Assembly: GCF_964355755.1 (NCBI RefSeq)
Contig: NC_092674.1
Span: 29,376,001 to 29,440,000, forward strand
Length of the DNA stretch: 64,000 nt
Origin: Antedon mediterranea
Taxonomy: Eukaryota > Echinodermata > Crinoidea > Comatulida > Antedonidae
Direction of reading: 5' to 3'
In this document: in pieces, positions 1 through 64,000 of the stretch
Position numbering within the stretch: the first letter of the stretch is position 1
Layout of the letters: the number at the start of each line of letters is the position of its first letter
Program-made: the position numbers and the translations under genes
Notes under the pieces: generated by a model
Seen by the model: only the letters and a program-made list of their open reading frames with translations
Told to the model about the DNA's origin: nothing
The model's database searches: none

Positions 1-437
1 TTTATGTAAACAGTTTTATGATAAATTTAAGATTAAATTGATTAATTTATTACATGGACCACACATCTTTTGTTATCATTTATATCATTTTTAAATTACA
101 TTATTTGAAATATCATAATATGAGTATAGTCCCAAGAAGCTATGGATAGGAAATTTGGTGAAAATTACTTGCAAATTTTCTTTCTAAATTTGTCCTAAAT
201 TAGTGGATGAGATTGTACTTGAACATGGGGTTACGCTATACTCCATTACATTATTTGTAATATCATATTATGAGTTTAGTTCGAGGAGGCCTGGATACGA
301 AATTTGGTAAAAATTTATCCTAAGTTAGTGGATAAAATTATACTCTGTCACATACAATACATATTTTGTTGAGAAAATATGATATTATATAAAATTGTTT
401 GATTAATTGACTACTTCATTCATTATTTATTTCCCAG
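1..437. other. BLTP1 intron with an imperfect two-copy internal duplication
   Basis: No coding potential is visible. Two diverged copies of a segment of about 120 bp lie at about 101-180 and 243-330. Both contain 'aatatcat.atatgagt.tagt', then 'gga.a.gaaatttggt.aaaatt'. The first spliceable exon follows a TTTATTTCCCAG acceptor ending at 437. Confidence 0.5.
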
Positions 438-3400
438 ATGTTGATACGAATCAGATTTTCCTCAAGACCAACATTGAGCTAACATTATCAGTTGGAGACA
501 TGATTCGAAATCCTCTATTTGAGGAAGCTCAGCCTGAGTTCACTCAGTTGGCCTTCTTCAAGACCAACATCAATATTATCAATACACCAGAGTCATCGGG
601 CACAAGTAATAACGGTGTTATTTTGGTCACGCTTCAGCGACCTGTATTCTTTATGCCTCCACAAGCTGTTGATAAAGGTACTTTTTTGACAGATTGTTTT
701 TTAATTCCAATTAGCGACCCTAAATTTTCATGCGGTTCACATGACTATACTTCTGGAAATCATTAGTATTAAAATAGTAAAGGTAATACTATTGTTTTGT
801 TGATGACAAAATACATTATTGTATTTTTTTTTTCCAGCTGTATTAGTATGGCTAAACTACAAGAATGCATATGATCATTGGCATGAGCAGCGTCAGGCTC
901 TAAGCAAGGAGGTCTGGTTGGCTACTCAGCAGGTCATGTCTCGTCTGCCTAAGCCCCATATACCAGTGCCAGCAGCACCTACAGCGGCATCTACTGGTGT
1001 GTTTTTGCAAGTCTCTGTGCAGAATCTAGGATTATGTGTGCCAACAACTTTGATACAAAGAGGGGTTAGTACTGATTCTTATTTTGACTATTGCACTTAC
1101 TGTATATTCTCAAATAGTACAGTCTGGTCCTCTCAATTTTTCAAAAAGCTTTTGACATGCATTCTTGAAGACAATAATGGAACACATTTCACACGCTTTC
1201 TAAAGCGTGGTTCCCACTAGCGACGCAACACAAGGACGTAACGCAACACAAGTGAATTGACCAATCACAAGCGATGGCTTATTCGCTTGTGATTGCTAAC
1301 TGTCTATAACTTCGCTTGTCATTGGTTAAAACGCTTACGTTGCGTTTACGTCCTTGCGTTACGTTCTAGTTGGAACCAAGCTTAACAATAGAACTATAAC
1401 TAATAAGTAACAGATTAAAAGACAACATAAAGAATTAAGATATTAGTGTGTAACATGTGTTGTCTAAAAAAAAGTAATTCATATATATTTATTATATTGA
1501 TATAATTTTATTGTTGTTTTCAGAATGAAAGTCATACAAGCGTATCGCAGGAGCCTGAATCACAACAAGCATTAGTCTTAACACTTGACGACTCTCTCAT
1601 CTCGGCTCACTACTGCGGCGCCCTCGTCAGCGAGGGCCAGTTCAGTAATTTCTGTCTACGCTTTGCTGATGACTTTGGGATGTCACTAGATGACTGGAAG
1701 AAACAAGAACTGGAGATTGCAAACTCTTGTAAGAGAAAAAATAAAATCTTAATTTTCCTATGTCATTTCATACTGTCTGAGTGTTGTTGCACTTTAAAAA
1801 TTTGCATGAAATCTACAAAAAAAAATGGTCACTGTAAGAAAATATAACTGTAAAAACAACACACCTATCTAGTACTGTACATAATGGTCGGCTAGACCTA
1901 AAGCGTGGTTCCCACTAGCCCCGCAACACAAGGACGTAACGCAACACAAGTGAATTGACCAATCACAAGCGATGGCTAACTTCGCTTGTCATTGGTTAAA
2001 ACGCTTGCGTTGCATTTACGTCCTTGCGTTACGTTCTAGTGGGAACCAAGCTTAACCATTAACAAACTTTAAACAACAGTAAACAAAAGCTATACTTTAT
2101 CAATTGGTGTCATAAAAATACTGAAATAGAATTTCAATAGTTAGAAAGTACTGGGTATGTGTGTATTAACAATGATTAAATGAAGATAAATTGTATTGTA
2201 TTATTAGGTACTGTCCCAAAAGGAAGTTATAAAGTGTGTAGTAAAACCTTCACATCAGGCCACTCTGGTAAGTAATATTATAAATTCGTTGTTAAGCTCT
2301 GTCTACACTATCAAACTAGTTTGAAGAAAAAAGTGCGATGTGCCCAAATATAGTAGTGATATGACATCATCACCTTTTTTTGTCACAAAGTTTGATAGTA
2401 TAGACAGAGTTTTAAGTTTTTTTGGAAGAATTTAACACAGGTGAATGCATTTATTGCCCACATGTCGTCATGTCCATATATGGGCACATCACATTTTTTT
2501 GATAGTGTAGACAGAGCTTTAAAATTGTAACTGTATATGTAGATACATTTTTACTATGGTTTATGGTTTTGAAATTTCTAAACTCAAAATATTTTTACAG
2601 CCGTAGGGTCAGCGGGCAAATGGGAGTTGAGCTTCAAATGGGAGATGCAAGGAATGGACATTAAGATCTATCCAAACATTGGTCATCATTTATCAGTATT
2701 TAGCAACACAGTGACCGCACTGACCGGTGATCCTGCAGACAGTGACATTGCTGACCTCAGCACTGTCATGAGTGAACCAGAAGAACAAAACGAGAATAAA
2801 CAGGTAATAACAATTGAACTTTGACCTTTGCCTGACCTAGTAACCCTAGTTAATAGGTTTCTATGCTTTAGACAGATACATTATGAAGGTTTTAAGTAAA
2901 ATTAATAAGTTTTGTTTTTTAAGTTGCTTAATTTACTTGTTTGGATATTTGTAGGGTTAAGGTGATCGACAAATAATATATTTTAGTTTTTATTTCAATT
3001 TATGTCTTTTATTTTTTACTTCAATGTTGATTTTAGTTGTTGTATAACAGATGTTATGTTAAAATGATTTCATGTGCAAAAAGAAAGAACATAAATGTTA
3101 TACTATTATTCATAAATCTTTTCTATTCTCTATTTTGTTTATTTTTATATACTGTCATTCTTCTCTTAATTAAATATTCATTATTTACCTCATGCATATT
3201 CATGTCATATTTCTAACATTGTTTTGATTGGTTCATCTGCATGATTTATATATTAAAAGTAGCAAGAATATATATTCATCATAAACATGACATTTTATAG
3301 GGTGGAATAACAGTTCTTGTAACAGCTGCCTTACCTTTAGTACTGTATATTTGTTTCCGTATTTCTACTGCTATCCCTATGTGTTGTGCTTTTACTGTTG

Positions 3401-6400
3401 TTACTGTTACCCCTGCTGTTCCTCTAGCTTTCCTCTGATAGTGATGATGTTTGTCCTGTGAATGACTCCAATGTTGAACATGTTGAACCTCTCAATTTGA
3501 AGGTATAGTCGTTTCTCTTGCTCGTCAATTTCCTCTACTTTTTTTATAGCGTTTCTGTTCCTTGTAAAGTTTTTAAAAAATTCTTAAATTTGCATGTGTC
3601 CGTACTACTAATGTTGCTATGCTTGTAAAGTAATGCTTTTCAAATGCTTGTAGAAAAATAAAATAAAACTAACAGTAACAAGCATGAATGTTTGACTCTA
3701 AACTAATAATGTTATTTCCAAATAAGGCTATAACAGTCACCTTAAATGTGAATTTTGTCTGTTTTTATTAATGATATATTATTATAATAGAAATTTAATA
3801 ATTTTAATTGTTAACAATTTCATTTATAAGTAGTATAATACTGTTGCATGTAATAACCAACCAAACCAAATCGTACCAGTTTTATTCTTAAATTCTATAG
3901 AACTTAATTATACTATTTTATCTGAGATTTTATTTACAATTGCAACATGCAATAATATAAGCATTTGTTTTATAATGTTATTACGAATGATACAACAATT
4001 TATATTTTTTACTATTAATATGAAATTAAATTAAAGGTGGTTTTCCGCAAAGCAAGAGACAAACGCTCGCAGGATGGTAAGGATTCAAAAAGAAGGTCAA
4101 AGGAAATCATAGACAAAATGCGTGAACAAGCAAAAATAGTTAATGACTTGCGGTAGGCATTTTCAATTTATTCATTTTTAGAAAGAAAAAATTGTTTATA
4201 CAGTAGAAAGCATGACTTTCTAAAGTTATGTATATGCAGATTTGTGTTTTAAGTTCAAATTTTAAGCAATATGTTTCATTGTAATTTACAGGAATCTAGG
4301 AGCAAAGAGTGGAACAATAAATGAAGAGACAAAACATCTAGAAAAACTTGAAGAAGCGGTGTTTAAAGAATTCCGAAAAGATATGAGGCGCAAACTAAGA
4401 AAAGGTGGAGGAACTAAGGTAATTCATAATTTATTGATATTGAGAGTATGAGGCACAAACTAAGAAAAGGTGGAGGAACTAAGGTAATTCATAATTTATT
4501 GATACTATGAGGGTATGAGGCGCAAACTAAGAAAAGTTGGAGGAACTAAGGTAATTCATTATTTATTGATACTGAGGGTATGAGGCGCAAACTAAGAAAA
4601 GTTGGAGGAACTAAGGTAATTCATAATCTACAATATTAATACTGAGTGTATGAGGAGCAAACTAAGAAATGGTGGAGGAACTAAGGTAATTCATAATTTA
4701 TTGATACTATGAGGGTATGAGGCGCAAACTAAGAAAAGTTGGAGGAACTAAGGTAATTCATTATTTATTGATACTGAGGGTATGAGGCGCAAACTAAGAA
4801 AAGTTGGAGGAACTAAGGTAATTCATAATCTACAATATTAATACTGAGTGTATGAGGAGCAAACTAAGAAATGGTGGTGGAACTAAGTTAATTCATAATT
4901 TATTGATACGTTGATTCCCATTATCTATCAATTTGATTTTCTTTCTTTATTAGGGTAATACCTGGAAGGATCATCTGGTGCCTGGTCTAATACCCCTGCC
5001 CAGAGGACATGTACAAGGGGAACCCAAATTAAGGAGGCTTCGATCAAAGTAAGTTCACTGTTATAAAATAGTATATTAAAGAATTTTATTAAAATTTAAC
5101 TAGTCTTCATTCTATTATACAAAATTAATTATTGTTTAGTAATTAACAGCCTAGTGCTATTTCCATAATTACATTGCATTGCAATTTCAGATCTGTAATG
5201 TCGCCAACGTCGTACCAAAGACCAAACTTCTTTGCATCACCCATTGAGCTGACACCAAGCAGATCGCACATACCTAGAGTGGTTTTCGACCTACCAACAC
5301 CAGACAGGGAATCATATTTGGAAACATCATACCCCGATACATCGTACCCACAAACCGAACCACGCCCTCAAAGGCTCAAAAGGCAATCAGTGGTTGATGA
5401 TTGCTTGAACGTTACTATCGGTGATCCGAGACAAGTCACTAGCGAACTTCTACAGCAGTCGTCACGTTACTTATGGCCGCTTACAAGGAATCGTCACGTT
5501 AGTGAGACTACAAGTGATTCAGACGATTCTAGTTCCGATGAATCAGTCATCAATGTGAGCCATCAACCTCCACCAAAGAAGACAACAAAAAGTCAAAGGT
5601 CAGTCTGCGATGTAATACCGTTTAATCACAACATATTTTGTTTAATGTTGTAGGTACTATTCCTAGATTTCCATAGTAAAACTTCAACGTAGTACTGCAT
5701 CATATGTACCATGCTATCCCTTGCCCTCATTGATCATCATCATCAGCCATTATCCATCCACTGCTGGATGAAGGCCTCAAATACCATCTGTCTTTTGTCT
5801 TGCTGTACCAATACTGTTGAAGTTCATCTCTCCAACGCTTTCTTTGTCTGCCTCTGCTTCGCTTTCCCTCCATTGGTGTCCACATTGTTAAGGCTACACT
5901 CCAACTGTTATCTTCTCTCTAGACACATGACCTGCCCATGTCCACCTTTTTCTTTTCACAGTTTCAAGTATGCCCTCATTGATAACATCATCAAAAGCTA
6001 TATGCGGCTTAGATTGCATTGATATTAGCTCTTTTAATTGACTTTCTAGTACTGTAAATTCATAATAATTCTATTAAAATTTGATTGGTGAGATGTTTCC
6101 CAACTTTGACATACTTATACTGAATACAAAGTACATTCAAAATACAAACAGTTATTCTGAGGTGTTTGTAGACAAACACTCGCATCTTTTGTTTTCTATA
6201 TAATGTGTAAATTTTTATTCTTTTTAAATGTATTACAATAATTAAAGAAGTAATGAAGAGGGAAGCATAGGAGCCTCACCAAGTCACACTGTGAAACCAG
6301 AGCAGACAGTAGACATGGCCCTTGACCTTGTCATAACAACAGACAGTGGATGGTTAGAGATCTTTGCTAAGAACCCCAGACTTGATGAGACTGCTGACGA

Positions 6401-9400
6401 CAGTACTATGTGAGTTGTAATATTTGTATTTATTTTACCATTTATAATTTTAATATGTTTAGAATATCTATAGGTTTAATAATAAATATAAATTACTATT
6501 TTCTATATGTATGAATTATCTTCTTTTTTTTTTTAGTTATGTTTAAAAATATTGCTATTTATTTTAACATTTATGATTTTAATAGTTTTAGAATATTTAT
6601 AGGTTTAATAAATATGCACAAATTGCTATTTTGCTATTTACATTATCTTTTTTTTAACTTTTGTTTTAATTTATTTTTCAATTTTTTTTCTGTTAATGTC
6701 TGCTTGCCAGTGTTGGAAACCATCCCAGGTAAGGAATTATATACTTATTTATATATTAGTATTTATTTTACTTTGTTTATTTACTTAAACTAAAACCACA
6801 CTATGCTGTAAAACAAGGACAGTGTACCTACACATTTGAGAATATCCTAAAGCTCTGCCTACACTATCAAACTTTATCTGACAACAAAGTGTGATGTGCC
6901 CATATATGGACACGATGATGTCATCACTACCATATTTGGGCACATCATATTTTTTTTTCACATAAAGTTTGATAGTGTAGATCATGGAGTTATAACTCCA
7001 TGTGTAGATAGAGCTTAAGATTTTAGTTTTAAATTAAATGCATGATTAACGTTTCAGTGTAAGCAGGAAGACCTCTTTACCTGTTCAGCCCAGTATTTCT
7101 GAGAGGCAGCCACTTGCTAGTTACATGTCAATTCCTGGCTTAGGTCAACGCCATCGCTCTCTCACACAAACACAGCAGACTATCAGCACTATGCTGTTTG
7201 TACCAGGCATCGATGCAAAGGTAAGTACACAGGGACACCAGTTCTATATTTGAATGGACTAACTAATAAACAAAATTAAGAATAGAACACATTAAAAACA
7301 TTCGATAATTCTGGTTTCATTTTATAGGACCAAAGAAAGCAGATTAGCTTTATTAAAGGTTTTCTTTTCTTCTTTTCTCAATTTGTTAGGTTATAGGCTA
7401 GGTTATTTATTTTATTTCAGCTTATTTATAGAGGGTGACCCTAAACAGAATATGCTGACAATCAAGGGGCCCTTATGATGAGTTATTATAAGTGGCTGTG
7501 TGTCACAGTGGCTGTGTGTATACTAGTAAACCAGGGTAACCCTCCACTTTACTAAGCGCATTGAGACTGCGCCGCTATATGAATATATTAACATAACATT
7601 GGTTTAAAATCATATTTCACAGGTGAACTACAACTCTCAGCTTGAAGCTGTTGAGAACGAGGATGGTAACGATAAAAAGCCGCAGAAAAAAGCAAGTTTG
7701 TACTGCAAGATTATGTTCCAGGCTGCTCCTAAAGTTAGTAATGGTTATATTATATTAAATTTATTCAGTTAAGCTAAAGTCTATCTATGTTGTTTATTCA
7801 TTACGCTTTGTCTACACTATCAAACTTTATGTGAAAAAAAATGTGATGCACCCATATATGGACATTATGATGTCATATCACTATCATATTTGGACACATT
7901 ACACTTTTTGTTTGTCAAACTAGTTTGATAGTGTAGACAGAGCTTAAGGTATACAGAAAAATATTCTCTAATTGGAAGTATTCTGTCGTTTTACACTTTG
8001 ATTGATTGATTGATTGAATATATATTTATACTGGGTAACCTCTTCAGTCAAAGAATGATCTCCTAGAGGGCCCAGTTGGTGATCAGTGGCTGTGATGTAC
8101 TAATACACCGGGGTAACCCCCTACTCGTCTCGAAAGATGTACTAGGTTCTTTAAAGTGCACACGAGCTAGATGTGTACACTGGACCTACGGTTTATAGTC
8201 CTTATCCGAGAAGACTCGTTCTACCACCAGAACCATGGAGTGAGTGAGCCTCGAACCCCTGCCGATGTTATGGCTATGTAATTACGGTTCCACTGTCTTA
8301 ACCGCTCAGCCACTCACTCACTAACTCATGGTGTCTTTTGGTTCTATTGTTTATTAGTCTTCTAATAATACAAAGAATATCATTAAACTTTTAAAACCTG
8401 TTGAACAGTGACAGTTATTAATATTAATTCAATTCTTGTACACAAGTAAATGCAATACATGCTTTTTTAGGAAATTGTTCTCAGTCCAATACTGCTAGAT
8501 TTTATTGAGAAAACTTTGGAGGAAGTTTACCAACAAGCACCAAAGCCTAGTGGATCTTTTGGTTGGTACCTTTGTTCACTTTGTTATGTTTTTGTATTGT
8601 ATTGTGACATGGCATAGCATTATATGTTTCTGTATCATAGGCAAAATCTATACAGTGTCACATATGTATTACTGTATTATGTTAGGGTTATAGTATAGTG
8701 TCACATGTGATACATATCATTACTGTATCACAATCACAGCCTATGATACTGTATGGCTCATAGTACCAAGAATCAGCTATTCTTGTATACAGTATTTCTT
8801 TTTTTTTTTTTACTATTGAGAATATTAAATAAATGACCAAATATATTAATTGATTTTAGATGAGAGTGTAAACAGCGGCGTAGAAATTGAACCCTCAAAC
8901 ACATCACTAGTGTCTTCATCAACATCTGGTTACAGCACGTTCCCTGTTGAGGTTGTCGTCTATCTCTGCATAAAGCCTTCCACCATTCGATTTAGTTGCT
9001 TACCCATATCCCGTGTTCAGTGCCTTTTGCAGCTACCGTCAGTCGAGCTCGCTTTCTCCTCGTCGCGTCATGTTGCATCTATAAAAGAAGCTGAAGATAT
9101 GACTGCAGGTGATTTGGCTATTGATTTTTTGTTCAATTTTATTCTGTTTATTAGTTCAAATATCATCGGCACAATATGAAAAGGCCTAATGTTATATTAT
9201 AGGCATCAGTAAAATAAAGGTAAACTTAATACAGAAAGTTTGAGAATCCCTTAAAGTAGGCTGCCCAACTTGAATTACAATAACACAGCGAACAAAATAG
9301 AAAACCTTCTGTTGTATGTCATAAAGTGTTCTGTACATCTATTATATTTGCACAGACATCAAGGCAATATTTGTCTTAAGCTCTGTGTACACTATCAACT

Positions 9401-12400
9401 TTATGTGGCAACAAAATGTAATGTGTCTATATATGGACATGATGACATCATATCACTACAGTACCATATTTTGGCATATCACTACCATATTTGGGCATAT
9501 CACTACCATATTTGGGCAACATACTTTTTTTGTCAAACTAATTTGATAGTGTAGACAAACCTTTTGTAATTTTATCTATTTTTTAGGCCCAGATGTATCA
9601 AGTGTTGGTCCTCAGAGCCGCCCACAATCTGAACTCATTAAAGGAGGTTTGAACGTCTCAGCCTGTCTCTCAGACTTCTCTTTGTTTGTATTTCATCCTT
9701 ACGGTGGACAACAAAGAGTTGACTCAGCATTTGGTAAGTCATAGATTAAAAATTACACAATTTAGGCTTAACTGAGTCTGTCTCAGGAATATACATACAT
9801 TTTGTATAGAATAAACTTTGTTTTGCATTGTTACTCATTAAATTGTTGTGATTCTGGGAAAAAATATTTACAGTTAAATATTATAATACTATATTGTTGT
9901 GAAAATATTGTGCTCTTTTTGTCAATAGTAAATTTAAACGAGAGAGATATGGAAACCGGCAACAGACGAGATTCATTATCAGTTAAAGTTGAATTTATAC
10001 GGGTAAACCTGTCTCGTAAACGCCGTGCCTACGTGTTGCCAACATCATCAGATGTTACAGATTCAACTTCTCCAGCAGTTGTTACTGAAAATCTTCGGAG
10101 CACGTCACCAGCGCCCTCACATCTAAGCCGCACCTCAACATCTAGTGGATCACCAAGTTCTATTAAGTTTTCTAGTAAGTGCAATACTCGCTGTTCATAT
10201 TGAAAACAATTTTGAATTGTCGTGTGATGTCATATATTATAATTGCCTATACCTTTCTTTCTATGTCAGTTTTATGCGACATTGGTTCAGCATCCTTGAA
10301 CTATGACATCCGCAGATTGACGGAAGTTTTGGCATTCCCCAAGGCATGGTACCGCAAGTCAATTGCGCGGCAGTTGTTCTTTGGTAAAGAAAGTACCACG
10401 CAATTGCCCACCAAACAACCCTCAGAGTGTGGTAAGTATGTTTGTGTCTACGTATGCTGCTTGTATACTGGAATATAAATATTAATATCAAGAATTTGTA
10501 ACTGTTATTTTATTAATGCTCCTGCCTTTGGTCCTGAGAGAAAAGAAACTCAAAAAGGTTTCCTTACAAAAAGACATTGTTTGTCACCTTTCTCTCCAAC
10601 CTAACATTTTTCATTATGCTACATTATGGTATTTAGAAAACTAATCTTAATTTTTTCTTGAACATGCTTAGAATTTAACAGTTCTATTCTAAAGGCCCTA
10701 TTAATATTTAAAAACACATAAAACAAGAAAAAATATTATTTATAATTATTTTTCTTTTTATAGCAACTTATTCATTAATTATTAGTATCATTGTTTTATA
10801 TAACATTTTTCTGGATTTCTATGCTCTTTTTTTTTGGAAAATTTGTAGAAGAGAGAGAAATAACATTTTAATGAAATACAATTATTAGTATCATTGTTTT
10901 ATATAACATTTTTCAGGATTTAACTTTTACCCAAAATATTTTTGTGCTGATTTTTTTTTTTTTGCCAATTTGTAGGAGAGAGAAAAATAACATTTTAATG
11001 ACGTGCAACAATGATTTTACAGTTGTTGTTTTATTAACTAACATTTTAAGTTTTTTTGTTTTTCTTTCTATCACCTTTATGCTTTATAGACTCTTCTGAC
11101 TCGTCGTCCCCAAAGCTTGGTGGCAGCCTAGAGAATCTATCTGGCGCCAGATCATTCCCCTTAAAACCCCCTTCGTGGAGAACTCCTGGAGCTTTCAACT
11201 CTGCTTCTCCAGGCCTATTTAATCTGTACTCTCAACTAGGACGAGGTACTCCATTAAGACAAGCTTTCTTGCACAGATCATCAGGTAAAATATATGTGTG
11301 TGTGTTACTCCTGAGCAATTTCATACCAACATCCTGGTAATAGACCCTGACTATAAACTTTCCAGATTTCTACCGCAGTCAGGCTTCTGGAAATTAAAAG
11401 AAAACGCTCTCCGATTAGTCTAAAATCTGTCGCAAAACAGTCTTTTCAACAACTTGTTTCTGCGCTAAACTCATGTACAAGACCAAACATACAGCACTGT
11501 ACAATCTTTTTCTAAAACTTATCGCTTGCATTTTTAAATAAAAGTTTTAAAATGTTTTTTTTGCTACTCAAATGCTTTTTTTTTTAACAAAGACTATTTA
11601 ATAAGCACATTTTTACATTTAAACCTCACAATTTGATTAACATTTATTTTTTTTGAACAATCTTTTTTTTTCTGAAAAGCAGCACTACACTAATTAATAA
11701 ATAATGAACAATATTTTACCATTATTAGCAATCATGTATTTTCATCTAGATGGCACACCAGCCGAGTTGATTGCTCGCAGAGACCAGCAAAGACCGACGT
11801 CCACACCATTGTCCAATAAAGATAAGGAGTCTAAGCAGCTTGTGTGGGATACTCGTGTGGTGATTGGTATAAACCTATCAAAGCTACAGGTGAACATGAA
11901 TATGAGCAACGTCATGGGCACGTCTGTGTAAGTTTATTGCAGTTACTGCAGTACTATGATTGCTGCAGTAACTGTACTGTAGTTTTTACCAGGGTTGTAC
12001 TATAGATTCTGAAGTTTCTGTACATTCACTGTAGTTTATTTAAAGCCTTGTCTACATCAAACTTTATGTGACAAAAAATGTGATGTGCCCATATATAGAC
12101 ATGATATCATATCACTACAGTACCATGTTTGGGCACATCAAACAGTAGTTTGATAGTGTAGACAGAGCTTTAATCTTTTTTTTTTAGGTGGCTTGTGAAA
12201 GGATTACAGAAGCAGGTTTGGATTTCTCTTGATAACACAGGATGCAAAGATGTGCGAATTGTCTTAGATCTTGAACAGTCTAGCATTGATTCACATGGAG
12301 GGGTCATAGGTGGCAGGCTGGAGATGACAAAATTCCATAGTACAGGTATAGTCAACATGGAACTTTATAACTATTAGGAAATATCTTAGACAGAAAAGAT

Positions 12401-15400
12401 GTTTAAAGATTTAGTATTTACATTACTTTGTTACTTAATTGCACCGTTTTTTTATATTAAAAAAAGAGTATTACAGAATCAAATGTGAACATAGCTTAAT
12501 GGTAATTTTGCAATGTAGGTCATATTATGGAGCAGCCTGGTAAAGAACCAAAGCACACAGTGGCAGCCAAACTGGATGACTTGAGTGTTAGAGTTGACTA
12601 CATGGGAGGGAGTACTCTACTATGTCAGCTAACTGAGGTTGACCTCAATATAAAGGATGAGTGGAGGTTGAACCTGTCAGATCCGGCTCAAGCTAGTAGC
12701 ACAACAAGGTTAGTGATTATTATCATTATAAGCAGAGCCTACCTCTGAAGCTCTGTCTACACAATCAAACTAGACAAATAAAGTGTGATGTTCCCAAATA
12801 GGGTAGTGATATTCAAAAATATATTTTTTTTTTTATTTCATCATATAAATCATTACAAAGGAAACATAATAAAATATTGTAGTGATATGATATCATCATG
12901 TTCATATATGGGAACATCACATTTTCAGATGTTTGGTAGTGTAGACAGAGCTTAACAGTGTAAAGATGAAGATATAAACAAGTTCATTCCATTTGAACAC
13001 TTTAACAATTATCTAAATCTATTTTATTTAGCTCATTCATTTTTCTTTATCAGACCTGCATCCATATTTGTCCTCATTGATTTCAAATGGGATACTGTAC
13101 AGATGATGATCACACGGTCAACGACCCCTGACCTTATCAAGATCATCAATAAGCTAACAGAGTTCATTAGTCAACAGTTCCACAGCAGCAAGATGGCGTT
13201 TGCCAGTTTAGGGAGTGAGATTCTGACAAAACCAATAATCCCACCACAAAAAGCAACAAAAGCAACACCGCCGCCACAAGGTAAAATACAGAAAACTAAT
13301 CTTCAAATAGAAACATTTTCACTCCTTAAGCAGATATTTAAAGATGTATTGTTCCTCAAAAACATTAAAAATTTTAAGTTAATAAAAAATTGATTTTGAA
13401 TAAGCCCAGTTCAATAAAGTTAATCACTTCCGTATAAAAAGGAAACTAAAAATGTTTCACTTATAAAAAGACAAAATAAACGGTTAAATTCAATCAAAAA
13501 CCCATTTACTTCAATTCGACTATTTTTTGCTTTATATTACAGGTTTTTCAGGATTTTTCTTTTTTTATCCATATTTTGGTGAAAGTGAATAACTATTATG
13601 TGACATGTTCAACAAAACATTAAAACAATATTTTTCAGGAGGACAATACATCTTTAATTGAAGGAATCCATTTTTGTTTTCATCGTTTTACATTATCATT
13701 ATTATTTCATTTCTAAATTTGTAACTAACCTACCTTTTACAGCTGTCCAAAATCACCATCGTCACTGGCAGCCTGTTTCAAGTTTCCTCTCCGATTGTGC
13801 AAATTGGGTTTTTGGTGAAATGAGCATTCCAGAATTGGGCACCGTTCTTGGTGGTCAAGTGAAACTTTCCGGTAACAGTGTTCTTCTTGCGTGTTTTGGT
13901 GGAATCAATTTCAGAGCAAAGTCGTGGGCTTTGTTTGCTCTACGAGAGCCAACCATACACTTTGATGTTGAGTCAATGAAAGTGCAAGAGAATACTCCAG
14001 GTATGTGTGTTTTAAATTCCATATGATTTGAAATTAATAAAACTACAAGGGAATAGTCCAGGTATGTGTTTTTATATTTCAGTTTTATATGAAATTGAAA
14101 AAATTCCAGGTATATGTTTTATGTGTTATTTGATACATTGTTAAATAAGTTCATTTGGATCTGATAATATAATGTGATAAAAAGTTACTTCTATATGATC
14201 CAATATAATGTCAAGTTTGTAAGATGATATCGGTACTTACATTTCCAGAGAACTTGACGTTTCGCCTACTAACAGCAAGGCATAATCATAAGTGAATACG
14301 TTCTGGTGACGTAGTGGATGACGTTACGGTGACACATTTACGATAACATTCTAAAAGGTAAAGAGACCGACCCCCGCACATCCCGCTTGGATAACACCAA
14401 ACGGTAAACTTCACAATGGCTCCTTTCAACCGTGTCACCGTAACGTCACCGCTACGTCACCAGAACGTATTCACTTTTGATTATGCCTTGCTGTTAGTAG
14501 GCGAAACGTCAAGTTCTCTGGAAATGTAAGTACCGATATCATCTTACAAACTTGACATTATATTGGATCATATAGAAGTAACTTTTTATCATATTATATT
14601 TGATACATTCTTTGAGTACAAAAATGTGTAATTTTAACCAGAAATGAAATTGATTCAATCTTCATGTTTCAGAGTCTGATACTTTGACCTTGCAAGATCT
14701 ACAGTTTTACTTGGGACACAATCAGGTTCAACGAAACAGTAATGGCACCATGGCCAGTATCTATCGCATCACCGCGTCTGAACGCTCAAACTACCCTGCC
14801 ACCGGTGCATCAATTCAGCAGTGCTTCCAGTATATATGTTCAATTACTATGCATGAAGGTATGAATGAATTTCCCTGTCACTAATTGCATCATGCAACAC
14901 AGCTAGTAAGGCCGTAGCGAGAGGGTTAAAACAGACAAGGCAAAGATGCTTTAAATATTATTATTAATATAAAATACGACAAGCTGTGCTAGGGGATTGG
15001 GAATGGTGGTCAAAACTGAAAATTTACCTCATGCTGGCCACGGCACTGACTAGTAAGTTCAGGAAGAGATGTATGTCATCCTTTCTAAGATATCATTACG
15101 ACCTATAGATAGCTCTTGTTCGTTTGTTCATTACAGACTTACTGATAATAAAATGTTCTTAATCTCAAACTTTATGCCCATATATGGACATGATGACATC
15201 ATATCACTACTAGTTTGATAGTGTAGACAGACCTTTAGGCAAGACCTCATACACTGAAGGATGTATGTAATAATGTGTATTAACTAAATTTAATCTATAT
15301 TTGTTTTTTATTCAGATCTTCGTCCATTCCTACAAGCCATTCCATCCGTAGAGGAAAACATTCGATACAAACATGAGGCTGTCCCAATTTTTTGTCTTCC

Positions 15401-16552
15401 TAAACTTCACCTTCAAATGAGATCTAAACATCTTCAGGGAAGAAACATTCCAACAGGTTGGTGCAAAGAGCTGCTTACCTTTAAGAGTAAATAATGATAA
15501 ATACTTTAAAAAATGTCCATGATAAAAGCTGGTACTGATTTAGGTTGTTGCATAGTACAAACACAGTAATGAATGCATGTATTAACTTTAAACTACTAAT
15601 GTTTTTTTTCCAATTTAATTCCAATATTCAGATGAGAAACCAATGGTTGATGTAACATTCATAACACAATTTGATGACCACATCCACATGGCAATGGACA
15701 TTGAACTGGTTATATTTTTACATGATCTAGTGTCCAGTTACATTGACAAGAAAGATAAAGGTAATAAATGCAATGGTCAAGTGTCCACTACTACACTGTA
15801 CACTATTTTGCATTACTTATTTAACTTTAAACATTTTTTTAAGCTCTGTCTACACTATCAAACTTTATGTGACAATGTGATGTGCCCATATATGGACATG
15901 ATGATGTCATATCACTACGATATTTGGGAATATCACCACCATATTTGGGCACATCACATTTTTTTGTCAAACTAGTTTGATAGTGTAGAAGGAGCTTAAT
16001 ATATTACTTTTTTTGTCATTACTGCAGTAATTGACTTTTTTCTGTAGTGCTTTAACAATAAATTGTTTGTTTAAGATCTTTCAAAGACTACTCCTTTAGC
16101 TCCAGACAAGAAACTAGCCGATATGACACCGTCTCGTGGAGAAGAAGACTGGCGTGTCTTCCAATGCACAACATGGCAACTAGAGCCAACAGTCAGGTAC
16201 GCACGATCAACTTAAGGACATAACAGATGTTTAAAACGTCTTTAAACTTACCTCTTAGATAACTTTAGGGTTTTTTCTATATTTTTAAGCTCATACTGTG
16301 GTTATTTTCACTTGTTTCTTGTTATTTGCTTGATACCTTTTTTCCTTTTGTTGCAGACTTCTGTCTCTTGGTGGTAAAGAAATTGAAGCTTTAGGGGCAG
16401 ATTATATCTTGAATAAATTAGGATTTAAACACGCCAGGACAACAATACCTAAGTGGTTCCAAAGAGGTGCCATGGATCCGATGAACAAGATCCTGGCTCT
16501 TCTGGTACACAATTTACTACAGGCAATGCACAGAGAAGAAAAGGTGCAGTGA
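438..16552 (+). CDS. BLTP1: BLTP1 / KIAA1109 (Tweek) C-terminal third, 29 exons, 5' end outside window
   Basis: Exons by splice sites: 438-677, 838-1064, 1524-1728, 2208-2267, 2601-2803, 3428-3502, 4037-4152, 4292-4418, 4954-5048, 5191-5598, 6251-6409, 7058-7220, 7623-7733, 8471-8561, 8860-9108, 9587-9733, 9929-10174, 10270-10431, 11090-11284, 11750-11927, 12188-12345, 12519-12708, 13054-13280, 13743-14000, 14673-14858, 15316-15456, 15632-15760, 16076-16196, 16357-16552. Every junction is GT-AG and phase-compatible, giving about 1,686 residues to a TGA. Diagnostic stretches match my memory of vertebrate KIAA1109: WLNYKNAYDHW, VDYMGGSTLLCQLTEVDL, LACFGGINFRAKSWALF, and near the end ARTTIPKWFQRGAMDP (the FSA C-terminal region). 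A basic helical linker (EQAKIVNDLR, then KLEEAVFKEFRKDMRR) lies on exons 7-8. The family forms a long hydrophobic groove that moves phospholipid at ER-plasma membrane contacts. Exon 6 (75 bp, phase 0-0) could be alternatively spliced. The N-terminal two thirds lie upstream of base 1. Confidence 0.93.
1201..1385. mobile_element. MITE family 2 (TGGTTCCCACTAG ends), copy 1
   Basis: The left end 'aagcgtggttcccactag' and right end 'ctagttggaaccaagctt' are inverted. Inner repeats include 'cgcaacacaaggacgtaacg' and CCAAT-type 'gaccaatcacaagcga'. BLTP1 intron 2. Confidence 0.88.
1900..2055. mobile_element. MITE family 2, copy 2
   Basis: Near-identical to copy 1 with a deletion of about 28 bp in the centre. 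BLTP1 intron 3. Confidence 0.88.
2294..2415. mobile_element. MITE family 1 (GTCTACACTATCAAAC ends), copy 1
   Basis: It opens 'aagctctgtctacactatc' and closes with the inverted 'gatagtatagacagag'. The core includes 'gtgatatgacatcatcacc'. BLTP1 intron. Confidence 0.85.
2456..2521. mobile_element. MITE family 1, copy 2 (truncated)
   Basis: Only the right half remains: 'gtccatatatgggcacatca', then 'gatagtgtagacagagcttt'. It lies 40 bp from copy 1. Confidence 0.75.
4381..4912 (+). repeat. Tandem array of the BLTP1 exon 8 3' end plus splice donor, 8 copies
   Basis: The last 37 bp of exon 8 and the first 25-30 bp of the following intron are repeated about eight times, in units of about 66 bp. Each copy carries ATGAGGCGCAAACTAAGAAA, then GGAGGAACTAAG, then gtaattcat. 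Copies 3-5 and 6-8 form a 201-bp higher-order repeat. Copies 1-7 keep an intact AAG|gtaatt donor; copy 8 reads AAG|ttaatt and has lost it. Reading from exon 8 into copy 2 hits a TGA, so use of a downstream donor would truncate the protein. Confidence 0.9.
5735..5995 (+). mobile_element. Fragment resembling a non-LTR retrotransposon 3' region
   Basis: It lies in BLTP1 intron 10. It holds the phrase 'ccatccactgctggatgaaggcctc', followed by cysteine-codon-rich text. I recognise this as the widespread 3' segment of RTE-like and related non-LTR elements in invertebrates. A 103-aa open frame here is simply this repeat. The assignment is from memory and no RT motifs are present. Confidence 0.4.
6850..7018. 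mobile_element. MITE family 1, copy 3
   Basis: Full-length. The right end is split by a small palindromic insert, 'atggagttataactccat'. BLTP1 intron 11. Confidence 0.85.
7430..7595. mobile_element. SINE-like fragment in a BLTP1 intron
   Basis: The text 'gtggctgtgtgtatactagtaaaccagggtaaccctccact' resembles the middle of the fuller element at 8000-8325. It ends with 'gcattgagactgcgccgctatatgaat'. No coding signal is seen. Confidence 0.45.
7800..7948. mobile_element. MITE family 1, copy 4
   Basis: Both ends are present: 'gtctacactatcaaac' and 'gtttgatagtgtagac'. BLTP1 intron 13. Confidence 0.88.
8000..8325 (-). mobile_element. tRNA-derived SINE, - orientation
   Basis: Read on the - strand, it starts with a tRNA-like head: an A-box-like GTGGCTGAGCGG, then a B-box-like GGTTCGAGGCTC about 45 bp later. 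This resembles a Leu/Ser-type tRNA. It ends in a simple TCAATCAATCAATCA tail (7999-8017 on the + strand). It sits in the intron between BLTP1 exons 13 and 14. Confidence 0.6.
9378..9563. mobile_element. MITE family 1, copy 5
   Basis: Full-length, with three repeats of 'atcactaccatatttgggc' in the core. BLTP1 intron 15, ending 24 bp before the next acceptor. Confidence 0.85.
10775..11010. repeat. Two tandem intronic copies of about 110 bp
   Basis: The block 'attattagtatcattg ttttatataacatttttc' through 'tttgtag.agagagaaa.aacattttaatga' occurs twice in tandem in the intron before BLTP1 exon 19. The copies differ by indels in poly-T tracts. No function is seen. Confidence 0.6.
12043..12173. mobile_element. 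MITE family 1, copy 6
   Basis: Both ends recognisable. It ends 14 bp before the acceptor of BLTP1 exon 21. Confidence 0.82.
12748..12954. mobile_element. MITE family 1, copy 7, with an internal insertion
   Basis: Ends are intact; the core is interrupted by about 75 bp of AT-rich sequence. BLTP1 intron 22. Confidence 0.82.
14166..14600. mobile_element. 435-bp foldback element with 170-bp inverted arms
   Basis: The left arm (14166-14335) and right arm (14432-14600) are near-perfect inverted repeats. They begin AATATAAT and contain GGTGACGTAG and CCTACTAACAGCAAGGC. A spacer of about 95 bp separates them. The termini are flanked by TGAT on both sides (14162-14165 and 14601-14604), which fits a 4-bp target-site duplication. 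It lies in the BLTP1 intron between exons 24 and 25. High arm identity implies a recent insertion. There is no coding capacity, so it would be non-autonomous. Confidence 0.8.
14898..15058. mobile_element. MITE-like element with GGCCGTAGC ends, copy 1
   Basis: It starts 'aaggccgtagcgagagggtt' and ends 'tcatgctggccacggcac'. It has a TA-rich middle containing 'gcaaagatgctttaaatatt'. It matches, in inverted orientation, the copy at 18513-18672. It lies in a BLTP1 intron. Confidence 0.6.
15167..15237. mobile_element. MITE family 1, copy 8 (internally deleted)
   Basis: Only the core 'catatatggacatgatgaca' and the right end 'gatagtgtagacagac' remain. BLTP1 intron 25. Confidence 0.75.
15840..16000. 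mobile_element. MITE family 1, copy 9
   Basis: Full-length, one of the cleanest copies. BLTP1 intron 27. Confidence 0.88.
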
Positions 16553-16890
16553 TGGTGCATATAGAGAAGAAGTTAGAGAGATGTTGCCAAAACAGCAAGA
16601 TCTTTTGCTGTTTTTACTACATGCTATGCACAGAGAAGAAAGGTGGAAGTGATGTTGCTAAAACAGCAAGATCTTTTGCTAAAAAAGAGTATTTAAAAAG
16701 AGGAAAAGTTACAGCGATAATGCTGAGAAGAAGTTAGAGTGATGTTGGGAAAACAGCAATATCTTTTGCTGTTTTTATGAACAGAGAAGAAAAAGGTACA
16801 GTGATGGTGCATGTAGAGAAGAAAAGTAAGTGGGGTTGACAAAACAACAAGATGTTTTGCTGTGTTACAGAGTATGCAAAGAGAAGAAAA
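16525..16890 (+). repeat. Degenerate tandem repeat from the BLTP1 stop region into its 3' UTR
   Basis: The end of the last coding exon, 'gcacagagaagaaaaggtgcagtgatg', recurs in diverged units of about 75-100 bp, with 'aaaacagcaagatcttttgctgtttt' between. At least four units are visible. The stop codon (16550-16552) sits in the first unit, so the final residues HREEKVQ derive from the repeat. Confidence 0.65.
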
Positions 16891-17690
16891 GTTTATAGAA
16901 GATCATTATTTACAAATTACCTATTAAGTTCTTGAGACTGCCTAACATTTGTTTTTAAAGGCCTTTAGTTATGTTTTTATATCATATTTTTAATGTTTAT
17001 CATCAATAATTTTATTCATAATAATACCTTTTTACATATTGCAATAATATAAGTAGTTAAATCTTAACAAACCGGACACCCTTTGGCTGGCCCAAAATGT
17101 TTTCCAATTGATTTTAGGACAATGTTCAGGAGCCTTTCTTGTTTTCCGGAAGTTCAGTATCATAGAGTAGACTGTATTACATTTTTATTAATAATGTAAT
17201 ATTATATTATAAACTAGTGTATATAATAATCTTATAATCATCAATTTTGTAAGATATTTTAGTGTATGTTATGTTTTGTTTCATTATGTAAAAATATTTA
17301 TACAGTATTATCAAAAAAATAGCAGTTATCAACTAATATTACTTTATCATGTAAATATAATTTACCAAGTATTCAAATAGTTTTGGTTACTAATTAAATA
17401 ACAATCAATGTTAGGCATCCACCTAAATAAAATTATGTATTTTATTTTGTGAATATAAAATTGTGTGAAAAACTACTGTATATTAAAAAGTATTTTCTTT
17501 TCTATTAACTTCCTACATAATGTCATCAAAGAATGATTACAAACGTTGATAGTACAGGTATTATTAACAATTGATAATAATACTAGTACAATGTTTTGTT
17601 TTTTGCTATCATTTAATACATCAAAAACAATCAAACATAATCTACATCAGTAATATTATTATAATGCCGATAATATTTATTATAACAGCA
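16553..17690 (+). other. BLTP1 3' UTR and downstream AT-rich DNA
   Basis: No coding exons are seen. After the degenerate tandem repeat the sequence is AT-rich. A candidate poly(A) signal AATAAA occurs near 17426, in 'cacctaaataaaattatg'. The true 3' end cannot be fixed from sequence alone. Confidence 0.4.
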
Positions 17691-17759
17691 CACCGATTAG
17701 TAGGTCTATGTTACGAGGCAAAATAGAGGTGTTTGTCTGGGAAAAGTATCGAATTGTGG

Positions 17760-18390
17760 TTTCCACTCTGAGACGCAACGCAAAGGTATGTGACGCAACG
17801 CAAAGATACGTGACACAACACAAAGATACGTGACGCAACGCAAAGAAACGTGACGCAACACAAAGATACATAGACAACGCAAAGATACGTGACGCAACGC
17901 AAAGATACGTAAACAACGCAAAGATACGTGACGCAACACAAAGATACGCGACGCAACGCAAAGATACGTAGACAACGCAAAGATACGTGACGCAACACAA
18001 AGATACATAGACAACGCAAAGATACGTGACACAACACAAAGATACGTGACGCAACACAAAGATACATAGACAACGCAAAGATACGTGACACAACACAAAG
18101 ATACGTGACGCAACGCAAAGATACGTAGACAACGCAAAGATACGTGACGCAACACAAAGATACGTGACGCAACGCAAACATACGTAGACAACGCAATGAT
18201 ACGTGACGCAACGCAAAGATACATAAACAACGCAAAGATACGTGACACAACACAAAGATACGTGACGCAACGCAAAGATACATAGACAACGCAAAGATAC
18301 GTGACACAACACAAAGATACGTGACGCAACGCAAAGATACGTAGACAACGCAAAGATACGTGACGCAGCACAAAGATACATGGACAACGC
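17760..18390. repeat. Minisatellite of 19-20-bp units (GACGCAACGCAAAGATACGT)
   Basis: About 32 irregular units alternate between AAAGATACGTGACGCAACGC and AAAGATACGTAGACAACGC. It starts directly after 'gtggtttccactctgagacg', which resembles an end of the TGGTTCCCACTAG MITE family. No stop codon occurs in any - strand frame, so three long Cys/Val/Leu-rich spurious frames result. Confidence 0.9.
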
Positions 18391-18512
18391 AGTGAGTTGA
18401 TCAAGCCTTAGCCTATTCCTAAAATGTACAACAGTAAAGTGCTTTTTTTCCCCGCGGATGGCATTTGTTCCCATCCCTTCACTATTCACACGTATCATTA
18501 GAAATACTGACG

Positions 18513-18672
18513 ACAGGGCCGTAGCTAGCATGAGGCAGACTAGACGCTCGCCTTGTCTGAAATTTTCACTACCCATCCCAATTCCCTAGCAGAGATCGTC
18601 ATATTTTATATTAATAATTATATTTAAAGCATCTTTGCTTCGTCTGTTTTTAACCTCTCGCTACGGCCTTGC
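18513..18672. mobile_element. MITE-like element with GGCCGTAGC ends, copy 2
   Basis: It begins 'gggccgtagctagcatgagg' and ends 'ctcgctacggccttg'. The internal 'aaagcatctttgcttcg' is the reverse complement of the middle of the copy at 14898-15058. It is intergenic between BLTP1 and the secreted mosaic gene. Confidence 0.6.
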
Positions 18673-19550
18673 TGACTATCAGTAATTTCAAACGTCCTGT
18701 CGTTTGAAAGTGCAATATGGATGTTGACAAATTTGAACGTTAGCTCAATGTGGCAAAACAATCGAAACTTATCCCTAAAACCCAAAATTTGTCAATAATA
18801 ACTTCTACGATTACTAGAAAATAATAATAATAGTTCATTCATTATATAACGCATATAAGCAAGCTCTCAATGCGCTGCACATTATTATCCTGGTCATTTT
18901 AAATCAAACACGTATGGAATCATACTAACATAATAATGCAGCTAGTAATCAGCGCAAAGTTGTGTCTTGATCTAACCGCTCTCGAAAGCCACCGCAATAA
19001 TACAGCTGGGTTCATTATTTTCTTCTTCAGTTACGTCATTAATTTCCCAATTTTACGTCGATCGTCATCGCACGTGCAACTCCAATATCTGAAATCACAA
19101 TAATAAAATCAACTAAAAAAGTAGGCCTACATTTTATTCTTATAGATTACATTAACTGTCCACGCAATGGTATATTTGTTTGAATTAATTTTGTTCTTTC
19201 GTATAATATTCAGAAGACGGTAGGTATATTTTGACTGAAATGTAGATTTTTTTCTCCTTTGAACTTCATAAACAAACCCACACCGTGTATTCTTTTTATA
19301 ATATATATATCTTGTACATTATTTCGGAATTCAATGAATATTTATGGGATGCCTGGACGGCCTTTCCTAGGCCCTAGGTTTGACATTTTGTGGGATACTG
19401 TTGAGCCAAAGCAATCTTAACAACAGGATGCATGGGCTCCGGAGATCAAAAGGTTTATCTATGGCTGCGACAAAATCAGTTCACAACGGACTATTACGAG
19501 TTCCTGCCTTGGCAAGGTGAGCTCAGTGTCCTGATTGTCCTTGATTGGGC
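18673..19550. other. Intergenic DNA, nothing coding seen
   Basis: This is AT-rich DNA between the convergent ends of BLTP1 and the secreted mosaic gene. No ORF, RNA gene or clear repeat is recognised. If the last visible exon of the mosaic gene is spliced at 19556 rather than terminating, a further exon could lie here. Confidence 0.35.
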
Positions 19551-22500
19551 CTACTTACTTCCTGTGTACCAATTCTGTCTAGTTGTTGCTCGACTATAAA
19601 GTATTACTGGGCTTGAGTCGTATCCTTGCCACTCTATGCATCCAGTTCCTTCATCGACTATCAACCAGCCTATGTCTCCAGCACATCCTCCATAATAACT
19701 GTTGATGAAAAATCTTCTTCTACAATAATAAAAACAGACGGAATACCGTAATTAATTTTGTTGTTGAGGTTCCAATCCGGCGCCCACTCTATTAAAGCTT
19801 GGTTCCCACTAGAACGTAACGCAAGGACGTAAACGCAACGCAAGCGTTTTAACCAATGACAAGCGAAGTTATAGACAGTTAGCAATCAAAAGCGAATAAG
19901 CCATCGCTTGTGATTGGTCAATTCACTTGCGTTGCGTTACGTCCTTGCGTTGCGTCGCTAGTGGGAACCACGCTTCAGTGGTGCTCAGGAAACCAATATC
20001 TGAGTGTTTTAAACTAAACGTGAAGTAAAATTCATTTGGTGTATCGTAACATTAAGTGTGTCTATTGTCAGTTTGCACCGCCGTGATAATACGTACTGCG
20101 TACTAAAAGCAAGGACAAATAAGCTTGGTTCAAACCATACGACGCAACGCAAAGCGAGTTGACCAATGACAAGCAACAGTTCGAATAATCCATCGCTTGT
20201 AATTGGTTAGATTGCTTACGTCGTGCTTACGTCGACCTAGTGGGAACCAAGCGTAAAGCACATCTCTGATTGAAGCGTACGTACGAGTGCGCTTATGAAT
20301 GTGTCTTCGGTGATTTTACATGACGTGTTCTGCAGTTGCCTTTTGCGGTATGAGTGTATAGTCACGTGGTGTACTCTCAACATTACTTAGTGTACACTAT
20401 CAACATTATTATTCGTCAGTAATTTTTTCATATACGTTTGACTCTCACTGGCTAAATCCGGCATTCAAATTATGTCGAAAAAGCTAAAAATGCCCAATGC
20501 CTCCCAGCCAGCGTTGGAGGGGCCTGGGGCTTTTGTGTTACGCCATTGCACGGGATATAAGAAGAAGAAAGTGATAATAACGAACTCATTGCTACTTTGA
20601 CCATCAATACTGAAATAGTTGACGCTCTGTGTTGTCAGATCACTCCACGGCGAATACTCGACGTTTTCCCGTGCGAACCAGGTGTCCTTGGTGGTACCTA
20701 CTCCATTGAACAAGATCGACAGTAACTCTTTGTTGAATTCGGAATACAAAGTCAGCCGTACCTTATATAAAATAAATGCAAAATTGTGAATCCCTGAAAT
20801 TAATTTCCGGCGACAAAGAAGAGGATAAGATTTTTTCCCATCGTTTCACACCAGACACGATAACGAACTCGATAAAGGATATTGGTATCAATAGTGGAAT
20901 ATAGGATCGTAAAGAATGTCTTTATTTATTGTGCACGTGAAGAAAAAAGTTCTAGCCAATCAGAAGAAGGATTCTACTGGAAGAACCTGTCTATTATGCT
21001 TAAAAACGTTTTACCTACAGTAACCCGTCCGTAAATAAACTGAACACTCCTTCAAACTAATCTATTCGGCTGATTTCGATGGCAGCCGAAAAAAACCAAA
21101 AGAGAGCACCGCCTTCCTTAACTGTCATGTTGATAAAACTAATACGCTAACCTACCTTTGTAATACTAAGTGACGACCAGTTGTTCATAATGGCCACGTT
21201 CCTATAGTGCGTATTACTTATCAGAAACCTGTGCGCATGATAACTCGACGCACCCGTACCACTAACCCACGCATCGTAAATACTCAGTCCGTTTCGAGAT
21301 ATTCCTTTGAAGACTCGAGCCCATTGGTGTCCTAAATGGTGTTAATCAACATGTATGTATAATGAATGAATCAATTACATTAGATTTCAAAGCGATAAAC
21401 CCAACGATGGCCACAGTGCACCGCCTACCACAAACGACAGGGGCTAAGATTGATGGGCCCAGTAAACACGTACTCTTCCGACATGGGTCAGATATGTGTT
21501 TGGACGCCTAACAGTTATCCTAAACCAATGACAGCAGTTCGAATAATCCATTGCTTGTAATTGGTCAATTCACTTGCGTTGCGTTGCGTCCTTGTGTTGC
21601 GTTTACTACCCCGAGAAAGCTTAAGCGTGGTTCCCACTAGAACGCAACACAACGTAACGCAGCGACGTATCGACGCAAGGTGCTGTATTGCGTAAATCAC
21701 AAGTGTGAACCGACGACGGAACAGTGCTGTAAAGTCGCAGGTTTGATTTCACGCAGGCGGGAGCAAACACAATTATCGGAAGGGCATTTTCTTACGTTGC
21801 GTAGGTTGCGTTACGTTGCGTTGCTAGTGGGAACCACGCTTTAGACGCAACTTAACGCAGCGACGTATTGACGCAAATCGTTGTATTGCGTAATCACAAG
21901 TGGGAACCGACGATGCAACAGTGCTGTACACATCGCGCGCTACGGGAAATCAAATCAGTTTGATTTCACGCAACAACCCAAGGCAAAAGAACACTGGAAA
22001 ATATAGTTCAGCTCGTACTCATAGGTATGCGGGGTGAACCAGGTATACGGCACGCTAACGTTGACGCGCAACAAGCAGGTTTGATTTCACGCAGGCGGGG
22101 GCAAACACAATTATTGCAATGGCATTTGCTTACGTTGCGTAGGTTGCGTCGCTAGTGGAAACCAAGCTTTATTCTGCCAGTAGTAGGCCTACAGCGGTAG
22201 CATCTCTGCCATAGGCCTATGCCCTTTACATAAATTAATTCTTGAAACTTCTTAAAACTCATATTGTGAATCTTACCAAATCTGCAGCCAAGAATTTCTA
22301 CACGCATACTTATATAGTTCTTCCATTCCCTGGCGTGGAATTTGATTGCTGTCGCTCGTACTGTCTGAGAAAAATAATGTGCACGTGGGTCGTCTCTGTG
22401 AAAATTACCATCAAAAACCTGCATAAGTAAATAAAATATGTATTTACACAATATTATTAATAGTTTATAGTCAGTAATTTTAATTTTCTGTTTTTGTGAA

Positions 22501-25500
22501 AGCTGTTTTTTTTTATTTTTTTATTTTATTTTATTCAATTTCCAGGTAACATACAAAAATCATAAACAAGGTACGGCATCATTCAACAAAACAGAACAAA
22601 AGTACTATCAGCACCTGCGGGTAACCAAAAGTGGATCAGTTCAAAAGAACTGCACTGTCGAGTGGCTTTCCCAACTAATAGTACGAAAAACGCAATAGAC
22701 ATAAAAACACAGTGATAGTCTAGATGAATTCGATATCAGTAATACATTTTTTCAAATCCATTCTAAACCCCCCAAAGTTAAACAGGACTTTGTTACGAAC
22801 TTCATGCGGGATACATTCCCATATTCGAGGGAAATTAACAAACAGGGAGTATTTAAATGCATTAGTTCTAGCATACATGTGTTTAAAGGTGAGCGACTCT
22901 GGATACCGAGAATTAATTGTAAGGTATTCAAATATATCAAAATCAATTAAATTATGCAAACACTTAACTACAAAAATTATACTATGAAATTTCATTCTTT
23001 GAACCATATCTGGTAAATTTAGTATCTTAAGCCTGTCAGTGAAATCGTTAAGCATGTGCACTTGTAACCATAGTGTTATAGACGTATCCAAGTATAGGCC
23101 CATAGGGAAGTTATAAAACATATATTTTTTTTAAGTTGAATGAAGTAATAGCAAACGCATAGTGTATATTATTATAACTAAACAAAAAATGCATTGATCT
23201 TTTTTTCAAATATAAACATTGTACTGTGTATAATTGTATGATTTATTTAAATATTGTTTTTGTTTGTTTTTTTGTTTTTGTTTTTGTTTTTTTAATTTTG
23301 CAATTTGTATGTGCATTTGTAGGAACAAGCATGTGTTGGTCTGGGCCTCCGTGGATAAATAGAGTTGAACTTTAACTTAACAACCTCCGAACTAAGCTGC
23401 ATCTCAATTCTTCTTGTCCAGTCAAAAAGTTTTATAAATTACTGCTTGGTTAGTTACAGAATTTCCAACTTGAAAATTAAAAAAAAAAGGTTTAGACCTA
23501 CCTTTATTTTACCATTTCCGTCCGTGATATATGTCTCTCCCACCTGGTCGACTTCAAAGTAACTAATCGTGTAATGAGTGACCCATTGATCATCGTAAGT
23601 TATATCTCGTCCCTGTGTGACAACGCCTGTGATATTGTGTTCAACCAGTAAATCCACTTTAAGCCATTCGTTTGCGCCTGGATATGTAACCCAGGCTGAA
23701 ACACAGGCACTTGCTGAATTCACATCCCCTTCATTTTTATGTAATCTTCCGCAATACGCATAGCACGCGGCACAATTATATAAAGAACTAGCCGATATCT
23801 GATCATTAAGTATACCCCCTGACTGCATTCCGAGAGCACCAGTACATTCTAGAGAAAATTATAAAATTATTAAGTAAACGTTTACAGAAAATGGTATGTC
23901 GCACGTTTAAAATTTCTATTTTTATTTTTTTTTTGTCAACGGTCGCGTTAGGCGTTCCATACCTTCAACTGGACAGTAATCTGAAACATATCCAGTTGAA
24001 ATACAACGGCAGATGTAACCCTCTTTATTGTCCGATGGCTCACACATCTTCCCAATTCCACAATCAACTACATTGCACTTGCTAAAGCTTCTCTGAAATC
24101 AATAAAAACAATAATTATGTGGTCAGTCCTCGGTGATGATATGAATATAGGTGGACGATCAAATATCTATAATTTATCAATTACAAAATGTAAGAACGTA
24201 CTTTTACAAAGGCGTAATAGAAAGCTAAAAATACTCAGTGTGGATATCCAAACTGATCCACCTCTAATACACTAATATAAATGTTTTTATTATTTAACTT
24301 GTACATTTTTTAATATTTGTACTGGTTTTTTTTGTTACCATTTCCAAGACTTCTATAAACATCCACATAATATTGATTTCATTTCATTTATTTTGTCTCA
24401 TAAAAATACAATATAAAAAAACATGGACATGAACAAGAAAACATCACACAAAACCAGGCAGAGACAGGATACCTAAAAAGCGAACTTAATCACTATCTAG
24501 TAGGTCTCCTATTGCACTGATTGTATAAAAAACATTTAATCAAATTGTCATCCCAACTGACACAAAGTTCATACACGCATAGGCCTACAATTTCATCAGA
24601 GTTTGAACGCGCGCGTACAAATTCAGTATGCTTACAATTTAATCAGAGTTTGAGCGCGCGCGTACAACATAAGTACCAATTCATCAAAATTTGAACGCGC
24701 GCGTAAAATTTGTCACATCCAGTATACTTTACCATTGTTTTTGGCTCCATTTCCAAATACGTTTGTCCAATCTCTGAGACGTAATTTGAAGGATCACTAT
24801 CTTTGGCGATGTTGTTTAAGTCACATGACATCTGACCATTATTATAATTGATGGACTTGCATAGTTCATTTTGAATACATCTTGATATGCACGCAATGCG
24901 GTTTAGGTTCGTTATGGTCTCAATACTGTTACTTTGAAGTTTATAGTCTTGCTCCACGTGAAGTTTGAATACCAATTGAGGATCTGAAAACACGAATGTT
25001 GTGGTATACCATAAATTATTTATTAGTAAAAATAGATTAAATGGATAAATTAGAACGCGCCAATAAACTATACGCACACCTATTTTTCTGAGCATGCGCT
25101 TTGTAACGGTCTGTACTACTAGACACGCGTCGTGAAATTCCAGAAGTTCACTCCTTCACAATATTTCCGTTGGTCCTTTTCTAAAGCAATCAGTTCGGTT
25201 CCTTTTAGTAACCTTTGAAACATTTTATTCATTGTTCTATCAATATAATATTATTCTTTTATAAGTTGGATTCCAACGTTTAATTACTCTTTTGTGACTT
25301 TTGCGTCATATACGAGGCGCCGTCCGAAACACTACCTCTGTCCTACAGAATGGGTAGTATGTCGGATGACGCCCCGTAGTTCATACACACCATGATCACC
25401 AAGTACGACAGGTTCAAATGAAATGTATCGTTGTACACGTTGCGTGAACGTAACGTGTGTATCTTCTGAACCAAGCACTTCGTTCGTTTCCGTTCTCAAG

Positions 25501-27684
25501 TACATTACGTTGTTTAAAAACATAGTATGAGTTTGTAGTAAAACATAATCATTTCCGTCACCGTTCCAGATGCCATACATATCTCCTGGTAAATAATACA
25601 CTTGTTCCGAGTACTGTAACACATGCTCTACCTCATTGCCAACGTCTTCTGATGTAAATGTAACCGTTTTTCTGGCAATGATTTGAAAAGTAAGGATATC
25701 GGCAGTGGGACGCAGGATTAAAACGTCCACTGCCCTCGACCTCTGAGCAATAAATCGCCATCCCGTCACGACGCCTCTCTTTTTAAAAGGCTGCCAATAA
25801 TTCATCCACACACGCGTTAGGTCAGTACTGCCAGTGCATTGTTGCAAAGGCGGCCGAACAACTTGAAAACGTGGCGTCTCAAAATCTGCGTTGGAAATAA
25901 TTTAAACATCAAAGTTAATGGAAAAAGTAAACTATATAGTGGTCGGTTGGATAGTTGTACTCCACTGAGCCGTTGCTATGGGCGCTCACTGGCTAAACCC
26001 AGGTGCTCCGGAGATGGGAGCGCCTGAGCAGTGCCCAGAGGAAACAGTCATTAAAATATGTCGAAAAGACTAAAAACATCCGAGGCTTCCAGCGTTGGAG
26101 GGCCACTTAGAGTTCCTAAACCAGACGCCTCAGCCTCCTGCGTTACGCCACTGCCTGAAATAGGTCTAGGTAGTTTAATTTAATTGTCTAAATATTATTA
26201 AATTATGTGTTAGTTTCTAAAATTACCTGTGAATAATGCCTGCAGAGAATACGCACGCCATACAGCATTATCAGACGAAAACCATACAGTTTCTGACGTC
26301 ACAAAAGCCGTCAATGTTTCTGCGCCATCCTTCAGAAGATACTGACTAGTGGCAACAGTCTGATCTTCATCATCATGTTTCAGCAACCCACTGCTGTGGT
26401 GAAAACCAATAATATCGCCACGTAACACGGGAATCCAATCCGGTTCACTGAGTTTATATTCCTGTACTTTATCTAAAACATCTTGTGCAGGAATAACTGT
26501 TCTACCGACGGTATAATAAATCCAGCCGTCGCTTTTTGGCGTTGGTCTAAACACGAGTGCAATTAATTCGGCAGTCTGGGATGGAATAAACCTCCATCCG
26601 CTGATGAATCCAGAGCACGGAATCGGGTTTCCGGTATTGATTAGAGTTGATGAACCACTATCCGATAGAGATCGAGTGATGAGTGCAGGGCCATGGGTGA
26701 CTGGACACGTTTCAGTACCAAACACTAAAAATATTTGTCAGAGTGTGTGTTAATATAGCTAAACATACAGACGAGTATAAAGTGCTCTTTTTGATTGACT
26801 CACTGTTAGACGGGCTGATGATGCTGGGTTATCATTTGGAGGAAGAAGAAAGAATGACAGGACTGAAGATACTAGACACGCGCACAATTTATGACATTTT
26901 TAGAGTTGTTAAAGCTGGTGCCACTAGAAGGATGCAGCGCCAAGAGGTAGACCTAACGCTAGCAAGTTGACCAATGAATCAATCGCTTGTGGTTGGTCAT
27001 CACTTGCGTTGCGTCTACGTCTCAAATAATACGGTATCATATACAATACGTAGACCAGGTTCTAGCCCGTAATTAGTAAAGATAAATATTTGTGCACATA
27101 TGGCGTTTCATACGTCGACTGGTGGACCAACATAAAAAAAAGACAATAAATACAGGCTTGGGGCAAGTCTACACAATACGTTGCCCTATCTGTTCTATAA
27201 GCATAATCAGGCTTTTTTTAACGATATAGATTTAAATAAAAAATGATATTGAAAAATGATACCTGAACCACTTGCTGATAAGATTAAAAGTATAAAAATT
27301 AAACTAGACATTATCCGTGTATATTACCGTATGAAACCTATCTTGAGATGTGAGGCATACGTTGTGACAAAATCAATTGGGATAAAAACTCGATATAAAC
27401 ATACTTCTGATCAATGTAACGTAGACAACAATCATCTAAAGCTCTACCAAATTAGTTTGACAAAACAAAGTGTGATGTGCCTAAATATGGCAGTGATATG
27501 CCTAAATATGGTACAATATTGGATAATTTGTATTGAATTTGTCACACCGTACAAAAACCAAACGATGAGATAAAAATATTGTCGACAATTATACACGTCA
27601 CTGAATTTGTTAAAAAAATAATACTTTACCCTCATTTGAGTTTATTGCAAGATATATCACAAAGACAAGCAACCAGAAAGACAT
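19551..27684 (-). CDS. Secreted mosaic protein: 2x GWRF domain, PAN, EGF, F5/8C, C-terminal YGGC domain
   Basis: Exons on the - strand: 27684-27630 (signal peptide MSFWLLVFVIYLAINS), 26724-26227, 25885 to about 25336, 24983-24733, 24092-23963, 23848-23502, 22418-22277, 21331-21156, 20761-20586, 19719-19551; about 830 residues. Exons 2 and 3 each carry one beta-rich domain sharing GWRFI, RPT and GD.(I/Y)G. Exon 4 is PAN/Apple-like (CISRCIQNELCKSINY). Exon 5 is one EGF domain. Exons 6-7 form F5/8C (ALGMQSGGI to MRVEILGC). Exons 8-10 form a domain ending RRFFINSYYGGC, GWLIV and CIEWQ, which I recall from invertebrate extracellular and coral skeletal-matrix proteins. All junctions agree in phase except exon 3 to 4; a small exon or another donor is probably missed there. 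The stop TAG lies inside a good donor (GGAA|gtaagt), so extra 3' exons are possible. Likely an extracellular matrix, adhesion or lectin-like role; no orthologue recognised. Confidence 0.75.
19793..19977. mobile_element. MITE family 2, copy 3
   Basis: Full-length, inverted relative to copy 1. It lies about 75 bp upstream of the last visible exon of the mosaic gene. Confidence 0.88.
20121..20256. mobile_element. MITE family 2, copy 4
   Basis: 'aagcttggttcaaaccatac' to 'ctagtgggaaccaagcgtaa', shorter centre. Intron 9 of the mosaic gene. Confidence 0.8.
20462..20565. repeat. Short interspersed repeat in intron 9 of the mosaic gene
   Basis: It shares 'atgtcgaaaa', 'ccagcgttggaggg' and 'gcgttacgccattgc'-type blocks with 26055-26160. 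It starts just after the GA|gttcgt donor at 20586. If translated it would give a false C-terminus, so it should be treated as intron. Confidence 0.6.
21527..21624. mobile_element. MITE family 2, copy 5 (partial)
   Basis: It has 'cattgcttgtaattggtcaa', then 'ttgcgttgcgttgcgtcctt'; one end is lost. Intron 7 of the mosaic gene. Confidence 0.65.
21622..21843. mobile_element. MITE family 2 variant, copy 6
   Basis: It has the same ends as family 2 but a different centre, containing 'gtttgatttcacgcaggcgg'. It abuts copy 7. Intron 7 of the mosaic gene. Confidence 0.78.
21843..22171. mobile_element. MITE family 2 variant, copy 7 (with insertion)
   Basis: It shares the 'gtttgatttcacgcaggcgg' centre with copy 6, plus about 100 extra bp. 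The right end is 'gctagtggaaaccaagcttt'. Copies 6 and 7 lie in direct tandem. Confidence 0.72.
22505..23125 (-). mobile_element. 5'-truncated non-LTR retrotransposon with an RT C-terminal fragment
   Basis: A 133-aa open frame (23121-22720, - strand) reads as the C-terminal end of a non-LTR reverse transcriptase: RLKILNLPDMVQRMK, then a VVKCLHNL helix, the RTNAFKYSLFVNFPRIWE motif, and a terminal FRMDLKKCI. It is followed by about 200 bp of 3' UTR and an AATAAAATAAAATAAAAAA-type tail at 22540-22505. It lies in intron 6 of the mosaic gene, in the same orientation. No catalytic YADD or endonuclease region is present, so it is dead. Confidence 0.7.
24590..24712. repeat. Three tandem copies with a GCGCGCGT core
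   Basis: Units of about 50 bp contain 'tcaga.tttga.cgcgcgcgta' with alternating purine-pyrimidine CG runs at about 24609, 24657 and 24692. It is just inside the intron downstream of the PAN exon donor (24733). This CpG-dense word is rare elsewhere in this AT-rich window. Confidence 0.7.
25960..26165. repeat. Second copy of the short interspersed repeat, in intron 2 of the mosaic gene
   Basis: It contains 'gctcactggctaaaccc', 'atgtcgaaaagactaaaaac', 'ttccagcgttggaggg' and 'tgcgttacgccactgcc'. The first block also precedes the copy at 20462. It resembles a SINE-like family, but no A or B box is convincing. Confidence 0.5.
26917..27025. mobile_element. MITE family 2, copy 8 (degenerate)
   Basis: 'gttgaccaatgaatcaatcg', then 'cacttgcgttgcgtctacgt'. 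Intron 1 of the mosaic gene. Confidence 0.6.
27437..27515. mobile_element. MITE family 1, copy 10 (left half)
   Basis: 'aaagctctaccaaattagtt', then 'gtgtgatgtgcctaaatatgg'; the right half is missing. Intron 1 of the mosaic gene. Confidence 0.65.
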
Positions 27685-27727
27685 ATTGAAAAACACGTCC
27701 TTACCACCACAGTGCCTTGTTAAAACT

Positions 27728-28115
27728 GGAGATACATCATGCAAATTGATTGTTATATTGATTCACTGACGTTAACTTAAGCCCCTGTTCAGACAGGCGG
27801 CAATACATCAAGCAAAATGATTGTTATATTGATTCACTGACGTTACCACCTTAAGCCCCTGTTCAGACAGGCGGAAATACATCATGCAAAATGATTGTTA
27901 TATTGATTCACTGACGTTATTACCTTAAGCCCCTGTTCAGACAGGCGGCAATACATCATACAAAATTATTGTTATAACTATTGATTCACTGACGTTATCA
28001 TCTTAAGCCCCTGTTCAGACAGGCGGCAATGCATCATGCAAATTGATTGTTATATTGATTCATTAACGTTACCGCCTTAAGCCGACTATCGATACATCAT
28101 ACAAAATAATAGTTT
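27728..28115. repeat. Tandem repeat of about 80 bp upstream of the mosaic gene start
   Basis: About five copies of 'atacatcatgcaaaatgattg', then 'ttatattgattcactgacgtta', then 'cttaagcccctgttcagac aggcgg'. It begins about 45 bp upstream of the signal-peptide ATG (27684), so it occupies the putative 5' UTR or promoter on the - strand. Confidence 0.8.
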
Positions 28116-28726
28116 CATTGGTTGGATTGGTTTACCACTATGAACCCCCATCTCAAATCATGCAAAATGATATCTATTGATTCATTAGGCTAAATTTACA
28201 ACAACGTCGATATAACCAGAACAACAATGCAATAAATAATTGATAATCTTGACAATATTGATATTGTTGAACTTACTTTATGGAAACATTAACAAAATAC
28301 ATAATCAATTGTACCATTTATTGGTTGTACTATTTAAATTTACTTACCAGAAATGTGTACTTTACGAAAGTATACTTTAGTTACATTAACAAGTTGTGTT
28401 TACGTGAACAATTATTATGTGGCTTTTCTTGATGAGGATTGATGGCGGCGTTGGCACCCTATGATCTCGCAAAGAGTTACAAACCGTACGTAATTACCGC
28501 GTGGAACTGAAAATAATAGGCCTGGTATATATTCCATTTGTAAGTTGGTGAGCGTTTGAGGCAAAAAGTTTTAGATTAAAGTTTTATGTTAAACATTTTA
28601 AACATGTTACAACCCATTCTTATTTTTTCTTATATGGAAACTCTTTACACGTAAACACAGGTTTTAGTATAGGTTTGATTCAGATGGTTGATCATTTAAA
28701 AGTTAGAAAACAGGTCAAAGTTTGTC

Positions 28727-28845
28727 CATCCGTACACAAATGTGATGTGCTCATATATGGACATGATGATTGGCATGTCACTACATATTTTGGCACATCG
28801 CACTTTTTTCGTCAAACTAGTTTTATAGTGTAGACAGAGCTTAAG
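28727..28845. mobile_element. MITE family 1, copy 11
   Basis: The right end 'tttatagtgtagacagagct' is clear; the left end is degraded. Intergenic. Confidence 0.75.
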
Positions 28846-29262
28846 ACTGGAACAACTTTATTTAATATACAATATACTGTGACAATACTCCTCCCTTTTT
28901 CCTAAATAAAAAATATAATCGAAAATTTTTTAAAGAAATCAAAACTCCAAGTTATTACTTATAATTCTCAATTTTATTTACATAAATATAATAAAATACT
29001 ATAAACCACATGAATAAACTACACTTGTATAACATTGAAAGACATTGAGTTCGTGAGGTATTAAACATCAGTAATTTGTAATTAATGTTTTCACATAGTG
29101 ATGACGTAATACCAATCATGAGTTTAATTTAAACTAATAAACAGCAATATAAAATATATTCAACAAATAATACATTCAACAATTTTACGATTAAAGTTAA
29201 CATTATTGGTTTTCTCTGATATTATGAAATTAAGAATAGCATGGCTTATTTTAAAAACTAGG

Positions 29263-29360
29263 AACGTGCACGCAATGTAAATAATTCGACCAATCACAAA
29301 CGACATTATCCATCGGATCGCTTGTAATTGGTAAATTTACTTGTACGACATCATAATGTT
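29263..29360. mobile_element. MITE family 2, copy 9 (degenerate)
   Basis: It keeps 'cgaccaatcacaaacgac' and 'cgcttgtaattgg'; the ends are lost. Intergenic. Confidence 0.5.
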
Positions 29361-30014
29361 GTGACCTGGTGAAAATCATGAAAGCATATTACGTAGCTTC
29401 GTGTAATATTTCGTGTAATCAAAGATATTCGGATCTATTATGTGGACATGCCAACTATACTTATTTTTGCATAACAAGTATAAGAGGTATAAGGATTAAA
29501 CTCACAGATACAATTGCAATTTACATACATTTAATCCATCGAGTATTCATCTTGATTTGTAAGAACATGAGAGGCTTCGGTAAGCCGCCATGTGTTCAAT
29601 TGTCTGGTTTATTTATAACACATACTTTGAAATTGTATCTTCATTAAAGTGAAATCAAGGCAGACTTACAATGGTCTATTGTTCTCCAACAATGAGTCAA
29701 AAAACGTTATTTAAATTTTAATTAATTTGTTCCTTTTCCGGTGCCTATACACTTATTTCACATGATTATCGTTAAATTCTTTTTCTAGAATATTAAGATA
29801 AATACTGTAGTAGGCCTATTCGATTTTAGTAACTTAAATTTTTTTCAATACCGTATAGTATTAAGTTAAGGAAACCTGAAATCAATTGTTAGGCAAATTT
29901 TCCTAAGTGATTAAAATATTATCAACATTATATCAGTATTGTTTCAATTCTCTATTCTCCAATCCTACACAAACTTCCACTTTCTGGTAAATTTACCAGA
30001 AAGGGGAAGTTTAA

Positions 30015-31556
30015 TTATTGTAATTGATCAGCAGCATCCCATGCATTTTTTACAGAAAAACTACCTGCGTTTCTGGCAACGTTTGATGATGAACGTGGGT
30101 TAAGAAAGTACTGGGATGGATAGTCACTAAAGTCATGATTCAACTCGTTAAATGTCATGTTTTTAGCAGAAACATTACCAACACTTTTGATAGAGTGTAA
30201 TTTCTCCTCTTCCGTCTGTTGATGTTCTTGTCTTGAGACGTTTTTATTACAAGTCTGCTGTAACCGCATTGTGTAGTAGTCAGCACAATGATCTTGATCG
30301 TTTTCCAGACCTTTTAGACTTTCGAAAAAGTTATCAAAACGGCAAGAAAAATTAGAAGAGTCAATTCGTTCCTGATTTACATCAAATATTGTTACTTTTC
30401 GTTGTTCCCCAAATATGCTAGGAATAAGCTTGTTTTTGGGATTTGTCGAAATTGATTTTCTCTTACTTTGTAATTTGGTTTCTAATTGTTCAAGATGTTT
30501 AATGCTCGATTCCTGTATCGTTATCGGAAGAACCTCTTCAGATGATTTCTCATTTGTAGAGCTGGGTGTGATTTTAAACTGTGGAGAACCATTTTCTGTT
30601 ACCCTAGAATCGTTCATATTTGTTTTACGATCTAAAACAGACGCATCAATCGATTTTAGTTGTTTATCACTTGAAGATATAGATCGAGTACTTGTTGTTT
30701 CGAAACCAGGTACGGTAGACGATTTAGGCCGTCTTTTAGGCTTAGTAGTCGATAATGTGTAATTATTATTATTTAAATCTGCAACCATACCATGTTCTAA
30801 TTCTTTAGTATGGCTCACAGATCGGGTAGCAGCTGTTACTGGTCGTTGACGTCGCTTAGCTAGCAGACAATCAACAGTAGTCTGATAATCAGTGTCAGTT
30901 AAATCCTCTTTAGAATATGTTCTACTCTCCTGTGGGAAAGTGACAACCTTTTTCTTACTTTTAACTTCGCTAGAATCCTCATCTTCGCATTCAATAACTG
31001 GAAGTTGTCCAGAAGATACCTTTAACAGCTCACTCGGCGTCTTATGAATGAGCATATTTCTCGAAGACATTCGACGTTGCAATGCTTTAAGAGCGCTTTC
31101 TCTTTTCGTTGTCAGCTCTGGTTCAGATTCAACCTGTCTAGACGTTGATGATATATCCCTAGTTGCTGGTTCTTTTTGATAATCATTGCTCTCAGACCGA
31201 CGACGAGTACCGGGAGGTGCAGACGCCGAATTCCTATTAAAATTAACGGCATACTTATCGTCTTGGTCTACCGAAGTATTAAAACTTGAAAAGTTATCTC
31301 GATGTGTAAGCTGTCTTAGTAAATCCCGGTTCCCAGTCATTCTAGCATTGTATACTTTAGACTGATGAAGCTTTAGTTGAAACCGTTTGTTCACAATCCT
31401 TTGATCTATCGTTATACTATGCGACACTCTTCGTTTCGATGTATCTAACATGCTAAGTCGTTTCCCAAGCAGCGTATCCAGTTTCCAATTAGCAGAATAA
31501 ACTGCTTGAGATTTCTCACCGACAAGTGTGCCATTTTTATCCGATTTTCGAGACAT
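30015..31556 (-). CDS. Unrecognised 513-aa Ser/basic-rich protein, single exon
   Basis: An uninterrupted 513-codon frame starts MSRKSDKNGTLVGEKSQAVY and ends NAWDAADQLQ. Residues about 20-75 look ordered and basic (NWKLDTLLGKRLSML, then IDQRIVNKRFQLKLHQSKVY). The rest is rich in Ser, Thr, Lys, Arg and Glu and probably disordered, with PKRRPKSS- and SKKKVV-type basic patches that could serve as nuclear or microtubule-binding signals. No domain, transmembrane segment or signal peptide is seen. The long frame in AT-rich DNA supports a real gene. It lies 1.0 kb downstream of another orphan on the same strand with a similar composition. RFX-like motifs lie upstream of its start. Function unknown. 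Confidence 0.75.
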   Translation of the reverse strand: MSRKSDKNGTLVGEKSQAVYSANWKLDTLLGKRLSMLDTSKRRVSHSITIDQRIVNKRFQLKLHQSKVYNARMTGNRDLLRQLTHRDNFSSFNTSVDQDDKYAVNFNRNSASAPPGTRRRSESNDYQKEPATRDISSTSRQVESEPELTTKRESALKALQRRMSSRNMLIHKTPSELLKVSSGQLPVIECEDEDSSEVKSKKKVVTFPQESRTYSKEDLTDTDYQTTVDCLLAKRRQRPVTAATRSVSHTKELEHGMVADLNNNNYTLSTTKPKRRPKSSTVPGFETTSTRSISSSDKQLKSIDASVLDRKTNMNDSRVTENGSPQFKITPSSTNEKSSEEVLPITIQESSIKHLEQLETKLQSKRKSISTNPKNKLIPSIFGEQRKVTIFDVNQERIDSSNFSCRFDNFFESLKGLENDQDHCADYYTMRLQQTCNKNVSRQEHQQTEEEKLHSIKSVGNVSAKNMTFNELNHDFSDYPSQYFLNPRSSSNVARNAGSFSVKNAWDAADQLQ

Positions 31557-31559
31557 AAT

Positions 31560-31800
31560 CGTTTAATTTTTTTCCCAATGGTATCATTTCATAACACTGT
31601 ATATGTGTACTCTCTGCATTACAAACTTGGTCACCATACCGAGCGCTTTGGTTGCTATGAACCGACTGTTTACTCGCCTTTCAGTCAGATATCGATTACT
31701 ATGCAACGTACTGCAGAACTTGCTGTAACTTTGTCGTTTGATGAACGACCCTTTATGATTGTGTTGGTTTAACGATTTCATTGTTGTTGGCGTTTCTTTT
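31560..31800 (-). promoter_or_regulatory. Upstream region of the 513-aa orphan with RFX/X-box-like half sites
   Basis: On the + strand, GTCACCATACC (31630-31640), GTTGCTATGAACC (31651-31663) and ATTACTATGCAAC (about 31693-31705) resemble the X-box form GTNNCC-AT-RGNAAC. Each has one good half and one weak half. This is suggestive of ciliary-gene control only. Confidence 0.25.
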
Positions 31801-32114
31801 CAAAGTCGGTTTACGAATTTAAACAAGGATAATGTCATTTTCACGAATTCTAAAGAACAAACAACATTATTGATCGTTCATAGTCTGTAGGTCAACCTAT
31901 CCTTGGTGAAATTGTAATAGAATATACGTTGCCGTATAAATAGCTCAGGGTGAAGACGGACACGTATTACGTGACCCATACGATTTCAATAAGCTCCCAT
32001 TGTTTTGAATTTGTAAATGCTTTGTTCAAAGAAAAGCCGAAGATCAATGCTATTGGTTTTCGAAATAAGTTCAAGATCATTAGGTACACGTCGGCTCATG
32101 AACGGTAAATGTGA

Positions 32115-32235
32115 TAAACTACAATCGTGCGGACAGACATAATAATGAAGAGACAATCGTGCGAATAGACATAGAGACAATCGTGCGAATAGATAAAGAC
32201 ATTCGTGTGGACAGACATTAGACAATCGAGTGAAC
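32115..32235. repeat. Degenerate tandem repeat of 'gacaatcgtgcgaatagacata'
   Basis: Four or five units of about 22-28 bp. It lies between the two orphan genes. No function is seen. Confidence 0.55.
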
Positions 32236-32590
32236 GAAACATCGAACAAAAGACTGAATTAGTTCACACTCAAACAATCAAATTTAAACGAAGCTTTATA
32301 GGAATTGAATTGAATTAAACGAAGCTTTATAGGATAGATTAGTTATTAGATAATTAGATGAGGTTATGGGTGAACAAACTAGACAACAACCAACTTTATT
32401 TTATTACATTTATTCATCTTAACAGAAAATATGCCTTGGTTTAATTTGACATTTTGCATCTTTTTCTTGAGTGGGCCTTACACGAGTGCATATGTCCCAC
32501 ACGATATAACCTATTTGGTTCAATTTTAATGCCGAGGAGGACTGTTCCTGTATTACTTTTGCAATAATGTGTACACACTATCTATCCTAT

Positions 32591-34832
32591 TTAATAATGT
32601 TTTCCCCAACTAGAAACTTTGCCCCGTCTTGAGCCCATGTGTTCATTTGTTCGAAGATAGCGGCAGTTCTTTACATCAGTAACATCTCCTTGTGCTGTGC
32701 CTAATATGTATCCATACACGTTGTTTCTCATAGTGCTCGAATGAGAAAAGTCGTCTGGTTTATGATGACGAAATGGTTCCCTTCGGCCGCTCATTGTCTT
32801 CGATTTGCTACGAGTTATTTGAACTTCTCTATCTGCAAGAAAAAACAAAATCATAATTTTTTTGTATTGTTTAAATATTGACTAATACGTTGGCTGCAGC
32901 CATTTGTCACTCAGACCACGTCAGACAAAAATGTGTCAAGTTCTATTCAAACATTTCCTTCAAGAAGCAGACTAAAACAAACAATTTGAGTTTCAATAAT
33001 GAATTACATATTACTGTTACTAAGTTAGATGATTGTGCTGGTTGAAGTCCAACAGCAGGCCTATTACAGTACTTACATTCGGGATTGATGGCGCTCTTCT
33101 CAGTTTTTCCTGTAAACATTTATATTTTGTTTGTGTTCTGTGTTTTATTTGTTTTCTATATGACAATACTGTATCGTACGGTGAGAGTAAAGAAAGTGTA
33201 AATCGTATATAGAGACTGTGCCTCCTATATAGACCTACAATGACCCAAAATGTGGGGATCTTTCACAAACAATTTATCTCTTTATATTCTGAAAAATACC
33301 AAGCAAGATTTAGGCCTAAACAACATACCCATGTCGGACATCTTGCCGAAGAATTCTTTGAGTTTTCTTTCTCTTTCTGGCTCGTTTGCTCTTTCGGTTG
33401 TCAACGCCTTTCTAAGCATATACGCCTTTCTGTTAGATGGCAATTTGAATTCTTCTGAGGCCGGTTTCACTGTCAGCTCACTCGGTACTAAACTACCTTG
33501 ACTGTTCTTTGTATAACGTGTAACATGTTGTATCTGAGGTACTTGGTAGTTAGGTAGTCTAAACGTTCTGTTAAGGATGCCTACGTGGTATTTATTCATG
33601 TCGTCTAGAAGTTTAGACTTCTGGTCTAGACGTTTCTTACGTTTTAACTTTCCATTCCCTGTTGTTCTAAGCAAACTATTAGTTCCATCGACAGCATCAA
33701 AGTCTTTGCAAGATGTGTCATCTAATACTAAAACGTTCGAGATTGATGGTAGCACTGTATGGGGGTTTATATCTGTTTTATGTGGAGATGATGTGATGTG
33801 AAGGCAGTTTGATTCTTCAGTGAATCTGGACGTCCTTGAATCAACTCTAGAATCATCTCCGAGTTCATTACTTTTAGATTTAGGTTTGCGACTAAAATGT
33901 GGCGGAGTCATTTTCATTCTAGTGAACGAATCGTTCCTCGATAATCCAACACTGTTCACTTTGTTAACAACTTCAATTAATGATGCATCAGAGTCCAGTG
34001 GTTTCTGAATAACTAATGACTCAGTCCTTTGAATGACGTCAACAAAACTATGTTCCTTCACTGGACTTGTAGTTGGAGATACTTTTGGAATCATAAACGA
34101 ATTCCCCCGACTTACATTTTGCGGGGGTTCGATGTACCTATGTGGAAAGTTTTCGTTTTTCCTGTTCGGTGGCTGGATAGAATACGTTGGTACTGATATT
34201 CGACCACTTAGATCAGATAGTTCTGGTGTTAGTAGCAAAGACGCTCTTGTAGGCGGAAGTACAGAATCCTGTTCATCCTCAAATGTTACCTGTGTGTTTG
34301 ACTTTTCTGTCAACACTGTCTGATGCTCCTCTTTCTTTGTTTCAGTATTTTCCATTTCTTTTTCTTCTCCAATTCCAGGTAGAACCTGATATTTTGATCT
34401 CAAAATACTTTTCTCTTTCCTTATTTGGACAAGATCTTTTTTCTTCTTCACATTGTTCGTTTTCTTTTCAGATATTTTCTTTAGTTCTGTTTCCCTTTTC
34501 TCTAACGCTGCTTTTTCCCGGAGTTTTTCTTGTATTTCAATTTGTTTATTAATATACGCTTTTCTTTTGATATCTTTCTTGATTTGATGAAATTTTAACA
34601 AGTTCTTGTAAACCTTTTGCTGTCCATGTGATAACTTTGTGATAGCAATATTCTGTTCGTTGTACCATTGAGCGACCTCTCTCTTCACTGACACCGCGTA
34701 CGCATGGTTGTGACATTTCACAATCGTACCAAGCTCAGAGGCTCTGGTGTCTTTTAGCTGTCCGATATCATCCGAATTTAATTTTTTCAAATTAACAGTT
34801 TTAAGAGACTTCCTTCTTGCGACGCTACTCAT
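32591..34832 (-). CDS. Unrecognised 592-aa coiled-coil, basic protein, three exons
   Basis: Exons 34832-33329, 33109-33077 (a 33-bp microexon) and 32832-32591 join with compatible phases. Donors are ATGG|gtatgt and GAAT|gtaagt; acceptors are TTTACAG and CTTGCAG. This gives 592 residues. Residues about 70-145 form a strongly charged helix or coiled coil (KRKAYINKQIEIQEKLREKA). The middle is Ser/Pro-rich and probably disordered. A basic block near residue 420 (KLKRKKRLDQKSK) could be a nuclear signal. The spliced C-terminus ends GSRRGKVSSWGKHY. Without splicing, exon 1 reads only 15 residues further (to 33282). I recognise no family. It is an upstream neighbour of the 513-aa orphan on the same strand. 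Confidence 0.75.
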
Positions 34833-35110
34833 TTTGTATTACCGGCAAACTGGTAAGTTGAAATAGTCAAACCAAACAACGAATTCATTCAAATGTTATT
34901 TCAATGTGTATTTTAACAATACAAGATAAACGTTATTATTACATACTAAAAACTGGTATTACATCGTTGATTTTCTGGCATTTATCTGCCATTTACCTCA
35001 AATAAGTCGACCGTATAGCCGCAAACCTCTTTAACAATAGGTCCTCATGTCAAACTCGCTCGATTGCTGTTCGTTTCCATGGAGCTCGAATAGACTGTTC
35101 CACATGGCGT
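34833..35110 (-). promoter_or_regulatory. Upstream region of the 592-aa orphan with an X-box-like site
   Basis: GTTTCCATGG at about 35071-35080 matches the left half and spacer of an RFX X-box. The right half (AGCTCG) is poor. It lies about 240 bp upstream of the start codon. Confidence 0.25.
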
Positions 35111-35351
35111 CTCTGTGATTCAAATATGCTGAAAGAACAATACAGAATAAACAATAATTTTTTCATTTCATTCAGAGTTAGTGATCAGAGTTTTTCGGTT
35201 TATGAACACGGGAAATTGTCTAAATTTATGAAAATGAATACAATACAGTATTTCCTTAAAATAGTATTACAAGTCATAGTTTGAATTTTCGTCACTCGTT
35301 TCGTTGTATGTGGTATGTTCGGTTGTTCGAAAAAAAAAACTTTCTTTTCAT

Positions 35352-35474
35352 AAAGCTTGGTTCCCACTTGAACGCAACGAAAGGTCGTAATCGCGCCGCA
35401 ATTGATCATGACGCGACGCTTGTGATTGGTAGTCGGTGGTGTGTTGCGTCCAAGTGGAAACCAAAAGCTTTAGA
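35352..35474. mobile_element. MITE family 2, copy 10
   Basis: 'aaagcttggttcccacttga' to 'caagtggaaaccaaaagctt', with a short centre. It is upstream of the 592-aa orphan gene. Confidence 0.75.
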
Positions 35475-36633
35475 CTATTTTACTGATGCTCATCACAAAA
35501 AATACCAGATTATGACAAACATTCATGAGCTTACCTCTTAATTCCGACTATCCAATAATGAATTTCAAAAAAAGGTTTCTGGGCCTGATGGTCATTCGTC
35601 ATTTTTCATCGTACAATAGGCCTCTGTCTAGTTAAAAATACGTTTACCTCCCGGGCTTATTTATCTGTTTTGCAATAAAACTTCCCTTTTTGGAATTCTG
35701 TTTAGAATGTTTTTATTATTGTATTATATCCTAATCCTCCTATGATGATTTACACAAACGACGAATCCATTGTGGCTATGGGGTTACAAAAAATATTCCC
35801 TTTGAGCATGTTTACTTATAGATGAAATAATTGGATTAACCAATTTAAATTTGGAACTTTTTATCATCATCATTATTAAGTTACCATATTGAGTTTACGT
35901 TTGTTATTGGCACGCATAAAATAATGTTGTGTTAGTTTAAGACGAAATCGATGGTTGTTGATTGATTACAATTGTCTAAGCCTAAGTAACATACATATTA
36001 TATATCGACACAAAGTATTGGATTATCGAATTGCAAATATGACAGTTAATAAGTAATAATTAAGTAAAGTCTACCACGCGTAATTTGTAACGGTGAGACA
36101 TGCGATGACCCGTGTGAGTCTGTCAGTCACAACAACGACGCATACTATTGACGAGCGCGTTTAAAAATTATGATTGTGGCTTATTATTTTAAATCTTTAA
36201 TTGTCTATACATTTTTACATATATGCATATATTTTCTTATAAAATGTTACGGTTTCAGCCTTTTGGCTATTTGTATCATTATATATTAATCGTCTGTTTT
36301 TTAACAATAAAATATACCTGAATTATAATAATATTATGCACCTAGGCCTACACAATATTTCTGTTTCTTGTGTGCAATCTAATAAATACTCAAACCATTT
36401 CCGTTACAACAAATAATTCAAACCATGTGTGCTTTTAGTATTATTTTTATTATTTCAAATAACTTCCTTTTCTATAGACATCAAAGGCTGTATGTTATAT
36501 AAATGTTTAAAGAGGATTTAAAATTTATTTCATTTACAATACCGTTTATTATAAAAGTTTCTATCTCTATATTGAACCTTTAAATAGAATGTTAATATTA
36601 TAACAGAGAGTTGATGATAATCTTTATTGTATG

Positions 36634-36748
36634 ACCGAAATTCATCCCCTGTATGGCCGAAATTCATCCCCTGTATGGCCGAAATTCATCCCCTGGGTCC
36701 CTGTATGGCCGAAATTCATCCCCTGTATGGCCGAAATTCATCCCTTGG
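36634..36748. repeat. Minisatellite 'tatggccgaaattcatcccctg', 5 copies
   Basis: Five near-identical units of about 22 bp; one has a short extra 'ggtccctg'. It is intergenic, downstream of DNAAF6. Confidence 0.85.
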
Positions 36749-37879
36749 CTGGCATGTTTTATATTGTATATTCTAATTATATTATTATTTATTAGGTAAA
36801 CATAGATATTCACACCAAAGATACCATACTGAATGAAACAAACACACAGCGTTGAAAGCATTTCTCCTTGGTCAAACTCCAGCTATTGAAGTCTATTTGC
36901 TCAATAGGCGATATCAATGTCAATAGGAAATTCTTGAGTGGTACACTTGGGTTGTTCAGACAACTCGTTACTGTATATTAGCTCTATCGTCGGGGTCAGT
37001 CGACGCTGTTTGCTTAGCTAATAGATCCCCCTTCAATGTATTGTTAATAATAAATATTGAGTAACTTATAAACTATCCGTAGATGAACAAATCGGGTTAG
37101 CTCAAATATTAACATCTTTAAATGTCCATCATTTTATGGCATCTACATCTCTGCAGCAAATAATGTATGTTATGTTTTAATCGGGAAGTTAGGGTTGGAA
37201 AACAATACAGTACGTCCGAGTACTTATTTCAATACAGTATTTATTATTTTAATGTGTCAATGCCAAAATAAAGCACATTTCCATATTTTTTTGAACGAAT
37301 AAATTTATATCTTATATTATAAGATGGCCTGCTGTTAAAAATGAAAGGTCCACTGTAAAAAGGATATTTGTCTAAGCTATATGTGTATAGAAGGTGAATT
37401 AAATACTGTACAGGGTAAACAATAATTTACAAAAAAATAGAAATCAACTACGATTTTTTATAAAATCCTTTGTTCCATAATAAAATTACTCAAATTTCAT
37501 TACTACTGTATATTCTTTCTATTAATATCTAAAATTGCAGGACAATTATTAAATTGTCTTGTTTGGTGCATTCACACATTCTATCATTAATGTTGATTTT
37601 GGTGGAAACAGGTTTGGGGAATTTTTAACAATAATTCATTTAATAATTTTTTAATACAAATTATTATTAATATTTATCCTTCTTTCATTATAAAGCATAC
37701 TATATTCAATAACTGAATATTGCATTTCCTCTCCTCCTCCATCTATGTACACCAGCTTGTATATCATTAATACCATCATTCTTGCATCTTCTTTTCTCAT
37801 CTTAAATGATGGCATACTTTGTAATAATCCCCGTATCACAAGAAGTTTGTTCTCACTTCATGAACAATGGTAATTTCTT

Positions 37880-39653
37880 TCAAAAGTTCAGGAAGTCGTA
37901 ATCTCTTACCATTGGCATGGTAACTGTCAACAATGAGTTTTCTGCGTCCCATTTAGCTCTTCCATTTTTACTGTCAACTAGGTGAGGTAGATGCAAACTA
38001 AGTTTACTACAAAATGTGAAAAAAATAATTTGTTAAATTGCTAGGTGTGAAAGGGCGTTTATTTGATTGAGTACCTTTATAGAGGGAGCTCTTTATGTTT
38101 TATAAACTAGAAGCATGACATATTTTAAGAAATTTACTACGTTCATTTTATTGTACCAGAGTATCTTTATAGAGGGAGCTCTTCATGTTTTACACACTAA
38201 GAAGTAAAGCTCTGCATACTTTTATGTCAAACTAGTTTGATAGTGCACAAATATGGTAGTGATATGCCCAAATATGGTAGTCTGTATATGGGCACATCAT
38301 CTTTTTTTCACATAAAGTTTGATAGTGTAGACAAGGCTTAAGACAAAGTTTTTAGTTGATTTATATACTCACTAATTCGGTGTTGCACAACTTAAAAACT
38401 TGTCATTGACATCTAGAGTAACATCTCCATATTTGGTGTTTGGTAAAGTTATTTTCACCTTAAAAGATAACAAATATGGTAAACTGTAAAGAATGTGAAA
38501 ATACTGTATACAATGTTGTGTTGTAGTTTGGTTGTAAATATAAAACAAAAATTTTATTTATTTTCTAATTATAAAAACTTACAACAATATCTTCACAAGA
38601 TGACGTAGCATTTGTTTTATTACCCATCCCCAGGAACATGTCTTCTGTCGCAACTTTTTGCTTGAAAATAATCTCATACCTACAAAGATAAAAAGCAACT
38701 CAATGTGTGTTGATTGTGTAATAGTGCAATGCTTGACTGTGCAATAGTTTTTAGACAACTTTCACAGATTAAAATTTTGTATTGATACTGATAGTAAAAT
38801 AGTGTTTGAGCTTGCATGCAATAGTGCTTGATTGTGCAATAGTGTTTGATTGCGCAATAGTGTTTGATTGTGCAATAGTGTTTGATTGTGCAATAGTGTT
38901 TGATTGTGCAATAGTGTTTGATAGTGCAATAGTGCTTGTGTGTGCAATAATGATTGAGTGTGAAATAATACTTGATTGTGCAATAGTGTTAAGTATAGTT
39001 TTATTCACTTACTCTGGTTCAGGTCTTGGATCATCTAAATCATCAAACTCTCCTCCTTCCTTCACCTCATCTGCATCCCAAATATCTTTACAGTTTTTTG
39101 TTGATGCTGGCTTAGTATCTATGTAACCAAATAAATCTGTATTACTATTTACTAGTAGTAAACGGTAGTTTGTTGTTTAGATTATCACAAATAGTTAAGT
39201 CTTATAAACCTCTGACTCAACTATGGTATAAACCCTGAGCACTTTGATGGATACTGTATGTGCGCTTAACAAATTGTATATATATACTGTAGGCCTACAC
39301 ACTTTACCTTGTACAGGTGCTGTATGTACTTTCTTAGGTGGTCCAATGCTTCCTGGCCCAAATGGCTTCTGTGTACCAGATATTGGCTGTTGAATAAATA
39401 TTGAATAATATTAAATACACCCTTAAGTTAATATTTTTAATAACATTTCTCCATCATTCACTATATATATATCAATTTGTAAAGCTGAAAGAGAAATACA
39501 ACAAATGTACTCCCGGGCTCAGCCTTTTAGTTTATAAATAAATTATTACTCCAATCTTACTTTGTCCTCGTCACTATCACTGTCTGATTCAGGAGGTTTA
39601 AGAAGTTGAGACAATGCAGCAATACCGGCGAGTCCTAATGAAGTTTCCATCAT
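37880..39653 (-). CDS. DNAAF6: DNAAF6 / PIH1D3, dynein axonemal assembly factor (complete)
   Basis: Six coding exons on the - strand: 39653-39561, 39386-39308, 39118-39013, 38679-38583, 38458-38373 and 38006-37880. All are phase-consistent and give 195 residues (human is 214). The N-terminus is MMETSLGLAGIAALSQLL, followed by an acidic DSDSDEDK. The hallmark FGPGSIGPPKK leads to the PIH1/CS core: DIWDADEV, YEIIFKQKVATEDMFLG, VVKITLPNTKYGD, ending MVRDYDFLNF. The family acts in the cytoplasm with HSP90 co-chaperones (DNAAF2, DNAAF4) to pre-assemble outer and inner dynein arms. A second Met (39650) directly follows the first. A 5' non-coding exon probably ends at about 40041. The gene is divergent from the snoRNA host gene. 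Confidence 0.92.
38205..38342. mobile_element. MITE family 1, copy 12
   Basis: 'aaagctctgcatacttttat' to 'gatagtgtagacaaggctta'. DNAAF6 intron 5. Confidence 0.8.
38775..38995. repeat. Intronic minisatellite 'gtgcaatagtgtttgatt', 18-bp unit
   Basis: About 11 copies of the 18-bp unit lie in DNAAF6 intron 3. Because 18 is a multiple of 3, both strands carry spurious repetitive open frames. The unit does not touch the flanking splice sites. Confidence 0.85.
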
Positions 39654-40035
39654 CCGCAAATAAAAATTGTAATCAAATAAAACCTGCTGAAAAAAGAAAA
39701 TAAAAATGATTGCAAAACGTAACAACAAAAACCTTGCTTAATTATAATTTTAGAACTGATCTATTAAACAACATAAAGTTATTAAAAATGTTTGTTAGAT
39801 GGGGCGAAATGACTCCCAGCAGCCCAAACCACAGTCCTATAAATAAAGAAAGAGCCTTTTTAGAGTTTCGAAGAAAAGCGATTATATTTTGCATAGCCTA
39901 GCGTATCAGAAACCAAACATCTAGCCTAGGTTTATGGTTTAATTTGAATATTGAAATGATAATAACCCATGTAACTAATACTGTATCAGTATTCTACTCC
40001 TAATACCTTATAATATTAGTGTTTTTTTCCTCAGT

Positions 40036-40054
40036 TTACCTTGTCCTTGGCAAC
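40036..40054 (-). promoter_or_regulatory. Possible DNAAF6 5' UTR donor and overlapping X-box-like site
   Basis: Read on the - strand, GTTGCCAAGGACAAG|gtaaac is a good splice donor for a 5' leader exon. The same bases (+ strand TTGTCCTTGGCAAC, 40041-40054) contain a perfect GGCAAC half of an RFX X-box with a weak partner half. RFX control is expected for a dynein assembly factor, but one motif is weak proof. Confidence 0.35.
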
Positions 40055-40133
40055 ATAAAGCTTTTGATTTTTTAGCAGCAACTAGCAGCGCGCCCTCATT
40101 TAATGTTAAAAGCCTGCCCTCATTGTTCGATGG

Positions 40134-40191
40134 TATAAAAACGAAATGAGATTTTTTTTACAACCCTTTGTGTTCTGCCGTTGAGTTTGAG
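40134..40191 (+). promoter_or_regulatory. TATA box and 5'TOP-like start of the snoRNA host gene
   Basis: TATAAAA at 40134-40140 lies about 30 bp upstream of a pyrimidine start CCCTTTG (40164). The short first exon is followed by the donor GAG|gtgagg at 40191/40192. A terminal-oligopyrimidine start is the norm for snoRNA host genes. DNAAF6 runs the other way from about 100 bp upstream, so the promoter may be bidirectional. Confidence 0.6.
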
Positions 40192-40775
40192 GTGAGGTTC
40201 ATTTTTGTGGTGCTTGTTTGTATAAGTAATTTATCCTAATATCACTATTTTTACAAGTATATTTTAGGTAGAATTATAAAGCTATATAACAACATTTAAA
40301 AGTATGTAAAATCCACATTAATAAGTATGTAAATAGAGTTTAAATTATGAATATTAAAGTCGCCGGACGTGCATGATGGAAAATGAACACGTGCCATCAG
40401 TAGGCCACTCTGCCATTGATTGGCGGGCACGTGGTGGTGGTTGTAGAGTTGGGCCTAGCCTTAGCTAGGCAGAGCCTAGAAAGACTTGCGCATTATTTAG
40501 AATAAAAAGAATGTTTAACCAATTGTTATTTAATTTAATAAATGTACAAAATGATTTTTATTTTACTGCTTTAAATTAATTTCATTTTTATGTATGTACA
40601 TCTTGTCATCTAACTAGCTAGGACATAGCTAATTAAATTAATAATTGATTGAAGCTAGATTAAATAGGCCTACTATGCAGAATATAAAAAAGAATTCTGT
40701 TCTGGCAATGATTTTCAAACAATATTTCACAAAATCCTACTTTCTAAATATAGCCGGCCCTAGCTAGACATATTT

Positions 40776-40870
40776 CAGCAATGATGATAAATTGACCTCC
40801 AATCCGCAGTTTCTACCATAAGAGCTTGTCTCTCATGATGGCATTTAACCTTCCTTGGATGTCTGAGCTG
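40776..40870 (+). ncRNA. SNORD14: C/D-box snoRNA U14 (SNORD14), copy 1
   Basis: Box C ATGATGA is at 40781-40787 and box D CTGA at 40863-40866, with a CAGC/GCTG terminal stem. It has both U14 domains: CCGCAGTTTCTACC (domain A, 18S complementarity) and CTTCCTTGGATGT just upstream of box D (domain B, complementary to 18S ACATCCAAGGAAGG). U14 is needed for 18S processing and guides one 2'-O-methylation. It lies in host intron 1. Confidence 0.92.
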
Positions 40871-41100
40871 ACTATAAAATAATGTTTTGTGATTGGCTGA
40901 AACAAAATCCTCTACATGCTAATTTTCAAACTTTTAATTTTTGTTTCAGGTGTGCAGTTGATTTTAAACTGATATGGTTGGGTGGTTAAGAGATAATGTT
41001 TTTGGTTAGTAAAAGTTTTTTTTTTTAAATAGCATAACTACAATACAACCATAATAATTATTACATTTTGTGAAACACGAGACAAACTTAATTACAATAT

Positions 41101-41187
41101 GCAAGTTATGATGAGAAGGTAAATTGGGTACCATAGTGACCACGGTCACAGTGATGAGTACACAATACCTTGGAGAACTGAGGCTTG
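41101..41187 (+). ncRNA. C/D-box snoRNA family B, copy 1
   Basis: Box C ATGATGA at 41108-41114, box C' GTGATGA at 41151-41157, box D CTGA at 41178-41181, stem CAAG/CTTG. The D-box guide ACACAATACCTTGGAGAA is identical in the second copy. I recall a UCUCCAAGGU segment in metazoan 28S that could pair, but this is not verified. Orthologue not recognised. Host intron 2. Confidence 0.85.
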
Positions 41188-41432
41188 TCGTATTTGAAAA
41201 CATTTAATTACAAATTACTTAATAGTATTATTTATGATGGAGGATTATATTTTTTATTCCAGGTATTGATCGATGGTTTGGTTCTATATTCATTCAAAAT
41301 GGTAAATTTAAATGGTACGCCTTTATTTTATTTTTTATTATCCAGAAAATGGTTCGGAAAGGCTGATAAATGTATGTATTTTCTACCAATGTGTGTTTGG
41401 TAGTGGATACTTTTAGCAATCATAGTTGTTTT

Positions 41433-41531
41433 GTTGGCAATGATGATAATCTGACCTCCAATCCGCAGTTTCTACCATAAGAGCTTGTCTCTCATGATGG
41501 CATTTAACCTTCCTTGGATGTCTGAGCCAAC
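41433..41531 (+). ncRNA. SNORD14: C/D-box snoRNA U14 (SNORD14), copy 2
   Basis: Box C is at 41440-41446 and box D at 41522-41525, with a strong GTTGGC/GCCAAC terminal stem. Both 18S-complementary domains are the same as in copy 1, except for a few changes next to box C. Host intron 3. Confidence 0.92.
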
Positions 41532-41775
41532 AAAAGAATCTAAAAAAAATGTTAATTTATTGTATCTACACTATTATAAATTCCCTAATTTTATTTACAT
41601 TCAGTTTGCAGGCTGTACACCTGAAAGATGACATTAAAGACAGTTTGTGTTTAATGTAAAGGTAATATTCTGTTTAATTATATTTATTACGAATACTGTG
41701 ATTAAAAAGCTGTATTACTGAATTTGAAGATTGTGTTGTACTCCAGTATGTAATGTAAAGTTTTTAGAATGTCTT

Positions 41776-41874
41776 GTCAGCAATGATGATAATCTGACCT
41801 CCAATCCGCAGTTTCTACCATAAGAGCTTGTCTCTCATGATGGCATTTAACCTTCCTTGGATGTCTGAGCTGAC
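41776..41874 (+). ncRNA. SNORD14: C/D-box snoRNA U14 (SNORD14), copy 3
   Basis: Box C is at 41783-41789 and box D at 41865-41868, with stem GTCAGC/GCTGAC. The core is identical to copy 2; only the stem has changed, by compensated substitutions. Host intron 4. Confidence 0.92.
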
Positions 41875-42070
41875 TAAAAATAATAAACCATTATTTACTT
41901 TAACTAAACTTTGTTGCAAAATAAAATTTGTAATCCTTTTTCAGATTTTAGAAAATCATGACTACCAAGCATGCATGACCTAAAGGTAAAAACTCATTTA
42001 AATTATTCCAATGGGATAACTAGAAAACTTAGCTGAATGTTTAGTGCTTTCTTGAAATTTGGTTAAATAT

Positions 42071-42158
42071 GCAAGTTATGATGAGAAGGTAAATTGGGTA
42101 CCATAGTGACCACGGTTACATTGATGAGTACACAATACCTTGGAGAACTGAGGCTTGC
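42071..42158 (+). ncRNA. C/D-box snoRNA family B, copy 2
   Basis: Box C ATGATGA is at 42078-42084, C' TTGATGA, and box D CTGA at 42148-42151, with stem GCAAG/CTTGC. It differs from copy 1 at only a few positions. Host intron 5. Confidence 0.87.
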
Positions 42159-42455
42159 TTGATTTGACAAATATCCATTAGGGTCAGGGGTCAATTTGTG
42201 GAGATGGAAAATTGACAGTAATGTTGTAATTGACATTTATTTTTCATTTCGGTAGCATCGTTTAGATGAGAATGCGGAAAGTGTAACGACATGGACAGTG
42301 TGAGGGCGACGGTAAAATGGTAGGGATGTACATAATCCTGTGTACAAATCCATAAAATGTCTCTGAGACTACCTATATTTCCAGAATCAGTAATTACAGG
42401 TAAATTTCTTCAAACAATGTTTTACAATTAATACTTGTTTAATGGGTTTGGTAGG

Positions 42456-42546
42456 CAGGCAATGATGATTTAATCTTTTTTCCCCAGCTTATCGATAAAT
42501 GCTGACTTTGTTGCTATTAGCATAAGCCAAACCAAATCTGAGCTTG
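42456..42546 (+). ncRNA. C/D-box snoRNA family C, copy 1
   Basis: Box C ATGATGA at 42462-42468, box D CTGA at 42538-42541, stem CAGGC/GCTTG. Two conserved blocks are possible guides: CCCCAGCTTATCGATA before a D'-like CTGA, and AAGCCAAACCAAAT before box D. I cannot assign an rRNA or snRNA target. Host intron 6. Confidence 0.83.
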
Positions 42547-42784
42547 TTTCAACCATAAAGTCCTTTAACCTCTACATGTCACTAGATTTACAATGATTGA
42601 TTTCTATGTATTTTTATGTTGATATTCGGTTTCTATCTCAACAGCTGATTCAGTTTTTAACTTGATGGAAAACATCAAATGGAATCGTTTACAGTAAGTT
42701 TTTGTTTTTATAAGTAATTATGTAATAAATAAACACAAGTAATAATGTAATAAATAAACACAAGTAATAATGTAATTAATAGGA

Positions 42785-42880
42785 CACATGTTGTGATGAT
42801 TTAATCTTTTTTCCCCAGCTTATCGATACATGATGACGTTTCTTGCTATTAGCATAAGCCAAACCAAATCTGAACATGTG
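42785..42880 (+). ncRNA. C/D-box snoRNA family C, copy 2
   Basis: Box C GTGATGA at 42793-42799, box D CTGA at 42870-42873, and a 7-bp stem CACATGT/ACATGTG. Both conserved blocks of family C are present; the D' position reads 'gatga' rather than CTGA. Host intron 7. Confidence 0.83.
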
Positions 42881-43007
42881 TATAAATAGATGAAACATAT
42901 TTATTCATCTTGCATACATATTTTTAATAAATCGTTTTTATTTATATTTCAGAAACTGAACAATAAAGTTGTACAGCTGTGAGTATTTTTTGTCAATAGC
43001 ATCTTAC

Positions 43008-43131
43008 AGCTCTGTCCACACTATCAAAATAGTTTGACAAGAGTGTGATATCCCCAAATATGGTAGTGATATGGCATGTCTATATATGGGCACATCATAT
43101 CATAAATTTTGATAGTGTAAACAGAGCCTTG
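43008..43131. mobile_element. MITE family 1, copy 13
   Basis: 'agctctgtccacactatcaa' to 'gatagtgtaaacagagcctt'. In the last intron of the snoRNA host, directly upstream of snoRNA C-3. Confidence 0.82.
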
Positions 43132-43151
43132 GTTTGGTTTTGCAGCTAAAG

Positions 43152-43250
43152 TTTGTTCACGATGATGATTGAACTTTTTTCCCCAGCTTATCGATATGTG
43201 CTGACTATCAATGCTATATGCTTAAGCCAAACCAAATCTGAGTGAACAAA
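43152..43250 (+). ncRNA. C/D-box snoRNA family C, copy 3
   Basis: Box C GATGATGA at 43161-43168, D' CTGA at 43201-43204, box D CTGA at 43238-43241, and a perfect 9-bp stem TTTGTTCAC/GTGAACAAA. Host intron 8, just upstream of a transposon-like insertion. Confidence 0.85.
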
Positions 43251-43270
43251 TGCCAGGACTGGTCCTAGGG

Positions 43271-45541
43271 CACGGCTGTTTCATAGCGACATAAAGTAGT
43301 GAGCCCTCTATCGGTAAAAGTTAAATATTTTCGAAATTGAGGGCGCTATACAAACGCGGAAACGATTTGTTTTTATTTAGCGAAAATAATGACATCATAT
43401 TTAATCAACGAATCAGAAGCCTTTGGTTGTTGAAATCGGTGAGATTTCTTATGAATATTCATTAGGAATGTCCTGGTTGTTGTGGGAATCAATTTTGAGA
43501 CACGAAGCTTGAATACTTTTGTCGTGGTGAGTAGTTGAAATAATGAGATATTTTAATAGTTTTTTTGTTGCTTTTTGTTATGATTACGGCAAAAATTGCA
43601 CCACGTGTCTGTTGAATTTTTTAAAGAACCAAAATAAACATTTTTGGGTACTTAAATAGTTGTTGAACCTCTAGAATTAAAATTGTTTTAACGGCAGATC
43701 TAGGCCCAGTTTACCACTCATTCAAAGTTTCATGGCTAAACCCACGTGTTTTACGTAGGTGGGTGGGCTTTAAACACACTAGAGCCTATACTCAGAGGAC
43801 TGTTGTATCTAGTTACTATGGCCAGGATCTGTTAATTAAATAAGTTCAGGCTTTTGGTGTTCAAGAAAAATAAAAGATTTCTATTTATAATAATATACAG
43901 GCCTAGAAGCGTACTTAACAATAATTAATACATTTATTGAGCCTATATGGTACGAAACGAGGCCTATATAGGCACATACTATAGAGTAGCGCCATATATA
44001 GACATCGACTCGATACTTTGCCTATTTATGTCATGATTTTTAGTCGACAAAGGCAAGGCAAAATCAATATTTTTTTTATTTTTGCATCACGCATGTTGAC
44101 CCCTTGTATGCATATTCCAGCACCATCACTGCTTGCGAATTATTATTATAGCGTGTGTAAAATATATATTAGTTTCAATTGATTGCGTACAATTTTTTTT
44201 ATAGGATGAAAACCTTTATTCCTTGGACGTGTGATTTCACTTGACCTTTCACGAATGATTGCAAGCTCAAAATGGAACTGTTTTATCAACTGGTGTTCAT
44301 GCTTCCAATTACTAATCCATTCATAGAAGAAAGTTCCAATGAAGTCAATAGTGACTGAAAATAGATACGAGACCGGACATATTTCGACTTTAGTTCATCG
44401 AATTATGTAAATTTATCTAAGAAAAGATTTACGTTAAAATATAAATATTAATATTTTGAAGCTAATCTAGATTGTGATGACATTTTATAATTGTTGTAGG
44501 CCTATTGTTTTTTAGTTTTAACACAAAATATTAAATTATATTTTTATTAGACTAGAGTAAATATACTATATAAAGTGATAATATGCAATTTAAAATATAC
44601 AATCAACTGGATATTGAATCAATGTTTTTGTTATTTCCAAGTCTACATCTACTTAGTATCATGCCTATCAGCCTAGGCCCATTATCTATTTAAATATAGG
44701 GACATACATAGTAGGTATACTGATACTGTACTTGATGCCTAAACAATAAATTAATTCCTATTATAAATAGGTCTAGCCATACATTTCCTAAAAAATACGG
44801 CATGTTACAAATTGTAATAATAATGAAAATAAGTATAAGACCTACTTTTATGTTCAAAACACAATTTTTATATGTAGGCCTAATTAACAAAATGTAGGCC
44901 TACTTCACTACTATTACTAGCCTAGGTAGGCTACTGTGACCGTGTAAGTCCACCCACCAAGCCTATCAGACCTACACAGTAGGCCTAAGAATCACAAATT
45001 AATTAAAATAGCCATTTTATATGCTTAATTTTAACATAGTTGCAGGTTTGCCGTTAAACTGGGATTTTGCAGGTTGATAACTAAATAGTTTAAGATTACT
45101 ATTTTCTTAACAAATCTCCGAAAAAAAATTCGACGGACGAACGAGAAGACGATAAATCTGACGAAATTTCTGCCGTAAATTGAGGGCGCTTTAAATATTA
45201 ATTTCGCAGATTGTTTTGTATTGCAAGGCCTTCAATAAAGTAGCGATATTTTTATCTACAAACACAAATTTCGTAATATGTTTATTATTTTATGTTCTTG
45301 AAAACTTAGTAAAACAAATAATAACAATATTAGACATTTTATTAATTATTTTAGAATTCTATGTATAAATATAAAAGCATTATTATGCATTAAGAAAGTA
45401 AACGAACTATGCAGCGTTGCTAAGTATCGGCGGTGCATGGAAACAATGAAAAAGTGTTCGAGAACACGCGGCTAGCGAATAAAAGGAAAAGCGCGTTGTA
45501 AACACTTAATGTCGCGCATTACGTGCGTTGAAACAGCCGTG
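43271..45541. mobile_element. 2.27-kb non-autonomous DNA transposon with CACGGCTGTTTCA ends
   Basis: The left end CACGGCTGTTTCA (43271-43283) and right end TGAAACAGCCGTG (45529-45541) are perfect inverted repeats. Both are flanked by AGGG (43267-43270 and 45542-45545), a 4-bp target duplication. The CAC...GTG ends with a 4-bp duplication fit Chapaev-type (CMC) elements. A subterminal 'ttgagggcgct' occurs near both ends (about 43340 and 45180). No transposase frame is seen. It sits in the last intron of the snoRNA host; removing it leaves an intron of about 0.4 kb, like its siblings. Confidence 0.55.
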
Positions 45542-45915
45542 AGGGATCATTGCCTAATTATATTCAATTAAAAAAGAAAACAATTGCCAGTTCATTCATT
45601 GTGCTTTTCACGCCTCTGCATAAATTAATTTTGTAACCATATTTTGTCTTTCAGAAACTAATTGGATGTCAACTAAGAAGATAAAGTAAATGTGAGCTGC
45701 TGTTTACAATTTTATTTGAATGTCTATAGTGAATGTTAGACAGTGATTTGTCCAAAACCGCAGTCTTTTAGCGGATATTAATTTCAAGATATGTTAATAT
45801 TTTTAATAAATCTATAAAGTATTGCTTTGTAAGAAATGAATAAATTACTATAAAGTGTTAAAAGGCAAAAATGTTGTATAATTTGTGTTTTTGAATAAAA
45901 AAATGTCTTATTTCA

Positions 45916-47114
45916 ATACTTTGATTTAAAGTATGTATGTGTACTATTGCGTGGTTTCGTTTCATCGTGCGACTCTGCAGCAGTCCCAACATTCTGCACA
46001 TGCTCATTTGTTTGTTTCAACTGGCCCAATAATCTGTCGCGCTCTGTTTCTATTCAAGCAGTGCTAGTAGATTGCGTATCTAGTGAAAAGGAAAGGTTTC
46101 TGCTCATTAGGAGACTGTGACTAACTTTGGTTAAGGAAATCTTATCTTGCGCCCGTTTCCAACACAAATTAGATGCTCATGGTGTATTGACGCAACAATG
46201 CAATGAATGAAATCATATCACATAGGTGGATTCAAAGGGGGCCCAGTCTAAATTTTGCAAATTGTAATGCAAAAGATAGACAATAATTTCAGGTCAGCAT
46301 CTAAAATTTGCCATTTTTAGGCTGTGGTTCTCCCTATACTGGATTTTTCTGTTTCACAAGAATAAACACTGCTGGAACCAGTGTATATCCTGTATTTCCA
46401 TATAATTATAAAGGGCTAGTTTATCCATGGGCCTATAAATTGGTTCCATGGTTTATCTAACGCAAGTTTTTTTACTACTAGAATTCCAAGCCTACTAATT
46501 TAATTTGACTAAATTGGTATTAATCCCCAAACAAGGGCTGCAAATATTCTTTAAAATACTAGGATTAAATCATTACAGATAACATTTCCTTAAGACTAAA
46601 GAATGCTTGCATAAATAATAAAAAAATGTAGTGCAATATTATTAAAAAGTTGATTACCCTATCTATTTGATATTGGTACATGCCAACCTTCGCTATTTAT
46701 TACCTCAAAGTATCTAATCCAATATTTGTGAGACATTGCATTTAAAACTATTCGTGCCAAGCGAACAAAGCCGCCTACAAAGTAAATCCAATACCTCTAT
46801 TCCTATTGTAATTCAACAAACAAAAGTAAAATCCTTCCTAGAGCGATATGGTTGAATAATTTCACATGCAATCAACTCAGACCGACTGTTGACTGCTTCC
46901 TGGCAAAGCATTAATTTCTGTCTGTTAATCTAGTCTAGTTTATACAGTGCTTTAAGAAAAGCTGGTATGTTGTGAAGCAAGTTAAGCTGGTTTTATATTC
47001 CATTGGGAGATTTCAACGAGGAAGAAGGAAATAGCATTTTTTATACCTGTTGTTTATTTGCTATGCTTTATAGTCTTGCAAATACTGTGCAAAAAAAGAT
47101 ACGTTGATGCCAGT
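45916..47114. other. Intergenic region and likely promoter/5' UTR of the LMO7/LIMCH1-like gene
   Basis: No coding exon, RNA gene or organised repeat is recognised. The first coding exon of the next gene begins at 47115. An upstream in-frame Met at 47058 exists but adds a hydrophobic stretch that does not fit the family. Confidence 0.35.
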
Positions 47115-50100
47115 ATGGATAATATAGTACGTACTAGACGCTGGTCCGAGATCAGAGAACGTTATAGACACTTACAAGATGCGTTAGTTGAATCAAGAAG
47201 ATGGATAGAGGTGAGTGATACTTTCCCGAGTGTAGTTACTAGCCCCAGGCAACACAAGGCTATTGTGCTATTGTTGGCGTTTCCCGCAACAGCTCATTAG
47301 CTGGGTTTTATTAAGTGGTATATATGAGTCATTTTTCTAATGTGTTTGTATATAATAGGCTTATATATTTCCATATTCATATTTCAAACTTGTTTACATA
47401 TTCTGTTTATGCATAAGTCCTAAGAATTTCATTACTGTATATCCTATTGTAGATATGACTGCTCTGTTTAATGGTAGAGTGCTCAGGATGTTTTGTTTAC
47501 AATATTATTCAATATTCCTTGGTATTAAATTACCATAAACCGGATTAGTATTATGCTACAGATTATTATTAGCATAATAAATACGAATACGAACAAATAT
47601 TTAATAGATATTTTTTGATTTAAATATTAAATGTTGTTAAAAAAAATAAGAGGAAGAAATATGGAAAGATCAAATAGGTACATGCTCTGTAATATAACAA
47701 GATGTCACATAGAGCCAGTTCAAGAAATGAATATGTTAATTTTAAAGAAGATGTTAGTTGCCTCTAGTGTTTTAAATACATTATAGATATAAATTCACAG
47801 AATCTGTATTTTAAAATTGATTTTTTATTTTATTCATATTGGATATAAAAAAAGTACTGTAATGGTAAAATTATTTTGAAAGAAAAATAGAATATAAAAA
47901 AAATTATTATTGTAATTAAACCTTTATTAAAGATATATTTTCACCCTAAAAAATATATATATTAAAATTTGTGTTGAATATGCCATTTTAAAGTCGAAAA
48001 ACTGAATTGAAAAAAAAAATATTTTCCTGAAAAAAATGTAATATAATTATAAAGCAAAAATTGTATGTCAGAGAAAATGGTTTTTGTTAAAATTAACCGT
48101 TTCTTTTGACTTTTTATAAGTGAAATCATTATTTTGGTTGATTTTTTTTCTTAAGTAAAGAAATCTCTTTAAAGGAACATGTCTTTCAGGAAAAATACAA
48201 AGTGTTCTCTGAACAGTGGTTGTTGTACATACTGTATGTTCAAACATATAATTGCCTTAATTCTTAACACATAATTATAGCACTGGTGGGAAAGAAGCAC
48301 ATTTGATTAGATAGATGTTTATATGAATAGCCTATTGGTGATAATATGCAAGTGATTCACAGTAATGCCTTTATAATTGAAGGCGTGTATAGCTTTATTG
48401 ACAATGATTTAGATGAGTTTACAATCACGGTTTACAGTGACTAAGGTAGATAATTGAGATTTTAAATGTTTAACAATGAGTTTGTTAAAGATTGTAAACA
48501 GTTAGATTGGATTAGTACACTGATGTGAAGGTTGTATGTATTTACTGTATATCCCATCAATAAAGTGGTATATCGGACCAATAAAGTGGTATATCAGACC
48601 AATAAAGTGGTATATCGGACCAATAAAGTGGTATATCGCACCAATAAAGTGGTATATCGCACCAATAAAGTGGTATATCGCACCAATAAAGTGGTATATC
48701 GCACCAATAAAGTGTTTCATTGTATTGTAGTGATCACAGGGACTTTTGACATCTGTATGACAGTACAGTACTAGGATATAATAAGTTTTTTTTTAGGGGG
48801 TTCTACAGAAAAACCAGGACAGTGTATTCCACATTACACATAGAGTGATGTAGCCACGATAAATAAAGTGGTCCGGTTTTTAACAAAATAAGGGAACAAT
48901 CTCTGTTCAAGCCACTGGATTATCAAAAGCCTCTGTGAAATAGTGGTCAGGTTGAAACCTTACCAACCGTACTAGTGGCTACGGCCTTACATAGTGATGC
49001 GCACAATACAAGCCAAATAAAAACCCCAACCAAAAAAAACAACATCTGAAACAAAAGTGTAAAATTTAGAAGGGAGTGGTCCGAACCCCTAGAGACCCAT
49101 GGACACCTATGAATAATTTGTCCAATGAAATGTAAAATTAGGGCAGAAGAGAAGTGACACTAAACAACCCTACACGTTGTTGCATGTGAATATTAAATCA
49201 GAAGATGGGAAAATCAGTGAAGAGTGAAAAAAGTGTCAATAAATATAAATAGAAAATAATAAAAGGTATTCACTGTACATTGGTTGAATGTATTCATTCA
49301 ATAAATAATAATGATTCAAAATCATAAAATATACACTAATAAAATATCCATTTGAACGAATAAATGCTAAAAATATGTGAAATTGATATTTTGTTATGCG
49401 TGAGGTATTAAACTGAAGCCAAATGATGACCTCTACGCTTATCTAGGTTTCAGGCACACCCTAAGGCACATCCTGGCCCAGGGGAACGTATGCCCATATC
49501 AACACATGCACTGTTAAACAACCTTATTGGCAAATATCCATGCCTCAGATTCTTAATGCACTGTTCTCTAATGATTTCCCTTGATGCTATTGTGATACTA
49601 CAAGCCCACTTCCTTCTCATTGTGTGTTATTTATTTTGTGTATTTTTGTGAATGTGTTTTGGTATGTAATAATAGCAGGTAATATAAGCATCTTGGGATT
49701 CATAATAAGTACCTGTAGGTAACCAGGACTGTACTGTGTATACTATTGAGAAATGTTAATTCATTCGGTGCAGTAGGGTCAAGAAAAAATTATATACAGT
49801 ATAATTAAAACTGGTGGAAAACCTACTTGTCAAAGTTACTGCAGTAAAGACATTTTTTTTACTACAACGGTTGATTCTTCTTTAATTTTTTTTGTTGTGT
49901 ACAAGTTTATGAGGCAGCCACCGCAATAAACAGGTTTTAAAATGTAGTTACTGCAGTAACTGCAGTAGAATAATTTGGCATGGTCAACTTTTTAACCATT
50001 TTATTATCCCTACGCAATTTTTGTCCTATAAATTCTTTGACTGGCATTTATTTTTCCATTCAAAATCTTTTAGTTAACATCATAAAATTTGCTTAATCAC

Positions 50101-53100
50101 TTAATTTTTACACTTTGAATATCCACTCAGACGTAGGCTTAATTCGGCACACACTCTCTTGTCATGTTAAAACCACTTGGATTATTTCTGCGAAATTAAA
50201 ATGTATCCAGCCATATTCCAGACGATTGGTTTCTAATACCTTTAGAATTCTGAATATTTTTGTGTAAAAAAATGGTATTGTATTCAAGAGTTTTGACAAT
50301 AAGGTGGAACAATCGGAACAATAGCGGAAAGTTTTCACTGTAAATACCAGTCTTATGTTTACTCCCTGTAAAAGAAATTCCTTTGCATGAAATAACATTG
50401 GTAATTGAAGCAGCTAAATAGCTATACAGTAAGTGAGACTAATTACAAAACTTAAAGAGGATTAAACACAGTGAAAATACAAAAGTCCAGGAAAAATACC
50501 TGTATCCTGTTTAGCAACGTGGCTCTACACTATTTTATTCAAAATAATTGTTGGTATTTTCGAAAATTTATTATTAAAATGTTCATATCTATATAAGTAA
50601 TCTATATAAGTTGAATATTGCAAATGATAGAAAAAAATTTTTTTAAATAAAAATATTGTATTTTTACTGTTCAATATCAATAAACTTTGATATTATTTTT
50701 TAATTTTTTATTTTTATTTAATAAAAAATGATGTTTTAATAATTTTTGTCATTAAATTTTATTTTTAAAGTAAACACCTTTAATTGATTGGCCATAAAAT
50801 CATGTTTTAAATTGCATATTAATAATTTCAAATGGAAAATATTCCCATAAAAGCTTGAATGTGGTTTTTAATATGTATGTACAGTATTATATCTCTTATG
50901 TACTGTATTGTGCATCATTCTCAGCTCTGAGAAAAGGTAAATTTGAAATGCTGCCACCTAGAGTTTAAAAACTTTTTCCAAATTCTCTACAGTAAATTTA
51001 TCAAATTCAGTGCATTGACAATGTAACTGCTAATATAATAAGTAATAATACTGTATAACTATAGAAAAATAGTGCCCTGGGAGACATTTTTATATATACA
51101 TTTTTGAATAAAATAATATTTTTACAAATATTTTACTTACCGGTATTATTTAAATGTACAGTAAGCCTATTATTATCTTCAAATATTTTTATAATTATTT
51201 TTTAGGCCATAACAGGTAAAAAATTTCAATACAAAACACTTGGACGTTCACTTCGGAATGGAGAGCTGCTTTGTGAGTAAGTAGCTAGTAATTTTATTAT
51301 AGATAATGATTGACAATATTATTGCTTATACAGTTGAATGATTACCACATTGCAGTAGGCCTGTACAACAGTTGTCAATGTATGTATATGTCATAATATA
51401 TTTATACACACATCAGGCACAGAACATTAATTATAAACCACCCGGTGATATACTGAAATTTAATTAATTAATTTGAAACGATAAAGATGAGGACATCTAT
51501 CAAAAACATAAATCAAAACAAATTAAAACAGCCAGAAAAATTAGTAGCTTTTGAGCAACACTATATATATAGGTATTTATTCATAAAAAAAACACATAAA
51601 TAGTACAAACAGAAGGCAGCCAACGGCTGAAAAATTCTGCAAACAACGTACAAAGTTTAAAGTTAAAAGACTCTAACAACAATATAATATATACAAGTAC
51701 ACAGTAAATCAGATCATTAAAAAGCCGTTAAAATTCTTTAAAATGCCAAAAGACCCAGATAAACCAAAGCATGCGGTAATCACTAATTCGTTAATTATTA
51801 TTAATTTTATAAACCTACAAAGTTTTAGTTTTAGAAGCTTCATTCGTTCTATCAATAATGTTAGTTTTACACTAGTCTTTCATCAGTACAAATAATACAC
51901 AGTATTATAACATTTCTAAATAAAATATAATCTAAATTTTATCCAATCAGATTGATGCAATGTCTGAAACCTGGTTCTATCAAGAAAATCAGTCGATTAC
52001 CCACAGTGTATGCTGAAGTTGTAAGTATCATTGATGAATTGTTTGTTCACATAATATAGTATTTTTAGTATGTGCTTAATATGCTAATTAGATTCAAGTT
52101 TATTGACTTATTGGGATGATTGAAAGATGCACATTTATAGTTATAGCCACCACTGGAGCTGTGCCTTAAACTAGAGAATAATTGTGTACTAGTTTAATTG
52201 GGGAGAGGCACTATATGTCAACAGATGAGTCTTCTTAGTCCTCTCTCCATGATGGTTGTCACATAATGCTTGTATTTATTTTCTTTTTTATTGTATTTAT
52301 ATTTTTCATATAGACAGTTTGTCTGAAATAAAGTTTAATTGAATTTAAAATGGTAATTTTTACAGCTTCTTTGAATAGGTTATAATTTAGTGAGAAATGT
52401 AATTAAAGTTGTCTAACAGTTAATCAAAATGTCAACGTCTTGTGTGATATATATGTATCTACTCTCATTTATTGGGCGGAATTGATGATAAGGTTTTAAT
52501 GTCAACAGACAATTGGTTAACCTGACAAATATTTGCGAATACCAATGAACAGCGCAATCATTGTTCAATGCTGATATTATAATAAACTGGTTTGTTCAAC
52601 AAGTTATTTTTGTGCTTAACTTTTTCCCTCATCCTGTTCCATTTGAAGACATTCTTTAAAATAAATACATTTATAAAACTTAGTACATACTGTATCTTTT
52701 CAGGGAATAGTACCCTTTATTAACGGATCACCAGGAACATGAGGCTTAGATGGGCATAAACAGGCTATAGCCTCCCTTAAAATTTAACAGCTATGTCTTT
52801 TTAAAACAAAATAATGCCAACATTTAATATTTTTCTGTAACCCGACGGATCGTTTTTTATCATTTATGAAATATTTGTCTCCCACCTCAACCCCTCTTCT
52901 AATCTATAATGCCATATGAATATAAAATTCAGTGGTGGTTATCTGGTTTCTTTTAATAAATAAATCAACAAAATGATTATTTTCAGATTTTATATACATG
53001 ATATTTTTACTAGATTATTGATTGTTGATATATTGGATATCTTCTGAAACAATGACAATTTGCAGGCAAGTTTTACTATATAACAATATAATGATGTTCT

Positions 53101-56100
53101 TCTTTATAAATTGGAAATACAGTAAAGCACAAACCAGAAAAATGATAGGACTGAACAAAAACAAAACTGTTAACTTAACACAGAATACTTAAAACAAAAA
53201 AAAGGATAAGTGCTTCTTTGACAGCAGCTTCCTGAAGCCTGTGATACCTATTTCCTCTGGGATCTGACATGCCTGGAGCATCCATCTATCTGCATTAAGG
53301 AAATAAAAACACAATTTTAGTATGGTAAACACAATTGTCTATGTGTTTATGACCAGGTTTTGCATTGCATTATATATATATATATATATAAATTTGCTTA
53401 TTGTTAAATTATGATGAGTAATATTTAATTTTTTTAATCATGTTTCAAAAAGTATTAATTATGACTTAAGTTTTCAACATTTAACACTTTTAATAGTGTA
53501 TAGTACACTGGCAACAATATATAATACTTGTTTGCGTAATATTACTCATTAATTAGAAATTAATTTGGGCTAAAAAAAAATCCTACAAAAAAATAATTAA
53601 GGTGGTCCCTGGAAAATTGGGAATGTTTGGAATGCACATAAACCGCGAGTAGTCAACTTAGACCATAGCACTATTTTATAGGGTCTATAAAGTATTCATC
53701 ACATTCGAATAAATGTAATAAAATGAAAAATAATATTCTTATAATTTATCAGAAAATTAATATATCATTCACACATTATTATAATGTTTATTAGTAATAC
53801 GTTGATACTTTTTTGATGAAATTAAATGTAAGTAATTTTTCTAATCACTATTGGAAAGTGGACGATGCCATCTGTAAACACAGAAGCTGCCAGTTCACTT
53901 TTTTGTATGCGTCGTCGCTTCAGTCGGTTAGGCCTAGAATCTCAATATTTCATCCAAAAATTTGACTTTCCTCGTTTGGAATCTATTCTATTGTACATTT
54001 TAAAAGCTTGTAAGTACTAGTACTTTTGCGTAGATTTATTAATTAGTATGATATTTATACTTGGCCTACCTTAGCTTTCTAGATGACATACACGTCGTTG
54101 TTTTTGAAGAGAGGGAGAGATGAGCACTTGTCCCCGGTGGCATGGTGCCAAACGATACACCTGACATTTCAGACGACAATAACTAGGCCTAGGCCTAAAG
54201 TTTCAGTAGGCCCAGCCAGGCCTACATGGTCGAGTCAGTCACTTTGTTTTATTGAATAACAATTTATTTTAAAAGTTTACTCGGCACTTTAAATTTACAG
54301 GCTTACAATTAGGCCCTAACTAGGCCTGCATCCATTTTTTTATTTTGATTTTAAAATTAATAATTATTAAAAAGGCCTGAGTTAGTGGACGAGTCGTTAG
54401 TTATAGTCCCTTTTTTTCAGAAAAAAAAAAGGTTTTCTTAATTTTATATTAATCCAGAAGTCAAAAATATTATAATAATAATTTTTTTAATTTTGTGGAA
54501 ATCTTTTTTAAATACTTTTTAGGTTTTTTCTGTCTTGAAAGATATAATGTCACACACTTTTTATAATTATTATACAATAAACACAGTATTTAAATATTTA
54601 TATAACTTTACTTTTAGACTTAATCTGTCATCTATCCTGCTGAAATTAATTGTGTCAGCTCGAAATGTTATATATGTTACAGATCTTAAAAGTTTAAAAA
54701 ATCCATTTGTTTTCCTTGAAAAAGGTTCAAGTGTTTTCTTGTTGCCAAATATTATTTATTATTAATGATGTATTATTTCCTACTACTGCCAGTTAAATCA
54801 TTATAATCATGCAATAGTAAGTAATCATCTTGAAAAAGCTCACATGATCCTAGGCTGTAAATCTTGGGGGTAATCAAAGTCATATTAAACTTCCTGCAAC
54901 ATGTGTTTGCCAATTGTTGACAGAAATGTGAGAATAATATTGCAGTTTTACACTGTATTAGCTATACACTGTATTTACTATATAGCAAGTATTTACTGCA
55001 GTAATTATTTACTGCAGTACAAAGTGTTGATGCTATAGTCGTTAGTGAATGCACAACCTCAAATGTGAGAATATGTAGTATTTGATTTTTAGCCGCACAG
55101 TACACTATATTTAATACTATACTAAATACTGACTGCAGTAATTATTTACTTTTAGTAAAACAGTGTTGATGCTACAGTACACAGTGTGGCCGTTAATTAC
55201 TGCACTAAATTCTAACTTGGCATTGTTGTGGTATAACCTCAAATTAATGTGAAAATAAAGTGTAGTATAATATTAGATGTTTAGCCATACAATAACACTG
55301 TACAGTATTTACTATATAGTAGTATTGACTGCAGACAGTAATCATTTACTGCAGTAAAACAGTGTTGATACTGCTATACAGTGTGTACAGTACCTGTACC
55401 AGCCATTATTCACTGCACACTTTGCGCAGTCACTAAATTCTAGTCAAGCTTTGTCGCGGTGTAGCCTCAAATTCCACACATATTGTGTTCCTATATTGAT
55501 TCTTGGTTTTGTTAACATGTTCCCGATTTATGAATCCTTTATAAACCATTATATTCTATTGTAAACATGGATCATAGATTATTAATACACATATTGTTTA
55601 TATCCTGTTGTATAAGGTTATGATTCATAAAGAACGTCTCTTTCAGCATGTTTTCCATTTTATCTTAAATCGTTACCGTACTGTGTTTGAGATTTGTTTA
55701 ATGGTTGGCTGATCCTATTGGGTAACCCCATTTTATCTGACTCGGCAAATATGCCCTTTGTATTGTTAACCATACAGAATTGTTATACTGTATTTCAAGG
55801 TATTATAAAAGTGATGGTGTAGGGTGCTGTATTGTACGGAATTCATGCATATCAGGCTCGCACTCATTCTTGCCATATCTTCCCACACTCTAAAAATTGT
55901 AAACAGTGAAAATGACTCACAAAAATAATCTTCTAAAATTGGAACATGGATTTATACAAAAATATAAAACGGGTTGATGATAAAATAACAAAATTGGAGT
56001 ACATTAGGAAACATAGCTTTGTACTGCTTTTATACACCATTGAATTGAGTAGCATTTGGCTACACTTTGCCTAAATTACTCACCGTGCCTTTATTAATAT

Positions 56101-59100
56101 TAGTAAGTACTAACGCTTTCTTGATTTAATCATCATATCCCATGTGATGATCTACAGTGTACTGTATTCTCTAATTGAGCACTTAAAACTAAAAGATAGG
56201 CCTTATTGACATTTATTAAGTATTAATTATGACATTAATTGATGAATTTCTTTTCAATCTGTTATCTTCATAGCCTATTAAAATGCCTTATTAGTGCATG
56301 ATTCACAACTAAGTACCAATGAATACATCCTGTATAGGCATCAATGTGATTGTTGGTTACTGTGTTTTAAGGTTACTAGGTGAGAGAGATCTAAAGTACT
56401 CTTAATACTTAACTGTACTATACAGTGTCAGGCTTGCAAAGGTTTCCATAACAATTGTGGTTTCTTTGGAGGACAAGGGTAGGTACAGTACTGTAGGTAC
56501 TGTAATGCCACAGTCTGGAAAAAGTGCAATCCTACAGTACTATATGGAACATTATTATTAATAATAATATTACCTAATTTGCATCACAATATCCAATAAC
56601 AAATTAAAGAAAAACAGTTTATAATTGTGAAATACACACAGTACTTTTTAAGACTAGAGACTAACCACAGTGTATTGTGTACATTTTCATCTGATTTGTA
56701 AATGTAATTAATACTGGTTTTGAATGTTTATCAACTAATACTACTACAGTAGAATGAAAGAAGCTGAACTGCTACATAGTACATTCAAGACAACCAGTTA
56801 ATGTCATTTAACTGCTACATAGTACATTCAAGACAACCAGTTAATGTCATTTAACTGCTACATACTGTAGTACATTCAAGACAACCAGTTAATGTAATTT
56901 AACTGCTACATACTTAGTACATTCAAGACAACCAGTTAATGTAATTTAACTGCTACATACTGTAGTACATTCAAGACAACCAGTTAATGTGTTTAACTGC
57001 TACATAGTACATTCAAGACAACCAGTTAATGTAATTTAACTGCTACATAGTACATTCAAGACAACCAGTTAATGTAATCTAACTGCTACATAGTACATTC
57101 AAGACAACCAGTTAATGTGTTTACCTGCTACATAGTACATTCAAGACAACCAGTTAATGTAATTTAACTGCTACATAGTACATTCAAGACAACCAGTTAA
57201 TGTAATCTAACTGCTACATAGTACATTCAAGACAACCAGTTAATGTAATTTAACTGCTACATAGTACATTCAAGACAACCAGTTAATGTAATCTAACTGC
57301 TACATAGTACATTCAAGACAACCAGTTAATGTGTTTAACTGCTACATAGTACATTCAAGACAACCAGTTAATGTGTTTAACTGCTACATAGTACATTCAA
57401 GACAACCAGTTAATGTAATTTAACTGCTACATAGTACATTCAAGACAACCAGTTAATGTAATTTAACTGCTACATAGTACATTCAAGACAACCAGTTAAT
57501 GTAATTTTGCTATCAAAGTTTCCTTTTACTCCCTGTACAAATTACTATAATCTTATTGGTACCTAGTACTGTAGGTATATTTTTTTTCATCATATTGAAA
57601 CTGTTTCAAACATACTACATTATTATTATTACTCATCAATATTCCACTGTATTAAAATGTGCACATTATTTGAATGACAATAGCACATGAACATTCTATC
57701 TGATCATTAGCATTATTTTATAGGATAATTTACACTAAGCAAACACTACATATTAGGCTATACATTCTTTTAGCATATCATATTTTGAAATATTATATTT
57801 GGATGCTTAATTGAAACATCCTTGTTAAAACCTGATAGGTGTTTTGTTGTAATAACACCTAATAGTTTTAATATCATTGTAATATATATCTACAGTATAC
57901 AGACAACTTGCATAAACTGTACAGCACCTTTAAAGGGACTCATGGTTGAAAATCAAATTCAATTTTAGTTAATCTTAAAGCTCCGTCTACACTATCAAAC
58001 TAGTTTGACAAAAAAAGTTTGATGTGCTAAAATATGGTGATAGTGATATGCCCAAATATGGTAGTGATATGACATCATCATGTCCATATATGGGCACATG
58101 ACATTACTTGTCACATAAGTTTCATGGACAGACCTTTAGAGGTGGAACCAACATTTTGTTAATACAAAAGTCAAACTTGTACAGTGCTGTAATATTTAGT
58201 GTATTAAAATATCTAAAATGCACAATCATCAATTTTAATGGCACTTTTAATTTCTGTTTTAAGAGAGTACGCTAATATTAATAAGTATTACTGTTATACA
58301 GTAAAATAAATCATTGGACAATTCGGTTAGAAACTGTCTTAATTATTTCAGCTATTTTTAAACCACTCTATAGTATGAATGATACAGTTACTATATAAGA
58401 GTACAGTGCCAACTGGTGCTTTAAACAGTTAGAAATTCAATATCAAATGTATGTATATTGTAATTAAGCTAGTGTTGTAATGAAATTGACTATATTGATC
58501 AGATTCAGTGAAGCATAGCATTCTGTGTGACCCTGGTCATGAATGTATTTATGACCAGGGTCCACACAAAGCAAACCAAATGCAATAATGATGTAGTGTA
58601 CATTATCCCTAGGTTAGATTAAATTAAAGTCATAATTATTTTGTAGATAAAGTTGGTGAGGAGGCTGTTTATTTTTATATTCTTTACAGGATTGTTTACA
58701 AATTTAAAAAAGGTATCTAGTTATTGAAAATTCATTGCTACCCCCCCCCCCCCCCCCATTATCTAAGACACCTACATTATGTGAAGGTACCGTTGATACA
58801 GTACATTCTACCCCATTTATATTTTACACATTTTTTATTCCATGCTTACTGTACTGTACATGTCAACCAATAGTCAACAAAAGATTAAAACACAATATCT
58901 TGATTTGTAAGAAATATTATAAAGTACAATTAAAAATAAAATGCCTTCTAAAATTCTAATTACTTGGTTTTGTTATTGTTTGAGACATCTGTCGCCTATT
59001 TTACCTTTCATAATTTCTAATACAATCATTTTAAACTAAGAATTTCTTTCTCTTATTGATAACAATACAGTTCTTTCAACTGTGTGGTTACTGTACCTGT

Positions 59101-62100
59101 ATTAGCATTCTGTGCTGTAATTGTACTTCAATTTAATGCTAACCAGATGCTATTGTTGCCTGTACAATGTAATTGTAATTTTTAACAATAACAAGCAATA
59201 CAAAAAGTAATATAAAAAGTACATTAAAATACTGTACATTCATTGTGGTTGACTTCATCATTTTTTTTTGGGCTTGGCTACAGGGTGAATAACCCTTCAC
59301 ATTACTCTATTTCATTAATCTATATTTTCAAATAATTAGAAGGTCAAAGGTTAATTTTGAAAACAAGTGATTTAAAAATAATTCAATAACTTAACTACAG
59401 TAACAACAGATTACCCTACTGTTGTAATAGTTTCCCTTAGGGTTATTAATGAATAAGTAATCTATTTACAAATTAACTTGTTTAAGATTATAATTGAAAA
59501 TGACACTTGGAGGAAATTATATTAGACTGTAAAAACACATACTACTTCAAAACAAGATACATTTGTCTAGTTGACTAGTTGACTGACTAAAAATCAAGGT
59601 ACTTAAAATGAACTTCTAAAGCTCTGTCTACACTATCAAACTTTATGTAACAAAAAAAGTGTTATGTGCCCAAACATGGTAGTGATATACCCATTTATGG
59701 TAGTGATATGATATCATCATGTCCATATACTGTATGGGAACATCATATTTTTATAACATAACGTTTGACAGAGAGCTTTAAACTATGAAAATATAAATGT
59801 AATTGTAAGAAATAGAATTTATAGAAGTTTTGATGCGTTTCTGTATTTGACTATTATAAATTGTTTTGATTTCCTGTCTCTATTCACTCTGTTACTAGCC
59901 TGGTTGAGTCATTCATTTCTAACGTCTTTTGAGATTCAACAGGCTGAAGAATCAAGACTTTGAAATTACATTTTATTTCGCTGTAGAATCAATACCTGTA
60001 ATCAATAAATGTTGTGGGAAATAATTTAGGGTGATATACTTTACAAGTACAGTATTATTGTGTATAAAGTATGATGACTGTTATTTAACATATTAATATT
60101 AGTTGTGGTGAGTATACAGTACTTTGTATTTGATTTGTGGTTGTTTGCATACTACTATATTATATTATGTAATACTTTGAACTTTTATATTCAAACAAGG
60201 AAAAAACCATAATTTATTTTGCCCTATTATTAAAATATTAATACTACTGTATGTTGTAGGGGCTTGGCTACAAGACTCAATTATTTTATTTTACTGTTTT
60301 CTAGATCTGTCCTAAAGTACTGTGTATTTTCCTATGTTTTTTACTTTTTACCTTGGAAACCAATTGTACATTACATATTATGTTATACAGTACTGTGAAT
60401 TCTGTAGTGTACAGTACTACTGTATACGCCAGACTTCTTCCATAATGTATATACAGTACTGTAGGGCAGATCCAAGATAAAACAGCTACAGTAGTCTTTT
60501 TTCCTAAAACATTGTCTATCCCATCCTTGCCTTAAATTATCAAATGGTTTTTTATTTTTATTTACAAATTACAGTTAAATTATTATTTATTTAATCTTTA
60601 TTGTATGTACTACTGTACTGTATGTACATAATTTGTTTTTATAAAATATTCTCAATATTTTCACGTTGAATTCGATGAAAAATGATATTGGATGGTTTTG
60701 TAAGCAGTACTTGAGCCATGTCATTAACCGTTAAATACCAGGATAAAAATACCAAACGACAAGTAATGCCATACGAGTGAATTTGAACTTTTAAACGCAT
60801 GATCGGGCATGTTTAGTTAAATGTTCACTTTCATTCATGTTCTCATGGGTGTCGGTTTGCATTTTTGCTTTTTAAGCATCTTGAGCCTGACCCCCTGATG
60901 ATGTCCTAAGCAGTCTCTGCAAGATAAAGTAAAGTAAAACCATGGTGGCTTCAAATTCATTCTTTTCTGGTTCAAGGGCAATACAAATATTTGCCATAAG
61001 TCATGGAATAAACTAATTTATTGTTTTATAATGTGTACAATGATACATTGATAGACTGTTCTATAATATAATTTATGCTAAAAATAACTCAAAAAATCTC
61101 CTATATGTTAAGTTTCTGTATAGTATTATGGGTTGATATGGCTTGATATGATATGATATGGCTTGATATGATATGATATGATATGATATGATTAAATTTG
61201 TTATTCTTATATTGGAAAATTTAATTTTAATTTTGGAAAATGAATATCATACGAAAATTACTACTGTACAGTGTGTCCTCACAAACATCTAAATAATTAT
61301 TTATAACTTACTTACTTAATTTTGGTTTTTAGAGTTATTACTATATGGACCCAAAATGAGCACTATTTCTGTTGTGTATACAATAACTGTGTAATCGTAC
61401 ATATATTTAATACTATATTTGTACTTTAGCAATAACATACAAAACAAGTGTTATACGAATACGAATAGAACTTTATTGCAATCGAAAGATTGAAGTTTAA
61501 CAAAAGCGTTTCACTCAGAAAAATAACATGCAATATAAAAATATAAAAAACATTTAAAAAGGTAGCACAAACAATCAAAATATAAAAACAAAATTTCAAT
61601 TAAATATTAATTATTATAAAATAGTGTTAGTGTTCTATAATAAACTACTATTAAGTAACTAAGTTTTATTTTTTATTTCCGATACATATTCTAGCTCTTC
61701 CAATGATGTCGAGCACTGTAACCAGACGATCTAGTTATCTCCTATCTAGTACATTACTGAATAAATATGTTTTTAATTAGTAATAATTGGTTTGTATTTG
61801 TTTTTAAAACCAAATTGAAGAAGGCTACCAACAGGATGCCAAGTTGCAAAAATAATAATATAGATTTTATAAAACAATTGAAGAATCCAACATGCATTCA
61901 TATCGGAGATAATTCGCGATTGTTGAGACTCTTCTTGGCATTGAATCTCATTCCACTTCAAACGCACGATTGTCACGCTTGAAGGATTTTCTTGAAATAC
62001 ATGCCACCTTGGTAAATTAATATAGGAGGAAGTGCTTCTGACAAGTATTGTGACTACTGTGTATTTGGATTTTAATGAACAATTTAAAATTGAACTGGCG

Positions 62101-63730
62101 ATGTAATTGAGAATTGTCAACTACTGTATATGATATAATATTAATAAGTACACTATTGTAACCATGGAGCTATAATACTTTTTCATGATGTAAACAATAT
62201 ACTGCATATTTTAATTATTGTAGTTACCATATTGTATAGAAGGTAAATAATTATATGTAATTCATAAATTATATTATAATTTTTAAAACTTGTCACTACT
62301 CGGAACTTACTCGGAACTACTTTGAAATACTCGAAACTACTCAGAACTACTCGGAAATACTCAGAACTTCTCGGAACTACATTAAAAAAAAAAAAAAAAA
62401 TGTTTTGGGTTTTTTTAAAATTAAATATTGTATAGGAATTTGCTCTATACAGTACTTTACAAAAGTTGGTCTGTATTAAAATTTTAGTATCTAAAATTAA
62501 CTCATTAGTTTTTTAGCTGTATTGTACCACTAAGCTTTAAGTTATAGTTTAACAATTATTATTAAATTTAATTAGAAGATGGTTCTACTATTATTACAGC
62601 TGATAAGAGTATTCAATAAGTAAGGATGATTATTAATTGACATAATTATTAGAAGAAGTCAGTATTGTTTGCAAAAAGCTATTGTTGTATTTGATTGTCA
62701 AACTTGGCCGCCGCCCACTATATTTGTGAATAAGCCTTGAGTTGATTAGTTGGACTTGGGGGCTTGACCTATTACATAATAAGATGAATGTGAATGAGGA
62801 CCATTGTGGAATACAGTTTATTGTATATCAGCCACTACTGTAGCTTTTAAGTAGAGCTCTTGTCAATGGTAGGAACACATGAAGGCTAAAGTACTGTACT
62901 TGAGGTGTTGGAATTTTTGCTAGGAAGAACACAGAGAAAAATTAATTTAATGGTTCAAATCAAATAGCATAACCATTCTAAAGAGGATAACGATTCATTT
63001 GTCTTGTCCTTTGATAATTTTGTTATAATCTAAGTTAACGTATATCTACAATAGCTGAACTGCAATCGATATTTAAACTTTAAATTTTATTTTCTTATTT
63101 GTGGTGACAGTGTTCATTGTTTTACACTAAAGTCTGTCCTAGATCGAAATTGTACATTTATCCCATAAATCAAGTAGACTAGTCCTCTCCTTAAAAAGGT
63201 ACAGTACAGTACCTCTCCTTAAAAAGGTACAGTACAGTACGATAATCCAATGTGTTAAAATTAGTTACTAACAACGGTAGAGCTATAAAATGAGTAGCTC
63301 CATCTGTAAGCCTAGATGTACAGAATGCATCATTATTCAACAAGTTAAAACCCCATGTTGAATGCACTCTTATCCCATGGGTATGCTAACCCAACACTGG
63401 GTAGGGTCTTGGAATTTTATGTTGTCGCTGATGCATACAAAGGTGGCAATGAACAAGTCGGATGTTGTTTGGTGGCCTACGTCAGCTGATCTCACTTAGC
63501 CAATAGGTTCATTTCAGGTCTAACATTCATCAATATATCTTCTTATTTGATGAATGCATGGGAATACTGTACTCTCTGTGCTGTTATTGTTTTGAATAAA
63601 TAGTTTTTTGATAATGTTGTATTTTTCAGAATAATCTATCAACGTTTTTGGACGCCTGTGAAGACTTTGGATTGAATCGATCGCAACTTTTCCATTCTGG
63701 GGATCTACAAGCTCTATCAAGTTTTAAAAG
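47115..63730 (+). CDS. LMO7/LIMCH1-like calponin-homology protein, first four coding exons (3' end outside)
   Basis: Exons 47115-47210, 51206-51276, 51951-52020 and 63630-63730 join in phase. The start is MDNIVRTRRWSEIRERYRHL. A single type-3-like CH domain follows: ALVESRRWIE, ITGKKFQYKTLGRSLRNGEL, LMQCLKPGSIKKISRLPTVY, NNLSTFLDACEDFGL, then QLFHSGDLQALSSFKR. The GVIKKI-like and LFHPGDLQ-like motifs and the spacing match LMO7/LIMCH1, which bind actin and non-muscle myosin at junctions and stress fibres. The last exon ends in phase 2 and continues past the window. LMO7 and LIMCH1 diverged in vertebrates, so I give no symbol. Other CH proteins are less likely because of the LFHSGDLQ signature. 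Confidence 0.82.
47211..51205 (+). other. Intron 1 of the LMO7/LIMCH1-like gene
   Basis: A 4-kb AT-rich intron. It contains a 21-bp minisatellite (48541-48716). No exon, RNA gene or conserved frame is seen elsewhere. Confidence 0.5.
48541..48716. repeat. Minisatellite 'aataaagtggtatatcggacc', 21-bp unit, about 8.5 copies
   Basis: The unit length is a multiple of three, so all open frames across it are repeat artefacts. Copies split into a 'cggacc' set (5') and a 'cgcacc' set (3'). Confidence 0.9.
52150..52345 (+). mobile_element. Possible non-LTR retroelement 3' end
   Basis: It has a 3'-UTR-like run ending 'tttgtctgaaataaagtttaattgaattt', typical of retroelement tails in marine invertebrates. 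No RT is visible. The assignment is tentative. Confidence 0.3.
54935..55475. repeat. Three-unit tandem repeat of about 180 bp with TTACTGCAGTAA cores
   Basis: Each unit runs from 'cactgtatttactatatag' through 'gactgcagtaattatttactgcagta', 'aaacagtgttgatgct', 'cactaaattcta' to 'gtgtagcctcaaatt'. The units are diverged. Confidence 0.65.
56762..57505. repeat. Minisatellite, 17 copies of about 42 bp
   Basis: The unit reads 'aactgctacatagtacattc', then 'aagacaaccagttaatgta attt'. Seventeen near-identical copies are present. Variants ('atttaact', 'atctaact', 'gtttaact', 'catactgtagtacat') form ordered sub-blocks. There are no unique spacers, so it is not an array of the CRISPR type. Confidence 0.95.
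57978..58140. mobile_element. MITE family 1, copy 14
   Basis: The left end 'ctccgtctacactatcaaac' is intact; the right end is eroded ('catggacagacctt'). Intron 3 of the LMO7/LIMCH1-like gene. Confidence 0.8.
58741..58757. repeat. Poly-C tract, 17 C
   Basis: A pure run of 17 cytosines follows 'gcta' and precedes 'attatctaag'. It is length-unstable and possibly miscalled in sequencing. Confidence 0.9.
59618..59780. mobile_element. MITE family 1, copy 15
   Basis: 'aagctctgtctacactatca' to 'gtttgacagagagcttta'. Intron 3 of the LMO7/LIMCH1-like gene. Confidence 0.82.
61135..61192. repeat. GATAT microsatellite
   Basis: About ten 'gatat' pentamers with two interspersed 'ggctt' interruptions. Confidence 0.85.
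62295..62382. repeat. Tandem 'actactcgga' repeat followed by poly-A
   Basis: Seven to eight variant units of 10-12 bp (actcggaactt, actcggaact, actttgaaat and so on), ending at an A16-18 run. Confidence 0.75.
63184..63240. repeat. Direct duplication of 'ctccttaaaaaggtacagta'
   Basis: Two identical tandem copies of about 29 bp, each ending 'cagtacagtac'. Confidence 0.8.
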
Positions 63731-64000
63731 GTATTGTATGCAGCTGTAAACTAGTTACTTTCAGTAATGTCAAACTTTCCGTTTAAATTAATTGATAATT
63801 AAAAAGGAAGCCTTTAATCAGAAAGTGTTAATCCTAGGCTTAATAGGTTTCGCTGGTCAGCTGTCTTCTTGGCTAATTATCAGTTACCGTATGGACCTAC
63901 TATAGGGAAATGATTCTACTGCAGTAACTTACTCTTTAAATCTGAAATAATTTAGCAAGCTTTTGTTGATTTCCACAGCAATGAAAGAAACTAAAATTGT

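Follow-up and report, generated by a model that had tools for sequence, protein, structure and literature searches.

A probable non-coding host gene for eight box C/D snoRNAs, including the only detectable U14 copies, in Antedon mediterranea

Eight box C/D units lie on the + strand at 40134-45915 of the window, i.e. the whole stretch of 64,000 nucleotides of Antedon mediterranea DNA analyzed here, in the order U14, B, U14, U14, B, C, C, C. The original prediction of eight units in three families and in this mixed order was borne out, every unit being found where it had been placed. The B and C families, which it had left unnamed, could be refined: B carries a guide of the U55/U39 type (28S-Cm2791 site) and C belongs to the SNORD12 family (28S-Gm3878 site). 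The three U14/SNORD14 copies, a (40776..40870), b (41435..41529) and c (41778..41872), match the full RF00016 model with 62.5, 62.0 and 60.7 bits, respectively (E 6e-12 to 2e-11). They show the C box, D box and terminal stem by which SNORD14 is recognized, the stem being TTTTGTTGGC/GCCAACAAAA (10 bp) in copy b and GTCAGC/GCTGAC in copy c. The two B copies are 93% alike. Copy 1 (about 41104..41188) has its C box at 41108, C' at 41151, D box at 41178 and the terminal stem GCAAGTT/GGCTTGT; copy 2 (about 42074..42158) has its C box at 42078, D box at 42148 and the stem GCAAGTT/GGCTTGC. The C copies score 29.0, 36.0 and 42.5 bits against RF00581: copy 1 (42452..42550; C box 42462, D box 42538) with an 8-bp terminal stem including 3 G-U pairs, copy 2 (42784..42881; C box 42793, D box 42870) with the stem ACACATGT/ACATGTGT, and copy 3 (43152..43250; C box 43162, D box 43238) with the 10-bp stem GTTTGTTCAC/GTGAACAAAT.

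The Rfam search proposed for these units identified U14 as SNORD14 and C as SNORD12/SNORD106, with all scores below the gathering thresholds; at those thresholds, a search of the window returned zero matches. The U14 units miss the gathering score of 64 by 1.5-3.3 bits, and all three C copies miss that of RF00581 (43), the best being copy 3 with an E of 1.9e-6. For U14 this threshold is a curatorial and not a functional criterion, the functional elements of U14 being intact, and the RF00581 threshold is likewise curatorial. Because all eight units score under Rfam gathering, routine pipelines would miss the locus, and routine annotation would leave it blank, which is an annotation gap.

All three families match their expected targets in the genome's own rRNA, the large-subunit rRNA having been located via the 5.8S. 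Unlike most snoRNAs, U14 is needed for rRNA processing as such and is required for 18S rRNA; its hallmarks are a domain A complementarity, which serves processing, and a domain B before box D, which serves methylation. Both SNORD14 elements are present here: the 14-bp duplex with the genome's own 18S (ACATCCAAGGAAGG) was equalled by 0 of 100 shuffles and the 12-bp duplex (GAAACTGCGGAT) by 1 of 100. The predicted methylation site is the first C of CCAAGG in 18S ACATCCAAGG, the human C462 site.

The B guide ACCTTGGAGAACTGA, located before box D, matches the U55/U39-family guide for 28S-Cm2791 at every position, and recurs unchanged in plant snoZ101 and in the fungal Rfam member Afu_294. RF00358 (snoZ101, clan CL00057) is assigned to plant Cm1850, which corresponds to human Cm2791 (U55/U39) (PMC3511168). 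With the genome's own 28S (TCTCCAAGGT) it forms 10 Watson-Crick pairs and 1 G-U pair (10/100 shuffles as good), and the predicted methylation site is the first C of CCAAGG in TCTCCAAGG, the human C2791 site. As a whole, B reaches only 19.1 bits against RF00358, where the cut-off is 44, and it was not ranked in the genome-wide search with RF00157. Judged by its guide, B would work like U55, while descent from U55/U39 is not supported by the whole-model match. No D' guide of B matching rRNA was found. The TGGGTA core of B resembles the snoZ101 D' guide, and the sense similarity of B to 18S came down to chance-level words.

In C, the guide TCTTTTTTCCCC sits before a D'-like CTTA and pairs with the genome's own 28S (GGGGAAAGAAGA) by 11 Watson-Crick pairs and 1 G-U pair (9/100 shuffles as good). 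The predicted methylation site is the third G of GGGGAAAG, the human G3878 site. A second C guide, before box D, was at chance level (63-65/100 shuffles as good). Taken alone the B and C duplexes are weak; it is the position before D or D' together with the identity with known guides that carries the case.

The terminal stem differs among all three C copies. Within a copy its two strands form 8, 8 and 10 bp, respectively; between copies they reach 2 bp at most. Changes on both strands that leave pairing intact, within each copy but not between copies, argue strongly for function of the C copies. The stem of U14 copy b behaves likewise, with 10 bp against at most 4 bp otherwise. Global folding energy was uninformative for most units (z -2.3 to +0.3). 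These stems bear on the possibility that the array consists of pseudogenes, i.e. decayed or silent copies whose expressed counterparts lie elsewhere. Scores slightly under the Rfam thresholds and the differences between the C copies in places would fit such decay. Against it, guides and boxes are intact in addition to the compensated stems, and no further U14, B or SNORD12 copy was detected in the 354-Mb genome outside runs of N; at E<0.001 the sole SNORD12 match genome-wide is C copy 3. Better U55/U39 copies elsewhere were also sought, and the genome searches with RF00157 and RF00358 yielded noise only. As no other copy was detected, an essential RNA would then have to come from a dead array, and we regard this explanation as scarcely credible. 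The locus looks like the genome's only U14 supply.

The units are embedded in what appears to be a spliced transcription unit. A TATA box, TATAAAAA (40134..40141), lies 30 nt upstream of a CCCTTT at 40164, the probable start, a spacing typical of Pol II TATA promoters. An A precedes the C at 40164, and strict pyrimidine-C initiation would move the start to 40165. The first predicted exon (40164..40191) begins with CCCTTTG, which is 5'TOP-like, and ends at the donor GAG/GTGAGG, the region's best with a score of 12.0. These scores come from approximate hand-written metazoan matrices that may not fit Antedon mediterranea. Exon 2 (40950..41004) would have a good acceptor (TTTGTTTCAG) and a weak donor, TTG/GTTAGT, below the threshold of the splice-pair count. 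The acceptor of exon 3 (41263..41301) scores 10.2 and lies 81 nt past a D box. Splice-site scoring further predicts exon 4 (41605..41661, or starting at 41612), exon 5 (41945..41985), exon 6 (42256..42311, with an alternative donor at 42299) and exon 8 (42645..42693). Between the last two, a possible exon 7 of 15 nt (42385..42399; acceptor 6.5, donor 8.7) is uncertain, exons as short as this being unusual. Exon 9 (42953..42978) combines the donor GCT/GTGAGT with a weak acceptor scoring only 5.2. The putative terminal exon (45655..45919) has the acceptor TTTGTCTTTCAG and AATAAA poly(A) signals at about 45894, from which its end is placed approximately. Splice sites and promoter are strongly suggested, and the predicted TATA box, 5'TOP-like start and tiny exons were all recovered, as TATAAAAA, CCCTTT and about ten tiny predicted exons, which lie between these two and the poly(A) signals.

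In 6 of the 7 testable units, box D is followed at a distance of 76-104 nt by a 3' splice site and then by a donor, versus 5.8% of background positions. This bears on whether the snoRNAs might be cut from an unspliced polycistronic precursor, as in plants or yeast, the exons being chance splice signals. The tight clustering recalls such arrays, of which plants and some fungi have many (PMC7277114). The recurrent acceptor-donor pairs speak against it, as does the almost exclusively intronic location of metazoan C/D snoRNAs (PMC13228274, PMC7277114), and we consider it highly improbable. A protein-coding host with short exons, whose frame was missed through wrong exon calls, is in our opinion very unlikely as well. 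Vertebrate U14 and U55 do ride in the protein genes HSPA8 and RPS8 (PMC2653536), and the exon boundaries used here are predictions. However, the longest ORF in the joined predicted exons is 29 aa, versus a shuffle median of 30, and stop-to-stop frames across the region are short and unrelated. The short peptides had no match in NCBIfam, which covers bacterial and archaeal families and is therefore a weak test. The earlier view of a host without visible frame is in line with this, on the predicted exons.

Very probably, then, the locus is a non-coding snoRNA host gene of the SNHG/GAS5/UHG type, transcribed by Pol II. From these signals we infer transcription, splicing and methylation as follows. 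From the TATA promoter with its pyrimidine (5'TOP-like) start, about ten tiny exons would be transcribed, and splicing would free introns with one box C/D snoRNA each; the 3' splice site mostly follows the snoRNA at about 76-104 nt. Boxes C and D would be brought side by side by the terminal stem for assembly of the snoRNP core (SNU13, NOP56, NOP58, fibrillarin), during which exonucleases would trim the debranched intron. The three U14 products would act in pre-18S processing and in 18S methylation at the human C462 site. On 28S, the two U55/U39-type products would guide methylation of the human C2791 site and the three SNORD12-type products that of the human G3878 site. The joined exons are probably a by-product; the RNA of some SNHG or 5'TOP hosts is unstable through nonsense-mediated decay.

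GAS5/SNHG genes of vertebrates and Uhg1-8 of Drosophila resemble the present gene in having one C/D snoRNA per intron (here by splice signals), exons below 100 nt except the last, a TATA box with pyrimidine start (here a predicted one) and no ORF beyond chance. Unlike them, it carries the set of U14, U55/U39 and SNORD12 and stands head-to-head with DNAAF6 (PIH1_CS, 2.2e-9); BLTP1 (3.7e-16) is the other neighbour. Human ZFAS1 is also a non-coding host with three SNORD12-family members (SNORD12, SNORD12B, SNORD12C). Its known neighbour ZNFX1 was not noticed in a general look through the long ORFs and Pfam matches here, and orthology with ZFAS1 is therefore without support. The SNORD12 family targets 28S-Gm3878, and ZFAS1, unlike the present locus, carries only SNORD12 members (PMC8393311). 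For the combination of TATA box, 5'TOP and exons below 100 nt, the chicken gas5-like gene is a precedent (PMC2653536), and pyrimidine-C initiation is known in snoRNA hosts (PMC6954239). Vertebrate HSPA8 (hsc70) shares the three intronic U14 copies in one gene and differs in encoding a protein, which the host here apparently does not; the contrast drawn beforehand between U14 in HSPA8 and U14 in this host holds (PMC2653536, PMC7277114), no ORF beyond chance being found. The UHG-like cluster V of Neurospora crassa (CD16, CD37 = U14) is also a non-coding polycistronic host with short ORFs only, but it is fungal and has an extra putative promoter before U14 (PMC2780460); no sign of common descent with it was seen.

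Host genes of this class are already known, and a fungus provides a precedent for U14 in a UHG-like one. What is new is the set of snoRNAs brought together, the position head-to-head with DNAAF6 and the lack of any other detectable U14 in 354 Mb. How snoRNA host genes are understood to work is unchanged by this locus. In vertebrates U14 rides in a heat-shock protein gene, and its only detectable source here is a gene without apparent protein product. Such a contrast agrees with the idea that a snoRNA may change hosts freely, provided that expression stays broad (PMC3511168). A wider reading, which we hold to be rather doubtful, is that the whole U14 supply and all detectable SNORD12 and U55/U39-type copies stand under one 5'TOP-like promoter in one non-coding host, with a SNORD12 triplet that may be ancient and shared with ZFAS1. 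If true, three rRNA-guide activities would be under one 5'TOP-like promoter in the present lineage.

Local duplication of whole exon-intron cassettes, which had been put forward to explain the mixed order, was not upheld: similarity between copies ends at the terminal stems, and spacers and exons are unlike. An all-versus-all comparison of the spacers without the snoRNA units, with permissive scoring on AT-rich sequence, gave weak scattered matches (best E about 1e-3). The spacers upstream of B1 and B2 are 66% identical over 56 nt (E 0.07), and an old, decayed duplication may lie behind this pair. Finally, the span 40134-45915 stands as regards units, promoter and poly(A) ends, but about 40% of it (43271-45541) is a transposon in the last intron. 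This 2.27-kb element (43271..45541, no strand assigned) has 13-bp terminal inverted repeats, CACGGCTGTTTCA/TGAAACAGCCGTG, and is flanked on both sides by the 4-bp direct repeat AGGG. Its insertion is recent and has no part in host function; four further near-full-length copies are 97-98% identical.

The eight box C/D units of three families proposed at 40134-45915 were confirmed by their sequence and by the Rfam search that the original prediction had called for, run here as an E-value scan. Three U14/SNORD14 units (U14a, b and c at 40776-40870, 41435-41529 and 41778-41872; 62.5, 62.0 and 60.7 bits) and three SNORD12/SNORD106 units (C copies 1, 2 and 3 at 42452-42550, 42784-42881 and 43152-43250; 29.0, 36.0 and 42.5 bits) were recovered. 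A standard Rfam scan of the window at gathering scores was empty because all units score under these. Judged from sequence, there is little doubt that the first three units are U14 (E-values about 1e-11). The E-value of C copy 1 is 0.01, and its probable identity rests on its likeness to C copies 2 and 3. The two B units (41104-41188 and 42074-42158), 93% alike, gave no whole-model Rfam match. Our searches spanned 354 Mb, stretches reading as N (including parts of the rDNA and possibly hsc70) lying outside their scope. Within it, no other U14 was found, either by covariance search or with an 18-nt guide-plus-D pattern allowing one mismatch, and no other B or other strong SNORD12. That all U14 appears to come from one non-coding gene is of mild interest.

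For the targets, the rDNA of the same genome was located via 5.8S on one contig (C2), and the sequence was taken from the rDNA stretches L013-L017. U14 pairs with its own 18S at ACATCCAAGGAAGG over 14 bp, in front of box D, and at GAAACTGCGGAT over 12 bp; these lengths were reached by 0 and 1 of 100 dinucleotide rRNA shuffles, respectively. The two predicted duplexes are the two classical contacts of U14. C can pair with 28S at GGGGAAAGAAGA over 12 positions preceding a D'-like CTTA, and B at TCTCCAAGGTG over 11 positions preceding D. Lengths such as these also occur in 9 (C) and 10 (B) of 100 shuffles, and the target claim for B and C therefore rests on register and identity with known guides. 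The D-box guide of B, ACCTTGGAGAACTGA, agrees in every letter with the consensus sequences of two families, Afu_294 of fungi and snoZ101 of plants. In PMC3511168, the guide listed for plant 25S Cm1850 is RF00358 (snoZ101); the human counterpart of this site is 28S Cm2791, for which U55/U39, members of the same Rfam clan, act as guides. The same table gives the neighbouring site Am2802 to RF00189, SNORD95. Together, the common guide and the site register argue that B would act like U55/U39. The Am2802 site lies 11 nt downstream of the B target site, in agreement with the sequence, if the SNORD95 guide register is what we take it to be. Outside its guide B does not resemble vertebrate U39/U55, and an RF00157 search does not single it out, so common descent with them is no more than a possibility. 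In both B copies the guide ACCTTGG can also pair internally with GAAGGTA directly after box C, giving a rod-like fold (z -1.7 and -2.3); this may be a side effect or a regulation of guide access. As to the rDNA itself, the 28S matches in L013, L015, L016 and L017 end at differing points (e.g. model position 1888 in L013), and that in L016 is stretched across 4.4 kb. Many of these rDNA copies look broken or insert-bearing.

Sequences fitting the proposed TATA box and a putative 5'TOP-like start of the host are present, with TATAAAAA at 40134 and CCCTTT at 40164, 30 nt apart, and the predicted end of exon 1 at 40191 is the best donor of the region. We asked of each unit for an acceptor 65-110 nt past box D, followed by a donor 15-80 nt further. 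Six of seven testable units passed, with the acceptor at 76-104 nt; in the rest of the window, both strands counted, 5.8% of positions did so. The U14a exon has a good acceptor and a weak donor. The spacing fits what is known of intronic C/D snoRNAs, which tend to lie a few tens of nt upstream of the branch point (PMC10234308). Joined, the inferred exons total about 630 nt, and their longest ORF is 29 aa (shuffles: median 30, 95th percentile 56), in line with a host lacking a visible reading frame.

Terminal-stem pairing was tested within each copy and between copies. The stems of the C copies have quite different sequences, forming 8, 8 and 10 pairs with their own partner and at most 2 with that of a sister copy. 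The 10-bp stem of U14b is private to it, and U14a and U14c have stems of 5-6 bp of another sequence. Change on one side of a stem has been matched on the other, as would not be expected if the copies were decaying. B1 and B2 differ by a C-to-T change within the D'-C' hairpin, where a G-C pair becomes G-U. Our verdict is that the locus is real and functional-looking, that the outline of the earlier reading is correct, and that the mechanism is ordinary. The suggested duplication of whole exon-intron cassettes is not shown by the data, since likeness is confined to the snoRNA units: it stops at the terminal stems, and exons and intron remainders are unlike. Either old duplications with decayed non-coding parts or the copying of snoRNAs alone into the introns of a suitable host would fit. 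Such decay is as expected for snoRNA host exons, SNHG RNAs being described as neutrally evolving (PMC11405852); snoRNA mobility by copying is reported as ongoing (PMC3511168).

The last intron holds a recent DNA-transposon-like insertion of 2271 bp (43271-45541) with perfect 13-bp inverted ends CACGGCTGTTTCA, flanked on either side by AGGG. It belongs to a recently active family with four other near-full-length copies (97-98% identity) and several partial ones. For C copy 3, the insertion lengthened the distance to the acceptor from about 140 nt to about 2.4 kb. The stem of this copy is the longest in its family and, as stable stems compensate for long distances (PMC10234308), may make up for the distant acceptor. 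Upstream of C copy 3, a short dispersed MITE-like repeat (43005-43130; inverted ends CTCTGTCCACACTATC / GATAGTGTAAACAGAG) has about 40 or more genome-wide matches at 77-85%.

Non-coding 5'TOP hosts that combine a TATA box with short exons form a known class, including UHG, gas5, U17HG, U19HG and U50HG in mammals, a gas5-like gene in chicken and Uhg genes in flies (PMC7277114, PMC2653536, PMC13228274). In chicken, U14 lies within HSPA8 introns, as the original prediction held for vertebrates, and U39/U55 within RPS8 (PMC2653536). Human SNORD12 members are carried by a non-coding gene, ZFAS1 (PMC8393311), and U14 is reported inside a UHG-like non-coding host in Neurospora crassa (PMC2780460). 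By this comparison the host would thus be a new member of the known class, with a new set of passengers. No publication on this host gene was found in the open literature, which is weak evidence of novelty.

A DNAAF6 (PIH1D3) orthologue (36.8-39.7 kb, minus strand; PIH1_CS domain, 2.2e-9) starts at about 39.65 kb and is directed away from the host, so that the two genes stand head to head with about 0.5 kb between them. The PIH class of proteins includes snoRNP assembly factors (PIH1D1); the vicinity is probably a coincidence. Minisatellite-like arrays open in several frames of the minus strand lie at 17.7-18.6 kb and, inside a DNAAF6 intron, at 38.7-39.0 kb, with repeats of about CVTYLCV and about HYCTIK. 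At 0.8-1.2 kb, on the plus strand, is an exon for the C-terminal domain of BLTP1 (KIAA1109-like; Pfam PF25040, 3.7e-16), a gene that probably continues further right.
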